Part shown: piece after piece, positions 1 through 64,000 of the stretch
Layout: every line of letters begins with the position of its first letter
How positions within the stretch are numbered: position 1 is the stretch's first letter
From: Phragmitibacter flavus
GTDB lineage: Bacteria; Verrucomicrobiota; Verrucomicrobiia; Verrucomicrobiales; Verrucomicrobiaceae
Direction of reading: 5' to 3'
Length of the DNA stretch: 64,000 nt
Assembly (NCBI RefSeq): GCF_005780165.1
Contig: NZ_VAUV01000002.1
Location: forward strand, 1-64,000
The notes under the pieces: generated by a model
What the model was told of the DNA's origin: nothing
Databases searched by the model: none
Seen by the model: the letters and a program-made list of their open reading frames with translations, nothing else
Position numbers and translations under genes: made by a program

Positions 1-50
1 CCTGAAACCTGACGCAAGTGGGAAACCACTGTCAGCACTCAACAATCGGA

Positions 51-83
51 GAGCCGGATGCGGGAAACCCGCCAGTCCGGTTC
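51..83 (+). ncRNA. Group II intron domain V hairpin
   Basis: This 33-nt hairpin has the form of the catalytic domain V of group II introns. It begins with GAGCCGG, which holds the AGC catalytic triad, and ends with CCGGTTC, which pairs with it. The middle is a GCGGG/CCCGC stem around a short A-rich loop. It is followed at once by a domain VI-like hairpin with a bulged A. The reverse transcriptase that such introns usually carry in domain IV would lie left of position 1 and is not in the window, so I cannot say whether the intron is complete. Confidence 0.85.
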
Positions 84-84
84 G

Positions 85-127
85 GAGGGAGGGGCGGCGC
101 AAACCAATGCGCCGTCCCTACCCCTAT
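85..127 (+). mobile_element. Group II intron domain VI and 3' splice end
   Basis: The arms GGGGCGGCGC (91-100) and GCGCCGTCCC (109-118) pair over ten base pairs, including one G-T, around a loop of eight. The stem then continues past an unpaired A at 120, the expected branch-point adenosine. Seven bases later the sequence CCCCTAT ends at 127, matching the usual intron end in AY. I therefore place the intron/exon border after 127. Only the 3' tail of the element is inside the window. Confidence 0.8.
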
Positions 128-150
128 CGGGGGGGCAAGGTTGGGTTGAG

Positions 151-267
151 GGTTCCAGAATGACGGACAGGAATGTCCGGGCTCCTTTGGGCTGCACGCT
201 TGGGTTGCGGTTCCAGAATGACGGACAGGAATGTCCTGACTCCTGTTGGCTGCACACTTGGGGTTAC
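151..267. repeat. 58-bp unit repeated twice in tandem
   Basis: Two copies of a unit of about 58 bp begin at 151 and 209. The first 28 bases of each copy are identical (GGTTCCAGAATG, then ACGGACAGGAATGTCC) and the rest differ at a few positions. The core ACGGACAGGAATGTCC is partly palindromic. A related copy in reverse orientation lies at 4503-4518. The second unit runs into the 3' end of recD2. Confidence 0.8.
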
Positions 268-2453
268 GGGAGGGTGAGGCGAGAACGGAGGCCGGTCCAG
301 CGTTTGCGGGAATTGGTTTTTTGGATGGCCATGTTTAGGGCTTTTTCTTCGCCGACGATGATGACGAGTTTTCTTCCGCGGGTTAGGGCGGTGTAGATGA
401 GGCTGCGCTCCAACATGATGAATTGGGACATGCTCCAGGGGATGATGATGCAGGGAAATTCGCTGCCCTGACTCTTATGAATGGTGATGGCGTAGGCGAG
501 CTGGAGCTGGTCGAGGTCGATGGGTTCATAGGTGACGTCGCGGTTGCCTTCAAATCGGACGTGGATGGTGATGGGATCAAGATCGATGCGGAGGATGTGG
601 CCGATGTCGCCGTTGAAGGTTTCTTTTTCGTAGTTGTTGCGGGTTTGGATGACTTTGTCGCCGACGCGGAAGAGTTGGTTGCCGCGTTCGATTTCGAATT
701 TCATTTCGTGCGGCGGGTTGAGGGCGTTTTGAAGAAGCTGGTTGAAACGGCGGGTGCCGAGTTCGTTGACGTTCATGGGGGTGAGGACCTGGATGTCGCG
801 GATGGGATCGAAGGGGTATTTGGTGGGGAGGCGGTGGTGGCAGAGGTTGAGGACGGTTTGCTGGAGGGTGAGGGGATCGGATTTTTCGAGGAAGAAGAAG
901 TCGCTGTCGGGGCTGGGTTTGAGGTCGGGGAGTTTGCCCTGGTTGATGGCGTGGGCGGCGGTGACGATGCGGCTCTTCGCTGCCTGGCGGAAGATTTCGC
1001 TGAGGTGGACGGTGGGGATTTTTTGGCTGGCGATGAGATCTTGAAGGACGGAGCCGGGTCCGACGGAGGGGAGCTGGTCGGCGTCGCCGACGATGAGGAG
1101 ATGGGCGCCGGTGGGGATGGCGCTGAGGTATTGGGCCATGAGGGGGGTGTCGATCATGGAGGCTTCGTCGAGGACGAAGAGGTCGCCTTTGAGGGGTCGG
1201 CCGTGGTGGTGGCCCCAGACGCCGTTGCCCTGGAATTCGAGGAGGCGGTGCATGGTGGAGGCGTCGTGACCGGTGCTGGCGGCGAGGCGTTGGGCGGCGC
1301 GTCCGGTGGGGGCGGCGAGGATGGGTTTGATGTTTTTCGCCGTGAGGATGGCGAGGATGCTGTTGATGATGGTGGTTTTGCCGACGCCGGGGCCGCCGGT
1401 GATGATGAGGACGCGTTGGGTGAGGGCGGCGCGGACGGCGTCTTGCTGGCTGGGGGCGAGCTGGATTTTGGTGGTCTGGGCGCACCATTGAAGGGCGGCG
1501 TCGATGTCGATGGGGGGATAGCTGGAGGGGCTGCGGAGGAGGTTTTGGAGGTGTTTGGCGATGCTGATCTCGCCCTGCAGGGCGGTGGGGAGGTAGATGA
1601 GGTCGCGTTTTTCGACGGGGTCGCTGATGAGGGTGTCGTCGGCGAGGAGCTGGTCGAGCTGGGGCTGGAGTTCGGCTGGGGGGACGGCGAGGAGTTTTTC
1701 GGCGTCGCTGATGAGGAGGTCGCGCGGGAGGCAGTTGTGGCCGTGGGTGGTGGCGGTTTCGAGGGCGTGGAGGAGGCCGGCGCGGAGGCGTTGGGGGGCG
1801 GCTTTTTCGATGCCCATGTGGGCGGCGATGTCGTCGGCGGTTTTGAAGCCGACGCCGTGGATGTCGTCGGCGAGTTGGTAGGGGTTGGTTTGGAGGATTT
1901 CGAGGGACTGGTCGCCGTAGGTGCGGTGGATGCGTTGGGCGCGGGAGGTGCTGATGCCGCGCTGGTGGAGGAAGACCATGATGTCGTGCATGGTTTTTTG
2001 TTTCATCCAGGAGGCGCGGATTTCCTGACGGCGTTTTTTGCCGACGCCTTCAACTTCCTCGAGGCGGGCGGATTCGTTTTCGATGATGTCGAAGATGGTG
2101 GTGCCGAATTTTTTGACGATGCGTTTGGCGTATTTGGGTCCGATGCCGTCGATGAGGCCGCTGCCGAGGTAACGTTCGAGGCCCTGGAGGGTGTCGGGCT
2201 GGCTGAGATGGATGGTGGCGGCCTTGAACTGGCGGCCGTATTCGGGGTTGTTGATCCATTCGCCGCGGGCTTCGATTTTTTCGCCGGGGACGACGCGTGG
2301 GACGTTGCCGGTGACGGTGATGAGGTCGCTGCGGCCGGGGGGCTGGATTTTGAGGATGGCGTAGCCGTCTTCTTCGTTGTGGTGGGTGACGCGCTCGACG
2401 ACGCCGCTGAGGGTGGCGTGGGATTGGGGTGTGGGTCGGGGCCGGGAAGTCAC
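264..2453 (-). CDS. recD2: RecD2-type DNA helicase (exodeoxyribonuclease V alpha-like)
   Basis: This 729-residue protein is a superfamily 1B 5'-3' helicase of the RecD2 (RecD/TraA) type, which acts in repair without RecBC. Residues 10-80 form the N-terminal OB-like region. Residues 95-220 carry helix-hairpin-helix segments (GIGPKYAKRI, EGVGKKRRQEI, GVGFKTADDIA). Walker A is GGPGVGKT at 353-360 and Walker B is LFVLDEASM. The C-terminal motif ITIHKSQGSEF and the ending YTALTRGRKLVII match motifs V and VI of the family. Length is normal for RecD2. It reads away from the PEP-CTERM gene that starts 144 bp to its right. Confidence 0.96.
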   Translation of the reverse strand: MTSRPRPTPQSHATLSGVVERVTHHNEEDGYAILKIQPPGRSDLITVTGNVPRVVPGEKIEARGEWINNPEYGRQFKAATIHLSQPDTLQGLERYLGSGLIDGIGPKYAKRIVKKFGTTIFDIIENESARLEEVEGVGKKRRQEIRASWMKQKTMHDIMVFLHQRGISTSRAQRIHRTYGDQSLEILQTNPYQLADDIHGVGFKTADDIAAHMGIEKAAPQRLRAGLLHALETATTHGHNCLPRDLLISDAEKLLAVPPAELQPQLDQLLADDTLISDPVEKRDLIYLPTALQGEISIAKHLQNLLRSPSSYPPIDIDAALQWCAQTTKIQLAPSQQDAVRAALTQRVLIITGGPGVGKTTIINSILAILTAKNIKPILAAPTGRAAQRLAASTGHDASTMHRLLEFQGNGVWGHHHGRPLKGDLFVLDEASMIDTPLMAQYLSAIPTGAHLLIVGDADQLPSVGPGSVLQDLIASQKIPTVHLSEIFRQAAKSRIVTAAHAINQGKLPDLKPSPDSDFFFLEKSDPLTLQQTVLNLCHHRLPTKYPFDPIRDIQVLTPMNVNELGTRRFNQLLQNALNPPHEMKFEIERGNQLFRVGDKVIQTRNNYEKETFNGDIGHILRIDLDPITIHVRFEGNRDVTYEPIDLDQLQLAYAITIHKSQGSEFPCIIIPWSMSQFIMLERSLIYTALTRGRKLVIIVGEEKALNMAIQKTNSRKRWTGLRSRLTLP

Positions 2454-2597
2454 GGTATCAGTAAAAGGGTTTTAAGAGGAGGTGACAAGTGGGATGGGTG
2501 GCAGGATGTGGTGTTGGCCCAATTTCCAGGTTGATATTTTCTCCAGAGGATCCAATGTGCGGCTCGGTTACCCCCTAACCCCCACACCCAACCCCCG

Positions 2598-3536
2598 ATG
2601 AAGTTTTTAGAATTGCGGTTCGTTCCGTTACTGGCTGGTGCAATCGCTGTTGCGATGAGCGTTCAGACGACGGTGAAAGCAGATGAGGCCTTGCCTGGAG
2701 CGATGTATTCGACGGATGCGGTGGTGACTCCGGGGACGGTGGGGAATGAGTTTTGGATTTACGAGGAGTCGACGCCGGGGAATTTGGTTTTGACCAATGA
2801 TGCGGGTCAGTTGCATGCGGTATTGCGAGGGCATGCGGGGGCACCGGGTGGGAATTTGGAGTTGTTTGCGTGGAGCGAGTTGCCGGGGTATGTCGATGCG
2901 TCAAGTGGCGGGGCATTTGCGACGGTGGTTCCGGTGACGCTGTCAGGGGTGGCGGGGGCTTTTGCGTTTGAGTTCCGGAGGTTGAACGGGACGGGCTGGT
3001 TTGGTTCGACGTCGGGGCATGACACCACTTATGGAGCGTCGACGCTGGCGACGGAGTGGTTTGATGGATTCATGGATCACGTGGCTGCGTTGAGCGGGGG
3101 ATTCGTCGCGGCGGTTTTGAATGCGAACCGGGGTGGGTTGTTTGATGACTGGCGCGATGCGGGCGGTTTTGCATCGTTGTCGGATCCGAACATTGGTTAT
3201 GTCTATCAGGATGGGGTGGGTGGAAATTTACGTTTTGGATTGGAAGGTTTTCTGGATGCGTCGCCTCGATTTCAGCAGTTTCTGACGGATGCCGGGTATG
3301 GAGCAGTGGCGGGGTTTGTTCCTGCGGGGATTCAATACAGCGAGGTGGTGATGTTGAATGGGGCTGCGTTCTATTCGTTCGGCAATGCAACGTCGAGCGG
3401 GGTGGCTTTGAATGATCCGTTTCAATCCTACACAGGCACGTTTGCGTTTGTCTCTTCGGTCCCGGAGCCGGGAGGCGCGTTGCTGATTGGGACGATTGGG
3501 GTGTTTTTGCTGTTGTGTCGGCGCAAGTTTCCTTGA
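2598..3536 (+). CDS. PEP-CTERM sorting domain protein, unknown function
   Basis: The 312-residue product starts with a signal peptide (MKFLELRFVPLLAGAIAVAM) and ends with the PEP-CTERM tripartite tail: SVPEPGGALL, a hydrophobic segment, then CRRKF. Such tails direct proteins to the exosortase/archaeosortase sorting route and are common in exopolysaccharide-making Gram-negatives. The body is rich in Gly, Ala and Phe and shows no domain I recognise. It is probably exported and attached to the cell surface or matrix. The ATG after TAACCCCCACACC is the only sensible start. Confidence 0.8.
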   Translation: MKFLELRFVPLLAGAIAVAMSVQTTVKADEALPGAMYSTDAVVTPGTVGNEFWIYEESTPGNLVLTNDAGQLHAVLRGHAGAPGGNLELFAWSELPGYVDASSGGAFATVVPVTLSGVAGAFAFEFRRLNGTGWFGSTSGHDTTYGASTLATEWFDGFMDHVAALSGGFVAAVLNANRGGLFDDWRDAGGFASLSDPNIGYVYQDGVGGNLRFGLEGFLDASPRFQQFLTDAGYGAVAGFVPAGIQYSEVVMLNGAAFYSFGNATSSGVALNDPFQSYTGTFAFVSSVPEPGGALLIGTIGVFLLLCRRKFP

Positions 3537-3619
3537 GGATGAGGCGCTGGGTGAGTTGATGCGAAAATGGTCGATGAGGACGCTTGCGCATTGCAAAAGG
3601 TGAACTAGTCTCGGCGGCC

Positions 3620-4411
3620 ATGGAGTTTTTGGCTGCTTTACCGATCAATGATTTGAGTTGGATTCATCAGCCGGATGCCTGGGTTGCCTTGCTGACGCTG
3701 ACGATTCTGGAGATTGTCTTGGGCATCGACAACATTGTGTTCATCAGCATTCTGGTGGACAAGCTGCCAAAAGATCAGCAGCCGCGCGCGAGATTTTTGG
3801 GTTTGGGACTGGCGATGTTCATGCGCATTGCGCTGTTGTTCTCGATCAGCTGGGTGATGACGTTGAACAACGATTTGTTCGCGGTTTTTGGCCAGGGGTT
3901 CTCTGGCAAGGATCTCATTCTGATCGGTGGCGGATTGTTCCTTTTGTTCAAGAGCACGCGGGAGATTCACCACAAAATTGAAGGGGATCCTGAGGGCGAC
4001 ATCAAAGCATCGGCTCCTGCGCGGGCGGCTTTGGGGGCGATCTTGATTCAGATTGCGATGCTGGATCTGGTGTTCTCTCTGGATTCGGTGATTACAGCGG
4101 TGGGGATGGCGGACAGCATCCTGGTGATGGTGATTGCGGTGGTGATCGCGGTGGGTTTCATGATGGTGTTTGCGGGTGCGGTGAGCGATTTTATCAATCG
4201 TCATCCGACGGTGAAGATGCTGGCGTTGAGCTTTTTGATTTTGATTGGGGTGATGCTGACCATCGAAGGGGTGGCACCAGAAAAGGCGCATGATTTGCAT
4301 CTGAAGAACTACATCTATTTTGCGATGGCGTTCTCAGTCATGGTGGAGATGCTGAACATCCGTGTGAGTGCGAAGCAGAAGAAAAAGGCGGCAGGTGTGG
4401 TGGGGCATTGA
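3620..4411 (+). CDS. TerC family integral membrane protein
   Basis: This 263-residue, multi-spanning membrane protein has the TerC/Alx family motifs: LEIVLGIDNIVFISIL near the N-terminus and LDLVFSLDSVITAVGM in the middle, with the paired acidic residues thought to bind metal ions. Family members export manganese or are linked to tellurite and metal stress. I chose the ATG at 3620 because it precedes a normal TerC N-terminus; the upstream 12 in-frame residues look non-coding. A strong terminator hairpin follows. Confidence 0.93.
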   Translation: MEFLAALPINDLSWIHQPDAWVALLTLTILEIVLGIDNIVFISILVDKLPKDQQPRARFLGLGLAMFMRIALLFSISWVMTLNNDLFAVFGQGFSGKDLILIGGGLFLLFKSTREIHHKIEGDPEGDIKASAPARAALGAILIQIAMLDLVFSLDSVITAVGMADSILVMVIAVVIAVGFMMVFAGAVSDFINRHPTVKMLALSFLILIGVMLTIEGVAPEKAHDLHLKNYIYFAMAFSVMVEMLNIRVSAKQKKKAAGVVGH

Positions 4412-4454
4412 GGTTGAGGCAAGTGGGGATTGGCGGTTGAAGACGATCTATTTG

Positions 4455-4490
4455 AGCCCGGTCGAAGTGGATTCGATCGGGCTTTGTTTT
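4455..4490 (+). terminator. Rho-independent terminator after the TerC gene
   Basis: A 12-bp stem (AGCCCGGTCGAA with TTCGATCGGGCT, one G-T pair) closes a GTGGA loop and is followed by TTTGTTTT. It lies 44 bp after the stop codon of the TerC-type gene. Confidence 0.85.
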
Positions 4491-4502
4491 GGGTGAGGAG
4501 TG

Positions 4503-4518
4503 CGGACATTCTTGTCCG
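4503..4518. repeat. Copy of the 1-270 palindromic repeat core
   Basis: CGGACATTCTTGTCCG is the reverse complement of CGGACAAGAATGTCCG, one base from the core found twice at 151-240. It lies in the 380-bp gap between the TerC gene and hsp20. Apart from this, the terminator at 4455 and the dyad at 4756, I see no feature in that gap. Confidence 0.55.
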
Positions 4519-4755
4519 TGGTTGGGAGTTGGAGATTAGGTGCGTTGCAGCCGTTGGCATTGATGTGGATGAACGTGTCCGCGTTCAGTGAGTGAGCCAA
4601 ATAGGCGCGAATGGGCAGGCGGCAAGTTTTCTCAAGAGAGGCAAAATGGCGCTTCAAGTGATGAGTTGGCAAGGTTGAAAGATTCGTAACTCATTGAAGA
4701 TGAGTGAAAAAATAGAAGAGAACGAGGCTGGCATGGCGAGTGCATTGAGTGGATG

Positions 4756-4770
4756 TGTTAACCATTAACA
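4756..4770. promoter_or_regulatory. Perfect dyad TGTTAA-CCA-TTAACA upstream of hsp20
   Basis: Two 6-bp arms, perfectly inverted, are separated by CCA and end 21 bp before the hsp20 start codon. The position, close to the likely transcription start and ribosome binding site, fits an operator. It does not resemble the CIRCE element. The bound protein is unknown. Confidence 0.45.
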
Positions 4771-4791
4771 TCACTCTATTGAAAGGAATCT

Positions 4792-5223
4792 ATGATTATG
4801 AAACTTACCAACTACTGCGCTCCAAAGACCAATCGTGAATCCAATGTCGAAGACTGGCTTCTCTCGCCTTTTGCAGGGCTCCCAGCGTTTACCCGTTATC
4901 TGGATCCGGGATATTTCTCGGCTCAGAAACCTTTGGTGGCCGAGGTGCACGAAGACGCGGAGAATTTCTATGCGAACTTCGAGGTGCCAGGGGTGAAGAA
5001 GGAAAACGTGAAGCTGGATCTGAACAATCGTTTGCTGACCGTGAACGTTGAGAAAAAAGTCCGGCAGGGCGAGAGCGAATCGAGCTACACGTTGACCCGC
5101 TCCATCAGTCTTCCTGACAGCGTGAATCCGGAGAAGATCTCTGCGAAATTGGAAGATGGGATTTTGGTGGTGACGCTTCCAAAGGCGGAACAGAGCAAAC
5201 CTCGTTCGATTGAGCTGTCATAA
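4792..5223 (+). CDS. Hsp20/alpha-crystallin small heat-shock protein
   Basis: The 143-residue product has an alpha-crystallin domain at about 48-140: FYANFEVPGVKKENVKLDL, the LLTVNVEKK strand, and the DGILVVTLPKA motif near the C-terminus. The short basic tail EQSKPRSIEL corresponds to the usual C-terminal extension. Proteins of this class are ATP-independent holdases that bind unfolding proteins in the cytoplasm. GAAAGGAA precedes the start; an in-frame ATG two codons later (4798) is equally possible. A dyad at 4756-4770 and a terminator at 5273 bound the unit. Confidence 0.93.
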   Translation: MIMKLTNYCAPKTNRESNVEDWLLSPFAGLPAFTRYLDPGYFSAQKPLVAEVHEDAENFYANFEVPGVKKENVKLDLNNRLLTVNVEKKVRQGESESSYTLTRSISLPDSVNPEKISAKLEDGILVVTLPKAEQSKPRSIELS

Positions 5224-5272
5224 CAGTTGTGGGCTGTAAAGTCCCAAGCGATTACTCATCAAACTCAAAGCA

Positions 5273-5297
5273 ACCCGTGGTGCGATGCGCCACGGGT
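5273..5297 (+). terminator. Terminator between hsp20 and the convergent PEP-CTERM gene
   Basis: ACCCGTGG pairs with CCACGGGT, extended inward by three further pairs (one G-T) around the loop GAT. The T-rich stretch CTCTTGTTCTT follows on the plus strand. It ends hsp20 and may also serve the convergent minus-strand gene. Confidence 0.75.
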
Positions 5298-5332
5298 CTC
5301 TTGTTCTTAATGGCGTATCCAGGAGGGCGGCG

Positions 5333-6199
5333 TCAGAGACTAAACGAGCGTTGGCGACGCAACAAGATCAGACCGAGGGCACTGAACATCAGCAGAGCGC
5401 GACTGGGCTCTGGCACGGCTTCACCGGTGAGGGTGAGAAGATCAAATCGAATGGTGCGGAAATCGGCGTTTGCGACGACTGAGGTGCTGGCGGTTTGCAG
5501 CGCGTCGACATAGAAACCGATTCCGCTGATGGTGTTTCCAAAGGTGGCGCTGGTGTAGGTGGTTCCGGTGTCGACACTCATGTTGCTGCTGGCGGTGAAG
5601 TCGAGTCGATACCAGCTTTCAGCAAGGATGTTGGTGCCCAAGGTTTGCCAGGTGCTGCTCAGAGTATTATTGTCGGGGGTGAGAGCAACATACCAGACGT
5701 TGTCGACTCTAAGCGCCAGCCGGGTGTTGGCGTTGAGGTTTGCGCTGGTGGACTGGCTCCAGCTTGCGGAGAGGGAACTAAAATTACTGACCTCCTGGCT
5801 GATGCCGGTGGTGGTGTGGATGAAGTAGTTGGGTGGAGTTGAACCGGAAGTCACGGGGGTGCCTTCGGTGACTGCGGTGGCTCTATTCTGGGCGTAAATA
5901 TAGCCGGCAGTGGAGCCGGCCACGTTCGAGTCAGGAGCGCTGGCCACCGTATTGTTGTTGATCCAGCCGGCCCCTTCGTAGGTCGCTCCGCTGGGGGCGG
6001 CAGCACTAAGGTTGACGGCTGTGGAGCCGCGGTAGGCATTCCAACCGAGGCCGGTAACGCCGCCGTTGCCGGTGGAGCGCCAGAAATGTTCGGTCAGCAA
6101 GGTCGCGGCCTGGGATGGCAGCATAGCGCTAAGAGCAGCAACAGCGACAATAGCAATCACCAAAAATGGTCGATGTTGTGGGCGAAAAGAAGCAGTCAT
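5333..6199 (-). CDS. PEP-CTERM sorting domain protein, unknown function
   Basis: The 288-residue protein has a signal peptide (FLVIAIVAVAALSAMLPSQA) and ends in AVPEPSRALLMFSALGLILL followed by RRQR, a clear PEP-CTERM tail. The body is Ser/Thr/Asn-rich and beta-strand-like, with repeated short hydrophobic alternations, resembling the lectin-like or choice-of-anchor domains often found in such proteins; I cannot name the domain. It is probably exported and surface-bound. It is convergent with hsp20. Confidence 0.78.
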   Translation of the reverse strand: MTASFRPQHRPFLVIAIVAVAALSAMLPSQAATLLTEHFWRSTGNGGVTGLGWNAYRGSTAVNLSAAAPSGATYEGAGWINNNTVASAPDSNVAGSTAGYIYAQNRATAVTEGTPVTSGSTPPNYFIHTTTGISQEVSNFSSLSASWSQSTSANLNANTRLALRVDNVWYVALTPDNNTLSSTWQTLGTNILAESWYRLDFTASSNMSVDTGTTYTSATFGNTISGIGFYVDALQTASTSVVANADFRTIRFDLLTLTGEAVPEPSRALLMFSALGLILLRRQRSFSL

Positions 6200-6373
6200 G
6201 GACGAGGAGGGTGCGGAGGAAAATCGTTCTGAACGGGCGGTTTAACGGATTGAGTCCATAGGTTAGGCGAGTTGAGGTGCAAGTTGGACAGAAAAGCAGC
6301 ATTTTTTAAAGACGACTCTTATTTCATGGATCGGACGGTTGAAGGGATGGTCGTCAGGCGTATGCTATTGATC

Positions 6374-7423
6374 ATGTTTACCGAGGCGCCGACGACGGAT
6401 GACCGGGCGCGGCTGCCGGTGGCAGGGGCGGACGGTTTGGGGCGGGCGTTGCGGGATTTGAGGTTGTCGGTGACGGACCGGTGCAATTTTCGTTGTGGGT
6501 ATTGCATGCCAAAGGAGGTGTTTGGTCGGGATCATGCGTTTCAGCCGAAAAGTGAGCTTTTGTCTTTTGAGGAGATGGAACGGCTGGCGCGGATTTTTGT
6601 GGGGTTGGGGGTGGAGAAGATTCGGGTGACAGGTGGCGAGCCGCTGTTGAAGCGGGATTTGCCGGTGTTGATTGGGAAATTGGCGGCGCTCAAGGGGTTG
6701 AAGGATCTGGCGATGACGACGAATGGGTCGGCGTTGGCGGTGATGGCGAAGCCGTTGTTTGAGGCCGGGTTGAAGCGGGTGACGGTGAGTGTGGATGCGC
6801 TGGATGATTCCGTGTTTCGGAGGATGAATGACGTGGATTTTCCGGTGAACCGGGTGTTGAAGGGGATTGATGCGGCGCTGGAGGCGGGGTTTGGGCCGGT
6901 GAAGATCAACATGGTAGTCAAGCGTGGAGTGAACGAGGATCAGATGGTGCCTATGGCGCGTCATTTTGCGGGGCCGCAGTATGTGTTGCGGTTCATTGAG
7001 TATATGGATGTGGGGGCGACGAATGGGTGGCGTCTGGATGATGTGGTGACGGCGAAGGAGATCGTGCGGAGGTTGAGTGGGGAGATGGATTTGCTGCCGG
7101 TGGCGGCGAACTATGTTGGAGAGGTGGCGCGGCGGTTTCGCTGTGCGGTGAGTGACACGGAGATCGGAGTGATTGCGTCGGTGACGCAGCCGTTTTGCCG
7201 GGGTTGCACGCGGGCGCGGGTGGCGGCGGATGGGGAGTTTTTCACGTGTCTGTTTGGGGCAAAGGGACACGATTTGCGCGCGTTGTTGCGCGGCGGATTG
7301 AGCGATGAGCGGGTGGCGGATGCGATTCGTGCGGTGTGGGGGGCGAGGGATGACCGCTATAGTGAGGTGCGGTCTGAGGGGGCGGGGATGCCGAGGGCGG
7401 AGATGTCGAAGTTGGGGGGGTAG
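6374..7423 (+). CDS. moaA: GTP 3',8-cyclase MoaA (molybdenum cofactor biosynthesis)
   Basis: MoaA is a radical-SAM enzyme that starts molybdopterin synthesis from GTP. The N-terminal cluster motif CNFRCGYC lies near residue 45, followed by KIRVTGGEPLL. The C-terminal cluster region is CRGCTRARVAADGEFFTC, and the protein ends in the conserved Gly-Gly (SKLGG). I chose the ATG at 6374 because the 34 in-frame residues before it do not resemble the family. It lies at the edge of the purine locus, whose xanthine dehydrogenase needs this cofactor, and is convergent with the COG0523 gene. Confidence 0.95.
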   Translation: MFTEAPTTDDRARLPVAGADGLGRALRDLRLSVTDRCNFRCGYCMPKEVFGRDHAFQPKSELLSFEEMERLARIFVGLGVEKIRVTGGEPLLKRDLPVLIGKLAALKGLKDLAMTTNGSALAVMAKPLFEAGLKRVTVSVDALDDSVFRRMNDVDFPVNRVLKGIDAALEAGFGPVKINMVVKRGVNEDQMVPMARHFAGPQYVLRFIEYMDVGATNGWRLDDVVTAKEIVRRLSGEMDLLPVAANYVGEVARRFRCAVSDTEIGVIASVTQPFCRGCTRARVAADGEFFTCLFGAKGHDLRALLRGGLSDERVADAIRAVWGARDDRYSEVRSEGAGMPRAEMSKLGG

Positions 7424-7454
7424 GGTGGGGGTGGCTGGGGGCTGTGAATTTTGA

Positions 7455-7610
7455 CCGACGAAACGTCGGTGGTCCGACTGGGAGTGCCGACGTGTCGTCG
7501 GCAAAAAGAGTGGGTTTGAGTGTGTGGAGTTGGTGGGGAACGATGGAATTTTTGAATGATGACCGACGAAACGTCGGTGGTCCGATGGGGTGGGGTCGAC
7601 GGAACGTCGA
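7455..7610. repeat. Cluster of CCGACG-N3-CGTCGG palindromes
   Basis: Palindromes CCGACG-AAA-CGTCGG occur at 7455-7469 and 7563-7577, each followed by a conserved GTGGTCCGA flank. CCGACG-TGT-CGTCGG is at 7487-7501, and a variant TCGACG-GAA-CGTCGA at 7596-7610. They fill the gap between moaA and the COG0523 gene. The same family recurs at 10118-10358 and 17615-17703. Confidence 0.85.
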
Positions 7611-7635
7611 TGGGGATGGGCGGGCGGAAGGTCGG

Positions 7636-7703
7636 AAAAGTAGAAGGGCCGTCCCGGCCCTTGTCGTTTTGGATGAAAGGCTCGGGACGAGCCTTCTACT
7701 TTT
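7636..7703. terminator. Long imperfect palindrome between convergent genes, probable bidirectional terminator
   Basis: AAAAGTAGAAGG (7636-7647) is perfectly inverted at 7692-7703, and the inner arms are also roughly complementary around CGTCCCG/CGGGACG. A run of T follows on the plus strand. The position, between the stops of moaA and the convergent COG0523 gene, fits a two-way terminator; its size and palindromic form also fit a miniature repeat element. Confidence 0.6.
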
Positions 7704-7712
7704 TTTGTCGAA

Positions 7713-8861
7713 TTACGCGAGTTGGTTGGTGTCGCGATGGGTGGGGGTGGGGCGGCCGGGGCGGAAGTGTTCTTGGTGGTCGATGGTGGCGACAAGGGTG
7801 GGGAAGGATGCGGTGGTGACGGCGAGGGCGGATTGGACGGCTTCGGAAAGGGCGTCGGGATCGGTTTCGGCGCGGAGGTTGATGATGAGGTAACCTTGGG
7901 TGACGGGTTCGTCGAGTTCGAGGCCGATCTCGGGTTTGAGGTCGCTGCGGACGAGATGGATGCTTGCGAGCTCGCCGTTGAGGGAATCGCTGGGGCTGAA
8001 GGTCATTTTGAAATGGGCGATCTCGGCGGTGAGGGGGTTGAGTCGGGTCTGGGTTTCGTTGGCGAGGACTTTTTGGAAGGCTTCGGCTTCGAATTCGTCG
8101 TTGGGACTGATGGAGACGGTGGCGTTGAGCCAGCCGAGCAGGGCTTCGCCGTCGGCGTAAGTGTCGTAGTCGACGGCCATGATTTGGCGGGCGGTTTGTT
8201 CGGTGTTGGTAAGGAGGTCGAACCAGGGAGTGAGGTTTTGTTCGAGTCGGGTGGAGGCGCTGAGGACGGTGGCGTGGGGGTATTCGGCGGCGAGGGTTTG
8301 CTGGAGGGTGGCGATGTCTTCGGCGGGGAGGGTTTCGGATTTGTTGATGAGGATGAGGTCGGCTTCTTCGAGTTGTTTTTTGAAGATGTAGACGACTTTG
8401 TGGGAGAAGTTGCCGGGGGTGGGGTCGAGGTTGAAGATGCGGCGGGCGCGGGTGGGGTCGACGAGGACGCTGAGGGGGGCGATGGTGAAGTTGTCGCCAT
8501 ACATGCGGCGCAGGGGATAGGTGACGGTGGCAACGAGGTCGGTGCAGCTGCCGACGGGTTCGGCGAGGAAGATGTCGGGTCGGGTGGTGTCGTTGTCGTT
8601 GTTGCTGAGTTTGTCGGCGGCTTCGACGAGGGAGTTAAAGCGGCAGCAGAAGCAGCCGCCGGCGATTTCTTCGGTGGCGAAGCCTTGGGAGCGGAGGAGG
8701 CGGGTGTCGACGAGGCCGCCGGCCTGGTCGTTGGTGATGAGGCCGACTTTGAGGCCCTGGGCGGTGAGGTGTTGGGCGAGTTTGCCCATGGCAGTGGTTT
8801 TGCCGGCACCGAGGAATCCGCCGATCATGATGTAGCGTGCTTTGGAGGGAGTCGTGGACAT
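7713..8861 (-). CDS. COG0523 (CobW/YjiA-type) GTPase of the purine locus
   Basis: This 382-residue protein is a G3E-family P-loop GTPase of the COG0523 metallochaperone group. Walker A is GGFLGAGKT near residue 13. The family hallmark CxCC is present in EEIAGGCFCCRFNSL, and ADLILINKSE gives the NKxE guanine motif. The C-terminal half is specific and has no metal-binding His stretch. Known relatives deliver or insert metals such as zinc, cobalt or iron. It sits downstream of xdhC, so a role in maturing an enzyme of the purine pathway is an inference. The start at 8861 (MSTTPSKARYI) is preferred over an upstream ATG. Confidence 0.85.
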   Translation of the reverse strand: MSTTPSKARYIMIGGFLGAGKTTAMGKLAQHLTAQGLKVGLITNDQAGGLVDTRLLRSQGFATEEIAGGCFCCRFNSLVEAADKLSNNDNDTTRPDIFLAEPVGSCTDLVATVTYPLRRMYGDNFTIAPLSVLVDPTRARRIFNLDPTPGNFSHKVVYIFKKQLEEADLILINKSETLPAEDIATLQQTLAAEYPHATVLSASTRLEQNLTPWFDLLTNTEQTARQIMAVDYDTYADGEALLGWLNATVSISPNDEFEAEAFQKVLANETQTRLNPLTAEIAHFKMTFSPSDSLNGELASIHLVRSDLKPEIGLELDEPVTQGYLIINLRAETDPDALSEAVQSALAVTTASFPTLVATIDHQEHFRPGRPTPTHRDTNQLA

Positions 8862-8912
8862 GGGTGTGGGGATTGAAGCATGGATTGGGTTTGGGGGCAA
8901 TCCTGGGGGTTA

Positions 8913-9150
8913 TCCTACTCCTACTCCTCCTCTTACTCCCCACACTGAAAGTCTTGGCTCGCTGTGTGAACGAGGGATTGAGAAGGGTGATGGGGGAATT
9001 TTGTCGTCCTCGTCCTCGTTCTCCTACTCGTCCTCGATCAGGGGGTGTCGACGGAGTGATGTATTGAGATGATGTCTGGAGGTTTGGTGGCGGGGAAGTT
9101 GTTGAGGCGCGGAGAGGGGAGGAAGAGTAGGAGTAGGAGTAAGAGGAGGA
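8913..9150. repeat. Degenerate pyrimidine/purine hexamer arrays
   Basis: 8913-8945 is a run built from CCTACT and CCTCTT units. 9121-9150 is built from GTAGGA and its variants, the opposite strand composition. They lie in the 385-bp gap between the COG0523 gene and xdhC, which holds no gene that I can see. Similar arrays flank the region downstream of the DUF6986 gene (11297-11422). Confidence 0.6.
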
Positions 9151-9242
9151 GGCGGCTGGAGATGTCGATGGTGAGTTGCCGACTTGGTGTATTGGAGATG
9201 TTTCGGGGGTCGAGGACGAGTAGGAGAACGAGGACGAGGACG
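9005..9242. repeat. Perfect 32-bp inverted repeat ending beside the xdhC stop
   Basis: Positions 9005-9036 and 9211-9242 are exact reverse complements over 32 bases and enclose 174 bp. The arms are pyrimidine- and purine-rich (CGTCCTCGTCCTCG and so on). The right arm ends 4 bp before the xdhC stop codon at 9247. The enclosed DNA has no convincing ORF. It could be a miniature mobile element or a very large 3' hairpin of the xdhC transcript. Confidence 0.8.
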
Positions 9243-9246
9243 ATTT

Positions 9247-10035
9247 TTACGCTTCGCGTTTGCGCAGGACGCTCATGATCTGGGCGAGGATGCTGATGGC
9301 GATTTCGGTGGGGGTGTCGGCTTGGATGTCGAGGCCAATGGGGGCGTGGACTTTTTCGAAGGCGGTTTTGGGGATGCCTTGGGATTGAAGTTCTTCGAAG
9401 ACGGAGGTGACTTTTTTGCGGCTGCCAATCATGCCGAGGTAACCGGCGTTGAAGTGGGGGTTTTTTAGGGCGGCGGCGAGGGCGTCGCGGTCGAGCTGGT
9501 AGTTGCGGCTGACGAGGACGAGGGCTTCGTCGGGTTGCCAGGGGTGGGCGTTGATGAAGTCGGGGGCGGGGCCTTGGTGGATTTGATGGGCGTCGCAACG
9601 GGCGAGGAGGTCGGGGCGGTCGTCGATGACGGTGATGTGCCAGCCGCAGGCGCGGGCGAGTTTGGCGAGGGCTTCGCCGCAGTGACCGGCACCGAAGATG
9701 ATGAGGGCTTCGCGGGGGAGTTGGGGTTCGAGGAGGACGGTGACTTCGCCGCCGCAGATGGCACCGAAGGAGTCGGGGCTTTTTTCGTGGAGGGGATAGG
9801 TTTTGAGGAGGGGAGTTTTTTGGGTTTGGAGGAGGGATTGGGCGTCGGTGATGACGAGGGATTCGAATTTGCCTCCGCCGATGGTGCCGTGGATGCGACC
9901 GTCGGAGAAGATGAGGGCTTTGGCTCCGGGTTCGCGGGGGACGGAGCCTTTGATGGCGGCGACGGTGGCGAGGACGCAAGGTTCGCGGCGTTGGCGGGCT
10001 TCGAGGAGGTGGGTGAGGAGGGTTTCGTCGGTCAT
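9247..10035 (-). CDS. xdhC: XdhC-type xanthine dehydrogenase maturation factor
   Basis: XdhC proteins bind sulfurated molybdenum cofactor and load it into xanthine dehydrogenase. The 262-residue product has the N-terminal XdhC/CoxI domain (REPCVLATVAAIKGSVPREPG, GRIHGTIGGGKFE) and a C-terminal Rossmann domain (LIIFGAGHCGEALAKLA, then YLGMIGSRKK). I chose the ATG at 10035; the longer reading frame to 10353 runs through palindromic repeats and is not protein-like. It follows uricase on the same strand and is the expected partner of the fused dehydrogenase at 23494-26220. Confidence 0.93.
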   Translation of the reverse strand: MTDETLLTHLLEARQRREPCVLATVAAIKGSVPREPGAKALIFSDGRIHGTIGGGKFESLVITDAQSLLQTQKTPLLKTYPLHEKSPDSFGAICGGEVTVLLEPQLPREALIIFGAGHCGEALAKLARACGWHITVIDDRPDLLARCDAHQIHQGPAPDFINAHPWQPDEALVLVSRNYQLDRDALAAALKNPHFNAGYLGMIGSRKKVTSVFEELQSQGIPKTAFEKVHAPIGLDIQADTPTEIAISILAQIMSVLRKREA

Positions 10036-10117
10036 GGAGGGGTGGTGGATGAAGGAACGATGGCGACGATGGCAACGATGGGGGTTTGAGAGAGTGATGG
10101 CCGACGGACTGGGAGGG

Positions 10118-10358
10118 CCGACGTGTCGTCGGCAGAAGTTTGGTTGGAACGTGTTGGCTTGGTGGGGAACGGTTAAATATTTTGAATGATGACCGACGAT
10201 ACGTCGGTGGTCCGACTGGGGGATGATTTTGGGAGGGATGGGTCTCTGGAGTGATTTGAATGATGACCGACGACACGTCGGTCGTCCGACTGGGGGGATG
10301 ATTTTTGGGGAAAGGGGACGATGGGGGCGTTGTGAATTTTTGGCCGACGACACGTCGG
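10118..10358. repeat. Four CCGACG-N3-CGTCGG palindromes between uricase and xdhC
   Basis: Copies lie at 10118-10132, 10193-10207, 10267-10281 and 10344-10358. Two are followed by a GTGGTCCGACTGGG-like flank and one by CGCTCCATG. They fill the 332-bp gap upstream of xdhC, which has no other feature that I can see. Confidence 0.85.
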
Positions 10359-10367
10359 CGCTCCATG

Positions 10368-11213
10368 TTATCTGCCGATGGTGACTTCGATTTGGCCGTG
10401 GGGTTCGTCGGTGGGGACGAAGAGGGTGTGGTGGTTTTCGCGGTTGAAGGGAGTGAGGTCGATGAGGTTGCAGTGTTTGTTGGGGGCGGCGAGACTGATT
10501 CGGGTGATTTCGGGGACGGTTTCCAAGGCGAGGGTGCCCATGTCCCAGAGGTTTTGTTGAACGGATTCGCTGTATTTTTCAGCGAAGGGTTTCATGAAGG
10601 AATTAAGGATGGTGGCGTTGGCGGCGCTGTAGCTGGTGGGGGGAGTGTCGCTGTTCCAGAGCCAGGTGGCGAGGAGGGAGGTGGCGACGATGCGTTCGCG
10701 GGTTTCCTTGAGGGTGGTGAAGTCGCATTTGGGGTAGTCGGAGAAGCCGGCTTCGGTGCTTTTGAGGATGAGAAGATCTTTGATGCCGGATTCGAGGACG
10801 GTGGTGGTGGCGGTGGCTTCGAGTTTGACGATGGGGATGGCGGGTTGGGCCTGGGTGAAGGTGTGGGGGTGGGGGGTGCCGTCGATGCTGGTGCGGGTCC
10901 AGAGGCGTTCTTCGGTTTCGACGATGACGCGGGTGATATGGTCGTATTTGGTGAGGAAGTGGTTGGCGAGGGCGAGGGCGAAAAGTTCGGTGTCGGGTCC
11001 GAGTTGGTCGAAGGCGAGGCAGTTGATGGTGTTTTTGACGGTGTCGGTGGGGACGACCATGGAGTTGTCGGCGGCGGTGTAGCTGGGGCCGTAGGTGGGG
11101 CCGTCGAGAAGGGTTTTGACGGTGAGTTCCTTGACGGTGTGGACGGGGCCGTCTTTGAGGAGTTTCATGACACGGACGCGGGCTTTGCCGTATTGTTGGG
11201 AAATGATTTTCAT
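10368..11213 (-). CDS. pucL: Urate oxidase (uricase, cofactor-free)
   Basis: This 281-residue protein oxidises urate to 5-hydroxyisourate with molecular oxygen and without cofactor. Family signatures include the N-terminal Lys in QQYGKARVRVMK, the motif VPTDTVKNTI that contributes the catalytic Thr, and the middle segment HFLTKYDHITRVIVETEERLW. The order of two T-fold halves and the length are typical. The 3' end carries QIEVTIGR. It belongs to the minus-strand purine run, downstream of the DUF6986 gene and upstream of xdhC. Confidence 0.94.
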   Translation of the reverse strand: MKIISQQYGKARVRVMKLLKDGPVHTVKELTVKTLLDGPTYGPSYTAADNSMVVPTDTVKNTINCLAFDQLGPDTELFALALANHFLTKYDHITRVIVETEERLWTRTSIDGTPHPHTFTQAQPAIPIVKLEATATTTVLESGIKDLLILKSTEAGFSDYPKCDFTTLKETRERIVATSLLATWLWNSDTPPTSYSAANATILNSFMKPFAEKYSESVQQNLWDMGTLALETVPEITRISLAAPNKHCNLIDLTPFNRENHHTLFVPTDEPHGQIEVTIGR

Positions 11214-11296
11214 GGGTGGTTTAGTGGGAGCAGGGAGGTTGCCAGTGGGGATCGGGGTTTGGGCGAGGAGTTACGACTTTGGGAGTAGGGAAGGTG

Positions 11297-11422
11297 GCTA
11301 TCTTACTCCTCCTCTTACTCTTCCTCTTACTCCCCACACATAGGCTTGCGGCCGAGCAGGCGACCAAGCAGGAGTGGGAGTAGGAGTAGGAGTAGGAGTA
11401 GAAGTAGGAGTAGGAGTAGGAT
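11297..11422. repeat. Pyrimidine array facing a GTAGGA hexamer array
   Basis: A pyrimidine-rich stretch (11297-11334, TTACTC and CCTCTT units) is followed after about 35 bp by nine or so GTAGGA/GTAGAA hexamers (11369-11422). The two parts are imperfectly complementary and could form a long hairpin. The right part ends next to the stop codon of the DUF6986 gene at 11426. Confidence 0.75.
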
Positions 11423-11425
11423 TTT

Positions 11426-12778
11426 TCACTTCCTGCGACCCAAGAGAATTTTTAGGAAGGAGCGGGTGCGGATTTCTTCGAGGGTGAGGCCGGTTTCTTG
11501 GGCTTCGGCTTCGGTGATGGCACCGCAACTGATGCCGCGGAGGAAGAAGTTGAGGAGACCCTGGCCGGTGGCGGCGTCGTCGAAGACATCGCCGTGGAGG
11601 GAGGCGAGGGCGGCTTTGCTGACGAAGGCTTTGAGACGGCTGGCGGCGGCGGCGTGGCCGGACTGGAAAAATTGATAGACGGCGGCGTAGCGGGCGATGA
11701 ACTGGCCGGGGTGGAGATCCCAGCCTTGGTAGATGCCGTTTTTGAGGGAGTGCTGGGTGTCGCGATAGGCGAGGTTCCAGGCTTGATGGACGGCGATGTG
11801 GTTTTCGGTGGTTTGTTCTTTGGTGAGGGTTTGGCCTTCGGCGGCGCGATGGGGGCCGACGGGGAGGATGTTGGTGGCTCCGTCGGAGAGGAAGATGCCG
11901 GTGCCGGCGAGGGAGACGGCCATGATTTCGCGGGCGAAGTCGCAGACGGGGTGGCTCATGCCTTGGTAGGCGGCGGTGATGTTGCGTCCGGCGGTGTAGT
12001 CGTAGACGCCGAAGTGGACGCCGGTGCAGCGGCCCTGGGTGGCTTCGATGAGGCTGGGCAGGGTGATTTTTCCGTCGCGTCCGATGATGGCCTGGGGGGT
12101 TTCGAGCATGAGTTCCATGCGCAGGGTGTCGGGGGCGAGGTTGAGTTTTTTCTCGAGGAGTCGGAAGAGTTGGACGACGGCGATGACTTGTTCGGCGATT
12201 TGGACTTTGGGGATGGTGATGACGAAGTTGTCGGGGAGTTTGCCGTCGGTTTGTTGAATGAGAGTGGTGATGAAGATGTCGAGGGTGCGGGTGGCGCGGG
12301 CGCGGAGGTCCTCGTTCATGGGCTTGATGCGGATGCCGATGAAGGGGGGCAGGGTTCCGTCGGCAAGGCCTTTGGCGACTTCGGTGGCGCCTTGGGCGGC
12401 GTGGGCGTCTTCTTCGCTGTCGAGGCGGTTGCCGTAGCCGTCTTCGTAGTCGAGGCGGAAGTCTTCGGTGGGTTCGCGCTGGAGTTTTTCGAGGACGCGG
12501 GCGCGCAGGGCGGTGGCGATGGGGAGGTCGCGATCGCGGTCGAGATTGAAGGCGTGGGCGAAGGTTTCGGGGTCAGGGGCGTATTCTTCGAGGTTGCGGA
12601 TGGCGGTGTCGCCGAGGCGGCGGGCGGTGTCGGATTTGAAGAGGTGGCCGCCGCCATAGACGGTGTGGACAGGTTGGCGGGCGTTGGATTCGCCGGGGTA
12701 GGTTTGGATGAAGGCGGTGTTGGCGCGGCTGAGGGCGCTGGTGATAGGGGCGAGATCTTCGGAACTTAACGTGGTCAT
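11426..12778 (-). CDS. DUF6986 family, HpcH/citrate lyase-like aldolase fold protein
   Basis: The 450-residue protein resembles the DUF6986 family, members of which have been labelled phosphoenolpyruvate kinase or aldolase on weak grounds. It shows the features of the HpcH/HpaI and CitE superfamily: FRLDYEDGYGNR, IGIRIKPMNEDLRARATRTLD, a strand-end Glu in RMELMLETPQAI, and GVHFGVYDYT. From memory, relatives lie next to allantoicase genes in actinomycetes as well. Here it is between allantoicase and uricase. A role in handling ureidoglycolate or glyoxylate is an inference from location and fold; the reaction is not known to me. Confidence 0.75.
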   Translation of the reverse strand: MTTLSSEDLAPITSALSRANTAFIQTYPGESNARQPVHTVYGGGHLFKSDTARRLGDTAIRNLEEYAPDPETFAHAFNLDRDRDLPIATALRARVLEKLQREPTEDFRLDYEDGYGNRLDSEEDAHAAQGATEVAKGLADGTLPPFIGIRIKPMNEDLRARATRTLDIFITTLIQQTDGKLPDNFVITIPKVQIAEQVIAVVQLFRLLEKKLNLAPDTLRMELMLETPQAIIGRDGKITLPSLIEATQGRCTGVHFGVYDYTAGRNITAAYQGMSHPVCDFAREIMAVSLAGTGIFLSDGATNILPVGPHRAAEGQTLTKEQTTENHIAVHQAWNLAYRDTQHSLKNGIYQGWDLHPGQFIARYAAVYQFFQSGHAAAASRLKAFVSKAALASLHGDVFDDAATGQGLLNFFLRGISCGAITEAEAQETGLTLEEIRTRSFLKILLGRRK

Positions 12779-12782
12779 ATCG

Positions 12783-12817
12783 AAAGGCTAAGGGCTAAAG
12801 GATAAAGGCTAAGAGAT
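12783..12817. repeat. Heptanucleotide array AAAGGCT-like, five units
   Basis: Five consecutive 7-bp units: AAAGGCT, AAGGGCT, AAAGGAT, AAAGGCT, AAGAGAT. The array fills the gap between the start codon of the DUF6986 gene and the stop codon of allantoicase. Confidence 0.85.
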
Positions 12818-12822
12818 GAGTA

Positions 12823-13830
12823 TCAGTCGAGCGTGCCCCAGAGGCGGAGGCGGGAGACGCCGCCGTCGGGGATGATGTTGAAGCGGACGTGGGTGATCTT
12901 GCCGAGGTCGATGAGGGTTTCTTCGAAGGTGTGAAGGTGGTCCATTTGGAGTTTGGACTTGGGCAGGAGGGTGGGCCAGAACATGGACTGGGTGATGAGG
13001 GAGGTGTCGGTGCCGGCGGTGACGTGGGCTCCCTGGAGGGTGCAGCGGTCGGGGTAGTTGCCTTTGAAGTGGATGGTGTCGACTTCGATTTTGTGGATGG
13101 TGCCTGGGGTGGCTAGGGAGATGATGCACCAGTCGTGGCCGGGTTCGCGTCGGCGGCGGGTTTCCCATCCGTCGCCCATGTTTTGACCACGTCCGGGCAT
13201 GAGGAGGGTGGAGGCGAGGCCGAAGTGCTGGTTGTTGGCTGCGACGATGTAGGCGCCGTTTTCGATGGCGGAGAGGTTGACGAGGGTGCCTTTGGGGGCG
13301 TCGTGCCAGTCGGCGCGGGGCTGACCGTAGACGCGCAGGCGGGCGAGGCCGCCGTCGGGGTAGAGGTTGACGCGGACGTGGGTGAAGGCGCGGATGCTGC
13401 TGGCGCTGAGGTAGTGGTGGCTGTTGCCGGCGAGGGTGGTGGAGGGGATGATTTCGATCCACTCGGTGGTGTCGTCGGGGTCGGTGTCGGCTTGGTAGCA
13501 GGCTTCGAGGGAGGCGGCGGGGGGGAAGTTGCCGGTGAAGTGGCTGGTGTCGAAGTCGACGCCTTCGATGGTGCCGGGTCGGGCGAGTTTGATGATGCAC
13601 CAGTCGTGACCGGTGGTGCGTTTGCGACGGGTTTCCCAGCCGTCCATCCATTTGCCGTGGGTGTCGTATTTGCCGGGGATGAAGATGGGGGCTTCGGGGC
13701 TGAGCATGCGTTCTTTGGGGGCGAAGAATTCGTCGCTGGCGAGGAGGGCGATGGCGCCGAGGCGGGGGTCGGCGAGGTTGGTGTAGCGCCGGGTGAAATC
13801 TGGGGCGTCGGGAGGAAGCGATGAGATCAT
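12823..13830 (-). CDS. alc: Allantoicase
   Basis: Allantoicase splits allantoate into ureidoglycolate and urea. The 335-residue product has the two tandem domains of the family, each with the same signature: [20 protein letters not shown] near residue 90 and [20 protein letters not shown] near 245, and each ending in GG(L/V)xRLRxxG. The start ATG at 13830 ([12 protein letters not shown]) is chosen because an in-frame extension to 14061 reads through a 7-bp tandem repeat array and gives meaningless PTAYCLL repeats. Allantoinase lies upstream and DUF6986 downstream. Confidence 0.95.
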
Positions 13831-13852
13831 GAGGAAGCGAGGAAGTCGGTGG

Positions 13853-13996
<144 letters not shown>

Positions 13997-14014
13997 TGAA
14001 TGCGGAATGACTGA

Positions 14015-14944
14015 CTAAATGGAGAAGGGGTGGTGTTGGTGCCAGTGGCGGGCGATGTCAATGCGGCGGGTGATCCAGACGTGGTCGTGTTTTTGCAGGT
14101 GATCGAGGAAACGTTGCAGGGCGATGAAACGGCCGGGGCGGCCGAGGAGGCGGCAGTGCATGCCGATGGAGAGCATTTTTGGGGTTTCGGTGCCTTCTTG
14201 ATAGAGGACGTCGAAGGCGTCGCGCAGGTAGGTGAAGAAGTGGTCGGCGGTGTTGAAGCCTTGGGGGCTGGCGAAACGCATGTCGTTGGTGTCGAGCGTG
14301 TAGGGGACGATGAGGTGGGGGACGGTGGTGCCGTCGGATTTGGTCACCTGGGTCCAGAAGGGGAGGTCGTCGCCGTAGTAGTCGGAGTCGTAGAGGAAAC
14401 CGCCGTGGTCGGCGAGAAGGCGGCGGGTGTTGGGGCTGTCGCGTCCGGTATACCAGCCGAGGGGTTGGTGGCCGGTGAGGTTTTGGAGGGTTTCGACGGC
14501 GAGTTGGAGGTGCTGGCGTTCGGTCGTTTCGTCGATGCTTTGGTAGCTGATCCAGCGGTGGCCGTGACAGGCGATTTCGTGGCCGAGGTCGATGAAGGTT
14601 TGGGTGAGGTCGGGATGGCGGGCGAGGGCCATGCTGACGCCGAAGATGGTGAGGGGGAGCTGGCGTTTTTTGAATTCGCGGAGGATGCGCCAGACGCCGG
14701 CGCGGGAGCCGTATTCGTAGATGGACTCCATGCTGAGGTGGCGGTTGGGGAAGGGGGTTGCGCCGATGATTTCGGAGAGGAAGGTTTCGGAAGCGGGGTC
14801 GCCGTGGAGGGGGTTGTTTTCGCCGCCTTCTTCGTAGTTAAGGACGAACTGGACGGCGATGCGGGCGTGGTTGGGCCAGTGGGGATGCGGGGGTGTTTTG
14901 CCGTAGCCGATGAGGTCGCGTGGGTAGGGTGAGGTGGAGTCCAT
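14015..14944 (-). CDS. puuE: Allantoinase PuuE (polysaccharide deacetylase family)
   Basis: This 309-residue protein matches PuuE, the cofactor-independent allantoinase with a polysaccharide-deacetylase (NodB) fold, which opens allantoin to allantoate. Typical segments are [49 protein letters not shown] and [16 protein letters not shown] chose the ATG at 14944 ([15 protein letters not shown]); 30 in-frame residues upstream look non-coding. It overlaps no neighbour and lies between lrgB and allantoicase on the same strand. Confidence 0.93.
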
Positions 14945-15030
14945 GCGGTGCGTTGGGCGAAGGCGGTGGTTGGGGTGAATTGGATATTGCAATAAGTGAG
15001 CCAGCTCGGGCAATGATGATCTTTGGCGGG

Positions 15031-15729
15031 TCAACCGGGCCAGTGTTTGAGGAGGGGGGTGAAGAGGGCGGTGATGATGCCGGTGAGGGCCATGGCGAGC
15101 GCGCTGATGGAGCCGAGGTATTCGGATTCGCGCAGGAGTCGGGCGGTGCCGAGGCCGTGGGAGGAGGTGCCGATGGCGGTGCCGGTGGGGATGTCGGCGT
15201 TGATGTGGAGTCGGCGTAGGAGGGGGAGGCCGATGATGCTGCCGAGGAGTCCGGAAAGGACGGAGGCGAGGGCGGCGAGTTCGGGTTTGCCGCCGATGTG
15301 GCGGGCGACTTCCATGCTGATGGGGGCGGTGGCGGATTTGGGAAGGAGGGCGAGGATCACTTCGCGCGGGAGTTGGGCGAGATGGGCGACGAGTCCGGCG
15401 CTGAGGATGCCGAAGATGGCACCGAGGGTGCAGGCGATGAGAATGGGCCGGAGTTGGTGGCGGATGCGTTTGGCGTGGTGGTAGAAGGGGACGGCGAGGG
15501 CGACGGTGGCGGGGGCGAGGAAGGTGGAGATGAGGTCGCCGCCGATTTTATAGCTGGCGTAGGGGATGCGCAGGAGGAGCAGGGTGCCGATGATGAGCAG
15601 GGTGGTGATGACGACGGGTTGGGCCCAGGACCAGCGGCGTTGGGTTTGGAGTCCGATGGCGAAGGCGATGACGGTGATGCCGGCACCGAAGATGGGATGG
15701 GTATAGAAGTGGTCGAGGGCGGGGCTCAT
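15031..15729 (-). CDS. lrgB: LrgB/CidB/YohK family membrane protein
   Basis: The 232-residue protein is all membrane helices with the LrgB family core: LGAIFGILSAG, ALLPKSATAPISMEVARHIGG and AIGTSSHGLGTARLLRES. It overlaps lrgA by 4 bp, so the two are co-translated. Once thought to act in cell lysis, this family includes pyruvate transporters in Bacillus and a plastid glycolate/glycerate transporter (PLGG1, an LrgAB fusion). Placed between HIU hydrolase and allantoinase, it may carry a C2/C3 acid or ureide product; that is inference. Confidence 0.9.
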   Translation of the reverse strand: MSPALDHFYTHPIFGAGITVIAFAIGLQTQRRWSWAQPVVITTLLIIGTLLLLRIPYASYKIGGDLISTFLAPATVALAVPFYHHAKRIRHQLRPILIACTLGAIFGILSAGLVAHLAQLPREVILALLPKSATAPISMEVARHIGGKPELAALASVLSGLLGSIIGLPLLRRLHINADIPTGTAIGTSSHGLGTARLLRESEYLGSISALAMALTGIITALFTPLLKHWPG

Positions 15730-16124
15730 GCCGGGTCGGTGGGAGGTGCGGGCGCGGACGACGGGGGACGGCGGGTGAGCAGGGTGGCGGTGGTGCCGGT
15801 GACAATGAGGACGGTGATGAGGCTGATGAGGATGGCGAGCAGGAAGGGAACGGTGTGGTTGCCGAGGATGGGGAGGAGATCGAGCGCGCCGACGAGGGCG
15901 GGGACGAAAAAGAGCATGAGGTTCTGCAGGAGGGCGTTGGCTCCGGATTCGACCCAGTGGATTTTAATGAGGTCGGTGAAGAGGGCGGTGGCGAGGAGGA
16001 TGAGACCGATGACGGGTCCGGGGAGGGGGATGAGGGTGGCGGAGAGCAGCTGGCCCACGAGGGTGAAGGCGAGGATGATGGCGAAGCCGCGCAGGAGCTG
16101 GAAGTGTTTTGAGGGAGGCGGCAT
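15726..16124 (-). CDS. lrgA: LrgA/CidA family membrane protein
   Basis: This 132-residue protein has four predicted membrane helices and the LrgA/CidA pattern: LRGFAIILAFTLVGQLLSA, PLPGPVIGLILLATAL and LMLFFVPALVGALD. It lies 19 bp downstream of the HIU hydrolase gene and overlaps lrgB by 4 bp, so the pair belongs to the purine operon rather than to a separate lysis locus. LrgA and LrgB work as a hetero-oligomeric transporter in the cases known. Confidence 0.9.
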   Translation of the reverse strand: MPPPSKHFQLLRGFAIILAFTLVGQLLSATLIPLPGPVIGLILLATALFTDLIKIHWVESGANALLQNLMLFFVPALVGALDLLPILGNHTVPFLLAILISLITVLIVTGTTATLLTRRPPSSAPAPPTDPA

Positions 16125-16143
16125 GGGTGCGCTTTTGTTGAGA

Positions 16144-16491
16144 TCAGCTGCCGCGGTAGGTGCTGTAGGTCCAGGGGGTGGCGAGGAGGGGGACGTGGTA
16201 GGGGGCGGTCGGGTCGGCGATGCCGAAACGGATGGGGACTTGATCGAGAAAGGGGGGGGTGGGGAGGTCGAGGTCTTTGGAGCGGAAGTAATCGCCTAGG
16301 GGGAAGAGGAGTTCGTAGGTGCCGATGCGCATTTCTTCGGCGCTGAGGAGCGGGGTGTCGGTGCGACCGTCGGTATTGGTGATGAAGGTGTTGAGGAGGG
16401 TGCGGTGGTCGCCGTCGATTTGGTAGAGGGCGATGGTGAGGTTGGGGGCGGGACAGCCGTGGGCGGCGTCGAGGACGTGGGTGGTGAGCAT
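16144..16491 (-). CDS. uraH: 5-hydroxyisourate hydrolase (transthyretin-like)
   Basis: The 115-residue enzyme hydrolyses 5-hydroxyisourate from uricase to OHCU. It begins LTTHVLDAAHGCPA, has the catalytic Arg in TDGRTDTPLL, a His in APYHVPLL, and the C-terminal signature YRGS. Length is exact for the family. The in-frame region upstream of 16491 is not coding: it consists of a 7-bp repeat array and the 3' end of uraD. It is followed by lrgA. Confidence 0.96.
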   Translation of the reverse strand: MLTTHVLDAAHGCPAPNLTIALYQIDGDHRTLLNTFITNTDGRTDTPLLSAEEMRIGTYELLFPLGDYFRSKDLDLPTPPFLDQVPIRFGIADPTAPYHVPLLATPWTYSTYRGS

Positions 16492-16496
16492 CTTCG

Positions 16497-16538
16497 AAAG
16501 GATGAGGGATGAAGGATGAAGGATGAAGGCTAAAGGAT
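16497..16538. repeat. Heptanucleotide array GAAGGAT-like, six units
   Basis: Six 7-bp units: AAAGGAT, GAGGGAT, GAAGGAT, GAAGGAT, GAAGGCT, AAAGGAT. The array spans the short gap between the uraH start and the uraD stop and runs into uraD, so that the stop codon and last residues (LIL) of uraD are made of repeat DNA. Confidence 0.88.
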
Positions 16539-17033
16539 GAGTGACTGGAGGCGGAGGAGGGCGATTTTTTCGATTTGTTCGAGGGCGGTGGCGAGTTCGG
16601 TTTCGCGGTCGTTTTGCAGGCGGGTTTCGAAGGCGGCGAGCATGGTGTCTTTGTCGTTGAGTCGGGCGCAGATGACAAAGGGGAATCCGAATTTTTGTTT
16701 GTAGGCGGTGTTGTTGGCGTTGAAGCGGTCGAGTTCGGTTTGGGTGAGCTGGTTGAGGCCGGCGGAGGCTTGTTCGTGGGTGGATTCGGGGGTGAGGGCT
16801 CCGAGTCGTTCGCCGAGGTCGGGGTGGGCGATGATGAGGTCGAGCTGGGATTGGGGGGAGGAAGCGCGCAGGGTGGCGCACATTTTTTGGTGGAGGTCGG
16901 CGAGGTCGGTGAAGGGTTTTTTTGGATAAGTTTGTTGGGCAACCCAGGGGGAGTGTTCGAAGATGGAGCCGAACGTGGTGGTGAAGTCGGCTTCGGAGAG
17001 TTGGTTGAGGTCGGCTGGGGTGAGGAGGGGCAT
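16530..17033 (-). CDS. uraD: OHCU decarboxylase
   Basis: This 167-residue enzyme decarboxylates OHCU to S-allantoin, completing the uricase branch. The catalytic His is in LIIAHPDLGERLG, and the QTELDRFNANNTAYKQKFGFPFVICAR segment (given here as the stretch at about residues 98-124) carries the conserved Glu and Phe/Pro residues. I chose the ATG at 17033 (MPLLTPADLNQL). It leads the uraD-uraH-lrgA-lrgB run. Its last codons coincide with a heptanucleotide repeat array. Confidence 0.94.
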   Translation of the reverse strand: MPLLTPADLNQLSEADFTTTFGSIFEHSPWVAQQTYPKKPFTDLADLHQKMCATLRASSPQSQLDLIIAHPDLGERLGALTPESTHEQASAGLNQLTQTELDRFNANNTAYKQKFGFPFVICARLNDKDTMLAAFETRLQNDRETELATALEQIEKIALLRLQSLIL

Positions 17034-17180
17034 GATGGATTTTATTTTAGCAGTGGGTGTGCCCCGGTGGAGGGGGTTTTGGGGGAAAGGGCTACGACGA
17101 CGGGGGTAGGGTGGGGGGGGTGGGAAGAAGCACCAATGGAGGAATTGCGTTTCCAATGTTTTCTGTTAAGCTGGCGATCC

Positions 17181-17405
17181 ATGGACTCTGCGATCATCGA
17201 GAAAGAGGCGCTTCTTTTGCCTGACAGCCAACGCGCCTTGCTTGCTGACCGATTGCTGGAGAGCATTTCGGTGGTTCCGATTGAACTTAAAGAGGAGTGG
17301 ATTCGTGAGCTGGATTCGCGCATGGACGCTTACCAGCGGGGTGAGATTGAGGCGGTCGATGGCCCTGCAGCGATGGCGGAACTTCGTTCAAGATTCAACG
17401 TGTAA
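17181..17405 (+). CDS. Putative addiction-module antitoxin
   Basis: The 74-residue protein resembles the small antitoxins of the addiction-module component family that pair with ParE/RelE toxins: MDSAIIEKEALLLPDSQRAL, then LADRLLESI and RMDAYQRGEIEAVDG (a segment close to the usual ARxxEYxxGEVxxxD). It is on the plus strand within a minus-strand gene run. A toxin-like but broken frame follows directly, so this is probably the remnant of a toxin-antitoxin pair. Confidence 0.7.
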   Translation: MDSAIIEKEALLLPDSQRALLADRLLESISVVPIELKEEWIRELDSRMDAYQRGEIEAVDGPAAMAELRSRFNV

Positions 17406-17500
17406 ACTTCCGGTATTTATCTCCAGCACTTGTGGAGTTTGCTGACGCGGCTGAGTGTTATGGAGGACGGGTTGGCAGATTGCGTTGCGATCTACGGAGA
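17402..17500 (+). pseudogene. Remnant of a ParE/RelE-type toxin
   Basis: A frame that overlaps the antitoxin stop reads VNFRYLSPALVEFADAAECY, which looks like the N-terminus of ParE-type toxins, but its first codon is GTA rather than GTG. After about 22 residues the toxin-like pattern moves to another frame (GLADCVAIYGDALWAVG) and then ends. I read this as a frameshifted, inactive toxin; the end coordinate is approximate. Confidence 0.5.
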
Positions 17501-17614
17501 CGCTTTGTGGGCGGTGGGTGTGGCGAAGCGCAAGACGCCATGGCCCGTTCGCGCAGGACGGCTGGGATCTCTGTTTGAAAAAATCACGCACTGGTGCCCG
17601 GCTGCCTGGGCTGG

Positions 17615-17703
17615 CCGATGATACATCGGCGGTCCGACGGGGGGATGCGCCGGGGGATTACGGGGACGCAATTGGGGTGGACTGAAAGCCGATGATACAT
17701 CGG
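17615..17703. repeat. Two CCGATG-ATA-CATCGG palindromes
   Basis: Copies at 17615-17629 and 17689-17703 differ from the 7.4 and 10 kb family by CG to TG changes in both arms, so the pairing is kept. The first is followed by CGGTCCGACGGGG and the second by CGCTCCATG, the same two flanks seen elsewhere. The rest of the 17.4-17.8 kb gap holds the toxin remnant and nothing else that I can see. Confidence 0.8.
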
Positions 17704-17806
17704 CGCTCCATGGTTGTCCCGATGTGACAGGGAAGGTGCGGCGTGTCCTGCGTATTCGCGTGTTTTGGTGGTGTGGATTACGGGGTGACAAATATTTTTA
17801 TTTGCC

Positions 17807-18754
17807 TCACATCAGGCCCCAGAAGAGGGTGATTTGGATGATGATGAGGAGGAGGATTAGGGTGAGGCCTTTGAGTTGGGTTTGGGGTGGGGATTTGGGG
17901 TTGGGGAAGAGCCACCAGGCGAATCGTTGCACGAGGAAGGGCACGGTGAGATAGGTGGTGGCGGTGACGGTGAGGAGGTTCCCGAGGAGGATGGCGAGGG
18001 TGGGGTTGAGTGCGGTGAGGTGGGGGGTGATGAAACGGATGGTGAGAATGACCACGGGATACAGGCCGAGCAGGACGAGGAGGCCGGTTTTCCATTTGGG
18101 GGGATTGGCACCGGTCGTGGGATCGAGGGGAACCCAGCCGGGGAAGGGGGAGTCGAGCCGGGTGATTTCGGTGCGCTGGATGACGAGTCGGGCTTCTTCG
18201 AGGAGGGTGGCGCGTTCGGAGGAGTGTCGCCAGCGGTCGAGATTGTCGAGGTTGTCGAAGCGCAGGAGGGTGGTCCATTCGTTGCTTTGGCCGGGGATGG
18301 GGGCGATGACATGAACGCCGCGGTAGCCGGGGAATTGGGATTGGGTGTGCTGGGTTTTTTGGGTCCAGGCGCGGTAGGCGTCTTCCATGCCGGGAAGGAT
18401 TTCGGAACGGATGATTTCGGTGACGCTGTGAGGGGGTTGTTGGTGCTCGGCTTCGGGTCCGATGGTTTCTTGAAAGACGGCGTTTTCGTCGAGGAGTTCG
18501 TGGGCTTCGGCGGTGAGCCAGGCGTGTTCGGGGGAGGTGCGCCAGAGGTCGAGTTGGGGCTGGGTGCGGAAGCGGACGATGAGGCGCCAGTCGTTGCTTT
18601 CGGGGCTGACTGGGGAGAGGAGGTCGGCGCTGACGAAACCTTCGAAGCGGATGACTTTGGTGTGGTAGCGAACCTGCCAGGCGGAGACGAAGCGGGCGAG
18701 GTGGGGGCCGGTGCGGGCGCGCAGGGTGCAGACGAGGGTCGCTGGGGTTGGCAT
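17807..18754 (-). CDS. Double ABM-domain protein with C-terminal membrane anchor
   Basis: The 315-residue protein has two antibiotic-biosynthesis-monooxygenase (ABM, ferredoxin-like dimeric) domains, at about 5-100 and 110-200, each with an RF-type strand (NDWRLIVRFRTQPQLDLW and NEWTTLLRFDNLDNLDRW). A C-terminal part from about 225 has three membrane helices (LLVLLGLYPVVILTIRF, LAILLGNLLTVTATTYL, LILLLIIIQITLFWGL). This organisation is known for ABM-type proteins fused to membrane tails. No substrate can be assigned. It lies between the FAD subunit gene and the toxin-antitoxin remnant. Confidence 0.75.
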   Translation of the reverse strand: MPTPATLVCTLRARTGPHLARFVSAWQVRYHTKVIRFEGFVSADLLSPVSPESNDWRLIVRFRTQPQLDLWRTSPEHAWLTAEAHELLDENAVFQETIGPEAEHQQPPHSVTEIIRSEILPGMEDAYRAWTQKTQHTQSQFPGYRGVHVIAPIPGQSNEWTTLLRFDNLDNLDRWRHSSERATLLEEARLVIQRTEITRLDSPFPGWVPLDPTTGANPPKWKTGLLVLLGLYPVVILTIRFITPHLTALNPTLAILLGNLLTVTATTYLTVPFLVQRFAWWLFPNPKSPPQTQLKGLTLILLLIIIQITLFWGLM

Positions 18755-18769
18755 TTCGAGACAGGATTA

Positions 18770-18912
18770 ACGGGATTTGTGCTGGATTTACGGGATTTTT
18801 TTGGGTTGGGGGTTGGGCTTGTTATCTGAGAAAATCTGAGGTCACTTGAGGCAATCTGAGAGAATTTTTTTAACACAGATGGGCTCAGATTTCCGCAGAT
18901 GGGCTCAGATGG
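18770..18912. repeat. Dispersed repeat DNA between ABM gene and FAD subunit gene
   Basis: The 150-bp gap contains GGATTAACGGGATTT and GGATTTACGGGATTTTT copies, then AACACAGATGGGCTCAGAT and CAGATGGGCTCAGAT copies. These are common degenerate dispersed repeats in large bacterial genomes, recognised from memory. No promoter or ORF is evident. Confidence 0.55.
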
Positions 18913-19732
18913 ATGATAGTTCTTCGCGGATTTGTTGGGCGAAGTAGTGGGTGAGGTGCTGGCGGTGGTCGGGGGTGCCGTGGGGATCGTCGAACCATTG
19001 GCCATCGGGGATGGCGGTGGTGATGGTGGACTTGATGGCGTCGGCGTCGGGGATGGTGTCGAATGTTAGCTGGATGGGGCGGGGGGTGGCGGCGGTGATG
19101 GTGAGGATGAAGTTGCCGGTGTTGGGACAGAGGGTGCCGATGAGAAGGACGGAGGAACGACCTTCTTGAGAGAGGGAGAAGCGGTGGAAGGCGTAGGTTT
19201 TTTGAAGGGCGTGGTCGGGAATTAAGATACTGCGCAGGAGTTCGCCGGGTTGGAGGGTGTTTTGATGGTTGCCGGTGACGAAGTCGATGACGGAGGTCTG
19301 GCGGGGTTCGCCCTGGCGAGGGTGGAGGGTGAGGATGGCTTCAAGGGCGGCGGTGAGGGAGATCATGGCTCCGGCTGGGAGGGACATGATGAGATTGCCG
19401 CCGACGGTGGCTTCGTTTTTGATTTTGAAGGAGGCGAGCAGAGAGCGGGCGCATTCGCCGAGCAGGGGGAGGCTTTGCCAGTGGAGATGGGAGGGAGCGG
19501 TGAAGGTTTCGAGGTCGGTGATTTTACAAGTGGCGGCGATTTCGAGTCCGGCGGGGGTGATGGTGAGAGAGGGCCAGTCGAAGGCGGTGATATCGATGAG
19601 GTTGGTGATGCCGACTTGGGGTTCGGAGAAGAGCCAGGTGCCGCCGGCAAGCCAGGAGTCGCCGAATTGCCAGGAAGTGATCTGGTCGGGGCTGGCGGGA
19701 CGGTGGTAGGAGGTGACGGTGTTGAGGTCCAC
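18905..19732 (-). CDS. Xanthine dehydrogenase FAD-binding subunit
   Basis: The 275-residue protein is the CoxM/XdhB-like FAD subunit of molybdenum hydroxylases. It has the FAD signature WLAGGTWLFSEPQ, the second flavin motif KNEATVGGNLIMSLPAGAM, and a C-terminal CO dehydrogenase flavoprotein-like domain. It supplies the flavin site that takes electrons from the Fe-S clusters of the fused subunit encoded at 23494-26220. It is separated from that gene by mocA, the deaminase and the permease, which is unusual. An array of 7-bp repeats precedes its start. Confidence 0.9.
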   Translation of the reverse strand: MDLNTVTSYHRPASPDQITSWQFGDSWLAGGTWLFSEPQVGITNLIDITAFDWPSLTITPAGLEIAATCKITDLETFTAPSHLHWQSLPLLGECARSLLASFKIKNEATVGGNLIMSLPAGAMISLTAALEAILTLHPRQGEPRQTSVIDFVTGNHQNTLQPGELLRSILIPDHALQKTYAFHRFSLSQEGRSSVLLIGTLCPNTGNFILTITAATPRPIQLTFDTIPDADAIKSTITTAIPDGQWFDDPHGTPDHRQHLTHYFAQQIREELSSI

Positions 19733-19741
19733 GGGGAATGG

Positions 19742-19790
19742 GAGTTGAGATTTGAGAGTTGAGAGTAGAGAGTTGAGAGTTGAGAGTCGG
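19742..19790. repeat. Heptanucleotide array GAGTTGA-like, seven units
   Basis: Seven 7-bp units: GAGTTGA, GATTTGA, GAGTTGA, GAGTAGA, GAGTTGA, GAGTTGA, GAGTCGG. The array fills the space between the divergent starts of the FAD subunit gene and mocA, the place where both promoters would be expected. Confidence 0.9.
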
Positions 19791-19792
19791 AG

Positions 19793-20422
19793 ATGAGCGC
19801 GGTGGACGATTGCAGTTTTGGGGTGGTGATTTTAGCGGCGGGGGCATCGCGGCGGATGGGGTCGCCCAAGGCGTTGTTGAGGTGGGGTGAGGGGACGGTG
19901 TTGGAGCATGTGGTGGGGGTTTGGAAGGAGGCTGGGGCGGAGCAGGTGGCGGTGGTGTTTGATCCGGGGAATCTGGCGGTGGTGGGGGAGTTGGATCGGT
20001 TGGGGATTGCGGAGCGGATTGTGAATGAGCGGGCGGCGGAGGGGATGATGTCGTCGTTGCAGGCGGCGGGGGGGTGGGAGGGTTGGGAGGTTGACTGGGT
20101 GGCGGTGGCGTTGGTGGATCAGCCGGGGGTTTCGGTGAAATTGGTGAGGGAGTTGGCGGAATTTGCGAGAGGGAGTGGGGGAGAAATTTGTCAGCCGGTT
20201 TGTGGGGGGAGGAGGGGGCATCCGGTGTTTTTTTTGAGGGAGGTTTTTGAAGAGTTGGCGGGGGGGGGGGATGAGACGTTGAAGGTGTTTATGGCGAAGA
20301 GGGAGGGGTTGAGGAAGGTGATGGAGTGGGGGAATGAGGTGGTGTTTGAGGATATGGATACACCGGAGGATTATTTGAGGTTGAGGAGGGGGAAGGAGGA
20401 ACCACGAATGGACACGAATTAA
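19793..20422 (+). CDS. mocA: MocA-type molybdenum cofactor nucleotidyltransferase
   Basis: The 209-residue protein is a MobA/MocA-like nucleotidyltransferase. Family motifs are VVILAAGASRRMGSPKALLRW at the N-terminus, the metal-binding ALVDQPGVS and the GRRGHPVFF segment. MocA enzymes convert Mo-molybdopterin to the cytosine dinucleotide used by xanthine dehydrogenase-type enzymes. It is the only plus-strand enzyme gene inside the 7.7-26.2 kb minus-strand run and starts 3 bp after a heptanucleotide array. Confidence 0.9.
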   Translation: MSAVDDCSFGVVILAAGASRRMGSPKALLRWGEGTVLEHVVGVWKEAGAEQVAVVFDPGNLAVVGELDRLGIAERIVNERAAEGMMSSLQAAGGWEGWEVDWVAVALVDQPGVSVKLVRELAEFARGSGGEICQPVCGGRRGHPVFFLREVFEELAGGGDETLKVFMAKREGLRKVMEWGNEVVFEDMDTPEDYLRLRRGKEEPRMDTN

Positions 20423-20485
20423 CACGAATGTTTTGAGATTGGGTTGGGTAGGTATTTATTCGTGTCTTTTGGTGTCCATTCGTGG
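20401..20485. repeat. Inverted ACGAATGGACACGAAT-type dispersed repeat
   Basis: ACCACGAATGGACACGAAT at 20400 is inverted near 20458-20485 as ATTCGTGTC and GTGTCCATTCGTGGT. The arms are nearly complementary and lie between the convergent mocA and deaminase genes, so the hairpin could act as a terminator. This sequence type is a widespread degenerate bacterial repeat. Confidence 0.6.
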
Positions 20486-20513
20486 TTGGAATTTTTTGAC
20501 TCAAACGACTGGG

Positions 20514-21935
20514 CTAGTGGTTGGTTAGGGCGAGGGAGTGGCGGTTGTGGAGTTCGATGGTTTGGGGGAGGTCGATGGTGATGATGTGGCCGTTTTGGAC
20601 GACGGGGTTGCCGTTGATGATGGTGTGGGTGGTGGTTTGGGGGGCGCAGAAAACGACGGCGGCGACGGGATCGTGGAGGGCGCCGGCGTAGTTGACGGTG
20701 TGGAGGTCGAGGGAGAAGAGGTCGGCGCATTTGCCGGGCTCGAGGGAGCCGATGTCGGTGCGGCCAAGGACGCTGGCGCCGCCGAGGGTGGCAAGTTCGA
20801 GGGCTTCTCTGGCGGTCATCCATTCGTTGGCGCGTTTGGGATGGGAGGGGGAGAGGAGGAAGTTTTTGCGGGGGCCTTCGGGAGGGAGGAGGCCGAGGCG
20901 GAGGCGGGCGAGGAGCATGGCCTGGCGGACTTCGAGAAGCATGTTGGAGGAGTCGTTGCTGGCGGAGCCGTCGACGCCGAGGCCGACTTTGACGCCGGCG
21001 GCCATGTATTTTTTGATGGGGGCGATGCCGGAACCGAGGCGCATGTTGGAGCAGGGACAGTGGGCGGCGCCGACGCCGGTTTGGGCGAAGAGGGCGATTT
21101 CTTCGTCGTCGACATGGATGGCGTGGGCGAACCAGACGTCGTCGCCGAGCCAGTCGAGGGTGGCCATCCAGTCGACGGGTCGGAGGTGGAACTTGTCTAA
21201 GGTGTAACGTTCTTCGTCGAGGGTTTCGCACAGGTGGGTGTGGAGTTTGACGCCGTATTGTCGGGCGAGGGCGGCGGAGTCTTTGAGGAGGGATTGGGTG
21301 ACGGAGAAGGGGGAGCAGGGGGCGAGGACGATTTGGGTCATGGAGCCGATACTGGCGTCGTGGTGGGCTTTGATGACGCGTTCGCTGTCCTGCATGATGA
21401 TGGTTTCGTCTTCGACGCAGTCGTCGGGGGGGAGGCCGCCTTGGGATTCGCCGAGGGACATGGAACCGCGGCTGGCGTGGAAACGGACGCCGAGTTGTTT
21501 GGCGGCGTCGATCTGGCAGTCGACGTTGTTGCCGTTTTGATAGAGATAGGTGTGGTCGAAGACGGTGGTGCAGCCGGAGAGGGCGAGTTCGGAGAGGCCG
21601 ATGAGGGTGCTGGCGCGGGAGGCTTCTTCGTTGATTTTGGCCCAGATGCGGTATTGGGCTTTGAGCCAGGGGAAGAGGTTGTTGTTTTGGGCGGCGGGGA
21701 GGTTGCGGGTGAGGGTTTGGTTGAGGTGATGGTGGGTGTTGACGAAGCCGGGGAGGACGATCTGGCCGGTCATGTCGATGACGGTGTCGGCGGTGGTGGG
21801 GAGGGTGGGGTCGGTGGATGTGGTGACTTGCTGGATGATGCCGTCCACGGCGTAGAGGGCACCGTTTTTGATTTCGCGTCGGTCGCTGTCCATGGTGACG
21901 AGGACTTCGGCGTTTTTGATAAGTAGCGTGGGCAT
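20514..21935 (-). CDS. 8-oxoguanine deaminase (amidohydrolase)
   Basis: This 473-residue amidohydrolase has the metal motif NTHHHLNQ near residue 67 and further His/Asp ligands in KLHTHLCETLDE, WFAHAIHV and GLGVDGSASND. The segment HASRGSMSLGESQGGLPPDD is what I recognise as diagnostic of 8-oxoguanine deaminase as opposed to guanine deaminase. The product, urate, enters the pathway directly. Zinc or iron is expected as cofactor. A heptanucleotide array precedes its start and a terminator separates it from the permease gene upstream. Confidence 0.88.
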   Translation of the reverse strand: MPTLLIKNAEVLVTMDSDRREIKNGALYAVDGIIQQVTTSTDPTLPTTADTVIDMTGQIVLPGFVNTHHHLNQTLTRNLPAAQNNNLFPWLKAQYRIWAKINEEASRASTLIGLSELALSGCTTVFDHTYLYQNGNNVDCQIDAAKQLGVRFHASRGSMSLGESQGGLPPDDCVEDETIIMQDSERVIKAHHDASIGSMTQIVLAPCSPFSVTQSLLKDSAALARQYGVKLHTHLCETLDEERYTLDKFHLRPVDWMATLDWLGDDVWFAHAIHVDDEEIALFAQTGVGAAHCPCSNMRLGSGIAPIKKYMAAGVKVGLGVDGSASNDSSNMLLEVRQAMLLARLRLGLLPPEGPRKNFLLSPSHPKRANEWMTAREALELATLGGASVLGRTDIGSLEPGKCADLFSLDLHTVNYAGALHDPVAAVVFCAPQTTTHTIINGNPVVQNGHIITIDLPQTIELHNRHSLALTNH

Positions 21936-21939
21936 CGCG

Positions 21940-21981
21940 AAAGGATGAAGGATGAAGGCGGAGGGATAAAGGAGAAAGGCC
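21940..21981. repeat. Heptanucleotide array GAAGGAT/AAAGGAG, six units
   Basis: Six 7-bp units: AAAGGAT, GAAGGAT, GAAGGCG, GAGGGAT, AAAGGAG, AAAGGCC. The array starts 5 bp upstream of the deaminase start codon. Its AAGGAT-type units, read on the other strand, offer no Shine-Dalgarno sequence. Confidence 0.85.
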
Positions 21982-22009
21982 GGCAGCCTTTTGGAATTGG
22001 GCTGCCGGC
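21979..22009 (-). terminator. Terminator after the purine permease gene
   Basis: GCCGGCAGCC pairs perfectly with GGCTGCCGGC over 10 bp around an 11-base loop. On the minus strand a pyrimidine-rich CCTTTCTCCTTT follows. It lies 29 bp after the stop codon of the permease gene. Confidence 0.8.
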
Positions 22010-22037
22010 TGGAGGTGGGTCTGGCAGGACGGGGAGC

Positions 22038-23486
22038 TTACTCGAACATTTTGAAGAGGAATTTTTCGACGAAGTGGAGGGCGAAGATGCCGGCGAGGAT
22101 GTAAGTGAAGGCACCGAGGGCGGGGGTGGTGTGGGGTTTTTCGCCTTCGGTGTATTCGCGGTGGAACTCGCCCATGGCGGAGGATTTTTTGGGTCTGCCG
22201 ATGGCCATGCCGAGGGAGATGGCGACCAGGGTGATCAATCCGAAGCCCATGCCGTTGCTGATACTAAAGGTGAGGGGCATGGCGATGAGGGTGATGATGG
22301 CGGGGGCGGCGACGTCGAATTTTTTGAGGTCGATTTCGCTGACGCTCTCGAACATGAGGAGTCCGACAACGACGAGCGCGGGGGCGACGGCGACGGCGGG
22401 GATCATGAGGATGATGGGGGTGAGGAAGAGGGCGAGGAGGAACAGGACGGCGGTGGCGACGGAGGCGAGTCCGGTGCGGGCGCCGGCCTGGACGCCGGTG
22501 GCGCTTTCGATGTAGCTGGTGACGGTGGAGGTGCCGAGGAGGGGGCTGATGGTGGTGGCGATGGCGTCGGCGGTGAGGGCTTTGCCGACGCGGGGGACTT
22601 TGCCTTCGGGGGTCATGAGTCCGGCGCGTTTGGCGACACCGATAAGGGTGCCGATGCCGTCGAAGAGGTCAACGAGGAGGAGGGTGATGATGACGGGGAT
22701 CGCTTTGAGGGGTTCGTTGATGAGGAAGCTGAAATCGAGCTTCATGAAGATGGGCTCGATGGAGGCGGGCATGGAGAAGATGGCCGTGGGGAGTTCGGTA
22801 ACTTTGCCGGCGAGTTCTCCGGTTTGGCCATTGGAGACGAAGAGTCCGATGAAGGTGATGACGCCCATGGAGATGATGATGGCGGCGGGGGTGCCGCGGG
22901 CGACGAGGACGCAGGTGAGGAGGATGCCAATGCCGAAGAGGGCGACGGGTGGGGAGGTGAAGTCGCCCATGGTGACGAGGGTGGCGGGGTGGTCGGTGAC
23001 GATGCCGCCGTTCTTGAGTCCGATGAAGCAGATGAAAAGTCCGACGCCTGCGCAGACGGCGGCTTTGAGGGAGTTGGGCAGGGCATTGACGATGGCTTCC
23101 CGTATGCCGGAGACGGAGAGGATGATGAAGAGGATGCCGTTGATGAAGACGAGGGGGAGGGCGCTTTGCCAGGGGACGTTCATGCCGAGGCAGACGCCGA
23201 AGGCGAAGAAGGCGTTGATGCCCATGCCGGGGGCGAGGGCGAGCGGGTAGTTGGCCATGAAGGCCATGAGCAGGGTGCCGATGGCGGCGCTGATGGCAGT
23301 GGTGGTGATGAGGGCTTCCTTGGGCATGCCGGCGACGGAGAGGATGTCCGGATTGACGACCAGAATGTAGGCCATGGCGGCGAAGGTGGTGACGCCGGCG
23401 ATGATTTCCCGGGGGATGGTGGAGCCGAGTTCTTTGACTTTGAACTGGCGTTCGATGAAGCCAGAGGGGGAGGATGATTTGCTCAT
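22038..23486 (-). CDS. NCS2 family purine permease (AzgA/PbuG-like)
   Basis: The 482-residue protein has 12 or more membrane helices and the AzgA-type NCS2 signatures: EIIAGVTTFAAMAYILVVNP, ALAPGMGINAFFAF, and LLVDLFDGIGTLIGVAKRAG. The subfamily imports adenine, guanine and hypoxanthine by proton symport. It starts 7 bp after the stop of the fused xanthine dehydrogenase, so the two form an operon that takes up purines and oxidises them. A terminator follows. Confidence 0.93.
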   Translation of the reverse strand: MSKSSSPSGFIERQFKVKELGSTIPREIIAGVTTFAAMAYILVVNPDILSVAGMPKEALITTTAISAAIGTLLMAFMANYPLALAPGMGINAFFAFGVCLGMNVPWQSALPLVFINGILFIILSVSGIREAIVNALPNSLKAAVCAGVGLFICFIGLKNGGIVTDHPATLVTMGDFTSPPVALFGIGILLTCVLVARGTPAAIIISMGVITFIGLFVSNGQTGELAGKVTELPTAIFSMPASIEPIFMKLDFSFLINEPLKAIPVIITLLLVDLFDGIGTLIGVAKRAGLMTPEGKVPRVGKALTADAIATTISPLLGTSTVTSYIESATGVQAGARTGLASVATAVLFLLALFLTPIILMIPAVAVAPALVVVGLLMFESVSEIDLKKFDVAAPAIITLIAMPLTFSISNGMGFGLITLVAISLGMAIGRPKKSSAMGEFHREYTEGEKPHTTPALGAFTYILAGIFALHFVEKFLFKMFE

Positions 23487-23493
23487 GATGATG

Positions 23494-26220
23494 TTAGGAG
23501 TTGATGGCTGGATGGAGTTGCTGGTAGATGCGAGGGGCGGTGAAAGGGAGGTCGGTGAAACGAACTTGGGTGGCGTTTGCCAGGGCGTTGGCGAGGGCGG
23601 GCGCGATGGGGTTGACGGGGCTTTCGCTCATGGGTTTGGCTCCCATGGGGCCGATGCGGTCGTAGGTTTTGGCAAAGTAGATTTCGCTGCGTGGGATGTC
23701 GGCGAAGGAGGGGATGCGGTTGTTGCGGAAGGTGGGGTTGGTGATCTGGCCGTCGGCGTTGGTGATCATGTGTTCCATGAGGGTCCAGCCGATGCCCTGG
23801 GCAATGCCGCCTTCGACCTGGCCGGTGCACTGCATGGGGTTCATGACGGTGCCGGCGTCGGCGGCGTGGACGCTGTGGAGGATGCGGATTTCGCCGGTGA
23901 TGCGGTGGACGGCGATGCGGAAGCCCTGGACGTTGAAGGAGACGCTGCGGGGGGCGGCGTAGGCGCGGCGGGTGGCGTTGAGTTTGTGTCCGTCGGCGGT
24001 GGCGCGGGTGAGGAGGTCGGTGAGAGGGAGGATGGAGCCGTCGGGGTAGGTGATGGTGTTGTCGGTGAGCTGGCAGGTCTCGGGGGGGACGTTGCGGTAG
24101 CTGGCGGCGAGGTGGAGGAGCTGGTTTTTGAGGATGGTGGCGGAGGCGAGGATGGCACCGCCGCCGACGAGGGTGCCGGTGCTGGCGAAGGTGCCGGAGT
24201 CGTAGGGGGCTTTGTCGGTGTCGGCGTTGACGAGATGGATTTTATCGACGGTGCAGCCGAGGACGGTGGCGGCGATTTGACGGTGGACGGTGATGGTGCC
24301 GTTGCCGAATTCGGCGGAGCCGATGGCGAGGTGGTAGTGGCCGTTGGGGAGGAGATCGATGCGGGCTTCGGAGCGGTGTTCGGTGGGCGGGCCGCAGTCG
24401 AGCATGCTGATGGCGAGGCCGGAGCCTTCGAGCCAGTGGTCGCCTTCGGGTTTCGGTTGGCCGCGTCCGCTGTTGAGGGCGGATTGGGTGAGGTCGATGC
24501 ATTCGGCGAGACCGTAGCTGGCGATTTCGAGGTCGCTGGGGCCGCCCCAGATACTGAGGAGGGTGTCGCCGGGACGGATGATGTTTTTGCGTCGGAGTTC
24601 GACGGGATCGATGCCGATCTGGGTGGCGAGGGCGTCCATGGCGGACTCCATGGCGAAGGAGGTTTGGGTGATGCCGTAACCGCGGAAGGCCCCGGCGGGG
24701 ACGTTGTTGGTGTAGACCGAGTAGGCGCCGGCTTTTTTGTTGGGGCAGCGGTAGAGGGCGATGGATTCGTTGAGGGAGTGGCCCATGACTTCGCCGCCGT
24801 GGTTGCCATAAGCGCCGGTGTTGGTGACGACGCGGAACTGGATGGCGGTGAGGGTGCCGTCGTTTTTGGCGCCGAGTTTAACGGTGACTTTGAAGGGGTG
24901 GCGGGTGACGGCGGAGGTGTATTCTTCGGTGCGGGTGAACTCCCATTTCACGGGGCGGCCGAGGTCGAGGGTGGCCATTGTGCAGAGGTCTTCGGTGAGG
25001 AGTTCCTGTTTGGCTCCGAAGCCGCCGCCGACGCGGTCGGTGTAGACGTGGATGTTGTCGGGGTAAAGTTCGAAGAGGTAGGCGAGTTTGGCTTTGGTGA
25101 GGTAGGGGGTTTGGGTGCTGGTGCGGACGTGGAGCCGGCCTTCGTGGTCGAGGGAGGTGATGGAGATGTGGGTTTCGAGCTGGGCGTGTTGCTGGCGGTG
25201 GGTGGTGAAGGTGTTTTCGTAAATGTGGTCGGCCTGGGCGAAGCCGGTTTCCACGCTGCCGTTTTCGCCGTGGATTTCGCGGAGGATGTTTTGTTCGGGT
25301 CGGCTGATGCGCGAGGTGGCGTTTTTGCCGGTGTGGAGAATGGGGGCGCCTTCGAGCATGGCTTGTTCGGGGTCGAAGACGGCGGGGAGGATTTGGTAGT
25401 CGACTTCGAGGAGGCGGCAGGCGGCTTCAGCGGCGGCTTCGGTTTCAGCGACAACGGCGGCGATGCGTTGACCGGCGAAGCGGACGACGTTGTCGAGGAT
25501 GTAGGTGTCGTCGGGGTCGACGTGGTAGTCGTCGTGGGTGGCGGTGGTGTAGAGTTTGCGGGGGACGTCTTCCCAAGTGTAGATGGCGTGGACGCCGGGG
25601 ACGGCGAGGGCTTTGGTTTTGTCGATGGAGAGGATGTTGGCGTGGGCGTGGGGGGAGCGAAGCACCTTCAAATAGAGGAGGCCTTCGAGGTGGAAGTCGG
25701 CGGTGTAGCGGGCCTGGCCGGTGACGATGGATTGACCGAGGGGGTTGCCGAGGCTGAGGCCGGCGCTTTTGCCGGGGGTGTCGGTTTCGATATGGGAGAT
25801 GTTGTTGATGGCGTCTTCGATGGCGCGGTAGCCGGTGCAGCGGCAGAGGTTGCCTTTGAGGGCGCGGGGGAGGTTTTGTTTTTGTTCGTCGGTGAGGGTG
25901 CAGGCGGTCATGAGCATGCCGGCGGTGCAGAAGCCGCATTGGTAGCCCTGGGCGGCCAGGAATTGTTGTTGGATGGGGTGGAGATTTCCCTCTTTGGCGA
26001 GGCCTTCGATGGTGGTGATGTGTTTGTCGGCGGCGCGTTGGGCGGGGTAGAGGCAGCTGTGGACGGGTTGGCCGTTGACGTGGACGGTGCAGGCTCCGCA
26101 GTCACCGCCGTCGCAGCCTTTTTTGGGTCCATACCAGGAGAGGTCGCGCAGGAAAGTGCGCAGGCACTGGCCGGGGCGGGGGTCCGCGGTGGTGGGCTGG
26201 TCGTTGATGGTGAGGTTCAT
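23494..26220 (-). CDS. Xanthine dehydrogenase, fused Fe-S and molybdopterin subunits
   Basis: The 908-residue protein joins two parts that are often separate. Residues 1-150 form the two-[2Fe-2S] domain, with GCDGGDCGACTVHVNGQPVHSC and CGFCTAGM plus CRCTGY. From about 160 comes the molybdopterin domain, with GGGFGAKQE, AFRGYGITQ, VEGGIAQGIGW and GAKPMSESPVNPIAPALANA, which holds the catalytic Glu. No flavin domain is present; that is on the separate gene at 18905. It oxidises hypoxanthine and xanthine to urate. The permease gene follows 7 bp downstream, and a LysR gene lies 215 bp upstream on the same strand; I see no promoter with confidence in that gap. Confidence 0.95.
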   Translation of the reverse strand: MNLTINDQPTTADPRPGQCLRTFLRDLSWYGPKKGCDGGDCGACTVHVNGQPVHSCLYPAQRAADKHITTIEGLAKEGNLHPIQQQFLAAQGYQCGFCTAGMLMTACTLTDEQKQNLPRALKGNLCRCTGYRAIEDAINNISHIETDTPGKSAGLSLGNPLGQSIVTGQARYTADFHLEGLLYLKVLRSPHAHANILSIDKTKALAVPGVHAIYTWEDVPRKLYTTATHDDYHVDPDDTYILDNVVRFAGQRIAAVVAETEAAAEAACRLLEVDYQILPAVFDPEQAMLEGAPILHTGKNATSRISRPEQNILREIHGENGSVETGFAQADHIYENTFTTHRQQHAQLETHISITSLDHEGRLHVRTSTQTPYLTKAKLAYLFELYPDNIHVYTDRVGGGFGAKQELLTEDLCTMATLDLGRPVKWEFTRTEEYTSAVTRHPFKVTVKLGAKNDGTLTAIQFRVVTNTGAYGNHGGEVMGHSLNESIALYRCPNKKAGAYSVYTNNVPAGAFRGYGITQTSFAMESAMDALATQIGIDPVELRRKNIIRPGDTLLSIWGGPSDLEIASYGLAECIDLTQSALNSGRGQPKPEGDHWLEGSGLAISMLDCGPPTEHRSEARIDLLPNGHYHLAIGSAEFGNGTITVHRQIAATVLGCTVDKIHLVNADTDKAPYDSGTFASTGTLVGGGAILASATILKNQLLHLAASYRNVPPETCQLTDNTITYPDGSILPLTDLLTRATADGHKLNATRRAYAAPRSVSFNVQGFRIAVHRITGEIRILHSVHAADAGTVMNPMQCTGQVEGGIAQGIGWTLMEHMITNADGQITNPTFRNNRIPSFADIPRSEIYFAKTYDRIGPMGAKPMSESPVNPIAPALANALANATQVRFTDLPFTAPRIYQQLHPAINS

Positions 26221-26435
26221 GACGTGGCGTGGGCTGACAAAAGTTGGCGGGGGTCAATGTGAGATTAGGAACATCATCCAGCATTGGGCATGCCTTAGTC
26301 ATGGAGTAAAATTATTGGCCTGGGGTCGATGGCGGACAGGGGTTCGGGATTCATCCAGTTCTCAAGCATCGAGTGTGCCCCTTTCGCCTGGGGATTGGGG
26401 GGAATGTCTACGCCAAAAGTGGTAGGCATCCGTGG

Positions 26436-27332
26436 TTATCCGCGTCGTGGTCGGGCTGATGGCAAGGGATGTTGTTTCACCATTTGCAGCATCGCCTTGG
26501 CGGCATGAGAAAGGTAGGTGCCTTGCAGCCAGGCGAGACCAATATGCCAGGCGATGCTGGGGCTGGTGAGTTCGATCACGGCGACGTTGGTGGCATCGTG
26601 AACCACCGACATCGGCAACAATGCCACGCCCATGCCGCTGTCGACCAATCCGGTGATCAACTGCGTGTGGCTGCTGCGGCCCGCTACGAGTGGAGTGAAG
26701 CCGGCTGCCTGGCACGCGGTGTGGATGAGATCGTTCAAGCCGTAACCATCGGGAAAAAGGATGAAGGATTCTTCTCGAAGTTCGTCGAGCTTGACCTGCT
26801 TGCGCTGTGACCATGACGATTCCAGTTGGGTCACCAGCATCAGTCGATCGCGGGAGAGCGGCACGGAATTGAAGCGCGAGGGGTCCACTGGTAGAAGCAA
26901 AGTGCCGAGATCCAGTTCAGCGTTGGTGAGTGCGAGTTCGGTGGGTTTGGAGGCCAGTTCGTGAAGGTGCAGTTCGATTCCGGGATAACGCGATTTGAAG
27001 CGTTTGATCAATGGCACAAACATGGTGCCGCCGAGGGGCGGGATGCCGAGACGAAGCTCGCCTTTTTCGAGGTCTGCCATGTCGGACAAAGCGGTGCGCA
27101 AGCGGGCGCTTTCACCGAGAAGGGTCAGGGCGTGGGTGTAGAGGATATTCCCGGCGTCGGTGAGGGTCACCTCGCGGTGGTCGCGGGTGAGCAATCGGTG
27201 TCCGAGATCGTCTTCGAGTTGTTTGATGACCCGGCTGATGGAGGGCTGCGTCAGATGCACACTTCGACTCGCGGCGGTGAAACCTCCGAGCTTCACCACT
27301 TCGACGAAAACCCTCAAAGCGCGCAGATCCAT
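26436..27332 (-). CDS. LysR family transcriptional regulator
   Basis: The 298-residue protein starts with the LysR winged helix (MDLRALRVFVEVVKLGGFTA, TQPSISRVIKQLEDDLGHRLL) and continues with the periplasmic-binding-like effector domain of CbnR/CynR type (GELRLGIPPLGGTMFVPLI). I chose the ATG at 27332; 11 upstream residues are unlike the family. It is directly upstream of the xanthine dehydrogenase-permease operon on the same strand and 74 bp from the divergent response-regulator gene. Control of purine genes is a likely but unproven role. Confidence 0.9.
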   Translation of the reverse strand: MDLRALRVFVEVVKLGGFTAASRSVHLTQPSISRVIKQLEDDLGHRLLTRDHREVTLTDAGNILYTHALTLLGESARLRTALSDMADLEKGELRLGIPPLGGTMFVPLIKRFKSRYPGIELHLHELASKPTELALTNAELDLGTLLLPVDPSRFNSVPLSRDRLMLVTQLESSWSQRKQVKLDELREESFILFPDGYGLNDLIHTACQAAGFTPLVAGRSSHTQLITGLVDSGMGVALLPMSVVHDATNVAVIELTSPSIAWHIGLAWLQGTYLSHAAKAMLQMVKQHPLPSARPRRG

Positions 27333-27406
27333 GGATTCGTTTTTTGCATGGAAAGCATGCAGCATTCCAATTTTTCAAATGATTGCCTGATCTTACTATT
27401 TGGACC

Positions 27407-28153
27407 ATGGTTACCCTATCAACCGATGGATCGCGACAGAGCCGCCAGGAAAATGCGTTTACCCATTCGCATGCCGTTCCTCCAGCAAAGGCGGGGGGAT
27501 TGGTTTGCGTGGTGGATCACCAGCAGGCGCGACGTTTGCAGATGGAGCGAAATTTGCGCGATGCCGGGTATCGCGTTTTGGGATTTGGTTCGGGTCGGGA
27601 TTTTTTGTCGATGCTGCCATGCTCGTTGCCGGCTTGTGTGATTCTCGCGCTTGAACTGCCAGACATGACGGGTCTTGAGGTGCAGCTGGCGATGAAGGCT
27701 GGTGACCGTGGAGAGAAGGTGGTGTTTGTCGCTGAGCAGGGGACACTGGTTTCCTGTGTGCAGGCCATGAAGGCGGGGGCGGTGGATTTTTTTGCGTGGC
27801 CGGTGATGCCCGAGTTGCTTCTGCAGGCAGTGGAGATTGCACTGGCGCGTTCGGGATCGTGGTGGCGCAAGCGATCAAGCCAGTCGACGGCGCGGGCGCG
27901 CATGGATTCGCTGACGCGGCGTGAGGTGGAAGTGTTGAGGTTGATGATTCGCGGTCGGCTGAATCGTCAAATCGCGGAGACGCTTGGAACGGCGGAGGCA
28001 ACCATCAAAATTCACCGTCGTCATATCATGGAAAAACTCGAAGTGAGGTCGTTGCCGGAGGTGGTGATCATCGCGCAGACGTCGGGGATGATTCCGCAGC
28101 CGTTGTCGGAGGCCATGAGAAGAGAGGACCGGAAAGTGGCGATGAGTTCATAG
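27407..28153 (+). CDS. LuxR-type response regulator with degenerate receiver
   Basis: The 248-residue protein has a FixJ-like layout: receiver domain at about 28-145 and LuxR helix-turn-helix at 168-232 (LTRREVEVLRLMIRGRLNRQIAETLG). The receiver lacks its key residues. Where the phospho-acceptor Asp is expected it reads VILALELPDMTGLE, with Ala; the acidic pair reads VVDHQQ; the Thr/Ser position reads FVAEQGT; and the Lys position reads DFFAWP. It should not be phosphorylated. No histidine kinase is nearby. The ATG at 27407 is preferred to a TTG eight codons upstream. Confidence 0.88.
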   Translation: MVTLSTDGSRQSRQENAFTHSHAVPPAKAGGLVCVVDHQQARRLQMERNLRDAGYRVLGFGSGRDFLSMLPCSLPACVILALELPDMTGLEVQLAMKAGDRGEKVVFVAEQGTLVSCVQAMKAGAVDFFAWPVMPELLLQAVEIALARSGSWWRKRSSQSTARARMDSLTRREVEVLRLMIRGRLNRQIAETLGTAEATIKIHRRHIMEKLEVRSLPEVVIIAQTSGMIPQPLSEAMRREDRKVAMSS

Positions 28154-28266
28154 GAAGCAGGCGTCGAGTGACTCGATTTGAGGTTTGTAGGGAACATGGA
28201 GAGCGGGGGATGGAGAGGCGGGGATGCTGGTTTGATCAGTGGCAGAGTGGCCAACCAATCTAGTTA

Positions 28267-28280
28267 TGCGACGCGTCGCA
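28267..28280. promoter_or_regulatory. Perfect palindrome TGCGACGCGTCGCA
   Basis: A 14-bp perfect palindrome lies 48 bp upstream of the GCAA-N5-TTGC site and 114 bp after the response-regulator stop codon. There is no run of T beside it, so it is not an ordinary terminator. It may be a protein binding site. Confidence 0.3.
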
Positions 28281-28314
28281 GTCGGATATGTCTGATTGAC
28301 TGACGAAATTAAAC

Positions 28315-28327
28315 GCAATTAAATTGC
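28315..28327. promoter_or_regulatory. Candidate metalloregulator operator, site 1 (GCAA-N5-TTGC)
   Basis: GCAATT-A-AATTGC is a perfect 13-bp palindrome 64 bp upstream of the bL31 type B start codon. A TTGACT that could serve as a -35 element begins at 28338. The same 13-bp layout recurs at 28369, 33659, 33718 and 37404, all upstream of genes that are typical of zinc limitation. Zur is the natural candidate protein; this is inference. Confidence 0.6.
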
Positions 28328-28368
28328 AATATAAGAATTGACTTTTGCGGGGTTGGTTTGAATTTGTT

Positions 28369-28381
28369 GCAAGCTACATGC
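28369..28381. promoter_or_regulatory. Candidate metalloregulator operator, site 2 (GCAA-N5-ATGC)
   Basis: GCAA-GCTAC-ATGC lies 54 bp downstream of site 1 and ends 10 bp before the bL31 start codon. It differs from the perfect dyad by one base of the right arm. The pair spacing resembles that of the two sites at 33659 and 33718 (59 bp). Confidence 0.45.
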
Positions 28382-28391
28382 GTTTACAATC

Positions 28392-28679
28392 ATGAAAAAA
28401 GACATCCATCCTGTAAGTTATCCGGTTGTATTCATCGACATCACCTGCGGGGCTCGATTCGTCACGCGTTCGACGATGAAAAGCGACAAAGTTGAGTTGA
28501 TCGACGGGGTGGAGCATTTTGTGCATGCCATCAGTGTTTCTGCGGAGTCGCATCCGTTCTACACGGGCAAAAGCACGTTCGTTGATACGGAGGGGCGGAT
28601 TGACAAATTCACCAAACGTTTTGGTGACAGTGCATTGCGTCGTGCGGGCAAACCCAAGTTGGAAAAGCTGGGCAGCTGA
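28392..28679 (+). CDS. rpmE2: Ribosomal protein bL31, type B
   Basis: The 95-residue protein is the type B form of bL31: MKKDIHPVSYPVVFIDITCG, then the inserted stretch VDTEGRIDKFTKRFG. It lacks the CxxC zinc motif of type A; a single Cys remains in ITCGARF. Type B forms replace the zinc-binding form under zinc shortage and are usual members of Zur regulons, freeing zinc from ribosomes. It opens a five-gene operon and is preceded by two candidate operators. Confidence 0.93.
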   Translation: MKKDIHPVSYPVVFIDITCGARFVTRSTMKSDKVELIDGVEHFVHAISVSAESHPFYTGKSTFVDTEGRIDKFTKRFGDSALRRAGKPKLEKLGS

Positions 28680-28792
28680 TGCATCGAGCGGTTTCCCGGA
28701 GGATCAATTTTGTTCCAGTGCCTTTGTTTTGAATGCATGGGGAATCTCTGCATCACGGTCAGTCTGAGTTCGCTTTGGGAGCAATACTTGAT

Positions 28793-29932
28793 ATGAAAAT
28801 CACGCTCATCACCGGCTTTCTTGGAGCGGGGAAGACGACATTTTTGAAGCGTCTGTTGCGTGAACAGGCTTTGGCGAACCGGTTTGGGGTGATCGTGAAT
28901 GACCTGAGCGAGTTGGAGGTGGATGGTGAATTGTTGCGCATCGGGCATGCGGTGTCTGAAGAGGCGGGGACGCTGGTGAGTTTGTTTGATGGGTCCATTT
29001 CCGGGGAGCGTCGCGCGGATTTCTCCCAGGCACTTGCAAGCATGCGCGAAGCGAAGATGGAGCATGTGCTGGTGGAAACTTCTGGCGGTTCGCATCCGCA
29101 AGCGGTGATTGACGAGCTGCTTTCCTGCCGTGGTGCCACGCTGCATGCCGTGGCGACGCTGGTGGATGCGCGTGCGTTGTTGCACGATTATGACGGGGGC
29201 GTGGGACTGATCCGTCAGCTTGCCGACAACGAGCAAAACGATCTGCGCACGGCGGAAAACCTGCTGGCGGATCAACTTCGCGCGGCCAGTGTCATCATTG
29301 TGACCAAGCTGGACATGGTGCCGGAAGATGCGTTGCCGATGATTTTTCGAACGCTGCAAGTCTTGAATCCCGGGGCACAACTGGCAGCCTGCGCCTATGG
29401 ACGTCTGGATGCGTCGGTATTGCTGGATGCACCGCCGTATTCACGCAACGAGGCGACGCCGTCGTCCGCCATGGCGAAGTTTCATGACATTGGTTCCACG
29501 GTGATTCGCGATTCACGACCGCTTCATCCGCAACGCTTTTTTGAGCAGTATCAGCAACGACTTGGGCTGGGGCTGTTCCGTAGCAAAGGTTTCATCTGGC
29601 TGGCGAGCAGACCGGACCAGGTGCTTCTCTGGAATCAGGCGGGAGGTGCAATGGGGTTGGAATTTCTCGGGATCTGGCGGGCGCACATTCTTGCGACGGA
29701 CGGTCGTTTGTTGCCGGAAGAAATCGCCCATTTGCAAGAGAAACTCGCAGGTGCGCATCCATTGTTCGGGGACCGGGGGTGTGAGATTACGCTGATCGGA
29801 CAAGCGCGTGACCGGGAGATTTTTGCCAGGGAGATGGAGGCGTGTTTCTGCACGGAAGATGAAATTGAAGACTGGCAACGGGGGCGGGAATTCGTTGATC
29901 CGTGGCCCAAAAATCTGCGCAAGCTGGATTGA
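28793..29932 (+). CDS. COG0523 GTPase lacking the CxCC motif
   Basis: The 379-residue protein is a CobW-like GTPase: Walker A GFLGAGKTTF near residue 8, the ETSGGSHP motif, IIVTKLD for guanine binding, and a C-terminal CobW_C-like domain with FRSKGFIWLASRPDQVLLW. At the place of the metal-binding GCxCC it reads EEAGTLVSLFDGSIS, with no Cys. Family members in zinc-responsive operons are zinc chaperones or insertases. I chose the ATG at 28793. It lies 113 bp after bL31 and 35 bp before the oxidoreductase gene. Confidence 0.88.
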   Translation: MKITLITGFLGAGKTTFLKRLLREQALANRFGVIVNDLSELEVDGELLRIGHAVSEEAGTLVSLFDGSISGERRADFSQALASMREAKMEHVLVETSGGSHPQAVIDELLSCRGATLHAVATLVDARALLHDYDGGVGLIRQLADNEQNDLRTAENLLADQLRAASVIIVTKLDMVPEDALPMIFRTLQVLNPGAQLAACAYGRLDASVLLDAPPYSRNEATPSSAMAKFHDIGSTVIRDSRPLHPQRFFEQYQQRLGLGLFRSKGFIWLASRPDQVLLWNQAGGAMGLEFLGIWRAHILATDGRLLPEEIAHLQEKLAGAHPLFGDRGCEITLIGQARDREIFAREMEACFCTEDEIEDWQRGREFVDPWPKNLRKLD

Positions 29933-29967
29933 TCAGGGGTGGAGCTTTGTTGGAATTTTTTTATTTT

Positions 29968-31155
29968 ATGGATCAGACCAAAACACTGGAGGTTGTCATT
30001 GTCGGCGCAGGTGCGGCGGGTTTGGGATGCGCGGTGGCGTTGAGGGATTGTGGGGTGAAGAAGCTGTTGGTGCTGGAGCGGGATGGCGTGGGAAGTTCGT
30101 TTCGAAAGTGGCCCAAACAAATGCGTTTGATCACGCCGAGTTTTTACAGCAATCCGTTTAAACAAACGGATCTGAATGCGATCACGCCGCAATCGTCGCT
30201 GGCGGATTTTGTTCACAAGGAGCATCCTAGTGGGGAGGATTACGCCAACTATCTGCGGGCATGCGTGGGGCATTATCAGGTGCCGGTGGAGGTGGGCGTT
30301 GAAGTGTTGGCGTTGACCCCGCATCGGCAGGGGTGGAGTTTGATGACGAATCGGGGGGAGTTGCAGGCACGGTTTGTGATCTGGGCGGCGGGTGAGTTCA
30401 GCCAGCCCCATGATGGTGGCATTCGCGGTGGCGAGCATTGCCTTCACAATTCGCAGGTTAAAGACTGGAGCAAGCTGGAGGGGGACACGTTTACTTTGGT
30501 AGGTGGTTATGAGAGCGGCATCGATGCGGCCATTCATCTCGCGTGGCGGGGCAAACAGGTGAATGTGTTGAGCAGGGGCGAGCCTTGGCATGACGATGAT
30601 CCTGATCCGAGCCGCAGCCTGAGTCCTTTCACGCGGGACCGGTTGCGCGAGGCGTTGGAAGATGCACCGGGGACCATCCGCTTTTACAAGAATGCGGTGA
30701 TTACGGAAGTGCGGCACGATCATGGCGGATGGCGTTTGCTGGATGATGCGGGCAATGTCTTTGATTCAGTCACGCAGCCGATTCTCTGCACCGGGTTTCA
30801 CAAGGCGCTGGCACCGGTGAAACATCTGTTTGCGGAGCATGACGGGCAGATGGTGTTTAGTGAAGACGCGGATGAAAGCACCTTGCATGAGGGGTTGTTT
30901 TACAGTGGTCCTTCGCTGAGCCACCGGCAGAGTTTGTTTTGTTTTATCTACAAATTCCGCTCGCGGTTTGGCATCATTGCCCGTGCCATCGCGGAGCGTT
31001 TGGGCCTGCCTTGGGAGGAGCCTCTTCAGGCTTGGCGCGAGCATGGGTTCATGGTGGATGACCTGAGTTGCTGCACGGACTGCCAATGTGCGGTGAACGG
31101 AGAAAATGACGAGATTGCGGAGGCGGTGGAATTTGCCGGAGCGGGAGAGAAATGA
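29968..31155 (+). CDS. FAD-dependent pyridine nucleotide oxidoreductase
   Basis: The 395-residue protein has an N-terminal FAD site (VVIVGAGAAGLGCAVALRD), the FxxxxxK-type stretch SSFRKWPKQMRLITPSFYS seen in flavin monooxygenases, and a NAD(P)-like motif TFTLVGGYESGIDAAIHLA. Near the C-terminus it carries DDLSCCTDCQCAVNGE, a cluster of four Cys that could bind metal. The substrate is not apparent. The last codon overlaps the start of the next gene (ATGA), so translation is coupled within the bL31 operon. Confidence 0.82.
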   Translation: MDQTKTLEVVIVGAGAAGLGCAVALRDCGVKKLLVLERDGVGSSFRKWPKQMRLITPSFYSNPFKQTDLNAITPQSSLADFVHKEHPSGEDYANYLRACVGHYQVPVEVGVEVLALTPHRQGWSLMTNRGELQARFVIWAAGEFSQPHDGGIRGGEHCLHNSQVKDWSKLEGDTFTLVGGYESGIDAAIHLAWRGKQVNVLSRGEPWHDDDPDPSRSLSPFTRDRLREALEDAPGTIRFYKNAVITEVRHDHGGWRLLDDAGNVFDSVTQPILCTGFHKALAPVKHLFAEHDGQMVFSEDADESTLHEGLFYSGPSLSHRQSLFCFIYKFRSRFGIIARAIAERLGLPWEEPLQAWREHGFMVDDLSCCTDCQCAVNGENDEIAEAVEFAGAGEK

Positions 31156-31835
31156 GCGAGATGGTGGCGAATGATCGTGAGGTGGCGCGACTGTTTCACC
31201 GGTTGAGCGATCTGGAGGATTGTCTTTATCTGCAACTCTATTACTGGGGAAGGGATGTGATGCACGCGCACGGGAACCAGTTGGTGACGCATGGGTTTGA
31301 GCGAATCGCGAAGAAGACGAAGGAGGGCACCAGTCGTTACCGGATCGAACTGGGGGATGGATTGATTGAGCTGCACGGCTGGTGTTTGGGCTGGTATCGT
31401 GAAGGTCAGCCAGGATTTGTGTTTGTGCGTGGCCGGCATCGTTTGTTCCTTTGGGATTCGCCAGCGCCACCGCAGCCGGAGTGTGTTGCCAGGGAGAGTC
31501 TGCGTGCTCCGGTGTCTGCGGAGGACTGGTCGTTGCTGGCGTCAATGATGCAGAACTTTGTCCATTGGATGCTGGGCTACGAAAGCTGGGTGGAGGCGCA
31601 GCATGGTGGTGGCTACCGTTCGAGCATTTTTCGTGAGTATGACAAGCTGCCCAATGCCATGCACTGGCTACCCCCTGAGGTGCAGCGCGAATGGTTGGAG
31701 TTGTTTCTTCACAATCCGCTGACGGTGCCTGCGGCGAGGCGTTTCTTGCGGGACAAAATGCGGAGGGTTGTTGAACCGGCGAGGATCGGTTGCGGCTGGA
31801 ACTCCGGCAGTTCCAGATTGACCAAACATTCATGA
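31152..31835 (+). CDS. Conserved-looking protein of unknown function in the bL31/FeoB-like operon
   Basis: I do not recognise this 227-residue protein. It is probably cytoplasmic: there is no signal peptide or membrane helix. It is rich in Trp, Tyr and His (DVMHAHGNQLVTHGFERI, ELHGWCLGWYREGQPGFVFV) and ends in a basic segment. It overlaps both neighbours by 4 bp, which implies a tight functional tie to the oxidoreductase and the FeoB-like transporter. A role as a membrane-associated or binding partner of either is only a guess. Confidence 0.75.
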   Translation: MSEMVANDREVARLFHRLSDLEDCLYLQLYYWGRDVMHAHGNQLVTHGFERIAKKTKEGTSRYRIELGDGLIELHGWCLGWYREGQPGFVFVRGRHRLFLWDSPAPPQPECVARESLRAPVSAEDWSLLASMMQNFVHWMLGYESWVEAQHGGGYRSSIFREYDKLPNAMHWLPPEVQREWLELFLHNPLTVPAARRFLRDKMRRVVEPARIGCGWNSGSSRLTKHS

Positions 31836-33475
31836 AGACGACTGACACTTCCACCATCGTGCTGGCAGGCCTTGAGTCGGCGGGCAAAAGCGCGCTGTTT
31901 CGCGGACTCACCGGACATGCTGCCGGCGATGAGGCGAATTTTCGGGGGTCGACGGTGGTGTGTCGAAAGTGTCGTGTCACGGGTTGTGCCTGCGATGTGG
32001 TGGACACCCCGGGAATACGGGCGAAGTCCGATGCCGCCACCACCCAACTGGCGCTGAACGCGACGGGGGAGGCGGACGTGGTGTTGCTGGTGGCCCGCAG
32101 CACGGATGCCAGCAGTGAAATCGAGATTTTGCTGAAGGAACTGGATCTGAAGCAGAAGCGCAGCGCGCTTGCCATCACCTTTCTCGACAAAGCCCCTGCG
32201 GAGATCGAAGCGTTGGCCGCCCACTATCGTGAAGCGCTGGAAATTCCCGTGGTGCTGGTCAATTCCCGCACGCTGGATGCGACCTCGCGCGAGGCGGTTT
32301 TGCAGGCCATGGCCCAGGCGTCGCCGGTGAATGGTGGTCGCGCGTTGGAGTTCGCCCCACCCGTCATGGCTCGGGTGAGACCTCAGACCACGCTGTTCGA
32401 GCAGCGGTTGTGGGGACCATGGTTGTCGCTGCTGGCCATGGCGATGATGTTTGCGTTGCCGGTGTATGCGGCCTACTGGTTTGCCAGTTGGGCGCAACCA
32501 TTGCTGGATGAGCGGTTGATTTCTCCGATGAAGGAGGCGTTCTCGTGGCTGCCGTCGTTGCCGCAAGCTTTGCTGACCGGAGGTTATGGAGTCATTACTT
32601 TGGGATGGTATTCCTTTCTGTGGGCTTTCCCCGTGGTGGTTTTGCTGGCTTTGAGCGTTGCCATTGCTGAGGAGACCGGGTTGAAAGATCGCATCACGGC
32701 TGCGTTGGATCCATGGTTGCGGCGGGTGGGCCTGGACGGTCGCGATTTGATCCCCGTTCTGATGGGATTCGGCTGCAATGTGGTGGCGGTTTTTCAAAGC
32801 CGCTCCTGCTCGTCATGCACCCGCAAATCCTGCGTGTCGATGATCGCCTTTGGAAGTGCCTGCAGTTATCAGATTGGGGCTTCATTGAGCATCTTCGCGG
32901 CATCTGGCCATCCAGGGTTGTTTGTTCCGTATCTATTCATGCTGATTGTGGTCGGTGCCCTGCACACCCGTTTTTGGCATGGTGGATTGTCGTCAACTCA
33001 TGCGCAACCTTTGCACGAGCGCGCGTTTTTGCAGGTGCCTTCCGCTCGCGCGGTCCGCTGGCGGGTGAAGGCATCGCTCAAGCAATTCCTGCTGCAAGCA
33101 ATGCCGGTATTTTTGTTGATCTGTATCATCGCTGCCTTGCTGGAGTATCTGGGTGTGATGGCCGTTCTTGAAGTCGGACTGGCCCCGTTGATGACCTGGT
33201 TAAAGCTCCCGGTGGAAGCGGCGGGTGCCATCCTGTTTTCGGTTCTTCGCAAGGATGGTTTGCTGACCCTCAACAGCAATGAGGGCACCTTGCTCGTTTC
33301 AATGGGTGAAGCACAAATTTTTCTGGTGGTGTGGCTTGCTTCGACGTTGACGGCCTGCCTGGTGACGCTGTGGACGATTAAAAAGGAATTGGGCTGGATG
33401 ACGGCATTCAAGTTGGCAGGAAGACAGGCCGCAACGTCGGCGATGGCCAGTGTCGTGATGGTGATTTTCCTGTGA
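31832..33475 (+). CDS. FeoB-like GTPase-coupled metal transporter, divergent
   Basis: The 547-residue protein joins a small G domain (Walker A GLESAGKS at 13-20, DTPG near 60) to a membrane part with two Gate/nucleoside-recognition domains. The FeoB signature GFGCNV is present, and the second motif reads FGSACSYQIGAS. Between them FeoB has a conserved TRTIES segment; here it is SRSCSSCTRKSC, three Cys in nine residues. The NxxD guanine motif reads ITFLDKA, without the Asn. It is much shorter than E. coli FeoB (773). Substrate zinc or another divalent metal is inferred from the operon. Confidence 0.85.
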   Translation: MKTTDTSTIVLAGLESAGKSALFRGLTGHAAGDEANFRGSTVVCRKCRVTGCACDVVDTPGIRAKSDAATTQLALNATGEADVVLLVARSTDASSEIEILLKELDLKQKRSALAITFLDKAPAEIEALAAHYREALEIPVVLVNSRTLDATSREAVLQAMAQASPVNGGRALEFAPPVMARVRPQTTLFEQRLWGPWLSLLAMAMMFALPVYAAYWFASWAQPLLDERLISPMKEAFSWLPSLPQALLTGGYGVITLGWYSFLWAFPVVVLLALSVAIAEETGLKDRITAALDPWLRRVGLDGRDLIPVLMGFGCNVVAVFQSRSCSSCTRKSCVSMIAFGSACSYQIGASLSIFAASGHPGLFVPYLFMLIVVGALHTRFWHGGLSSTHAQPLHERAFLQVPSARAVRWRVKASLKQFLLQAMPVFLLICIIAALLEYLGVMAVLEVGLAPLMTWLKLPVEAAGAILFSVLRKDGLLTLNSNEGTLLVSMGEAQIFLVVWLASTLTACLVTLWTIKKELGWMTAFKLAGRQAATSAMASVVMVIFL

Positions 33476-33531
33476 ACGATGATTCCCAGGATAGATTTCA
33501 TCGTGACTGGCAAACAGCATTCTCCACATTG

Positions 33532-33571
33532 ATCCGGCTTCAATTGTTTATGCCGAAGCTCTGAGCCGGAT
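33532..33571 (+). terminator. Hairpin after the FeoB-like gene
   Basis: ATCCGGCT (33532-33539) pairs with AGCCGGAT (33564-33571) 57 bp after the stop codon. The loop is long, with a further partial GCTTC/GAAGC pairing inside, and no T run follows, so termination is uncertain. Confidence 0.3.
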
Positions 33572-33658
33572 TGAAAAATCGGCACCATCAAGCCGGTTGG
33601 AAAGGGAGGCGATGCCCGGCGGCAGTTCGAAGAACTGCCCAGGTTTCCAAATAGTAAT

Positions 33659-33671
33659 GCAAATAAAATGC
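33659..33671. promoter_or_regulatory. Candidate metalloregulator operator, site 3 (GCAA-N5-ATGC)
   Basis: GCAA-ATAAA-ATGC is flanked by TAAT on the left and AATA on the right. It lies 45 bp before the pseudopilin start. It has one mismatch to the perfect dyad seen at 28315. Confidence 0.5.
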
Positions 33672-33715
33672 AATAGCAGTTTGACGGGTGGCGCAATTGA
33701 CGATAGACCGTAATA

Positions 33716-34438
33716 ATGCAAATGACTTGCTTTAATAAGCGCGGGTTTACCCTGCTGGAACTTTTGGTGGTGATAGGGATCATTGCCCTGTTGGGATCGA
33801 TGGGTTTCGCCGCAACCCAAGGCATATTGGTCAAATCCAGGCAGGCTAAATGTGCCAGCAATTTGCGCCAGATTGGGGTCGCGGTCATTGGTTACACCCA
33901 GGAAAACGCTGGAAATTTCCCCGTGTCGACTCACGGGCTTGATGTCACCACTTACGGGAACGCGTGGATCTACTCGCTTGCGCCCTATTTGTCTGATGTG
34001 GAGGAAGTGCGCATTTGTCCGGCCGATCCCAAGTCAGCCGAACGGTTGGAGGCCAAGGGCACCAGTTACATCATGAACAGCTTCCTGACGGTTCCCAAGC
34101 TCAGTCCGTTTGGTGAGCCGATGGGAGGTTTCACCAATTTGAACGGGCTTTCATCTATGACGAATACGCCCATGGCGTTCATCATCAATTTCTCCAAGGG
34201 TGTGGGGGTGACCAACGATCACACGCATTCCGAAGCGTGGACAAACTGGGGCAGGGTGGTTGAGGACATTCAACCCGATGCATTCCGCCTTGGATCAGAG
34301 CGTCCTGATCGTTCTTCTGGCTCGTCCAACTACCTGTTTGTTGATGGTCATGTGGAAAACATCAAGGCGGAAGTCATCCAAGGATGGATTTCAAGCGGCT
34401 ATAATTTTGCCGATCCAGCATCCAAAACAAAATCCTGA
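33716..34438 (+). CDS. Pseudopilin-like protein with prepilin leader (H-X9-DG type)
   Basis: The 240-residue protein starts with a type IV prepilin leader, NKRG then FTLLELLVVIGIIALLGSMG, cleaved after Gly. The C-terminal part has SSNYLFVDGHVENIKAE, like the DG-containing tails of the large pseudopilin families of Verrucomicrobia and Planctomycetes. Such proteins are exported through type II secretion-like machines; one is encoded at 47170-52634. The start could be 33716 or 33722. It is 5 bp from the choice-of-anchor-M gene, so they form an operon. A candidate operator overlaps its start. Confidence 0.85.
   Translation: MQMTCFNKRGFTLLELLVVIGIIALLGSMGFAATQGILVKSRQAKCASNLRQIGVAVIGYTQENAGNFPVSTHGLDVTTYGNAWIYSLAPYLSDVEEVRICPADPKSAERLEAKGTSYIMNSFLTVPKLSPFGEPMGGFTNLNGLSSMTNTPMAFIINFSKGVGVTNDHTHSEAWTNWGRVVEDIQPDAFRLGSERPDRSSGSSNYLFVDGHVENIKAEVIQGWISSGYNFADPASKTKS
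33718..33730. promoter_or_regulatory. Candidate metalloregulator operator, site 4 (GCAA-N5-TTGC)
   Basis: GCAA-ATGAC-TTGC is flanked on the left by TAAT, as at site 3. It overlaps the first codons of the pseudopilin gene, so its role as an operator would mean a roadblock or a later start codon. Without the other four sites it could pass as chance. Confidence 0.4.
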
Positions 34439-34443
34439 GTAAA

Positions 34444-35259
34444 TTGTTTATGAATACGAGTGTTCGATTTTTTAGCGTGGTGGCCGCGATGTCGGCATGG
34501 GTGACGGTGTCTCCCGCTTTTGTCCACGGTGTGGTGATCGCTGGTCCGGGGCATATGGACATCAACATGAACATTGATGAGGATGGCCAATGGACCTTTG
34601 CGCTCGATCACGATGGAGCAGGCAGCGGATTTGAAGGCGGTGGCGGGAGCGGCGCCTTCACAAGAGAAGCGGATGTTGAAACGGTGATCTACATCCCGGG
34701 ATCAAAAAGCCTGAATCGACCTTCCGGAAGCACATGGGATTTTTTTGGTGTGGGGGCGGGACAGCCCTTGTGGATCTTTGGACAGAATCAGGATCAAAGT
34801 TTCGTGTGGCCCGGTTTAAATACGGAAGAAACGACGCCGGGATTAATCAGCACCTGGCGGCCTGATCATCCTCTTCTCACCGCAGCGAATTCATACATGG
34901 AGCTGCGGTTAACTGACATGCAGTATTATGGTGAGGGGACGGCCAATCATTTTTCCATGTGGATCGCCGGAGCATTTGGCAGTTCCAACGTCTGGATGTC
35001 GACCGCCAATGGAATTGATTCCAACGACGCCTTCTTTATGCTTCCAGGCGGACACTCTCATATGAACTGGGGCTTTACCAGTCAGGGCATTTATGACCTA
35101 ACGTTTGTTGCCCGCACTATGCTTGATGGGGAGATGGTGACCAGTGATCCCTTTACCCTGCGATTCGGTATAAACGCCACCAGTATTGTGCCCGAACCAG
35201 GTCGCGTATTGCTGTTGGTGGCGGGTTGCGCCTTGATGTTTTTGAGAAGACGCAGGTGA
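34444..35259 (+). CDS. Choice-of-anchor-M-like surface protein with PEP-CTERM tail
   Basis: The 271-residue protein has a signal peptide (FFSVVAAMSAWVTVSPAF) and a PEP-CTERM-like end (IVPEPGRVLLLVAGCALMFL then RRRR). The body resembles the choice-of-anchor M/actinobacterial surface-anchored domain: GHMDINMNIDEDGQWTFAL at the front, and GGHSHMNWGFTSQGIYDLTF with paired His near the end. In actinobacteria such proteins are encoded with zinc/manganese-type ABC transporters. With the neighbouring zinc-type genes, a cell-surface metal-binding role is a fair inference. Confidence 0.72.
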   Translation: MFMNTSVRFFSVVAAMSAWVTVSPAFVHGVVIAGPGHMDINMNIDEDGQWTFALDHDGAGSGFEGGGGSGAFTREADVETVIYIPGSKSLNRPSGSTWDFFGVGAGQPLWIFGQNQDQSFVWPGLNTEETTPGLISTWRPDHPLLTAANSYMELRLTDMQYYGEGTANHFSMWIAGAFGSSNVWMSTANGIDSNDAFFMLPGGHSHMNWGFTSQGIYDLTFVARTMLDGEMVTSDPFTLRFGINATSIVPEPGRVLLLVAGCALMFLRRRR

Positions 35260-35427
35260 TCGATTAGTCTTGAGTCAAAGTGCAACCAAATCAAACACGG
35301 TGGCGAATGCTGTCCATGACTGACGGGGGACAGTGGGGTTGAATTATCCTTCAATCATCTGCGCTGATGTGAAGTGGCCCTTCTCGGTCCATGGCTGGGA
35401 AGCGTTAGTCGATCGCTCAACAAAAAA

Positions 35428-35453
35428 AGTGGCTGGCAGATTTGCCAGCCACT
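35428..35453 (-). terminator. Terminator of the Tsx-like porin gene
   Basis: An 11-bp perfect stem (AGTGGCTGGCA with TGCCAGCCACT) around GATT is followed on the minus strand by seven T. It lies 44 bp after the stop codon of the porin gene. Confidence 0.93.
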
Positions 35454-35496
35454 GATGGGTCTATCCGATACATTAAGAGGAATGGAATGCTTTAGC

Positions 35497-36390
35497 TTAG
35501 AAGAAGTAAGTGATGAGGGCTTGGGGAACGAAGTCGTCCTGGCCTTTGACGCCGAATTCGTTGATCCAGATGTCCACTTCAACCCCGGCGTAGAGTTTGC
35601 CTTTGGGGAGGCCGAGAGGTTTGCCAATGTCCATGATGAGCTGGGGGCTGCTGTGGAAGGTTTCAACCGTGTAATCTTCCGATCCAGCGAAGTCCGCGAA
35701 ACCAAGGAATTTGAAGTCGCAGCTGCCGATGCTGAAGGGGATGATCCATACATAAGTGAGCTGCCAGGTGGAGCCATCAAGATCGAGGTCATCGCGCCAG
35801 TAGAGGTTGAGGCTGGAGACGAGGAACCCTGGCATGTTGAAATCGACGGCGACACCGTGCAGTTGACGGGTCTGGGTGTAGTCGATGTCGGTGCCGAAGG
35901 CCTGGTTGATGTTCTTCAATGAGCCAGCGCGACCGAATTCAAAGGTGCCGGAGTAGATGAAGAAGTCCTTGATGAATCCTTTGCCGGGTTCCTTGCCGGT
36001 GAGTTTGCTGAGGCTCAGGCGCGGGCTGGCTTCTCCGTAGACATCAAAGCCAGTTTTGGGTTCGAGGCCGGTGTCATAGGTGGTGAGGTTCATGAAGTCG
36101 ACAAACAGAAAAAAATCACCGAACTTGTTGTCGTTGAAATGCTCCAGAGTGATCAGGTCGCGTTCCTCAGAGGCGCTGAATGGCGTGTCCCAATTGAAAC
36201 CGTAGAGATACCAAAGGCTGGTGGAGGTAAAGTTGAAGAATCCGCTGCTTTTGGTTTCGGTGGTGGCGACACCTTTGCCGCTCGGGGTTTCACCGGCGTG
36301 GGTTGTTGGTGGGGCGATCATCAGCAGTTGCAGGGTCATGCAGGCGATGGCGATGAGGCCGGTATTTTTGGTGGGGCTGAATGTTCTCAT
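35497..36390 (-). CDS. Tsx-like outer membrane channel protein
   Basis: The 297-residue protein has a signal peptide (NTGLIAIACMTLQLLMIAPP, cleaved near THAGE) and the alternating pattern of a 12-strand outer membrane barrel ending in aromatic YFF. Segments such as NKFGDFFLFVDFMNL and YGEASPRLSLSKLTG resemble the Tsx/nucleoside-specific channel family (DUF5020-type). The start at 36390 (MRTFSP) follows GGAGTTGAC poorly; an upstream in-frame extension is not coding. It is divergent from msrB. Confidence 0.8.
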   Translation of the reverse strand: MRTFSPTKNTGLIAIACMTLQLLMIAPPTTHAGETPSGKGVATTETKSSGFFNFTSTSLWYLYGFNWDTPFSASEERDLITLEHFNDNKFGDFFLFVDFMNLTTYDTGLEPKTGFDVYGEASPRLSLSKLTGKEPGKGFIKDFFIYSGTFEFGRAGSLKNINQAFGTDIDYTQTRQLHGVAVDFNMPGFLVSSLNLYWRDDLDLDGSTWQLTYVWIIPFSIGSCDFKFLGFADFAGSEDYTVETFHSSPQLIMDIGKPLGLPKGKLYAGVEVDIWINEFGVKGQDDFVPQALITYFF

Positions 36391-36464
36391 GGGAGTTGAC
36401 GGGTTGGTGGGAGGATTGATGAGGTTGATGATTGAGGAGGTGTTTGGTCGATGTGTTCGCTGAA

Positions 36465-36477
36465 GCATTGCCCATGC
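36465..36477. promoter_or_regulatory. Dyad GCAT-N5-ATGC between porin and msrB
   Basis: GCAT-TGCCC-ATGC has the same arm length and spacing as the GCAA-N5-TTGC sites but a different fourth base in each arm. It lies between the divergent porin and msrB genes. It may be a variant site of the same regulator or chance. Confidence 0.25.
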
Positions 36478-36580
36478 CACACCTCCATTGAGTAAATAAT
36501 CCGAAGGTGGTAGGCGGGCGTTTGCTGCGGATTGCATTATTTGTGTGAGCAAGACAACGGATTGGCGGCGTATTGGTCTA

Positions 36581-37261
36581 ATGATGTCCATGAGATCCGT
36601 TTTTCGCTTCCCCTTGTGCCATTGCTGCGTGGCGGCAATGCTGGCCACGTCCATCGGCCTTCATGCTGAAGAAAATTCATCGAAGAGCGCTCCAGAGACC
36701 AACACTCCATCCAAAACTGTGAACACCGATCCCGCATCCGCCCAGGCCACTGCTGAAGGAAAAAAAGCCAAACCGTTGCCGACGGATGAGGAATTGAAGA
36801 AGACGCTGACTCCGCTTCAGTATGCGGTGACGAGGGAGAATGGGACGGAGCGTCCGTTCACGGAATTGTATGACACCTGGAAAAAAGAGGGCGACGGCAT
36901 TTACGTGGATTTGATTTCGGGAGCGCCGTTGTTTTCGTCAAAAGACAAGTTTGATGCGAAGTGTGGCTGGCCGGCTTTCAGCAAACCCATCACCGATAAT
37001 GAGATTAAAGAATTGAAAGATGTGTCCCACGGGATGACCAGGGTGGAAGTGCGTTCCGAGTCGGGCGACGCGCATCTCGGCCATGTATTTGATGACGGTC
37101 CCAAAGAGCTGGGGGGACTTCGTTATTGCATCAACGCGGCGGCAATGAGGTTTGTGCCCAAGGAAAAGATGAAGGAGGCGGGATACGGAAATCTGCTGGT
37201 GAAGATCTTTGGGGACGAGAACCCGTCCGACACAACGGCGGCGAAGGCAGAAGCCAAGTGA
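36581..37261 (+). CDS. msrB: Exported peptide-methionine (R)-S-oxide reductase MsrB, zinc-less form
   Basis: The 226-residue protein has a signal peptide region ([20 protein letters not shown]) and a Lys/Pro/Thr-rich linker to residue 65. The MsrB domain follows: [40 protein letters not shown] and the catalytic [11 protein letters not shown]. Both CxxC pairs that bind zinc in E. coli MsrB are missing (DLISG and SESGD instead). It repairs oxidised Met in exported proteins. I prefer the ATG at 36581 to a GTG at 36545. Confidence 0.92.
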
Positions 37262-37403
37262 TTTCTGCGGGTGATGATGGTGCTGCCGATGACCAAGCTT
37301 TGGTGCCGGGAAGCGTGATTAGGGATTGTCGGGCGTTTTTTTCGTCTTGCACAGTGATGATTCACCGTTAATATCGGCCCCTCTTTTTCCGTTCATGATT
37401 GGA

Positions 37404-37416
37404 GCAATCCAAATGC
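37404..37416. promoter_or_regulatory. Candidate metalloregulator operator, site 5 (GCAA-N5-ATGC)
   Basis: GCAA-TCCAA-ATGC lies 48 bp upstream of the DksA-like start codon, at the head of the dksA-bL33-bS18 group. It has the same one-base difference from the perfect dyad as the sites at 28369 and 33659. Confidence 0.45.
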
Positions 37417-37464
37417 AAGCGGTTGAGCTGTGCCGGTTTTGCCATTTTTTAATCTTCCACCATC

Positions 37465-38613
37465 ATGGCCAAAAAAATCTCAAAATCCTCCGCCAATCCG
37501 GTCAAGGCCGGTCCTGCTAAAAAGGATGACAAAACCAAAGCCAAGGTCACTGCGCCCAAGGCGGTGAAGAAAGTGGCGAAACCAGCAGCAAAACCGCAGC
37601 CAAAATCGAGTCCCAAGCCGAATCCAAAGTCGCAGTCCCCATCGAAAGCGACTTCAAAGTCGACATCCAATCCGAAACCGCAATCAAAACCCAGTGCCGC
37701 CGTGGCGAAGGCCAAGAAGCCCGCCGCCAAGCCTGCCGTTAGCCAGAAAAATACTACCAAGGTGAAATCCGCTCCTCCAAAAACCACTCCCGCCAAGTCC
37801 ACCAAAACGGAATCTTCCAAAGCCACCAAAACAACGGCGGCAGTGAAATCAAAAACCGACACCCCCGCGAAAGCCTCCGAACCGGCCAAAGCAGCCAAGC
37901 CAGCAAAAGCGACCAAAGTCGTCGCCGCTGCCGTCGAGCCAGCCAAGGTCGTGAAAGCGGCTGAGCCGGTCAAAGCGGCCAAGGCCAGCGCCAAAGCTGA
38001 CAAACCGAAAGTCAATGCGGCTTCCTCCTCTGCTAAGGTCTCCCGGGGACCGGTTGACACGGCTCCTGAAATTGTCATCAAACAGGCTTACAATCCGGCC
38101 AAGCTGCCACCGTTCGTCAAGAAGCAGCAGCAGCGGTTGATTGAGCTCCGCAGCGCCTTGCTGGACACCCTTGATGGGGTGACCAAAGACGCGATTCGCA
38201 CCCGGCCTGAAGGCGGCGACTCCGGCGTTGGCGGCATGCACATGGGAGACGCGGGCAGCGATTCCTATGATCGCGATTTCGCCCTGAGCATGCTCGCGAA
38301 AGAGCAGGATGCGCTTTATGAAATCAATGAAGCATTGAAGCGGATCGACGGTGGCGTCTACGGCATCTGTGAGATGTCCGCCAACAAAATTCACGAAGAG
38401 CGCCTCGAAGCGCTTCCCTACACCCGCTACACCCGTGAGATGCAGGAGCAGATCGAGAGGGATCAGATCGGGGGCAAATTCCGCCGTCCGGTGGTGCGTT
38501 CGGTGTTCGGTCTCGATGACGCGTCGGAAGAAGATGATGAGGACGGTGACGACGACACCACCAGCAATTCCACACCAAATAACGATTCTTCTCTTGACTT
38601 CGGGAAAGACTGA
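37465..38613 (+). CDS. DksA/TraR-like protein with long basic N-terminal arm and degenerate zinc finger
   Basis: Residues 1-205 are a low-complexity Lys/Ala/Pro/Ser arm ([17 protein letters not shown] and similar). Residues 210-345 form a DksA/TraR domain: a coiled-coil helix pair with the DxA-type tip region [16 protein letters not shown], then [20 protein letters not shown]. Only one of the four zinc-finger Cys remains. DksA-like proteins bind RNA polymerase with ppGpp; Cys-poor DksA2 forms work without zinc. An acidic tail ([10 protein letters not shown]) ends it. bL33 and bS18 follow closely. Confidence 0.85.
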
Positions 38614-38639
38614 CGCAATTTGCCCACCCTTTTCTTCCC

Positions 38640-38813
38640 ATGCCCCGCGACATCATCATCCTCGAATGCACCGAAGCCAAGGCTGAAGGCAAGCCAACGT
38701 CACGCTTTGTGACGACGCGCAACAAGAAGAGCCTGAATACCCCAGGCCGTCTTGAGAAGGTTAAGTTTAATCCTTTCCTTCGCCGCCGCACCCTTCACCG
38801 CGAAATTCGTTAA
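38640..38813 (+). CDS. rpmG: Ribosomal protein bL33, zinc-free form
   Basis: This 57-residue protein was found by direct reading. It begins [14 protein letters not shown] and continues [34 protein letters not shown], a clear bL33. There is one Cys only; the CxxC pairs that bind zinc in other forms are absent. It starts 27 bp after the DksA-like stop codon. Confidence 0.95.
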
Positions 38814-38831
38814 TCAGCGACTGTTATTGTT

Positions 38832-39071
38832 ATGCAACCCAAGACCCGCGAACGCCTCGCCAACTTCCGCCGCGCCAACCGTAAGCTTCCCCGCCGCCGG
38901 ATGGACATCCCGATGGACAAGCTTAATTTTAAGCATCCAGAGATCCTTTCCAAATTCACCACGGAGACGGGCAAAATCCTTCCTCGTCGCGTGACCGGTG
39001 TTTCGGCGTTCATTCACCGCACCATCACCCGCGAGATCAAGCGCGCCCGTTCTTTGAATCTTCTTCCCTGA
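38832..39071 (+). CDS. rpsR: Ribosomal protein bS18, zinc-free form
   Basis: The 79-residue protein matches bS18: a basic N-terminus, DKLNFKHPEILSKF, and the conserved core GKILPRRVTGVSAFIHRTIT, then REIKRARSLNLLP. It has no Cys, so it is the form without the zinc motif. It starts 18 bp after bL33 and ends the operon; a terminator follows. Confidence 0.95.
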   Translation: MQPKTRERLANFRRANRKLPRRRMDIPMDKLNFKHPEILSKFTTETGKILPRRVTGVSAFIHRTITREIKRARSLNLLP

Positions 39072-39122
39072 TTCTGAGCGACGCCACTGCGCGTCTCCTT
39101 CAGATGTGAATTCCTTTTGAAA

Positions 39123-39156
39123 TGCTCCAGTCTTACCGGCTGGGGCTTTTCTTTTT
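39123..39156 (+). terminator. Terminator of the dksA-rpmG-rpsR unit
   Basis: GCTCCAG pairs with CTGGGGC (one G-T) around a loop of about nine bases and is followed by TTTTCTTTTT, 50 bp after the bS18 stop codon. Confidence 0.75.
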
Positions 39157-39292
39157 CAGCCAAGATGGACCGGATTTTTAGAACTTGGTATTCCACGACG
39201 ACGGGATCGGCTCGGAGGTGGTTTCGCTGATTTTCGATTTTCCGAGTATAAATCCTTCTTCCGAAGTTCCTTCACCGCATTTCCCAAGCCTC

Positions 39293-40060
39293 ATGCAAGA
39301 CACTCAGAACCAGCCGGACACCCGTGGATTGTCCATCGACAAGGTGGGGGTCAAGAACCTGCGTTTCCCCCTGCGCATCAAAGATCGCGATCACAGCGAG
39401 CAAAGCACGGTTGCCGTGGTGTCGCTTGCCGTTGACCTTCCGCATCATTTCAAAGGCACCCACATGAGCCGATTCGTCGAGGTGTTGCATGCCCACGGCA
39501 ATGTGCTGACCGTGGCGGATATTGCCAGCATGCCCAAGGAACTGTTGCAGCGTCTGCATGCCGAGAAAGCTCATGTGGAGTTTCGGTTTCCGTATTTTCG
39601 CAACAAGAAAGCCCCGGTGACCGGGGCGGAAGGATTGCTTGATTATGGGGTGATGTTTGAAGTGACCGCCGGTCTTGACGCGGTGGATTTCGTAGTAACG
39701 GTAGAAGTTCCGGTCACCACCTTGTGTCCGTGTTCGAAAGCGATTTCTGCTCGTGGAGCGCACAATCAAAGGGGAATGGTGACCCTGGCGGTGAGGTTTT
39801 CCAAGCCCGTGTGGATCGAGGATCTCTTGGAGATGGTGGAAGCCAGCGCGAGCAGCGAGCTTTACAGTGTCTTGAAGCGTCCCGATGAAAAAGCCGTGAC
39901 CGAAGCCGCTTATGACAACCCGGTTTTTGTGGAGGATCTCGTTCGCAATGTGGCCGCCAGAATGAAAGCTCATCCCGACATTACCTGGTTCCGCGTCGAG
40001 GCGGAGAACTACGAGTCCATCCACAATCACAACGCCTGGGCAGTGATTGAAGGTAAATGA
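39293..40060 (+). CDS. folE2: GTP cyclohydrolase FolE2 (type IB)
   Basis: The 255-residue enzyme makes dihydroneopterin triphosphate for folate or queuosine. Typical FolE2/MptA segments are VGVKNLRFPLRIKDR, the active-site TTLCPCSKAISARGAHNQRG and YESIHNHNAWAVI. Type IB does not need zinc, unlike FolE, and is often induced under zinc shortage. I chose the ATG at 39293 (MQDTQNQPDTRG). No GCAA-N5-TTGC site is visible just upstream. Confidence 0.94.
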   Translation: MQDTQNQPDTRGLSIDKVGVKNLRFPLRIKDRDHSEQSTVAVVSLAVDLPHHFKGTHMSRFVEVLHAHGNVLTVADIASMPKELLQRLHAEKAHVEFRFPYFRNKKAPVTGAEGLLDYGVMFEVTAGLDAVDFVVTVEVPVTTLCPCSKAISARGAHNQRGMVTLAVRFSKPVWIEDLLEMVEASASSELYSVLKRPDEKAVTEAAYDNPVFVEDLVRNVAARMKAHPDITWFRVEAENYESIHNHNAWAVIEGK

Positions 40061-40161
40061 AATAAAATTTAACCGGCTACGCGAAAAGTCGTTCAGACGA
40101 TTTGACAATTCCGGCAAGATCGATATCATATCCATCCTGCCGTTTCAAACGGTTCAGCAAA

Positions 40162-40235
40162 GCATCCATAGCTCAACGGATTAGAGCATCTGACTACGGA
40201 TCAGAAGGTTAGAGGTTCGAATCCTCTTGGGTGCA
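40162..40235 (+). tRNA. tRNA-Arg(ACG)
   Basis: The sequence folds to a full cloverleaf of 74 nt. GCATCCA pairs with TGGGTGC (one G-T), the D arm is TAGCTC..GAGC, the anticodon arm TCTGA-CTACGGA-TCAGA has anticodon ACG, and the T arm is AGAGG-TTCGAAT-CCTCT. The discriminator base is A and CCA is not encoded. Confidence 0.96.
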
Positions 40236-40304
40236 CTCCCCCCTCATAAAAGGGTTAATCTTGCACGTCAGTAGTGCTGCAATGATTAGGAAATCCAAGC
40301 CGGG

Positions 40305-40445
40305 TTACGCTTTAACGGTCGGAAGCAAAAGCGCGACACAGATGAGGATGATGCTGATGGAGCTTGGCACATTGCCACCCATCAGGGAAATGATGGCGAG
40401 GACCAGTGCGATAACGATCAGGACATTGGAGGTGGATAGTTTCAT
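40305..40445 (-). CDS. Small membrane protein, unknown
   Basis: A 46-residue product, MKLSTSNVLIVIALVLAI and so on, is made almost wholly of two hydrophobic helices joined by MGGNVPSS. The ATG at 40445 is preferred to one 19 codons upstream. There is no homology that I recognise, but the pattern is too membrane-like for a random shadow frame. It lies downstream of the autotransporter-like gene on the same strand. Confidence 0.45.
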   Translation of the reverse strand: MKLSTSNVLIVIALVLAIISLMGGNVPSSISIILICVALLLPTVKA

Positions 40446-40494
40446 CCCAGGGAATCGTTGGATGAAGAATCTTGGACTTGTCGCGATGTTTGTC

Positions 40495-43400
40495 TCAATC
40501 AATTGCCATTTTGCGCTTGTGGCGGCTCAGCAATGCAACAGCGAGACCGAGCGTTAGCAGCAGGGCGCGGGAAGGTTCAGGAACGGCGATGCTGATGGAC
40601 CCGTTGACTCCGAAGTTGCTGATGTCCCAGAGCAGGCCGCCGGTGAGCGTGGGGAGGTCAAAGTCGCCTTCGCTGCCACCATCAACGCCGGTGCGAAAGT
40701 TGCTGCCGATGTCGAAGTTGGCGAGGTCGATGACACTCCAGTCCAACAGCAGCGTCCAAGTGTCACCAGCAGAGGGAAGGTAACCTCCGAAGAAACTGTC
40801 GTCCGGTTCGGCTGCGCTGAGTTGTCCGTCGAGACTGATGGTGTCGCCGGTGCTGGTGCCGTTGATGCGGTCGTAGGTGCTGCCGGGGCTGCCAAGTTGG
40901 AAGAACGCGGTGGCGGTGGTGGAAAAGGTAAGGCTGCCTTCGAAGTTGAGAATACCCATGGCGTTGCCATTGTCGTCTCCGGGACGGAGGGCTCCGCTAA
41001 TGGTGTGGGTGACGGCGGGGCCGGTGACGGTGCCGGTGCCGGCGAGCGTGCCGGTAGAGGTGACGGCGGTCGCAGCCGAGCCGGTGGTGCCGATGCCCGC
41101 GAGGCCGACTTGGAGCACACCGTTGGTGACGGTGGTGGGACCGCCATAGGTGTTGGCGGAGCTTCTTAATACCAGGGTGCCGAGACCTTGTTTGTTGACG
41201 CCGCCTGCGTTGGTGATGGCACCGGCGATGGTGAGGTCGGCGGCGATTGAGGCGTTGTCTTGGACGTTGATGTCGCGGTCAACGGTGCCGAGGTCGACAT
41301 CTCCGTTGATGGTGCCGCCGGCACCTGCCGCGGCGCTTTCGTAAAGGATGCCGCCAAGGCCGGCGGTGGCTTGGGTGAGGTTGACATCGAAATCGACAGT
41401 GACATCGCGCATGATCAGAGCATCATCAAGGGCGGCGAAGACGGTGGCGCTGGTGACTCCGCGTCCGTCGAGGGTGGCGGAGGCGGTGTCGATGATGTTG
41501 CCCTGGCGGAAGATAAGCTGGCTGGCGTTGATGGTGCCTTCAGTGGCGTCGCCGAAGTCGTCATTGCGCAGGTCGAGCACGGCGGTGGCACCGTCGACGG
41601 TGATGATGGCAGCGCTGCGATCGCTGTCGGGTTTGGGGATGTTGCCGCCGATGATGGATTCGCCGCCAGTGAGGTTGAAAATGCCCCTTGAGGTGCCAAA
41701 GGTGCCGGAGTTGGTGTGGAGGCCCATGGCGAGATCGCTGAAGAGGGTGAAGCTGCCGCCGCCCATGCTGAAGGTGCCGAAGCCGCTGGCTTTGGCGCTG
41801 GAACCGGATGCACCGTCGAGACTCCCGAGAGTGACGGTGTTGGCCTCGACGAGGTTTGCGGTGTTGCTGCTAAGGGTAAGGGTTCCGAGGCCACCGCCAT
41901 TACCACCGCCGCTTTTGAAGCCGACGATCAGTTCGTCGAAACTGCCGGTGAGGGTGCCATTGGAGAGGTTGACGGTGCCGGTGGCGGTCGTGGCGGTGTT
42001 GCCAGCCTGATGGCCGATGCGCAGGTCCAGGGTGCGTTGCCCGGCTCCGTTGAGGCTGAGGGTGCCGCCGTTGGCCATGTCGACGACCGAGGTGGATTTG
42101 AGGCTGCCGACGGTGAACAGTTGGGTGATGACGTCGTTTTGGCCGCTGCCGAAGCTCATGGAGCTGGTGATGCCCTCCTGACCGCCGCCGCCGTTGCTGC
42201 CGATCATGATGGAGGTGGTGGCGGTGATCTTGTTGTTGGTGGCGAGTTTCAGGGTGCCCTGGCCGGTTCGGTCGGTGGAGCCAATGCCGAGGCGGATGGT
42301 ATTGACGTTGGCGGTGAAGTTGTCCAGGGCGGTGAGGTCGAGAGTGCCGGCGGTGGTGACGGCGTTGGAGGAACTGACGCCCAGATCGAGGACTTCGCTG
42401 GCACCCTGACCGACAGTGAGGCTGCCGCCGCTGCCGGAGTAGGTGAAGTTGGTGACGCCGTCCATGCCGACCTGCAGGCTGTGGCCGATGGTGTTGGTGG
42501 GACCGGTGACGGTGATGTTGCCGGCGTCGACACGCAGGCTGCCGCCGATGTCGAGGTCGGTGAGGTTGGCGTTGATTTCGCCGACATCGGCACCGCTGGT
42601 GGTGACGGCGTTGCTTTTGAAGTGGAGGTTGCCTTCGGAGCTGCCGAGACTGGTGATGGCTCCGTTGTAGGTGAGTGTTTTGCCGTTGCCGGTGGTGCCG
42701 GAGGCGATGCTGATGATGTTGTTGCCGGCTCCGATGGTGATGCCGCGGTTGGCGTTGAGGGTGAAATTTTGGGTGATGTTGAGGGTGGAGTTGTTGGAGA
42801 GGGTGAGGTGACCGGTGGAGGGGGCGGCGGGGGCGGTGCCGAGGTTGGCGTCGGCATCAATGCGCAGGGTGCCGCCGCTGAGGGTGGTTTTGCCGGAGTA
42901 GGTGTTGGTGACTCCCTGGAGGTCGAGCACGCCGTTGCCGGTTTTGGTGAGGGCAACGCTGCCGGTGCCGTTGTCCTGGATGACGGCGTCGACGGTAAGG
43001 ATGCTGGATTCGATGACCACGGCGGTGGTGCCGTCATTGCTGAGGGCGATGGGCGGGCCGCCCGGGGAGGTGGCGACCTGGAAGGTGGTGCCGGTGGAGT
43101 TGACGGCGTAGTAGGTGACTCCGGCGGTGAGGCCGCCGGGCGCGGTGGTGAAGGCGACCGGGCTGCCGTTGGTCATGCCGGTGTAGTTGATGAGGTCGGT
43201 GGCGTTGACCCAACTGACGGCTGAGGTGGTGGTGGGGAGGGTGTGAAAGATGAGTTCGCCCGGGGCGTTGTCGCCGGTGCCTGCGGTGAGGGTGCCGTTG
43301 ATGAACGAGGCGTTGAAGTCGCCGGAGGTGATGATCCCGCCCGTTTCCACTCGCAGGGTGTGGCCGCCGAGGTCGAGGGTGGTGGCGGAGGCCTGCTGGA

Positions 43401-46284
43401 CATTGAGGGAGTTGATTTGGGTGGCGCCGGTCAGGGCGGCGGGGCTGGCGGTGATTTTGACGTTCTGGGCGGTGTTGGTGCCCGATGTGAGGGTGTTGGT
43501 GTATTCTCCGGCGGTGAGGGCGGTGACGGAGATGATGCCGCTGCTGACGTATTTGGCGAATTCACGGGTGTTCGCGGAGGAGTCGATGGTGGCCCAGCCG
43601 CCAAGGATGCCGTCGTCGAGGGTGGGGGCGGCGGTGAAAACGAGGCGGCTTTGGGCGGTGGTGCCGAGGTCGTAGATGGCGACGTTGTTGGTCTGGCTGG
43701 TGAAGTTGACGGTGGCTCCGGCGGAGCGGGCGAGGGCGTTGGTGAAGGTAAGAACGGAGGTGCGGTTGCCGGAGAGGTCGGCTTTGTCGACGGTGACGGT
43801 GTTGGCACCGGAGGCGAGGTTGAGGCTGCCGACGGTTTCGGAGTAGCTGGCGGCTCCGGCGCTGTGGCTGAAATCGAAGGTGCCGGCGTTGAGCGCAACG
43901 GTGGCGGTGTTGCTGATGCGGTTGGTGAGGTTGTTGCTGCTGGTGCTGGCGAGCTGAAGGATGCCTCCATTGACGTTGACGGCCTGGCTGGCGATGGCAC
44001 CGACTCCGTTGCCGGAGAGGATGAGCCGTGCGCCGCGGATTTCGGTGCTGCCGGTGTAGGAGTTACTGGCGCCGAGCGTGAGATCGAAGCTGGCGGTGCC
44101 ACCGAGGCCGACGACAAGGCCGAGGGTGCCGGTGCTGCCATTGGACATGATGGTGGAAACGGCGGAACTGGCGGTTTGGTAGGTGGTGAGGGTGGCGGCG
44201 GTGGCGGAGCCGTTTTGGAAGGTGCCTGCGCCGGAGGCACTGGCGAGATTGCGCACGGTGGCGTTGTTGCCGTTGAGCTGGACGATGGAGCCGGCGCGGG
44301 CGGTGACGGTGAGGAGGGAGTTGTCGTTGAGGGCGCTGCTGCTGGCGAGTCGCAGGGTTCCGCCGTTGACGGTGAGGGTGCCGATGAAGGTGTTGTCGCC
44401 TCCCAGTTCGGTGATGTTGGTGGCGGTGCCCTGGGTGCCAACAACGAGGCCGTTGGTTCCGCCGATGCGGGCATGGATGGTGCTGGTGGTGGCGGTGTTT
44501 TGGGTGGTTTGGATAATGCCCTGGCTGGTGCCGAAATTGAGGAAACCGGGTCCGTTGATGGTGGCGGCCCCGGTGAAAAGCACGGCACCGCTGTTGACCA
44601 GGAGGTGTTGACCGGCATCGATGGTGGTGGTGCCGCCGGTGAGGCGCAGGCTGTTGATGGACTGGTTTTCAATGATCGATTCGGCGCCTGCAGTGCTGAC
44701 GTTGCGTAAGGGGGTGTTGCTGCCGGAGATGGTGGAGGCGTATTCGGCAGCGGTGAGAAGGCGGTAGCCGCTGGTGTTGTCGTAGGTGAGGAAGTCGGTT
44801 CCTGCGCTGGTGGCGGAGTCACCGCCTACGCCCCAGGCGAGGATGCTTTTTTGGGTGGTGCCGTCGGCACCGTTGGCACCGGAAAGGGTGGCTGGGGCGA
44901 GGAGCCTCGTGGAGCCCGGGCCGGCGCCGCCGAGGTTGTCGCCTCGAATCAGCATGGTGCCGTTGTTGGCGCGGGTGAGTGCGCTGGCGGTGATCTGGAC
45001 TTCGTTGCCGGTGCCGGGAACGAGGGTGATTTGGTTCCGACCGGCGCTGATGGCGAGGGTGCCGATGGTTTCGACGTTGCTGGCGGAGCCCGATGCGGGG
45101 CCGATGTAGGTGAATCCGCCCCCGGTGCTGCTGTTGAGGGTGACGGTGGCGGTGTCGGAGAGGCGGTTGAGCGGAGTGGCGATGACGTCGCCGACGGCTC
45201 CGACGGTGAGGGATTCGTTGCCGCCGTTGCCGTCACCGACGTTGATGGTGTTGGTGGCCAGGGAGGCGTTGGCACCAGCGATGAGGAGAGAAGGACTTCC
45301 CGCAGTGCCGTTGTTGATGGAAAGGGTGCCGGTGAAGGTGTTGGCACCGGTGAAGGTTTGGGTGTTGGTGCCGGTTTTCGTGACGGCAATGGTCCCTGCG
45401 CCGTTTTCAATGATGCCGGTGAAGGTGTTGGCCTGGCTGCCGTTGAGGGTCATGGTGGCGCTGCCTGCGGTGGTTTTGGTGACCAGTCCGCCACCGGAGA
45501 TGGAACCAATGGTATCAGAAGCGAAGATTTCATAGGTGCCGTCTATGGTGAGCGCAAGGGCGTCGGCGATCGAGGCGGTGGTGGAGCGAAGGGTGGCTCC
45601 CGAGGCAACGCTGATGCTGGAGGCGATGGTCCCGGCGACGGTGTGGTTAAGCTGCAGCACACCGCTGTTGACCTGGATGGTGCCGGTTTTGGTCGAAGCG
45701 ACGGTGAAAAGAAGGGTGCCTGCGCCATCTTTGATGAGGTTTCCTGCGCCACTCATGATACCACTGATGGTGGTGTTGCCGGTGCCGTCGATGGTGAGGG
45801 CATTGGCGGCGGCGATGGTGCCGCTGACGGTGAACAGGCTGGCGCTGTTGTTGGTCCACGATTGCACGGCACCGATGGTGGTGGGGGCGCTGATGGTATG
45901 GGCCGCCGCTCCGCTGTTGATGAGGATGCCACCGCTGCCCAAGGTCAGGCTGCCACCGGTGCCTGCTGCGATGGTGAGGGGCGTGGTGGAGTTGGAGTCG
46001 AAGGTGATCTGGTTGACTTGCAGGGCGGCATCGAGGGTGGCGATCTGGTTGGCAATGGCGATGCTGGCGTTGAAGACCACCTGGTCGTCAGTGAGGGAGG
46101 TTGCACCGTTGGTGCCAGGTATTGCGGCGGGATCGGCGGTTGCGTTGTTGGTGTCAGTAGTCCAGTTGGTCAGGTTGTTCCAACTGCTGCTGGTCTGGCC
46201 ATCCCAGTAGTGCGTTGCTGCGGTTGACGGGCCGTTCCAAGCGGCAAGCGACAGAACAAAAATGAACAGGGCGGAGGGTTTCAT
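40495..46284 (-). CDS. Giant autotransporter-type beta-strand repeat protein with PEP-CTERM tail
   Basis: The 1,929-residue protein has a signal peptide (SALFIFVLSLAAWNGPSTAA) followed at once by a WDG motif and W-rich repeats, as in autotransporter-associated beta-strand repeat proteins. The body is Ser/Thr/Gly/Asn-rich, with many units of the type GTLxxxNGxLxL (for example KTTLSGGTLRIDADANLG, GPTTVTNGVLQVGLAG) that build a beta-helix. It ends AVPEPSRALLLTLGLAVALL then SRHKRK, a PEP-CTERM tail in place of an outer-membrane barrel. It is probably a surface or matrix protein. Confidence 0.88.
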   Translation of the reverse strand: MKPSALFIFVLSLAAWNGPSTAATHYWDGQTSSSWNNLTNWTTDTNNATADPAAIPGTNGATSLTDDQVVFNASIAIANQIATLDAALQVNQITFDSNSTTPLTIAAGTGGSLTLGSGGILINSGAAAHTISAPTTIGAVQSWTNNSASLFTVSGTIAAANALTIDGTGNTTISGIMSGAGNLIKDGAGTLLFTVASTKTGTIQVNSGVLQLNHTVAGTIASSISVASGATLRSTTASIADALALTIDGTYEIFASDTIGSISGGGLVTKTTAGSATMTLNGSQANTFTGIIENGAGTIAVTKTGTNTQTFTGANTFTGTLSINNGTAGSPSLLIAGANASLATNTINVGDGNGGNESLTVGAVGDVIATPLNRLSDTATVTLNSSTGGGFTYIGPASGSASNVETIGTLAISAGRNQITLVPGTGNEVQITASALTRANNGTMLIRGDNLGGAGPGSTRLLAPATLSGANGADGTTQKSILAWGVGGDSATSAGTDFLTYDNTSGYRLLTAAEYASTISGSNTPLRNVSTAGAESIIENQSINSLRLTGGTTTIDAGQHLLVNSGAVLFTGAATINGPGFLNFGTSQGIIQTTQNTATTSTIHARIGGTNGLVVGTQGTATNITELGGDNTFIGTLTVNGGTLRLASSSALNDNSLLTVTARAGSIVQLNGNNATVRNLASASGAGTFQNGSATAATLTTYQTASSAVSTIMSNGSTGTLGLVVGLGGTASFDLTLGASNSYTGSTEIRGARLILSGNGVGAIASQAVNVNGGILQLASTSSNNLTNRISNTATVALNAGTFDFSHSAGAASYSETVGSLNLASGANTVTVDKADLSGNRTSVLTFTNALARSAGATVNFTSQTNNVAIYDLGTTAQSRLVFTAAPTLDDGILGGWATIDSSANTREFAKYVSSGIISVTALTAGEYTNTLTSGTNTAQNVKITASPAALTGATQINSLNVQQASATTLDLGGHTLRVETGGIITSGDFNASFINGTLTAGTGDNAPGELIFHTLPTTTSAVSWVNATDLINYTGMTNGSPVAFTTAPGGLTAGVTYYAVNSTGTTFQVATSPGGPPIALSNDGTTAVVIESSILTVDAVIQDNGTGSVALTKTGNGVLDLQGVTNTYSGKTTLSGGTLRIDADANLGTAPAAPSTGHLTLSNNSTLNITQNFTLNANRGITIGAGNNIISIASGTTGNGKTLTYNGAITSLGSSEGNLHFKSNAVTTSGADVGEINANLTDLDIGGSLRVDAGNITVTGPTNTIGHSLQVGMDGVTNFTYSGSGGSLTVGQGASEVLDLGVSSSNAVTTAGTLDLTALDNFTANVNTIRLGIGSTDRTGQGTLKLATNNKITATTSIMIGSNGGGGQEGITSSMSFGSGQNDVITQLFTVGSLKSTSVVDMANGGTLSLNGAGQRTLDLRIGHQAGNTATTATGTVNLSNGTLTGSFDELIVGFKSGGGNGGGLGTLTLSSNTANLVEANTVTLGSLDGASGSSAKASGFGTFSMGGGSFTLFSDLAMGLHTNSGTFGTSRGIFNLTGGESIIGGNIPKPDSDRSAAIITVDGATAVLDLRNDDFGDATEGTINASQLIFRQGNIIDTASATLDGRGVTSATVFAALDDALIMRDVTVDFDVNLTQATAGLGGILYESAAAGAGGTINGDVDLGTVDRDINVQDNASIAADLTIAGAITNAGGVNKQGLGTLVLRSSANTYGGPTTVTNGVLQVGLAGIGTTGSAATAVTSTGTLAGTGTVTGPAVTHTISGALRPGDDNGNAMGILNFEGSLTFSTTATAFFQLGSPGSTYDRINGTSTGDTISLDGQLSAAEPDDSFFGGYLPSAGDTWTLLLDWSVIDLANFDIGSNFRTGVDGGSEGDFDLPTLTGGLLWDISNFGVNGSISIAVPEPSRALLLTLGLAVALLSRHKRKMAID

Positions 46285-46398
46285 TGAGAGCAGAGGAATA
46301 ATCTAAATTCGACAATAATTCAGATGGTGTATGCGAAGCAAGATCTTTGCATTGGTCTCGATTGACAAAACCAAGCATTGTCTTCACAATGAACGAAT

Positions 46399-47133
46399 AT
46401 GTTGCGCGCCACTGTCTTTGCCGGAATTTTTGTCTTGGCGATGTTGTTCCTGACGACGACGCAGGCGCACGGGCAGGTGCTGGTTTACCGGATGGAATCG
46501 ACCAAGACGAAGGGCATCAACTATTTCACATTTGAAAGTGGTTATGTGGTGGCGCCGCTGTTGGGAGGGGAAAGTTCGTTCCTGCTGAGTTCGATCGATG
46601 GCGGCCGTGCTTATATTGAGTCGGCGGCGGGAGGACGTTTGTTTACGGCGGTAAACGAAGGGGATCGGCGGGCGGTGATTTCGGCAACCACTGGTGAGGG
46701 TTCGGCGCAGGGCGCTTTGGTGGCGATGGGCGAGATCAACCATTCCGTGCGGGTGTCAGGAGCGGCGTTTAATTTGACGGCAAAAGTGGCCAAGACTTTG
46801 ACGGGAACTTCAGTGACGGCGGATGACGAAAGCGAATTGACGGTGGATGAGGTGAACCAGGAGAGCATTGGCGTGGCAGGAATTTCGGCGGTGAAATTTA
46901 CGTTGGATGAGCGGGAGACGGAGCGGGCGAACAAGAACGGCAATTCCGTGGAACAGGCGGTGGAGGTTTTGAAGCTTGAACTGGAACGTCAGGGATATGT
47001 GAATTTGAATGAAGGGGATGATGACGACGATGAGGATGAGGAAGAGCAGATCGAGGTTTCTGAATTGAACTTCCGCGGAACCGAGATCACCACGGACGAT
47101 GTGCTGGCTCCGGTGGGTGGAATGCGGCGCTAA
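46399..47133 (+). CDS. Exported protein of unknown function with acidic tail
   Basis: The 244-residue protein has a signal peptide (TVFAGIFVLAMLFLTTTQAH). The body is beta-rich without a domain I recognise, and residues 205-222 are a run of Asp and Glu. It is 36 bp ahead of gspE on the same strand and so could belong to the secretion operon. The 114-bp gap to the divergent autotransporter gene should hold both promoters. Confidence 0.7.
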   Translation: MLRATVFAGIFVLAMLFLTTTQAHGQVLVYRMESTKTKGINYFTFESGYVVAPLLGGESSFLLSSIDGGRAYIESAAGGRLFTAVNEGDRRAVISATTGEGSAQGALVAMGEINHSVRVSGAAFNLTAKVAKTLTGTSVTADDESELTVDEVNQESIGVAGISAVKFTLDERETERANKNGNSVEQAVEVLKLELERQGYVNLNEGDDDDDEDEEEQIEVSELNFRGTEITTDDVLAPVGGMRR

Positions 47134-47169
47134 TGTCACGGGTGGACACGGAGGCAACTTTACCAACGC

Positions 47170-48939
47170 ATGAGTCTGTTGCTCCAGTCGATTGTCCATG
47201 CGGGCGCGGATGATGCTGAGGCGGTGGCGACAGTGTTGAGGGATGCGACGTTGAGTGGTGAGTCGGCGATGGATGCGATTGCGGGTCGGCTGACCGTGGA
47301 TGAAGCGGCTTTGCAGTGGGAGCTCGCGCAAAAGTTGGGATGTCAGTGGACACCTTCACCGCTTCCAGATTCGAGTCAGGGGGGCGAGTTGAAACGGGTT
47401 TTTCCGGCGCGGTTGGCGCTGCGCCATCGGGTGTTGCCGTTGAGATTGGAGCGCGTGGATGCGGATGCGGGTGGGACCGAAAATTTGCCAGCTCTGGTGC
47501 CGATGGGGAGCGGGGTCGGAGAGCAGGTTTTGGTGGTGGCGTGTTATGATCCGTTTGATCTGATGGCCCGGCAGGCGGTGGCGAGGGTGGTGCCGATGAC
47601 GACGGTGTGGACGCTGGCTCCTCGCGATGAGGTGTTGAGGGGGATCCAGGCATTTTATGGGGTGGGGGCGGACACGTTTGATGATTTGTTGAGGAATCGG
47701 GATCTGGACGAGGACGATCTGCATCTGCGCGATGAGGCGAATGTGATCGACGCGGCGGATGATGCGGAGGCTTCGGTGGTGAAGTTCGTCAACCAGATCA
47801 TCCGTGAGGCGTTGTCGCAGCGGGCAACGGACATTCATGTGGAGCCGTTGCGGGACAACCTGCGCATCCGGTATCGGGTGGATGGCGAGTTGCATGAGGC
47901 GTCGGTGCCGGAAAACATCAAGACCTTGCAGGCGTCGTTGCTGGCGAGGATCAAGGTGATGGCGAAGCTGGACATTGCGGAGAAGCGGCTGCCGCAGGAT
48001 GGTCGCATCAACTTGAAGCTGGATGGTCATAGCATTGATGTCAGGGTGGCGTGCATCCCGAGTGTGGAGGGGGAGAGCATCAGTTTGCGTTTGCTGGGAC
48101 AGGAGCGGTTCACTTTGGACAAGCTGGGGCTGACGCCGGAGTATCGGGCGAAGGTGGACACGCTTTTGGCGAAGCCGAACGGAATTGTGCTGGTGACGGG
48201 TCCGACGGGAAGCGGCAAGAGCACGACGCTTTACACGTTTCTTTCGCAGTTAAACAAGGTGAACCGGCGCATCGTGACGATTGAGGATCCGGTCGAGCAC
48301 AAGCTGGACGGGGTGGTGCAGATTGCGGTGAAGCCGGAGATCAATCTGACCTTTGCGAGTGGCTTGCGGAGCATTTTGCGGGGTGATCCGAATGTGGTGA
48401 TGGTGGGGGAGATTCGAGATTTGGAGACAGCGGAGATTGCGGTTCGGGCGTCGTTGACGGGGCATTTGGTGTTTTCGACGCTGCACACGAATGATGCGAT
48501 CGGTGGCATCACGCGTTTGGTGGAGATGGGGGTGGAGCCATTTTTGGTGAGTTCATCGGTGCGGGCATTTTTGGCGCAACGGCTGGTGCGGAGTCTTTGT
48601 CCACATTGCAAAGAACCGGCGCATTACAGCAGGGAGCAACTGACGGCATGCAATTTCAGCGAAGGGATTGGGAGCACGCTTTTTGGGGCGTCGGTGGGCG
48701 GGTGTCAGGCTTGTCGCAGCACGGGATATTATGGCCGGCTGGCGATTTATGAGATTGTGATGGTGACGACGCCGATGCAGGATTTGATTTCGCGCAAGGC
48801 AAGTTCGAATGAGATGATGCGGCAGGCGCGTCGGGATGGATATGTGTCGATGCGTGAATATGGCTGGCGCAAGGTGCTGGACGGGATTACCACGGTGGAA
48901 GAGGTGATGAGGGTGACGAGCGAGGATTTTTTTGAATGA
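47170..48939 (+). CDS. gspE: Type II secretion/type IV pilus ATPase (GspE/PilB family)
   Basis: The 589-residue cytoplasmic ATPase has an N-terminal MshE-like domain, then the ATPase core: Walker A GPTGSGKSTT near residue 345, the Asp box ATDIHVEPLRDNLRIRYRVD, Walker B VVMVGEIRDLETAEIA, and the His box HLVFSTLHTNDA. The Cys pairs CPHC and CQAC form the zinc site of the family. It powers pseudopilus assembly. GspF follows 35 bp downstream. Confidence 0.95.
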   Translation: MSLLLQSIVHAGADDAEAVATVLRDATLSGESAMDAIAGRLTVDEAALQWELAQKLGCQWTPSPLPDSSQGGELKRVFPARLALRHRVLPLRLERVDADAGGTENLPALVPMGSGVGEQVLVVACYDPFDLMARQAVARVVPMTTVWTLAPRDEVLRGIQAFYGVGADTFDDLLRNRDLDEDDLHLRDEANVIDAADDAEASVVKFVNQIIREALSQRATDIHVEPLRDNLRIRYRVDGELHEASVPENIKTLQASLLARIKVMAKLDIAEKRLPQDGRINLKLDGHSIDVRVACIPSVEGESISLRLLGQERFTLDKLGLTPEYRAKVDTLLAKPNGIVLVTGPTGSGKSTTLYTFLSQLNKVNRRIVTIEDPVEHKLDGVVQIAVKPEINLTFASGLRSILRGDPNVVMVGEIRDLETAEIAVRASLTGHLVFSTLHTNDAIGGITRLVEMGVEPFLVSSSVRAFLAQRLVRSLCPHCKEPAHYSREQLTACNFSEGIGSTLFGASVGGCQACRSTGYYGRLAIYEIVMVTTPMQDLISRKASSNEMMRQARRDGYVSMREYGWRKVLDGITTVEEVMRVTSEDFFE

Positions 48940-48974
48940 TTGAGAACTGTCGGTAGGATTGGGGAGTTGAAGCC

Positions 48975-50267
48975 ATGCCGGAATTTTATTACGAAGCCAT
49001 TTCTGCATCGGGTCAGCGCAGCACCGGGACTCTGGAGGCGACGAATCGTGGGGAGGCGGTGCGCAAGTTGTCGAGACGAGGGTTGCAGCCATTCACGTTG
49101 AATGCATCGACGGGTGGGGGCGGTGAGACTGCCGTTGTATCGGCACCGGCGGCGTCGACGGGGAAATCGGTTGAGGTGAAGGCGAATGGGAAGGCGGAGA
49201 GCAAGACGGTGGGCTTGCCGACGGGATTGAAGTTAAAGCGGGCGCAGGTGATTCAGTTCACGGAGGAATTGTGTGATCTTTTGCATGCGGGATTGCAACT
49301 GGAGCAGGCGTTGCATGCGATGGAAAATCGCAGTTCGGAGTTGTCGAGGGACTTGGCGGTGGGGTTGCGGGCGCGGGTTAGGGATGGGGTGCCGTTTTCA
49401 TTGGCGCTGGCGCAGGTGAGTCCGTCGTTTGGGGAGTTGTATTGCAATCTGGTCTCGGCGGGTGAAGCGAGCGGGGCGCTGGAATCGATTTTGCAGCGTC
49501 AGGTGCGCTATCTTAACCAGATGGAGGCGTTGCGGGCGAAGGTGATCAGTGCGTTGATTTATCCGGCGTTCATTGTGATGTCAGGGGTGGCGCTGGCGAT
49601 TGTGTTCATCACTTATTTGCTGCCGAAGCTGGCGTTGTTGATCAAGAACACGCAGGGGGAGTTGCCGGCGATTGCGCAGTGGTTGCTGGGGTTCAGTGCG
49701 TTTTTAAAATCGTGGTGGTGGCTGCTGGTGATGCTGATGATTGGGGCGGCGGTGACGTGTCATGTGTTGTTTCAGGATCGGCGTCGGCTGGGGTGGTGGC
49801 ATCGGGTGCAGTTGAATCTTCCGGTGTATGGTCCCGTGTTGCGCAGCCGGTTTGAGGTGCAGTTTTTGGAGACGCTGGGAAATTTGCTGGTGAACGGGTT
49901 GCCGTTGAACCGGGCCTTGGAGCTGGTGCGGCGGGCGACAATCAACTCGTATTTGCGGGAGCGGTTGGGACTGGTGGAGACGGCGGTTGGGGATGGTGGA
50001 TCGTTGAGTCGCGCGATGGAGAAGGCGGATGTGGCACGACCCTTGGTGGTGGACATGGTGCGGGTGGGGGAGCAGACGGGCGAGATGGCGGAGGCGTTGC
50101 AGAAAGCGGCGACGCGGTTTGATGCGCAGTTGAGCAAATTGATTGATCGCGCGACGGCATTGATTCAACCGGTGATTGTGCTGGTGATGGCCGTGGCGGT
50201 GGGGTTGATGGCGTGGATGATGGTGAACGTGGTTTACGGGACGTTGGAGAACATTCGGAGCAGGTGA
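48975..50267 (+). CDS. gspF: Type II secretion/type IV pilus inner membrane protein (GspF/PilC)
   Basis: The 430-residue protein has an N-terminal domain beginning MPEFYYEAISASGQRSTGTL and two GspF domains, at about 95-220 and 290-420, each with the FxxxLxxLLxAGLxLxxAL pattern (TEELCDLLHAGLQLEQALHA; LETLGNLLVNGLPLNRALEL). Three membrane helices are apparent. It is the platform protein for pseudopilus assembly. A small gap with three 7-bp repeat units follows. Confidence 0.95.
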   Translation: MPEFYYEAISASGQRSTGTLEATNRGEAVRKLSRRGLQPFTLNASTGGGGETAVVSAPAASTGKSVEVKANGKAESKTVGLPTGLKLKRAQVIQFTEELCDLLHAGLQLEQALHAMENRSSELSRDLAVGLRARVRDGVPFSLALAQVSPSFGELYCNLVSAGEASGALESILQRQVRYLNQMEALRAKVISALIYPAFIVMSGVALAIVFITYLLPKLALLIKNTQGELPAIAQWLLGFSAFLKSWWWLLVMLMIGAAVTCHVLFQDRRRLGWWHRVQLNLPVYGPVLRSRFEVQFLETLGNLLVNGLPLNRALELVRRATINSYLRERLGLVETAVGDGGSLSRAMEKADVARPLVVDMVRVGEQTGEMAEALQKAATRFDAQLSKLIDRATALIQPVIVLVMAVAVGLMAWMMVNVVYGTLENIRSR

Positions 50268-50272
50268 GATTG

Positions 50273-50293
50273 AAAGGATAAAGGCTAAAGGGA
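50273..50293. repeat. Heptanucleotide array AAAGGAT-like, three units
   Basis: Three 7-bp units: AAAGGAT, AAAGGCT, AAAGGGA, starting 5 bp after the gspF stop codon. Confidence 0.6.
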
Positions 50294-50410
50294 ACAAGCA
50301 GCTGATGTGGGAGGTGGGAGGATGCACCACTTTTGGCGTTGAAAGTTCTTTTTTGTTCGATTGATGATGTCTGCTTGCAACGTGGGGGGCGGGCATTCTA
50401 GTATGAGGGC

Positions 50411-50851
50411 ATGATTGTTGCTGTTCCCGTTTCCGCAAAGACTGCCTTAAAACGTGGCTTCACTCTGATGGAGATGATGCTGGTGCTTTTTATCATCGCG
50501 CTGATCGTGGGGGGCGGGGTGATGCTGATGCAGAACGTGGGGACGGATGCGGAGATTTCCAAGGCTCAGTCGGACATCCGGATGTGGGAGACCAACATGA
50601 TCCGCTACAAAACCAAGGCGCTGATAATTCCGACACAGCAGCAGGGTTTGGAGGCGATGGTGACGCGGCCGACGGTGGATCCTAAACCGAAAAACTGGCT
50701 GCCAATGGCGAAGCCAGAGGCGCTGACAGATCCCTGGGGTCGGAAGTATCAGTATCGCAATCCTGGCAAACGCAATCCTTCGAGTTATGACATTTTTTCG
50801 GCGGGTCCGGATGGATTGGAAGATACGGAGGATGATGTGGGGAACTGGTGA
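50411..50851 (+). CDS. gspG: Major pseudopilin GspG
   Basis: The 146-residue protein has a prepilin leader ending KRG, then FTLMEMMLVLFIIALIVGGG. The C-terminal part has the GspG-type calcium-binding layout: DPWGRKYQYRNPGK followed by YDIFSAGPDGLEDTEDDVGN. This is the main subunit of the type II secretion pseudopilus. Confidence 0.93.
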   Translation: MIVAVPVSAKTALKRGFTLMEMMLVLFIIALIVGGGVMLMQNVGTDAEISKAQSDIRMWETNMIRYKTKALIIPTQQQGLEAMVTRPTVDPKPKNWLPMAKPEALTDPWGRKYQYRNPGKRNPSSYDIFSAGPDGLEDTEDDVGNW

Positions 50852-50853
50852 GT

Positions 50854-50874
50854 GGAATGCGGAATGCGGAATTG
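50854..50874. repeat. Heptanucleotide array GGAATGC, three units
   Basis: GGAATGC, GGAATGC, GGAATTG lie 2 bp after the gspG stop codon and before the gspH-like gene. The same unit recurs in the region of 56568-56606. Confidence 0.65.
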
Positions 50875-50888
50875 ATGTGTTTTGATGT

Positions 50889-51440
50889 TTGATGAACGCC
50901 TGCCAGTCATTCCCACATCGGCATTCCATCTTTCGCATTTCGAAGCGGGGTTTTACCCTGATGGAAATGACGCTGGTGATGCTGGTGATGGCATTGATCA
51001 TTGGCATGGCGGCTTATAGTTTCGGTGGCGTGTCGGGTGAGGAGGTGTTGCGGCGTCCGGCTTCGGAGTTTCAAAAAATGGTGTTGGAATCGGTGCGAAG
51101 AGCTTCGCTTTACGAGAGGCCGCAGGTGATTGTTTTTGATAGACAGGGGTTCCTGTTTCGCTATCGCGGAGATCAGGATGCGGGCAGTTCGGATGGGGAT
51201 GAGCAGGTCTGGCAGCGTCGGGTGGAGGTGCCGTTGGAGATGGTGGTGAAGCTGCGTCGCTGGGGGCAAAATCAGTTTGCTGCGGCACCGGGACAGCGGT
51301 TGGTGATTGCTCCTGGAGGATTGTGCGAGCCGTTGACGGTGCGTTTTGAGCATCTTGGATCGTGGCTGGAGTTGACGCTGGACCCATTGAGCGGCGGGGT
51401 GGCAGAGGAGGCCATGTTTGTGGCGGAGGACGGGACGTGA
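50889..51440 (+). CDS. Minor pseudopilin (GspH-like)
   Basis: The 183-residue protein has a prepilin leader, SKRG then FTLMEMTLVMLVMALIIGMA. The rest is beta-rich and divergent, as for minor pseudopilins of the GspH class. The TGA stop overlaps the next start (ATGA-type, TGATG), so translation is coupled. Confidence 0.8.
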   Translation: MMNACQSFPHRHSIFRISKRGFTLMEMTLVMLVMALIIGMAAYSFGGVSGEEVLRRPASEFQKMVLESVRRASLYERPQVIVFDRQGFLFRYRGDQDAGSSDGDEQVWQRRVEVPLEMVVKLRRWGQNQFAAAPGQRLVIAPGGLCEPLTVRFEHLGSWLELTLDPLSGGVAEEAMFVAEDGT

Positions 51441-51874
51441 TGAGGGCGAAGGAACGAGGGTTGAGGGATGGAAGCGGGTTCACCTTGCTGGAGGTGTTGC
51501 TGGCGTTGATGGTGTTTTCGATCGCAGTGGTGGCACTGGTGGAGGCAATCAATTTGAGTGGCTTGGCTTCGAGTGAGTCGCGATTGGAAGGTCGGGTGCA
51601 GGCGCGATTGGAAACGTTGTTGCTGGAGGCGACGCGGTTGTCGCAACTGGGTGGCACTGAGTTTCCGCCGGAGTTGGTGGACACGAAGGTGACGGAAGAC
51701 GGGGTGGCATATCACATCCAAACGGTGGAGCTGGAGCTCGACAACATGGATGGTGAGCGGTTGACGGGGCTCTATGCGGCGCGGGTGACGGCGACTTGGC
51801 GGGAGTCGATGCAGACGCAAACGGCGGAGGCGGAGACGTGGTTTTGGCCGCCCTTATTTGCGGCGGAAAGGTGA
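51440..51874 (+). CDS. Minor pseudopilin (GspI-like)
   Basis: The 144-residue protein has a short leader ending GSG, then FTLLEVLLALMVFSIAVVAL, the hallmark of GspI-type pseudopilins. A longer frame from 51362 is rejected because the ATG at 51440 overlaps the stop of the upstream gene. GspI, GspJ and GspK form the pseudopilus tip. Confidence 0.83.
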   Translation: MRAKERGLRDGSGFTLLEVLLALMVFSIAVVALVEAINLSGLASSESRLEGRVQARLETLLLEATRLSQLGGTEFPPELVDTKVTEDGVAYHIQTVELELDNMDGERLTGLYAARVTATWRESMQTQTAEAETWFWPPLFAAER

Positions 51875-51881
51875 TTGCAAA

Positions 51882-52634
51882 ATGAAGCTGCAACCTCACG
51901 TTCCACACCGGTGCCGCAAGCGCGCCTTCACCCTGCTGGAGATGGTGATGGTGATGTTTGTGCTGACGCTGTTGCTCGGGTCGATTTTCGCGATTGTTCG
52001 TGGGACGGTGCAATTGACGGATGAGCTGGCGGTGGTGCAGACTCGTGAGTCAAGGATGCATGGGTTGTCGCGTTTATGTGAGCGGATGTTTCGTCATCTT
52101 CCGGCGCAGGCGATGGTGAGATTGAGGAACAAGCAGATCGGCAGCCGGTATCTTTATCAACTGGCATTGGTGAATGTGCCGTCGCCGATGTCGGCAAGCG
52201 GGGAGGGGGCGGAGGTGAGTGTATTGGAAACCGACGAAGCGCCTGACGGATACTTGCGGCTGTTTTTAAGATCGCTGAATACGGAGCACGCGATGGCGTG
52301 GGAGCGTGGTGAGGGTGAGGCTGGGACGAGGTTGTTGTTGCTGGATCAGGTGGCGATGCTGGAGTGGCGATTTTTTAATCCGCGTAGTGGAGAATGGGAA
52401 CCATTGTGGAATGAGGCGATGGCGTTGCCGCTGGAGGAACGCCGGGTGACCAATGCGCGGGAGGCGGTGATGACTCCGGAGGATTCGGCGGTGATGGCGG
52501 GTCAAACGGCAACGTCTGCAATGGGTGCGATGGAACGCGGTCAGCGTCCGCAGTTGATTGAATTGCGGGTGGCGGTGGGAGCTGAGGAACCGCAGCGGAT
52601 GTTGTTCTGGGCACCGAATTTGAAGGCGCAGTAG
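51882..52634 (+). CDS. Minor pseudopilin (GspJ-like)
   Basis: The 250-residue protein has a leader ending KRA, then FTLLEMVMVMFVLTLLLGSI, and a longer beta-rich tail as in GspJ. The cleavage site residue is Ala in place of Gly, which is tolerated in some prepilins but unusual. It is the last gene of the operon; no GspD, GspK, GspL or GspM gene is present in the window. Confidence 0.8.
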   Translation: MKLQPHVPHRCRKRAFTLLEMVMVMFVLTLLLGSIFAIVRGTVQLTDELAVVQTRESRMHGLSRLCERMFRHLPAQAMVRLRNKQIGSRYLYQLALVNVPSPMSASGEGAEVSVLETDEAPDGYLRLFLRSLNTEHAMAWERGEGEAGTRLLLLDQVAMLEWRFFNPRSGEWEPLWNEAMALPLEERRVTNAREAVMTPEDSAVMAGQTATSAMGAMERGQRPQLIELRVAVGAEEPQRMLFWAPNLKAQ

Positions 52635-52649
52635 AATCGCCCCCTTCGG

Positions 52650-53702
52650 TTATTTGATCTCACGGAGTTTGCCGCCGGAGCGCTGGGAGAGGCGGCGCCA
52701 GGTGGACTGGTCTTCGGGTTTCATTTCAAAACCGATGAAGTGGATGAGGACGGGTTTTTCGACGGTGTCCTGGAGGCGTTTGAGCTGGTCTTCAAATTCG
52801 TCGGCGGTGACGGTATGATTGCGGCTCGCCGGGGTGGTCTGTTGGAAGCTGCCGTCAGAGATGATGAAAATGGTGTCGGGCTTGAGGGTGAAGGCGAAAT
52901 CGAGGACGAGGGGGAGTCCGTTCACGGGCGCGGTTTTGACGCCTTTGCCACTCGCGGCCATCATGCCGGTGTCGCTCCATTCGGTTTCAATCCACTGGCG
53001 GGCGAGGTCCTTGTTGGGGGGGCTCGCGACGAGGAGTTCCTCGGTGAAGGGTTTGTAGTTGCGCACGAACTGCACGATGGAGAAGCGGGCGTTGATGGGG
53101 AGTTTGTCGATAAGATTGATGGTCTCCTCCTTGATGCGGGCGAGGGGGATTCCGGCTTTGGTGGCTTTGTTGACGACGGAAGTGGAAACGTCGAAGATCA
53201 GAAGAATCCGGCTGCCTTCGGTTTTGAGTCCGAAGAAGCTGAGTCCGGTGCCACCGATGCCCCCGGAGCCGAGGGCACCACTGCCGGCTCCAGAGCCGAG
53301 TCCGGCGCTGCCGACGAGGCTGCTGATTTGATCGGAAACGATTTCGCTGGGATCGAGCGGCAGGAGCTGGTCCATGTCGATCTTGGGCATTTCCGGCAGA
53401 GCGAAGTTGGTGGGGCGGGTGCTGACGAGCCGGTCGTTGAAGGAGGGTTTGGGGGCGATGGCCTCGTTTTTGGCCATCGTCATTTTGTGATCGCGGGTTT
53501 GCACGGGAACACGAATTTCGCGGGGGATTTCAAAGGTGGCTTTGGGTTCGGCGAAGAACTTGGCAACGATGACCACGCCGGCGACGAACAGTCCGGCGAG
53601 GTGAACGACGATGGCACCAACGATGACGGAGCCGATGATGCCGCGCCGACGCTTTTTCTCGCGGGCGGATTCGTCAAGGGCGGTGATGCTGGCGGCGGGC
53701 AT
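52650..53702 (-). CDS. VWA-domain protein with TonB-like N-terminal helix
   Basis: The 350-residue protein has a short basic cytoplasmic start (REKKRRRG), one membrane helix (SVIVGAIVVHLAGLFVAGVV) with Ser and His as in the TonB helix, a Pro/Gly-rich linker, and a von Willebrand A domain from about 165. The MIDAS motif DVSTS and the later ISDGS are intact. ExbD and ExbB genes are upstream in the operon, so the helix could couple to proton flow. A VWA domain replaces the usual TonB C-terminus. Its stop lies 15 bp from the convergent gspJ-like stop. Confidence 0.8.
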   Translation of the reverse strand: MPAASITALDESAREKKRRRGIIGSVIVGAIVVHLAGLFVAGVVIVAKFFAEPKATFEIPREIRVPVQTRDHKMTMAKNEAIAPKPSFNDRLVSTRPTNFALPEMPKIDMDQLLPLDPSEIVSDQISSLVGSAGLGSGAGSGALGSGGIGGTGLSFFGLKTEGSRILLIFDVSTSVVNKATKAGIPLARIKEETINLIDKLPINARFSIVQFVRNYKPFTEELLVASPPNKDLARQWIETEWSDTGMMAASGKGVKTAPVNGLPLVLDFAFTLKPDTIFIISDGSFQQTTPASRNHTVTADEFEDQLKRLQDTVEKPVLIHFIGFEMKPEDQSTWRRLSQRSGGKLREIK

Positions 53703-53708
53703 GGTTGG

Positions 53709-54155
53709 TTATTCAGGCTGGATGGAGTCGGCAAAGGTGACACCGGTGATGTTGGCCTTGGCGCAGGCGTTGAGCACGTCGACGACGCGCTGGTGCGGAA
53801 CAACGTCGTCGGGGGCGAGAGTGACGAGGGCGCTGGCTTTGGCGGCGTCGGCAGATTTTTTGAAGCGGTCGAGATGGGCGACGAGCTGGGGAAGTTGCAG
53901 ATCTTCGGGTGCGCCCATGGGTTGTTCATTGAGGACGACGGTGCCGTTGGGCTGGATTTCAATGCGTTGTTCGTCGGGGATCTCGACGGCTTCGTCCTGG
54001 GGGACGGCTCCGGGGAGGCCGAGGTTGATGTCGCTTTCCTGTTTGATGGGGCGGGCGCTGACCATGAAGAAAACGAGCAGGAGAAACACCATGTCGATCA
54101 TGGGGCCCATTTGCATTTCTACAGGGGGATCTTTGCGTCGTCGGCGGCGGATCAT
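53709..54155 (-). CDS. exbD: ExbD/TolR family protein 1
   Basis: The 148-residue protein has one membrane helix with the essential Asp in MQMGPMIDMVFLLLVFFMVS, then a periplasmic domain. It starts with a basic tail (IRRRRRKDPPVEM). Together with ExbB it makes the proton channel that drives TonB- or Tol-like work. It ends 6 bp before the VWA gene. Confidence 0.92.
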   Translation of the reverse strand: MIRRRRRKDPPVEMQMGPMIDMVFLLLVFFMVSARPIKQESDINLGLPGAVPQDEAVEIPDEQRIEIQPNGTVVLNEQPMGAPEDLQLPQLVAHLDRFKKSADAAKASALVTLAPDDVVPHQRVVDVLNACAKANITGVTFADSIQPE

Positions 54156-54160
54156 GGGAG

Positions 54161-54195
54161 GGAAGTCGGAAGTGGGAAGTCGGAAGTGGGAAGTG
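54161..54195. repeat. Heptanucleotide array GGAAGTC/GGAAGTG, five units
   Basis: GGAAGTC, GGAAGTG, GGAAGTC, GGAAGTG, GGAAGTG fill most of the 48-bp space between the two exbD genes, starting 5 bp upstream of the first ExbD start codon. Confidence 0.88.
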
Positions 54196-54203
54196 GAGTT
54201 GGC

Positions 54204-54617
54204 TTAAGGGCGGCTGTAGCTGCCGAAGATGACGTTGGTGGCACCGGCTTCGGTGGCCATTTTCATGAAGTCGCGAATGGTTTTGGAGGGGGTGAGTTTA
54301 TCGGCGCGAAGGTAGATGCGAAGTGGGGGGGCGTTGATGAAGCGCTGTTTGAGGTAGGCGTTGAGCTGGTCGCGGGTGACCTGGTCGTTGGCAATGTAGA
54401 AATTGCCTTCGGCGTCGAGGTTGATGATGTCGCGGTTGCTGAGGTCGTCGGGAGTGATGGCGGCGGAGGCAGCGGGAAGGGCGACGTCGAGTTTGACTTT
54501 TTCTTTGCTGATCTGGGTGGTGAGCATGAAAAAGATGAGCAGCAAAAAGGTCATGTCGATCATGGGGGTGATCTGGAAGCTGACGGGATCGTCCTGACGA
54601 TGTTTGCGGCGAATCAT
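54204..54617 (-). CDS. exbD: ExbD/TolR family protein 2
   Basis: The 137-residue protein parallels its neighbour, with ITPMIDMTFLLLIFFMLTTQ carrying the proton-conducting Asp and a periplasmic part. Two ExbD paralogues next to one ExbB are common in this phylum. It is preceded by a 7-bp repeat array that also overlaps the end of the ExbB gene. Confidence 0.92.
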   Translation of the reverse strand: MIRRKHRQDDPVSFQITPMIDMTFLLLIFFMLTTQISKEKVKLDVALPAASAAITPDDLSNRDIINLDAEGNFYIANDQVTRDQLNAYLKQRFINAPPLRIYLRADKLTPSKTIRDFMKMATEAGATNVIFGSYSRP

Positions 54618-54622
54618 GCGAC

Positions 54623-54678
54623 TGATGATTGATGATTGATGATTTATGATTTATGATTTATGATTTATGATTTATGAT
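54623..54678. repeat. Heptanucleotide array TGATGAT/TTATGAT, eight units
   Basis: Three TGATGAT units and five TTATGAT units run without a break. The array joins the ExbD2 start to the ExbB stop and supplies the ExbB stop codon (TAA on the minus strand). Confidence 0.93.
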
Positions 54679-55475
54679 TGTAGGGCGGGCTCGGTGGTTT
54701 CCGCTGGTGCGGGCGGGGTGGTTTCGGCGCGGGCGTCGTCTTCGGCGAGGGTGACGTCACCGGAGAAGATGTCGATGATGAAGGTGGCGTTTTTTTGGAT
54801 GTCGGACATGGCGATGGTGAGCCGGCCTTTGAAAAAGAAATAGAGGAACATGGCGGGGATGCCAACGATGAGACCGGCGGCGGTGGTGGTCATGGCTTCA
54901 CCAATGCCACCGGCGAGGTCGGAGGGTTCGGATTTGCCGGCGGAGAGCATGTCGAAGGAGGCAATCATGCCGGTGACGGTGCCAAGCAGGCCGAGCATGG
55001 GGGCGATGGTGGCGAAGACGTTCAGGTAGTTCACCCAGGTCATCTGTTTGGTTTCTTCGCGGTCAAGAGCGTCGGCGGCGGCTTGTTCCATGCTGGATTT
55101 GTTGGCGAGGTCGCGCTCGAAATTGATTTTGAGTAGGGAGGGGGAGATGATGTTGGAATAGGTGGAAGGGGCGCTTTCGCAGAGCTGGTAGGCAGAGTTG
55201 ACATCTTTGTGACGGGCGAACTGGATCATGCTGGCGTGGGTGGTTTTGGGCATCATCTTTTTGGGGTTGATGGCGATGAAACAGTAAATGCCGGCGGCGA
55301 TGGTGCCGATGGAGCACAACAGAATGATGTGCATGAGGGAGCCGCCAGTGTTGTAGAGGTCGAGAAGGCTTTTTTGCGCGACAACTTCCGGCTCGGGTGC
55401 GGTGGGTTCCTGGGCAACGAGGGCGGGGAGCAGGGTGAAGAGGACGAGCAGGATGGTGATGAGGGAGCGGGGCAT
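54672..55475 (-). CDS. exbB: MotA/TolQ/ExbB proton channel protein
   Basis: The 267-residue protein has a signal-like N-terminus (PRSLITILLVLFTLLPALVA), then three membrane helices and the family core WVNYLNVFATIAPMLGLLGT, VTGMIASF, and GIGEAMTTTAAGLIVGIPAM. The ATG at 55475 is preferred; the much longer frame upstream is the shadow of the next gene. It energises the ExbD/VWA partners. Confidence 0.93.
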   Translation of the reverse strand: MPRSLITILLVLFTLLPALVAQEPTAPEPEVVAQKSLLDLYNTGGSLMHIILLCSIGTIAAGIYCFIAINPKKMMPKTTHASMIQFARHKDVNSAYQLCESAPSTYSNIISPSLLKINFERDLANKSSMEQAAADALDREETKQMTWVNYLNVFATIAPMLGLLGTVTGMIASFDMLSAGKSEPSDLAGGIGEAMTTTAAGLIVGIPAMFLYFFFKGRLTIAMSDIQKNATFIIDIFSGDVTLAEDDARAETTPPAPAETTEPALQS

Positions 55476-55533
55476 GGTGGTTGAGGAGGGAGTAAAGGTG
55501 AGAGTCGAGGGCTGATGGTTGAGAGTCTGGGAA

Positions 55534-56610
55534 TCAGGGTTTGGTCGGTGGGGGGCGTTCGTAGCGTTTGCGTCGGGTGATTTCGGGTTCGGTGCTGTCG
55601 TCCGGGGTGTCTTCGACAGGAGCCGGGGCAATTTCTTCTTCGACGTCGGTGGGTGGGGTGAGGGGAAGCTGGTGTTTGGTGAGAAAGGCGGTGGCTTGAG
55701 GAGTTTGGGAGGCGTTGGGGTAAAGTTGCAGGAGGTCGCGGGCGAGGGCGGCGGCGGAGGGGAGGTCCTGGTGATCGATGAAAAATTGCATGGCGAGGGC
55801 GATGCCTTCGGAGGCAGGGGATTCGAGGGTTCCGTAAAAGAGGGAGGGGGTGAGGCAGTGGTCGATGAGGGTGTGGAACAGGTCGTTGCGGGTCGGGCGG
55901 ATGAGGTCGTCGTCCTGCCAGCGGGGATTGTCGGTTTCGAGCTGGGTGAGTTCTTTGTGGGCAAGCTTGGCGAGAATGAGATGGGTGCTGGCGGCCTGGG
56001 CGGGATCGAGATCGGGCGTGGCGAGGAAGGCTTTGGCGGCGGCGCGGGTTTCTTCGGGTCGATTGCGAATGGCGAGGGCCTGGAGGTGGAGGATTTTGGC
56101 CTGCTGGCGGCGGGCGGGGTTCCAGTCGCTGGTAATGATGGTGTCAATGATGGGGAGGGCCTGGCCCTGTGCGGCAGGGTCGGGGTTTTGCAGGAGGGCC
56201 TGGATGTAGAGGAGGCCGAGGTCGCCGACGGGATGGTTCGGGTGTTTGATAAGGGGGAAAAATTTTTGCCATTGGGTAGCGAACTTGGGGGTGTCGACGA
56301 CAGGCTTGGTGGATTTGAGAAGGGATTGAAATTCGGAATCCATGGCGAAGTCGACATGGCTGACTTCAGTCCAGGGGACGTCGCGTTTGAGGAGGCCAGC
56401 ACCGGTGGGGGCGCGGTATTCGATGCTGATCGTAGCGTCGGTGATGTCGAGAACGCGGCAGGAAACGCGGGCACCGTTCTTTAGATTGAGGATGTCGGTG
56501 GGAGGCGGGGATGGTTGCTGGGCGTTGACGTGAGACAAGAAACTGAGGGCGAGCAAGAGCCACAGCAAAAATGCGGAATGCGGATTTCGGAATGGAGAAT
56601 GCGGAAACAC
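55534..56610 (-). CDS. Exported TPR-like protein of unknown function
   Basis: The 358-residue protein has a hydrophobic signal (FLLWLLLALSFLSHVNA) and a short beta domain (LKNGARVSCRVLDITDATIS), then helical repeats resembling TPR. A Pro/Glu tail ends RRKRYERPPPTKP. The start at 56610 is GTG; the first 12 codons lie within degenerate 7-bp GGAATGC-like repeats, so the true start is uncertain. It lies between the large TPR gene and exbB. Confidence 0.72.
   Translation of the reverse strand: MFPHSPFRNPHSAFLLWLLLALSFLSHVNAQQPSPPPTDILNLKNGARVSCRVLDITDATISIEYRAPTGAGLLKRDVPWTEVSHVDFAMDSEFQSLLKSTKPVVDTPKFATQWQKFFPLIKHPNHPVGDLGLLYIQALLQNPDPAAQGQALPIIDTIITSDWNPARRQQAKILHLQALAIRNRPEETRAAAKAFLATPDLDPAQAASTHLILAKLAHKELTQLETDNPRWQDDDLIRPTRNDLFHTLIDHCLTPSLFYGTLESPASEGIALAMQFFIDHQDLPSAAALARDLLQLYPNASQTPQATAFLTKHQLPLTPPTDVEEEIAPAPVEDTPDDSTEPEITRRKRYERPPPTKP
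56568..56606. repeat. Heptanucleotide array GAATGCG-like within the start of the TPR-like gene
   Basis: Units such as AAATGCG, GAATGCG, GATTTCG, GAATGGA, GAATGCG make up the first codons of the gene on the minus strand, giving the residues FPHSPFRNPHSAF. The unit is close to the GGAATGC array at 50854. Confidence 0.65.
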
Positions 56611-56619
56611 GTTAGCGAT

Positions 56620-59511
56620 TTACTTTTCGAGTTTGGTTTCCTGAACGGGGGCGTTGTTCTGGAAGCGCCATTGAGGGTTGCGCTGGTTGAGAAGTTGGAT
56701 GGCGTCTTGCTGTTGGGATTGGGCGACGAGGTCGGGGCGCTGCGCGAGTTCGAGGTAAACTTCGAGGGCCTTGTCGGGCTGGTTGAGCCGGTCGAGAGCT
56801 TGGGCGCGCTGCCAGTAGGCGGAGGCGACTTCGGGAAGATATCGTCCGTAGGAAAGATAGACGCGCTCGAAATAGGCGGTGGCTTTGAGGTCGTTTTTGC
56901 TTTGGACGAGAAGTTCGCCGAGGTTGAGAAGGGTTTGGGCTTTGATCTGCCTTGGGGCGGTGGGCATTTCGAGGACTTTTTCGTATTCGGCCTGTGCCTC
57001 GGCATAGCGATTTTTGTCGCGATGGAGCTGGGCTTTGATTTGGTAGACTTGCGCTAGGAGGCTGGATCCGAGGGTTTCTTTTTCGAAGCGCTGAAAGTGT
57101 TTGAGGGCCTCGTCGGGTTGTTTTTGGGTGAGGGCGATCATGCCGAGGCCGAAGTAAGCACGGTCTTTTTCAAGGGCGCGCGGATGCCACTTGCGGAGGT
57201 CGGTGTAAAGCTCGCGGGCGGGGTCGAGCTGGTTGGCTTGACGGAGGGCGTCGGCGATGTCGGCGCTGATGAGGGGGGCGTGAATTTTGGGGTCGAGCGT
57301 GGGCCGGAGGGAGATAAGGAGTTTTTGGGCGGCGTCGGGGTCGGTTTTCTGGACGAGATTGGCTTTGGCCCAGGTGGCTCGAAGGGTGAGAGTGGGGTTG
57401 GAGTCGGTGGAATTGGCGATCAGGGCCTCGAGTTCTTTGGAGAGTTGCTCGCGGCCGTCTTCGCCTGGATAGAGTTTGGTGAGGGCGGTGAGGATGGATT
57501 CAATACCGGTGATTTCGGGATTGGGCCCGTATTGGTCGATGGTTTTCCAGTAGGTCTGGCGGGCAAGGTCGCGGTCGCCGGAGGTGTCGTGGGTCCAGCC
57601 GATCCAGTAAACGGCTTCACCGATGCGCTGGCTTTTGGGATGGTCGGCGATGAAGGTTTGAAAGTGGTCGCGCAGAGTATCGAAGCGCTCAGCAAGCTTG
57701 TAGATGTTGCCGACACGAAATTGGGCGTCTTCGAAGAATTTGGGGTTGGCGTCGCGGTCGATGGTGAGGTAGGCGGCGATGGCTTCGTCGATTTTGCCTT
57801 CGGAGCCGAGGGCGTCGCCGAGCAGGAGTTTGGCCTCCTCGGCAAACTGGGTGCCGCGATGTTCGTCGATGAACTGGCGGAGTTCGGTGATGGCGAGGGG
57901 GTAGTCGGCCAGGGCAAAGGTGGCGTGGGCGATGCGGAATTTGGCGTCGGGCCGGTAGCGTGGATGGTCGGTGTAGCGGGCGAGGTGCTCCTGCATGTGT
58001 TGACGAGCCTTTTCGTGCTGTTTGTCGAAGGAGAGGGCCATGCCGGTCCAGTAGTGGGTGTCTTCGATGATGTCGCTGTCGGGGTAGCGTCGGGCGGTTT
58101 CGTTGAAGGCGTCGATGGCTTCGAGATTGAGGTCCTGTTCGAGGAGGGTGATGCCTTCCATGAAGAGGGCGCGCGGGGCGAGTTCGTGGTCGGGGAATTT
58201 ATTGTGAACGGTGGTGAAGGCGAGTTCGGCTTCGTAGGGCTGACGGTCGGAGTGGAAGGCGGTGGCGCGCAGGAAGTGAACGGTGGGGATGTTGGCCTGA
58301 TTCTCTGGAGTGTTGAATTTTTCGAGGTAGGTGTCGGCGGCGGCGATGGCGTTGGGCCAGCGTTCGACTTGCAGCCAGCACTGGATGAGGTTGAGGCTGG
58401 CGGCGATGACGATGTCGTCGACGGGCATGTTTTGCAGCATGTCGTCGAGAATGAGGGCGGCTTCGCGGTATCGGTAGAGGCCCTGGTAGGCGGTGGCAAC
58501 GCGGAGGCGCAGGGCGGAGTCGAAGTTGGGGATGGATTCGAAGTTTTTGATCTCGCGTTCGATGCGCGTGATGAGGCCGTCGTATTGAAAGGCGAGGTAT
58601 TCCTGGGCGGGATTTTTCTGGACCTGGGCGAGGCGGGTTTTGAAGTTGGCGAGGGAGGTTTGCTGATGGGCGAGCAGGCGTTTTTTGGGCCAGATGCGCT
58701 GGAGGCAGGCGATGGAGTCGTAGAATCGCTCCTGTTCGAGGAGCTTGGCGCCGAGCTGTAGGGAAAGGGTTTGAAAGGCAACGATCTGGCTGATCTCTTC
58801 GAGTCGGGTGAAGGTTTCCTTGACGAGTTGAAGGGCGGTGTTGTCGTCGTTGGAGGCGAGAAGACTGTGGAGTCGCAGGACGGTGGCGCGTCCGGCGGCT
58901 TCGCGATTGAGCTGGCGGAGATTGGGGATTTGTTCACCGAGGAATTGGGCCGCGGCGGGGTGGTCTTCTTTGAGAATGAGGCAGACGGCGTGGAGGATGA
59001 TGGCTTCGACGCGGCGCCCGTTGTGGATGGATCGGTGAGCCGGAGGGAGGCTAATTACATAGGGAAGTTTGCCGCTGTGGAATTCGTTGAAGGCGGCGAG
59101 GGCGGGGTCGTGGGCTTCGGTTTGGAGATGGCAGATGCCGCGCCAGAAGGCGAGTTCGTCGGCAGAGACGGGATCCAGGACGGGATCCTTGAGGGTTTCT
59201 TCGAGGAGTTCGAGGGTGTCGGCGTATTTTTTCTGGCGCAGTTTGCTGATGACCAGCAGGGGCTTCATTTTGCGCGAGGTGTCGGCAGCCTCGGGGGTGC
59301 CGCCGTAGGTGTCGATGAAGGATTGGAAGAGGGATTCGGCCTGGGGCCAGTCGCCCGCATCATAAGCGCCACGGGCGGCGCTGAGCAGTTCGTTGGCAGT
59401 CAGTTGGGTGGGGTCGGGAGCGGGTTGCTGCGCGGAGAGGCTGCCGATGGAGGCGAAACCGAGACAGAGGACGGCGATGATTGGGGGTATGGAGGCAGGG
59501 GAACGCAGCAT
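56620..59511 (-). CDS. Large exported TPR protein
   Basis: The 963-residue protein has a signal peptide (PPIIAVLCLGFASIGSLSAQ) and more than a dozen tetratricopeptide repeats, several in YbgF/BamD style (DYPLAITELRQFIDEHRGTQ, AQAEYEKVLEMPTA). The ATG at 59511 is chosen; 66 upstream residues are not protein-like. It probably sits in the periplasm or on the inner face of the outer membrane as the scaffold of the ExbBD/VWA system that follows it by operon order. Confidence 0.85.
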   Translation of the reverse strand: MLRSPASIPPIIAVLCLGFASIGSLSAQQPAPDPTQLTANELLSAARGAYDAGDWPQAESLFQSFIDTYGGTPEAADTSRKMKPLLVISKLRQKKYADTLELLEETLKDPVLDPVSADELAFWRGICHLQTEAHDPALAAFNEFHSGKLPYVISLPPAHRSIHNGRRVEAIILHAVCLILKEDHPAAAQFLGEQIPNLRQLNREAAGRATVLRLHSLLASNDDNTALQLVKETFTRLEEISQIVAFQTLSLQLGAKLLEQERFYDSIACLQRIWPKKRLLAHQQTSLANFKTRLAQVQKNPAQEYLAFQYDGLITRIEREIKNFESIPNFDSALRLRVATAYQGLYRYREAALILDDMLQNMPVDDIVIAASLNLIQCWLQVERWPNAIAAADTYLEKFNTPENQANIPTVHFLRATAFHSDRQPYEAELAFTTVHNKFPDHELAPRALFMEGITLLEQDLNLEAIDAFNETARRYPDSDIIEDTHYWTGMALSFDKQHEKARQHMQEHLARYTDHPRYRPDAKFRIAHATFALADYPLAITELRQFIDEHRGTQFAEEAKLLLGDALGSEGKIDEAIAAYLTIDRDANPKFFEDAQFRVGNIYKLAERFDTLRDHFQTFIADHPKSQRIGEAVYWIGWTHDTSGDRDLARQTYWKTIDQYGPNPEITGIESILTALTKLYPGEDGREQLSKELEALIANSTDSNPTLTLRATWAKANLVQKTDPDAAQKLLISLRPTLDPKIHAPLISADIADALRQANQLDPARELYTDLRKWHPRALEKDRAYFGLGMIALTQKQPDEALKHFQRFEKETLGSSLLAQVYQIKAQLHRDKNRYAEAQAEYEKVLEMPTAPRQIKAQTLLNLGELLVQSKNDLKATAYFERVYLSYGRYLPEVASAYWQRAQALDRLNQPDKALEVYLELAQRPDLVAQSQQQDAIQLLNQRNPQWRFQNNAPVQETKLEK

Positions 59512-59702
59512 GAGAATGCGGGTGTTCAATTGCTTAGGCGGACAATGACGCAGGTGGCAAGCCAAGAGAAGCGAAATTTTCGCCATGAAATGCGCAATGC
59601 CGAAGAAAGTGGCGGGCGCGGGGTCTGGTGGGGGTAAAAACCTTGCTTGCGAAGTGCTGGTGATTTGACATTGGGCGGGGTCTCGACTTGTATCGGCTGA
59701 CC

Positions 59703-60341
59703 ATGCCAAAAACCACGCTTTCCACAGAAGAAGTCACCTCCATGTTGTTGCTGGTGTGCGACCGGGTGATCGCCGCCGAACCTGAACTTTCCGAAGCGGA
59801 TCGCAATTTGGGGGATGGAGATCACGGACTGGGCATGCAGCGTGGCATGACGGCAGCAAAGGAGAAATTGACGAGCGCACCTCAGGAGAGTGTGGACAAG
59901 GCTTTCTCAGCCGTGGGCATGGCAATGATGAGCAGCATGGGCGGGGCGAGCGGTGCCATTTTTGGGACTTTTTTCCGAAATGGCGGCAAGGCTTTGCAGG
60001 GTCGCGGTGAGTTGGACGCGCAGGGGTTGGCGTTGTTTTTGCAGGCGGGTGTCGATGGGGTGAAGTCGCGCGGTGGAGCAGCGGTGGGCGACAAAACGAC
60101 GGTGGATGCGATGGAACCGGCGGCAGTTGCGGCGGCGGAGCACTCGGGTGGTTCGCTGGCGGATGCGATTACAGCGGCAAGCAAAGGGGCCGAGGGTGGG
60201 AAAGAGGCGACCAAAGCCATGGTGGCGAAGTTTGGTCGTGCGAAGACTTTGGGTGAAGGGGCAATCGGGTTCCCTGACGCCGGCGCGATTTCGGTGACGG
60301 TGATCATCGACGCGATGCGTGATTTTGTGTTGGACTCGTAA
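59703..60341 (+). CDS. dhaL: DhaL-type dihydroxyacetone kinase ADP-binding subunit
   Basis: The 212-residue protein has the DhaL nucleotide/Mg motif LGDGDHGLGMQRG and the core MSSMGGASGAIFGTFFR, then DKTTVDAMEPA. DhaL transfers phosphate to dihydroxyacetone held by DhaK. No dhaK or phosphotransferase partner is in the window. It is convergent with the rfbD-like gene. Confidence 0.93.
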   Translation: MPKTTLSTEEVTSMLLLVCDRVIAAEPELSEADRNLGDGDHGLGMQRGMTAAKEKLTSAPQESVDKAFSAVGMAMMSSMGGASGAIFGTFFRNGGKALQGRGELDAQGLALFLQAGVDGVKSRGGAAVGDKTTVDAMEPAAVAAAEHSGGSLADAITAASKGAEGGKEATKAMVAKFGRAKTLGEGAIGFPDAGAISVTVIIDAMRDFVLDS

Positions 60342-60374
60342 ATTCGCGCGGGGAACAGCGATCAACAACCAATT

Positions 60375-60421
60375 GGCAGGTTGAACGTGGGCACCGACCT
60401 GCCGTGGGTTGTATCCCACGG
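60375..60421. other. Two adjacent hairpins between convergent genes
   Basis: GGCAGGT (60375-60381) pairs with ACCTGCC (60397-60403), and CCGTGGG (60402-60408) with CCCACGG (60415-60421). They lie between the convergent dhaL and rfbD-like genes. No T run follows, so I list them as hairpins rather than terminators. Confidence 0.35.
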
Positions 60422-60445
60422 ATACTGTCGGGCAAGGGATTACGG

Positions 60446-61378
60446 TTAGATCGCGACGATGCTGCTGACGGCGATGAAGAAGCGTGCGGAGCTTTGATAC
60501 TGCTTTTGCAGATAGTCTCTGAGGGCGTCCTGCCAGTTGCGCGGGACGATGGAAGAGAGTTTGGTGTATTTTGAGGTGTCGAAGGCGGTGAATTCGGGGC
60601 GTTCGGCTTTGAAGATGGGGAAGTCGGCGCGATACAGGGCGTCGACTTTGGTGGCCTTGAGGGGAAGGCCAAGTTCGGCGGCGATGTCGAGGGTGGCCTG
60701 ACCGTAGGCCTGCCAGTTGGTGCTGCCGGAGTTGCTGAGATGAAGCAGGCCGCAATAACGGTTGTCGCTGAGCATGGGTTCGATCCACGAGGCGAGGTCT
60801 TCGCTGTAGGTGGGGCAGGATACTTTGTCGGCGATGGCGGCGACGTGATCCTGGGCAAGGGCATTTTTGAGGATCATGTCCGGGAAGCTGGGGCGGTCGG
60901 GTCCGAACAGCCAGGAAACGCGGATGACAAGGAAATGGGGAGAGACTTTGAGGACGGCGGTTTCGCCGGCGAGTTTGGTTTTGCCGTAAACGCTGAGGGG
61001 ATTCGGAGGCTCGGTCTCGGTGAGCGCCAGGTTTTTCCTGCCGTCGAACACGTAGTCGGTGCTGATGTGGATCAGCCGTGCGCCTTTTTCCGCACAGATC
61101 TGGGCGAGGATTTTCGGGGTCTCCGCATTGCAGAGCCTGGCTTCTTCGGGTTGATCTTCGCATTGGTCGACGTTGGTAAGGCCGGCGGTGTAGATCAGGG
61201 TGTCGAACTCGAGCGGCGCGAGAGTGGGACGCAGGGTGTCGACCTTGGTGACATCGAGATCGGTCCTCCGCAGGGCGGTGACTTGATGATCTTGGCGGTA
61301 GTGCCTGGCGAGGGCGGCTCCCATGCGGCCGCCAGCGCCGACGATGAGAATGTTGTTCTTCCCGGATGATTCAGGCAT
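60446..61378 (-). CDS. rfbD: RmlD-like dTDP-4-dehydrorhamnose reductase/sugar-nucleotide reductase
   Basis: The 310-residue short-chain dehydrogenase has NILIVGAGGRMGAALARHY at the N-terminus, the STDYVFDGRK stretch, and the active-site Tyr in PLSVYGKTKLAGE, all RmlD-like. The substrate could be dTDP-4-dehydrorhamnose or another sugar nucleotide. The start at 61378 overlaps the end of the next gene by 8 bp, so the two are co-transcribed. Confidence 0.85.
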   Translation of the reverse strand: MPESSGKNNILIVGAGGRMGAALARHYRQDHQVTALRRTDLDVTKVDTLRPTLAPLEFDTLIYTAGLTNVDQCEDQPEEARLCNAETPKILAQICAEKGARLIHISTDYVFDGRKNLALTETEPPNPLSVYGKTKLAGETAVLKVSPHFLVIRVSWLFGPDRPSFPDMILKNALAQDHVAAIADKVSCPTYSEDLASWIEPMLSDNRYCGLLHLSNSGSTNWQAYGQATLDIAAELGLPLKATKVDALYRADFPIFKAERPEFTAFDTSKYTKLSSIVPRNWQDALRDYLQKQYQSSARFFIAVSSIVAI

Positions 61379-62258
61379 GTCGTCCTTTAAAGGTGAGTTC
61401 GGCGATTCCGCTTTTGTCGAGACCGCCCAGGCCGAGGGTAACCATTTTTTGATATTGGGCCTGTGTGGCCGCGTTGAGAGGGAGATTGAGTCCTTGTTCG
61501 AGGGCGACCTGGGCGGCGATGCCGCTGTCTTTGGCGGCGTGTTCGGCGCTGAACCAGCAGTCGTGGGAGCGGGTGGCCATGTCTTCGCCGTCGGTTTCGA
61601 GGACGCGGGAGTTGGCACCGGTCTGTGAGAAGACTTCGCGGATGAGGTCGAGATCGTGACCGAGCGCGGCGGCGAGTCCAAGGCCTTCGGCGAGGCCGGC
61701 GGTGTTGATGTTCATGACCATGTTGACGAGTGCCTTGACTTCAGCAGCACGACCCGCGCCACCAATGAAGCGACGGTTGATGCTGAGGTCTTCGATGATG
61801 GGCTGGACTTCGTTGTAGATGGCTTCGTCGCCAGCGAGCATGAGATAGAGTTTTCCTTCTCGTGCCTGGCTGATGCTGGAGGCCATGGAGGCTTCGAGGG
61901 AATGGGCACCGACCGCTTTGGCGGCGTCGTAAGTTTCGCGATGGGCTTGTGGACTGAGGGTGGCGCAGTTGATGAAAATTTTGCCGCCGGCATTGGTCAG
62001 CAGGCTGTCGCCGCTGGAGGCGAAAATGGCGCGCTGCGAGGCGTCGTTGGTGACAACGGTGAAGATGACATCGGCTCTGGCGGTGACGTCAGCAAGGGTG
62101 GTGGCGTGCTGGCAGCCGAGTTCGGTGGCGAGGGTGCTGGCCCCTTCGGTGTGGGTGTCGAACACGGCGCTGATGGTGTAGCCGCGGTCTTTGAGGCGGC
62201 GGGCCATGTTGGCTCCCATGCGGCCAACTCCGACAAATGCGATGGTTTTGCTGCTCAT
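61371..62258 (-). CDS. Beta-hydroxyacid dehydrogenase (tartronate semialdehyde reductase-like)
   Basis: The 295-residue enzyme has the NAD(P) fingerprint FVGVGRMGANMARRL, the substrate segment INCATLSPQAHRETYDA, and the catalytic Lys in RAAEVKALVNMVMNIN. It resembles 3-hydroxyisobutyrate dehydrogenase and tartronate semialdehyde reductase. The latter would use glyoxylate from purine breakdown, but the gene is far from that locus. Confidence 0.88.
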   Translation of the reverse strand: MSSKTIAFVGVGRMGANMARRLKDRGYTISAVFDTHTEGASTLATELGCQHATTLADVTARADVIFTVVTNDASQRAIFASSGDSLLTNAGGKIFINCATLSPQAHRETYDAAKAVGAHSLEASMASSISQAREGKLYLMLAGDEAIYNEVQPIIEDLSINRRFIGGAGRAAEVKALVNMVMNINTAGLAEGLGLAAALGHDLDLIREVFSQTGANSRVLETDGEDMATRSHDCWFSAEHAAKDSGIAAQVALEQGLNLPLNAATQAQYQKMVTLGLGGLDKSGIAELTFKGRHA

Positions 62259-62316
62259 GATATTAGGTGAGGAAGGTAGGAAGGGGGTGGTGCGATGGTT
62301 TGTCGGTTGAGTCGAG

Positions 62317-63129
62317 TTACTTGAACTCAGGGTAGAAAGGATTGTGGTTTTTCTCTTCTCCCACGGTGGTCAGCGGACCGTGTCCGGGGCAGAGGATGGT
62401 GTGGTCGGGCAGGGTGAAGATTTCGCTGCGGTTGGTGGCGAGGGCTTCGGTGAAGGAGATGGCACCGCCGCCCATGGAGCTGGCGAAGAGGGCATCGCCG
62501 ACGATGGCGACCGGATTGGCGAGGCCATGGATGACATAGGTGGTGGCACCGATGCTGTGGCCGGTGGTCTGGCGGGTTTCGATGCGCAATTTGCCGTGGG
62601 TGAAGGTCTGGCCGCAGTCGAAAAGCGTGGCGCCCTGCCAGGGTTCTTTGGCGCTGGCGAAGAGAGGCTCGTCGTTTTCGCGCAGGGTGGCGAGGTCGGC
62701 GATGTGATCGGGATGAGTATGGGTGAGGTAAACGGCTTTGAGGACGAGATCGCGGTCGGAGAGGAATTTGATCATTGGCTCAGCGGTGGCACCGGAGTCG
62801 AAGGCGACGGCTTCGCGGGTGCTGCTGTCCCAAACGATGTAGGCATTGACGGTCATGTCGTCAAAAGGGGTGTTGAACTGGGCGAGGCCGGGAAGTTCGA
62901 CGGGGCGCGGGTGCCAGTTCTGGTGTGCCATGGCAAGCAGGGAGGGCGCATGGAGATGGAGGACCGGGCTGACGAGCCTGATGACGGTTTCGTTGATCTC
63001 GCCATCCTTGGTGGCGAGCAGCTGCGGGAGGGCGACGTCGGCTTGCTGGGCGAGGGCTTCGTTGCTGAGACCAAGGCCGCGCTGGGCCTTGTTGATGATG
63101 TCGTTAAAAAGGTCTTCGAGCGGAAGCAT
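62317..63129 (-). CDS. Metallo-beta-lactamase fold hydrolase with N-terminal helical domain
   Basis: The 270-residue protein has a metallo-hydrolase domain at about 75-255: THTHPDH, GHSIGATTYVI, VGDALF and LCPGHGP, all metal ligand motifs, as in glyoxalase II and persulfide dioxygenases. The first 65 residues form a helical stretch (LFNDIINKAQRGLGLSNEALAQQADV, here in two helices) that resembles an XRE-type helix-turn-helix. That fusion is unusual. Substrate unknown. The start at 63129 is chosen. Confidence 0.82.
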   Translation of the reverse strand: MLPLEDLFNDIINKAQRGLGLSNEALAQQADVALPQLLATKDGEINETVIRLVSPVLHLHAPSLLAMAHQNWHPRPVELPGLAQFNTPFDDMTVNAYIVWDSSTREAVAFDSGATAEPMIKFLSDRDLVLKAVYLTHTHPDHIADLATLRENDEPLFASAKEPWQGATLFDCGQTFTHGKLRIETRQTTGHSIGATTYVIHGLANPVAIVGDALFASSMGGGAISFTEALATNRSEIFTLPDHTILCPGHGPLTTVGEEKNHNPFYPEFK

Positions 63130-63247
63130 GTATGGTGGGGAGAAATAAATGAATGAGTGGGGGAACTGATGAAACTGAAGAGTGTGACGGGGACGAATCT
63201 CCGCCACACTCATGAGTGGATCGGGGCCGGGTGGCACCGCGACCGGT

Positions 63248-63880
63248 CTACTCGACGATGCTCACCTTGGTGATGGTGATGGCTTCCGCAGGCACGTCGC
63301 TGTGAGGGCCCTTGGAGGTGGTCGGAGAGGCAACGATGGCGTCGGTCACTTCGATGCCTTTGGTCACTTTGCCGAAGACCGCGTAGCCCCAGCCGTCAAA
63401 GCTTGGGAAGTCGAGGCTGGCGTTGTCCTTCACGTTGATGAAGAACTGGGTGGTGGCGCTGTGGGGATCGTTGGTGCGGGCCATGGCGATGGTGCCTTTG
63501 GCGTTTTTCAGGCCGTTTTTGGACTCGCACTGAATCGGCTTGTCAGTCGGCTTCTGCTGCATGTCGGGGGTGAACCCGCCGCCTTGAATCATGAATCCTG
63601 GGATGACACGATGGAAGATGGTGCCGTTGTAGTGGCCTTTGTTGACGTAGTTGACGAAATTCTGCACGCTGAGCGGGGCTTTTTCCGCGTCGAGCTCGAG
63701 TTCGAGATTTCCTTTGGATGTTTCGATGATGGCTTTCACAATTCCTTTAACGGGTTGGGTGGTTGTATCGGTTTTTGGTTCTTCCGGTTTGGTTTCCGGC
63801 GTGGGTTCCTGAGCCATGACAGCGCAGGTCATGCTCATGAAGATGGCTGCCAGAGGTGTGAGGAGCGTTTTCTTGGTCAT
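63248..63880 (-). CDS. Exported cyclophilin-type peptidyl-prolyl isomerase
   Basis: The 210-residue protein has a signal peptide (KTLLTPLAAIFMSMTCAVMA) and, from about 45, a cyclophilin domain: TIFHRVIPGFMIQGG, GTIAMARTNDPHSATTQFFI and FGKVTKGIEVTDAI. It speeds cis-trans proline isomerisation of exported proteins. The ATG at 63880 is preferred to an upstream in-frame start. Confidence 0.92.
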   Translation of the reverse strand: MTKKTLLTPLAAIFMSMTCAVMAQEPTPETKPEEPKTDTTTQPVKGIVKAIIETSKGNLELELDAEKAPLSVQNFVNYVNKGHYNGTIFHRVIPGFMIQGGGFTPDMQQKPTDKPIQCESKNGLKNAKGTIAMARTNDPHSATTQFFINVKDNASLDFPSFDGWGYAVFGKVTKGIEVTDAIVASPTTSKGPHSDVPAEAITITKVSIVE

Positions 63881-64000
63881 GGAAGAGATTGCAGCACGGA
63901 GTAGGAAGCGACGCAAAGGGAAAAAGACAATGAAACAAAAAACTGTCAGGGGGGTAGGTTGATGGAGATGAAGTGTTTTGATGCAATAAGGTCGGGATTT

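Follow-up and report, generated by a model that had tools for sequence, protein, structure and literature searches.

A predicted Zur-type zinc operator ahead of rpmE2 and pseudopilin genes in a member of the Verrucomicrobiota

Both the Bacillus-type and the E. coli-type inverted repeats are bound by Zur. Zur operators have been reported as 7-1-7 palindromes (PMC6103462), and the nearest published box to the dyad described here is a predicted one from Desulfovibrio, ATGCAACNNNGTTGCAT, which was reported before two znuABC-zur operons (PMC545781). For the Zur protein of Synechococcus (i.e. SynZur, PDB 7NE9), the sensor ligands are Asp77, His79, Cys95 and His115 (PMC9337993). In the open-licence literature on Verrucomicrobiota, no zinc regulon was found apart from one Luteolibacter palindrome, and the Zur-site searches of PMC3087516 left out Verrucomicrobia.

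A preliminary description of a 64,000-nt stretch of DNA (i.e. the window) proposed that five dyads constitute a Zur-like zinc operator in Verrucomicrobiota. A pattern search of the window recovered all five, at 28315, 28369, 33659, 33718 and 37404; as described, the arms are perfect at 28315 and 33718 and carry ATGC at 28369, 33659 and 37404, and the site pairs lie 54 and 59 bp apart. The dyad, in the fuller form TAAYGCAAN5TTGCRTTA, is very probably an operator through which Zur (Fur family) represses zinc-starvation genes. This proposal is well supported by the scoring profile, by conservation and by the link to zinc genes, but not for the site at 37404 and the unit behind it. The features of the region are as follows.

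28314..28328, no strand: predicted operator A, CGCAATTAAATTGCA, upstream of rpmE2 (score 32.7, rank 1)
28368..28382, no strand: predicted operator B, TGCAAGCTACATGCG, weaker, 9 bases ahead of the rpmE2 start codon (score 14.0)
28392..28679, + strand: rpmE2, bL31 type B without zinc cysteines (NCBIfam NF002462 and Pfam PF01197, above cut-off)
28733..29932, + strand: COG0523 (CobW/ZigA-like) GTPase (PF02492 and PF07683, above cut-off)
29902..31155, + strand: FAD/NAD(P) oxidoreductase (Pyr_redox_3; PF13738, 1.5e-87)
31152..31835, + strand: uncharacterised protein, with homologues directly downstream of operators in L210, L214 and L216
31790..33475, + strand: FeoB-like GTPase/Gate membrane transporter (PF07670 and PF02421, above cut-off; orthologues found)
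33658..33672, no strand: predicted operator C, TGCAAATAAAATGCA (score 28.4, rank 2)
33717..33731, no strand: predicted operator D, TGCAAATGACTTGCT (score 27.3, rank 3)
33716..34438, + strand: pseudopilin, N-methyl and DUF1559 (PF07963 and PF07596, above cut-off)
34444..35259, + strand: choice-of-anchor M surface protein with a PEP-CTERM tail (NF038134, TIGR03769 and TIGR02595, above cut-off)
37404..37416, no strand: rejected site ahead of the DksA-like/bL33/bS18 genes (score -3.6, rank 48)

Sites were scored with a profile of 53 training sites, all from other genomes, that were selected because their cores are perfect and their loci contain zinc-island or zinc genes; the profile is therefore no judge of how often imperfect cores work. 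The sites at 28314, 33658 and 33717 were the three best in the window, with scores unmatched in 60 Markov resamplings of it. The site at 28368 ranked fourth, with 0.17 such sites expected per 64 kb and 0.011 in its promoter region, and that at 37403 ranked 48th, with 0.62 expected in its own region. Four of the five dyads exceed chance and the fifth (i.e. 37404) does not. By itself, the loose pattern is weakly significant in the window, since 12 strand-matches (9 places) were found as compared to 5.74 expected (sd 2.71) and 1 of 100 shuffles gave 12. A perfect palindrome at 46338, absent from the preliminary list, was rejected with a score of 4.8 (rank 9). The operator had been put at 13 bp; the symmetrised profile extends it to ~21 bp, i.e. 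TAAYGCAAN5TTGCRTTA, a palindrome in which position 3 is mostly A, position 4 is T or C (T33/C20) and GCAA follows. Its flanks are T/A-rich and its arms are invariant through the choice of training sites.

The whole genome was scanned for exact matches to YGCAAN5TTGCR, and the best of these outside the window lie before an operon for an outer-membrane His-rich protein and ZnuA (OM-His/ZnuA) and before a second COG0523 gene. The expectation that the motif would be rarer within genes than ahead of zinc genes was mostly upheld: 24 of the 31 matches are coding, but the four top-scoring ones are all non-coding and situated at zinc genes (i.e. rpmE2, the OM-His/ZnuA operon and, with two sites, the second COG0523 gene). 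The pattern TGCAAN5TTGCA was discarded, as its 8 matches against 5 for the control are near chance; it misses real sites, which carry C/G variants or one altered base. One further locus of this genome, L008, scored 17.2 and has no recognised zinc gene nearby.

The distribution of the operator was examined in 387 genomes of the phylum using TAAYGCAAN5TTGCR and a reversed control. An excess over the control was limited to the organism's own class (71 vs 24 strand-matches, as compared to 72 vs 81 in other classes; Fisher 1.2e-5), and counting per place gave 59 vs 24 and 71 vs 81, respectively (Fisher 2.4e-4). Concentration of matches before zinc genes, as anticipated, was observed: in 26 of 52 class clusters (15 genera), a gene homologous to one of the zinc island or to a zinc gene starts ≤500 bp downstream, as compared to 1 of 31 clusters for the control (Fisher 3e-6). 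The control loci belong to other classes, and homologues there could be obscured by divergence. When limited to COG0523, ZnuA and HisI, whose zinc link was known beforehand, the count was 13/52 clusters from 10 genera (Fisher 0.008). These two figures are used here; a third, 35/52, included queries drawn from the scanned loci themselves. By the strict test, 26 of the 52 class clusters lack such a homologue, and some of these are probably chance matches. Half of the 26 positive clusters rest on the pseudopilin, FAD, OM-His, 31152 protein, FeoB-like and anchor M families, for which a zinc role is putative. Sites were kept at orthologous promoters, including that of a znuABC-like operon in two Verrucomicrobium strains.

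The rpmE2 gene heads a probable five-gene unit. A consensus scan placed promoter-like hexamers before rpmE2 at 28296-28325, and operator A spans the predicted -10 hexamer TAAATT (28320-28325). The bL31 encoded here has the expected counterpart of a zinc-starvation paralogue, as a zinc-type bL31 with four cysteines (CxC...CxxC) is present elsewhere in the genome, at C12:27483. The COG0523 GTPase exhibits GSISG in place of the expected CXCC motif and its match to the ZigA equivalog is under cut-off. Of 14 loci compared, 13 contain a homologue of the FAD oxidoreductase together with the FeoB-like gene (7.5 kb apart in one of them), and searches of the 31152..31835 product against Pfam and NCBIfam profiles gave zero matches. 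Conservation of the site before rpmE2 orthologues, which had also been suggested, was not observed: at 13 type B bL31 loci of order relatives, the best score was 6.6 over 300 bp of upstream sequence (170 bp at one locus). Each of these relatives has a single bL31 match in its genome, so their type B bL31 is probably a housekeeping protein. The folE2 gene was considered as a further zinc-starvation paralogue and set aside, as no gene matching PF01227, the family of the type I GTP cyclohydrolase FolE, was found in the genome.

At the second pair of sites, operator D overlaps codons 1-5 of the pseudopilin gene (MQMTC), the start codon included, and the same start-codon overlap occurs in L078, L115, L181 and L144. 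Operator C is kept at an equal position and with the 59-bp spacing in L078 and L115. Here the suggested conservation upstream of orthologues was confirmed, with the site pair kept in two Verrucomicrobium strains. A consensus promoter scan at the pseudopilin gene found nothing. Identification of the anchor M protein (34444-35259) as ZepA was rejected: the ZepA motif is H-X2-9-H-F/Y-H (PMC10957091) and the translation contains neither H-F-H nor H-Y-H.

The Fur-family protein encoded at C7:142690-143127, a member of a Fur clade of moderate support (93/83), is probably the regulator. His79, Cys95 and His115 of SynZur, together with the Cys4 site, are kept in 23/23 C7-type proteins (i.e. the C7 protein and 22 close orthologues), and the fourth ligand, Asp77, is Asp in 3/23; the other three Fur proteins of the genome have at most one of the three SynZur sensor residues. 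Assignment of the C7 protein to the operator rests on co-occurrence and gene neighbourhood. The strict pattern was found in 13 of 20 order genomes having a C7-type Zur vs 1 of 24 without (Fisher 1.7e-5), the latter not being independent since they are 23 members of one genus and one other genome; the remaining 7/20 had zero strict matches. In three genomes (i.e. G415, G365 and G288), a C7-clade member is encoded adjacent to an operator. Autoregulation was rejected, with no site above score 14 ahead of the C7-type zur gene at 23 loci; one such locus (L248) has a site scoring 14.5 inside the gene.

Another metalloregulator of this genome, responsive to iron or manganese, might use these operators, an improbable reading for which four candidates are all present: the Fur proteins at C5:268674 and C3:225489 (the latter suf-linked), a PerR-like protein by katG and an MntR-like protein by a manganese-type transporter. 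C5-, C3- and C7-type Fur proteins occur together in G000, G001, G319 and G313, and the rpmE2 unit contains a FeoB-like gene, FeoB being normally an iron carrier. However, where the role of a target is known, it is a zinc gene and not one for iron or manganese, the genome's own mntABC-like locus (L043) is not among its best scores, the operator-adjoining Fur genes of G415, G365 and G288 fall in the C7 clade, and neither the cysteine nor the second histidine of SynZur is present in the remaining Fur proteins.

Function of all five sites, with DksA/bL33/bS18 also under zinc control through a degenerate site, is very unlikely. The preliminary description counted these genes as a zinc unit; as read from the sequence, zinc cysteines are missing from bL33, bS18 and the DksA-like protein, and 37404 carries the core pattern. 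Its negative score and the 0.62 such sites expected in its spacer argue against function, and bL33 and bS18 gave one genome match each, both in the window, with no zinc-type second copy of either. As these are the sole copies found, the unit is a housekeeping one, whose expression in starvation only would be expected to be lethal. In addition, Verrucomicrobiae are listed with solely zinc-free L33 and S18 in Table 2 of PMC3087516, and since that table lists no other forms, zinc-free L33/S18 is the rule in this class. Chance palindromes in AT-rich spacers are the least credible source of the sites: the loose pattern reaches ~2x expectation in the window, and its genome count is 31 vs 22, but conservation, profile scores and the class-wide association with zinc genes refute chance for 28314, 33658 and 33717, leaving it to hold for 37404.

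Under control by Zur, a zinc-bound dimer would occupy one or two operators overlapping the promoter or start codon, and expression would be blocked. Scarcity of zinc would release Zur from the operators and permit expression of the zinc-free L31, the COG0523 GTPases, the FeoB-like transporter, the OM His-rich protein with ZnuA, and the pseudopilin/anchor-M pair. The analysis establishes the sites, their retention at most of these genes, and their association with zinc genes across the genome and with one Fur clade; the identity of the regulator, its zinc-dependent binding and repression we infer. A more speculative, joint proposal is that the pseudopilin and anchor M protein might form a core Zur-controlled zinc-capture surface system of Verrucomicrobiae, with an operator inside the first five pseudopilin codons, and that the island-operator Zur paralogue of G415/G365, in which all three tested sensor ligands are lost, might be blind to zinc and act as partner or antagonist to the true Zur; that both parts hold is possible but rather doubtful. 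Verrucomicrobiota would gain a predicted zinc regulon comprising an operator, a candidate regulator and target genes, and functionally blank genes (i.e. those for the 31152 protein, FAD enzyme, FeoB-like transporter and pseudopilin/anchor-M) would be placed in zinc starvation.

The dyad had been thought to match no known Zur box, but the predicted Desulfovibrio ZUR box (PMC545781) has identical arms and spacing. Compared as DNA boxes rather than as regulators, the two have in common the arms ATGCAA/TTGCAT, the 5-bp GCAA/TTGC spacing and a position at zinc-uptake genes, whereas the inner C...G of the Desulfovibrio box is not conserved here (position 9, symmetrised counts over 53 sites: A20 C4 G12 T17) and the operator here has extended TAA/TTA flanks. 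The profile is palindromic, as are the 7-1-7 Zur operators (PMC6103462). Both the Bacillus-type box, TAAATCGTAATNATTACGATTTA, and the E. coli-type box, TRWNAYRWTATAWYRTNWCA, are inverted repeats like the dyad but differ in their arms. The Luteolibacter palindrome (PMC10957091), compared by description only, is perfect and lies before a PEP-CTERM zinc-protein gene, also within the PVC group. With proteins rather than boxes compared, SynZur is the best PDB match of the C7 Fur (3.4e-11); Asp77 is mostly Gly in the C7 type, and His79, Cys95, His115 and the Cys4 site are shared.

All five GCAA-N5-(T/A)TGC dyads claimed in the preliminary description were present in the window, and the dyad is genuine and most likely a Zur operator, conserved before the majority of its targets. 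Taken alone, pattern counts would not convince as evidence of more than chance: the loose pattern gave 12 strand-matches (9 places) in the window as compared to 5.74 expected, and the strict core YGCAAN5TTGCR gave 31 matches in the whole 5.91 Mb genome as compared to 22 for the reversed control. The decisive evidence came from other genomes; the relatives identified through searches belong to Verrucomicrobiota. Loci around the FeoB-like gene were examined in 14 genomes, in several of which an extended dyad (i.e. TAAYGCAAN5TTGCRTTA) preceded zinc-type genes. A 21-bp profile of 53 sites, all from other genomes and with own-genome sites absent from the training set, gave the first three ranks of the window to 28314, 33658 and 33717, with 28368 fourth and 37403 48th (profile positions lie 1 bp below the starts of the 13-bp form). 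Given local base composition, 0.011 sites scoring as well as 28368 were expected in the rpmE2 spacer; for 37403 and the DksA spacer, the corresponding number was 0.62. Four of the five sites were upheld, together with two of the three proposed transcription units; the 37404 site and the DksA/bL33/bS18 unit behind it were unsupported.

Genes, dyads and predicted operators
28314 and 28368: dyads before rpmE2
Probable five-gene unit, in order: rpmE2 (type B bL31), COG0523 GTPase (28733-29932), FAD oxidoreductase, uncharacterised protein (31152-31835), FeoB-like transporter
33658 and 33717: dyads before the pseudopilin
Second group: pseudopilin (33716-34438), then choice-of-anchor M PEP-CTERM protein
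Further along the window: MsrB, DksA-like protein, bL33, bS18, folE2
C15:58029 and 58055 (another contig): predicted operator pair before a second COG0523 gene with intact CXCC
C5:339486 (another contig): predicted operator before an operon encoding a His-rich protein of outer-membrane type together with a binding protein of the ZnuA family
Pseudopilin start/operator overlap: 33716-34438 and loci L078, L115, L181 and L144 of other genomes; proteins begin MQxxC

The genes from rpmE2 to the FeoB-like transporter appear to be spaced closely enough for one five-gene unit. The COG0523 GTPase of this group has GSISG at the place of the CXCC metal motif ascribed to COG0523 proteins in PMC2770081; the second COG0523 gene retains CICC. 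No Pfam or NCBIfam matches were obtained for the uncharacterised protein, homologues of which lie directly behind operators in three loci of other genomes (L210, L214 and L216). As for the rejected unit, bS18 and bL33 were the sole copies found in the genome, and folE2 was the sole GTP cyclohydrolase I gene seen, as no PF01227 gene was found. Zinc-free L33 and S18 alone are given for Verrucomicrobiae in the published table of PMC3087516. bL33, bS18 and folE2 are housekeeping genes without a need for zinc rather than zinc-starvation paralogues. In contrast, bL31 has a zinc-type copy elsewhere in the genome (C12:27483).

All 31 strict-core matches of the genome were inspected, with coding status assigned by a simple gene caller of our own; 24 were coding and 7 non-coding. 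The four best-scoring matches (32.7, 26.6, 25.0 and 19.7) were all non-coding and preceded rpmE2, the second COG0523 gene (two sites) and the operon of the His-rich and ZnuA-family proteins. The C15 place was discovered through this search; the C5 place was already known when the pattern was selected.

Verrucomicrobium strains BvORR034 and BvORR106 share with the window a pair of sites 59 bp apart before their orthologous pseudopilin gene. In both strains, more sites lie in the stretch that separates the FAD gene from a divergent operon encoding the His-rich protein and, as read by eye, znuA, znuC and znuB. Across the phylum, 387 genomes were searched blindly for TAAYGCAAN5TTGCR, with the reversed pattern as control. 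Strand-matches of site versus control numbered 16 versus 4 in the family, 17 versus 6 in the order outside this family, 38 versus 14 in the class outside this order and 72 versus 81 in other classes. As a fully symmetric site yields two strand-matches, each place was also counted once, giving 59 versus 24 in the class and 71 versus 81 elsewhere (Fisher 2.4e-4). Every class-level locus was then examined (52 site clusters) using queries solely from the window, the rest of its genome and the genomes that supplied the FeoB loci (threshold E 1e-9; start <=500 bp downstream). A homologue of a query gene lay downstream in 26 of the 52 clusters, from 15 genera, as compared to 1 of 31 control clusters of other classes (in the 30 loci listed), a COG0523 gene. 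Genes linked to zinc beforehand (i.e. COG0523, ZnuA or HisI) accounted for 13 of the 52 clusters, in 10 genera (Fisher 0.008), and the other half of the positives had pseudopilin, His-rich, FAD, anchor-M, FeoB-like or 31152 proteins. Several of the 26 unexplained clusters precede TonB-receptor-, anchor-M- or ZnuA-like proteins, as judged from visual inspection and from homology between scanned loci. The rpmE2 box was not found upstream of type B bL31 genes in 13 genomes of the order, where the best score was 6.6; each of these genomes shows one bL31 match.

In G319, an operator is followed by a HisI paralogue and two COG0523 genes (L081:2079-6431), a unit that also holds a cysteinyl-tRNA synthetase paralogue, as read by eye. 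A Sedimentisphaerales MAG (Planctomycetota) carries a perfect TGCAACTTAGTTGCA (L118:738; score 21.6) before a membrane-protein gene, close to a pseudopilin/anchor-M set and to a gene for a Fur protein; the box may reach past Verrucomicrobiota. A locus labelled as an Alphaproteobacteria MAG (L117) has pseudopilin, an extra protein, anchor-M and Fur in an order resembling L118, so its taxon label may be wrong.

Four Fur-family proteins are encoded in the genome, and the candidate regulator is C7:142690-143127. It falls in a Fur clade with moderate support (93/83), members of which are encoded right beside an operator in G415, G365 and G288. Its best solved-structure match was 7NE9, the Zur of Synechococcus, in which Asp77, His79, Cys95 and His115 form the sensor site (PMC9337993). 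His79, Cys95, His115 and the four structural cysteines were present in 23/23 proteins (the candidate and 22 close orthologues), with Asp at position 77 in 3/23; none of the remaining three Fur proteins of the genome had more than one of His79, Cys95 and His115. Within the order, the strict pattern occurred in 13/20 genomes with a C7-type protein versus 1/24 without, representing fewer independent events than apparent as the 24 comprise 23 of one genus and one other. Zero strict matches were found in 7 Zur-bearing genomes, and for no close orthologue did a site upstream of the gene itself score above 14. At zinc-island operators of G415 (L087:10274-10732) and G365 (L088:6207-6674), a Zur-like Fur paralogue has lost His79, Cys95 and His115 and kept the four structural cysteines; both genomes additionally encode a relative with these three residues.

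The dyad probably works through zinc-loaded Zur, which would occupy one or two operators per promoter, with a probable zinc-dependent repression. The first rpmE2 operator covers the sole promoter-like -10 hexamer found there, and the second lies 9 bases ahead of the start codon. No consensus promoter was found at the pseudopilin, whose start codon lies inside the second operator (ATGCAAATGACTTGC, i.e. Met-Gln-Met-Thr-Cys). Both possible start methionines ahead of the prepilin cleavage motif are within this operator, so that the overlap is independent of the start used. G001, BvORR106, G412 and G288 show the same overlap (MQxxC), and in G161 it is found ahead of a TonB-receptor-like gene.

No Verrucomicrobiota box appears in the accessible portions of a Zur review (PMC6103462) or of the COG0523 paper (PMC2770081), and no described zinc regulon of this phylum was found in the open-licence literature at the level of listings. 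A palindrome before zepA was reported in 2024 for Luteolibacter yonseiensis, which belongs to the same broader group (PMC10957091). The preliminary description took the box to be unlike known Zur boxes; this is incorrect, as the predicted Desulfovibrio ZUR box ATGCAACNNNGTTGCAT (PMC545781) has the same arms and spacing, differing in an inner C...G that is not conserved in the present profile. Some members of the proposed regulon are unusual.
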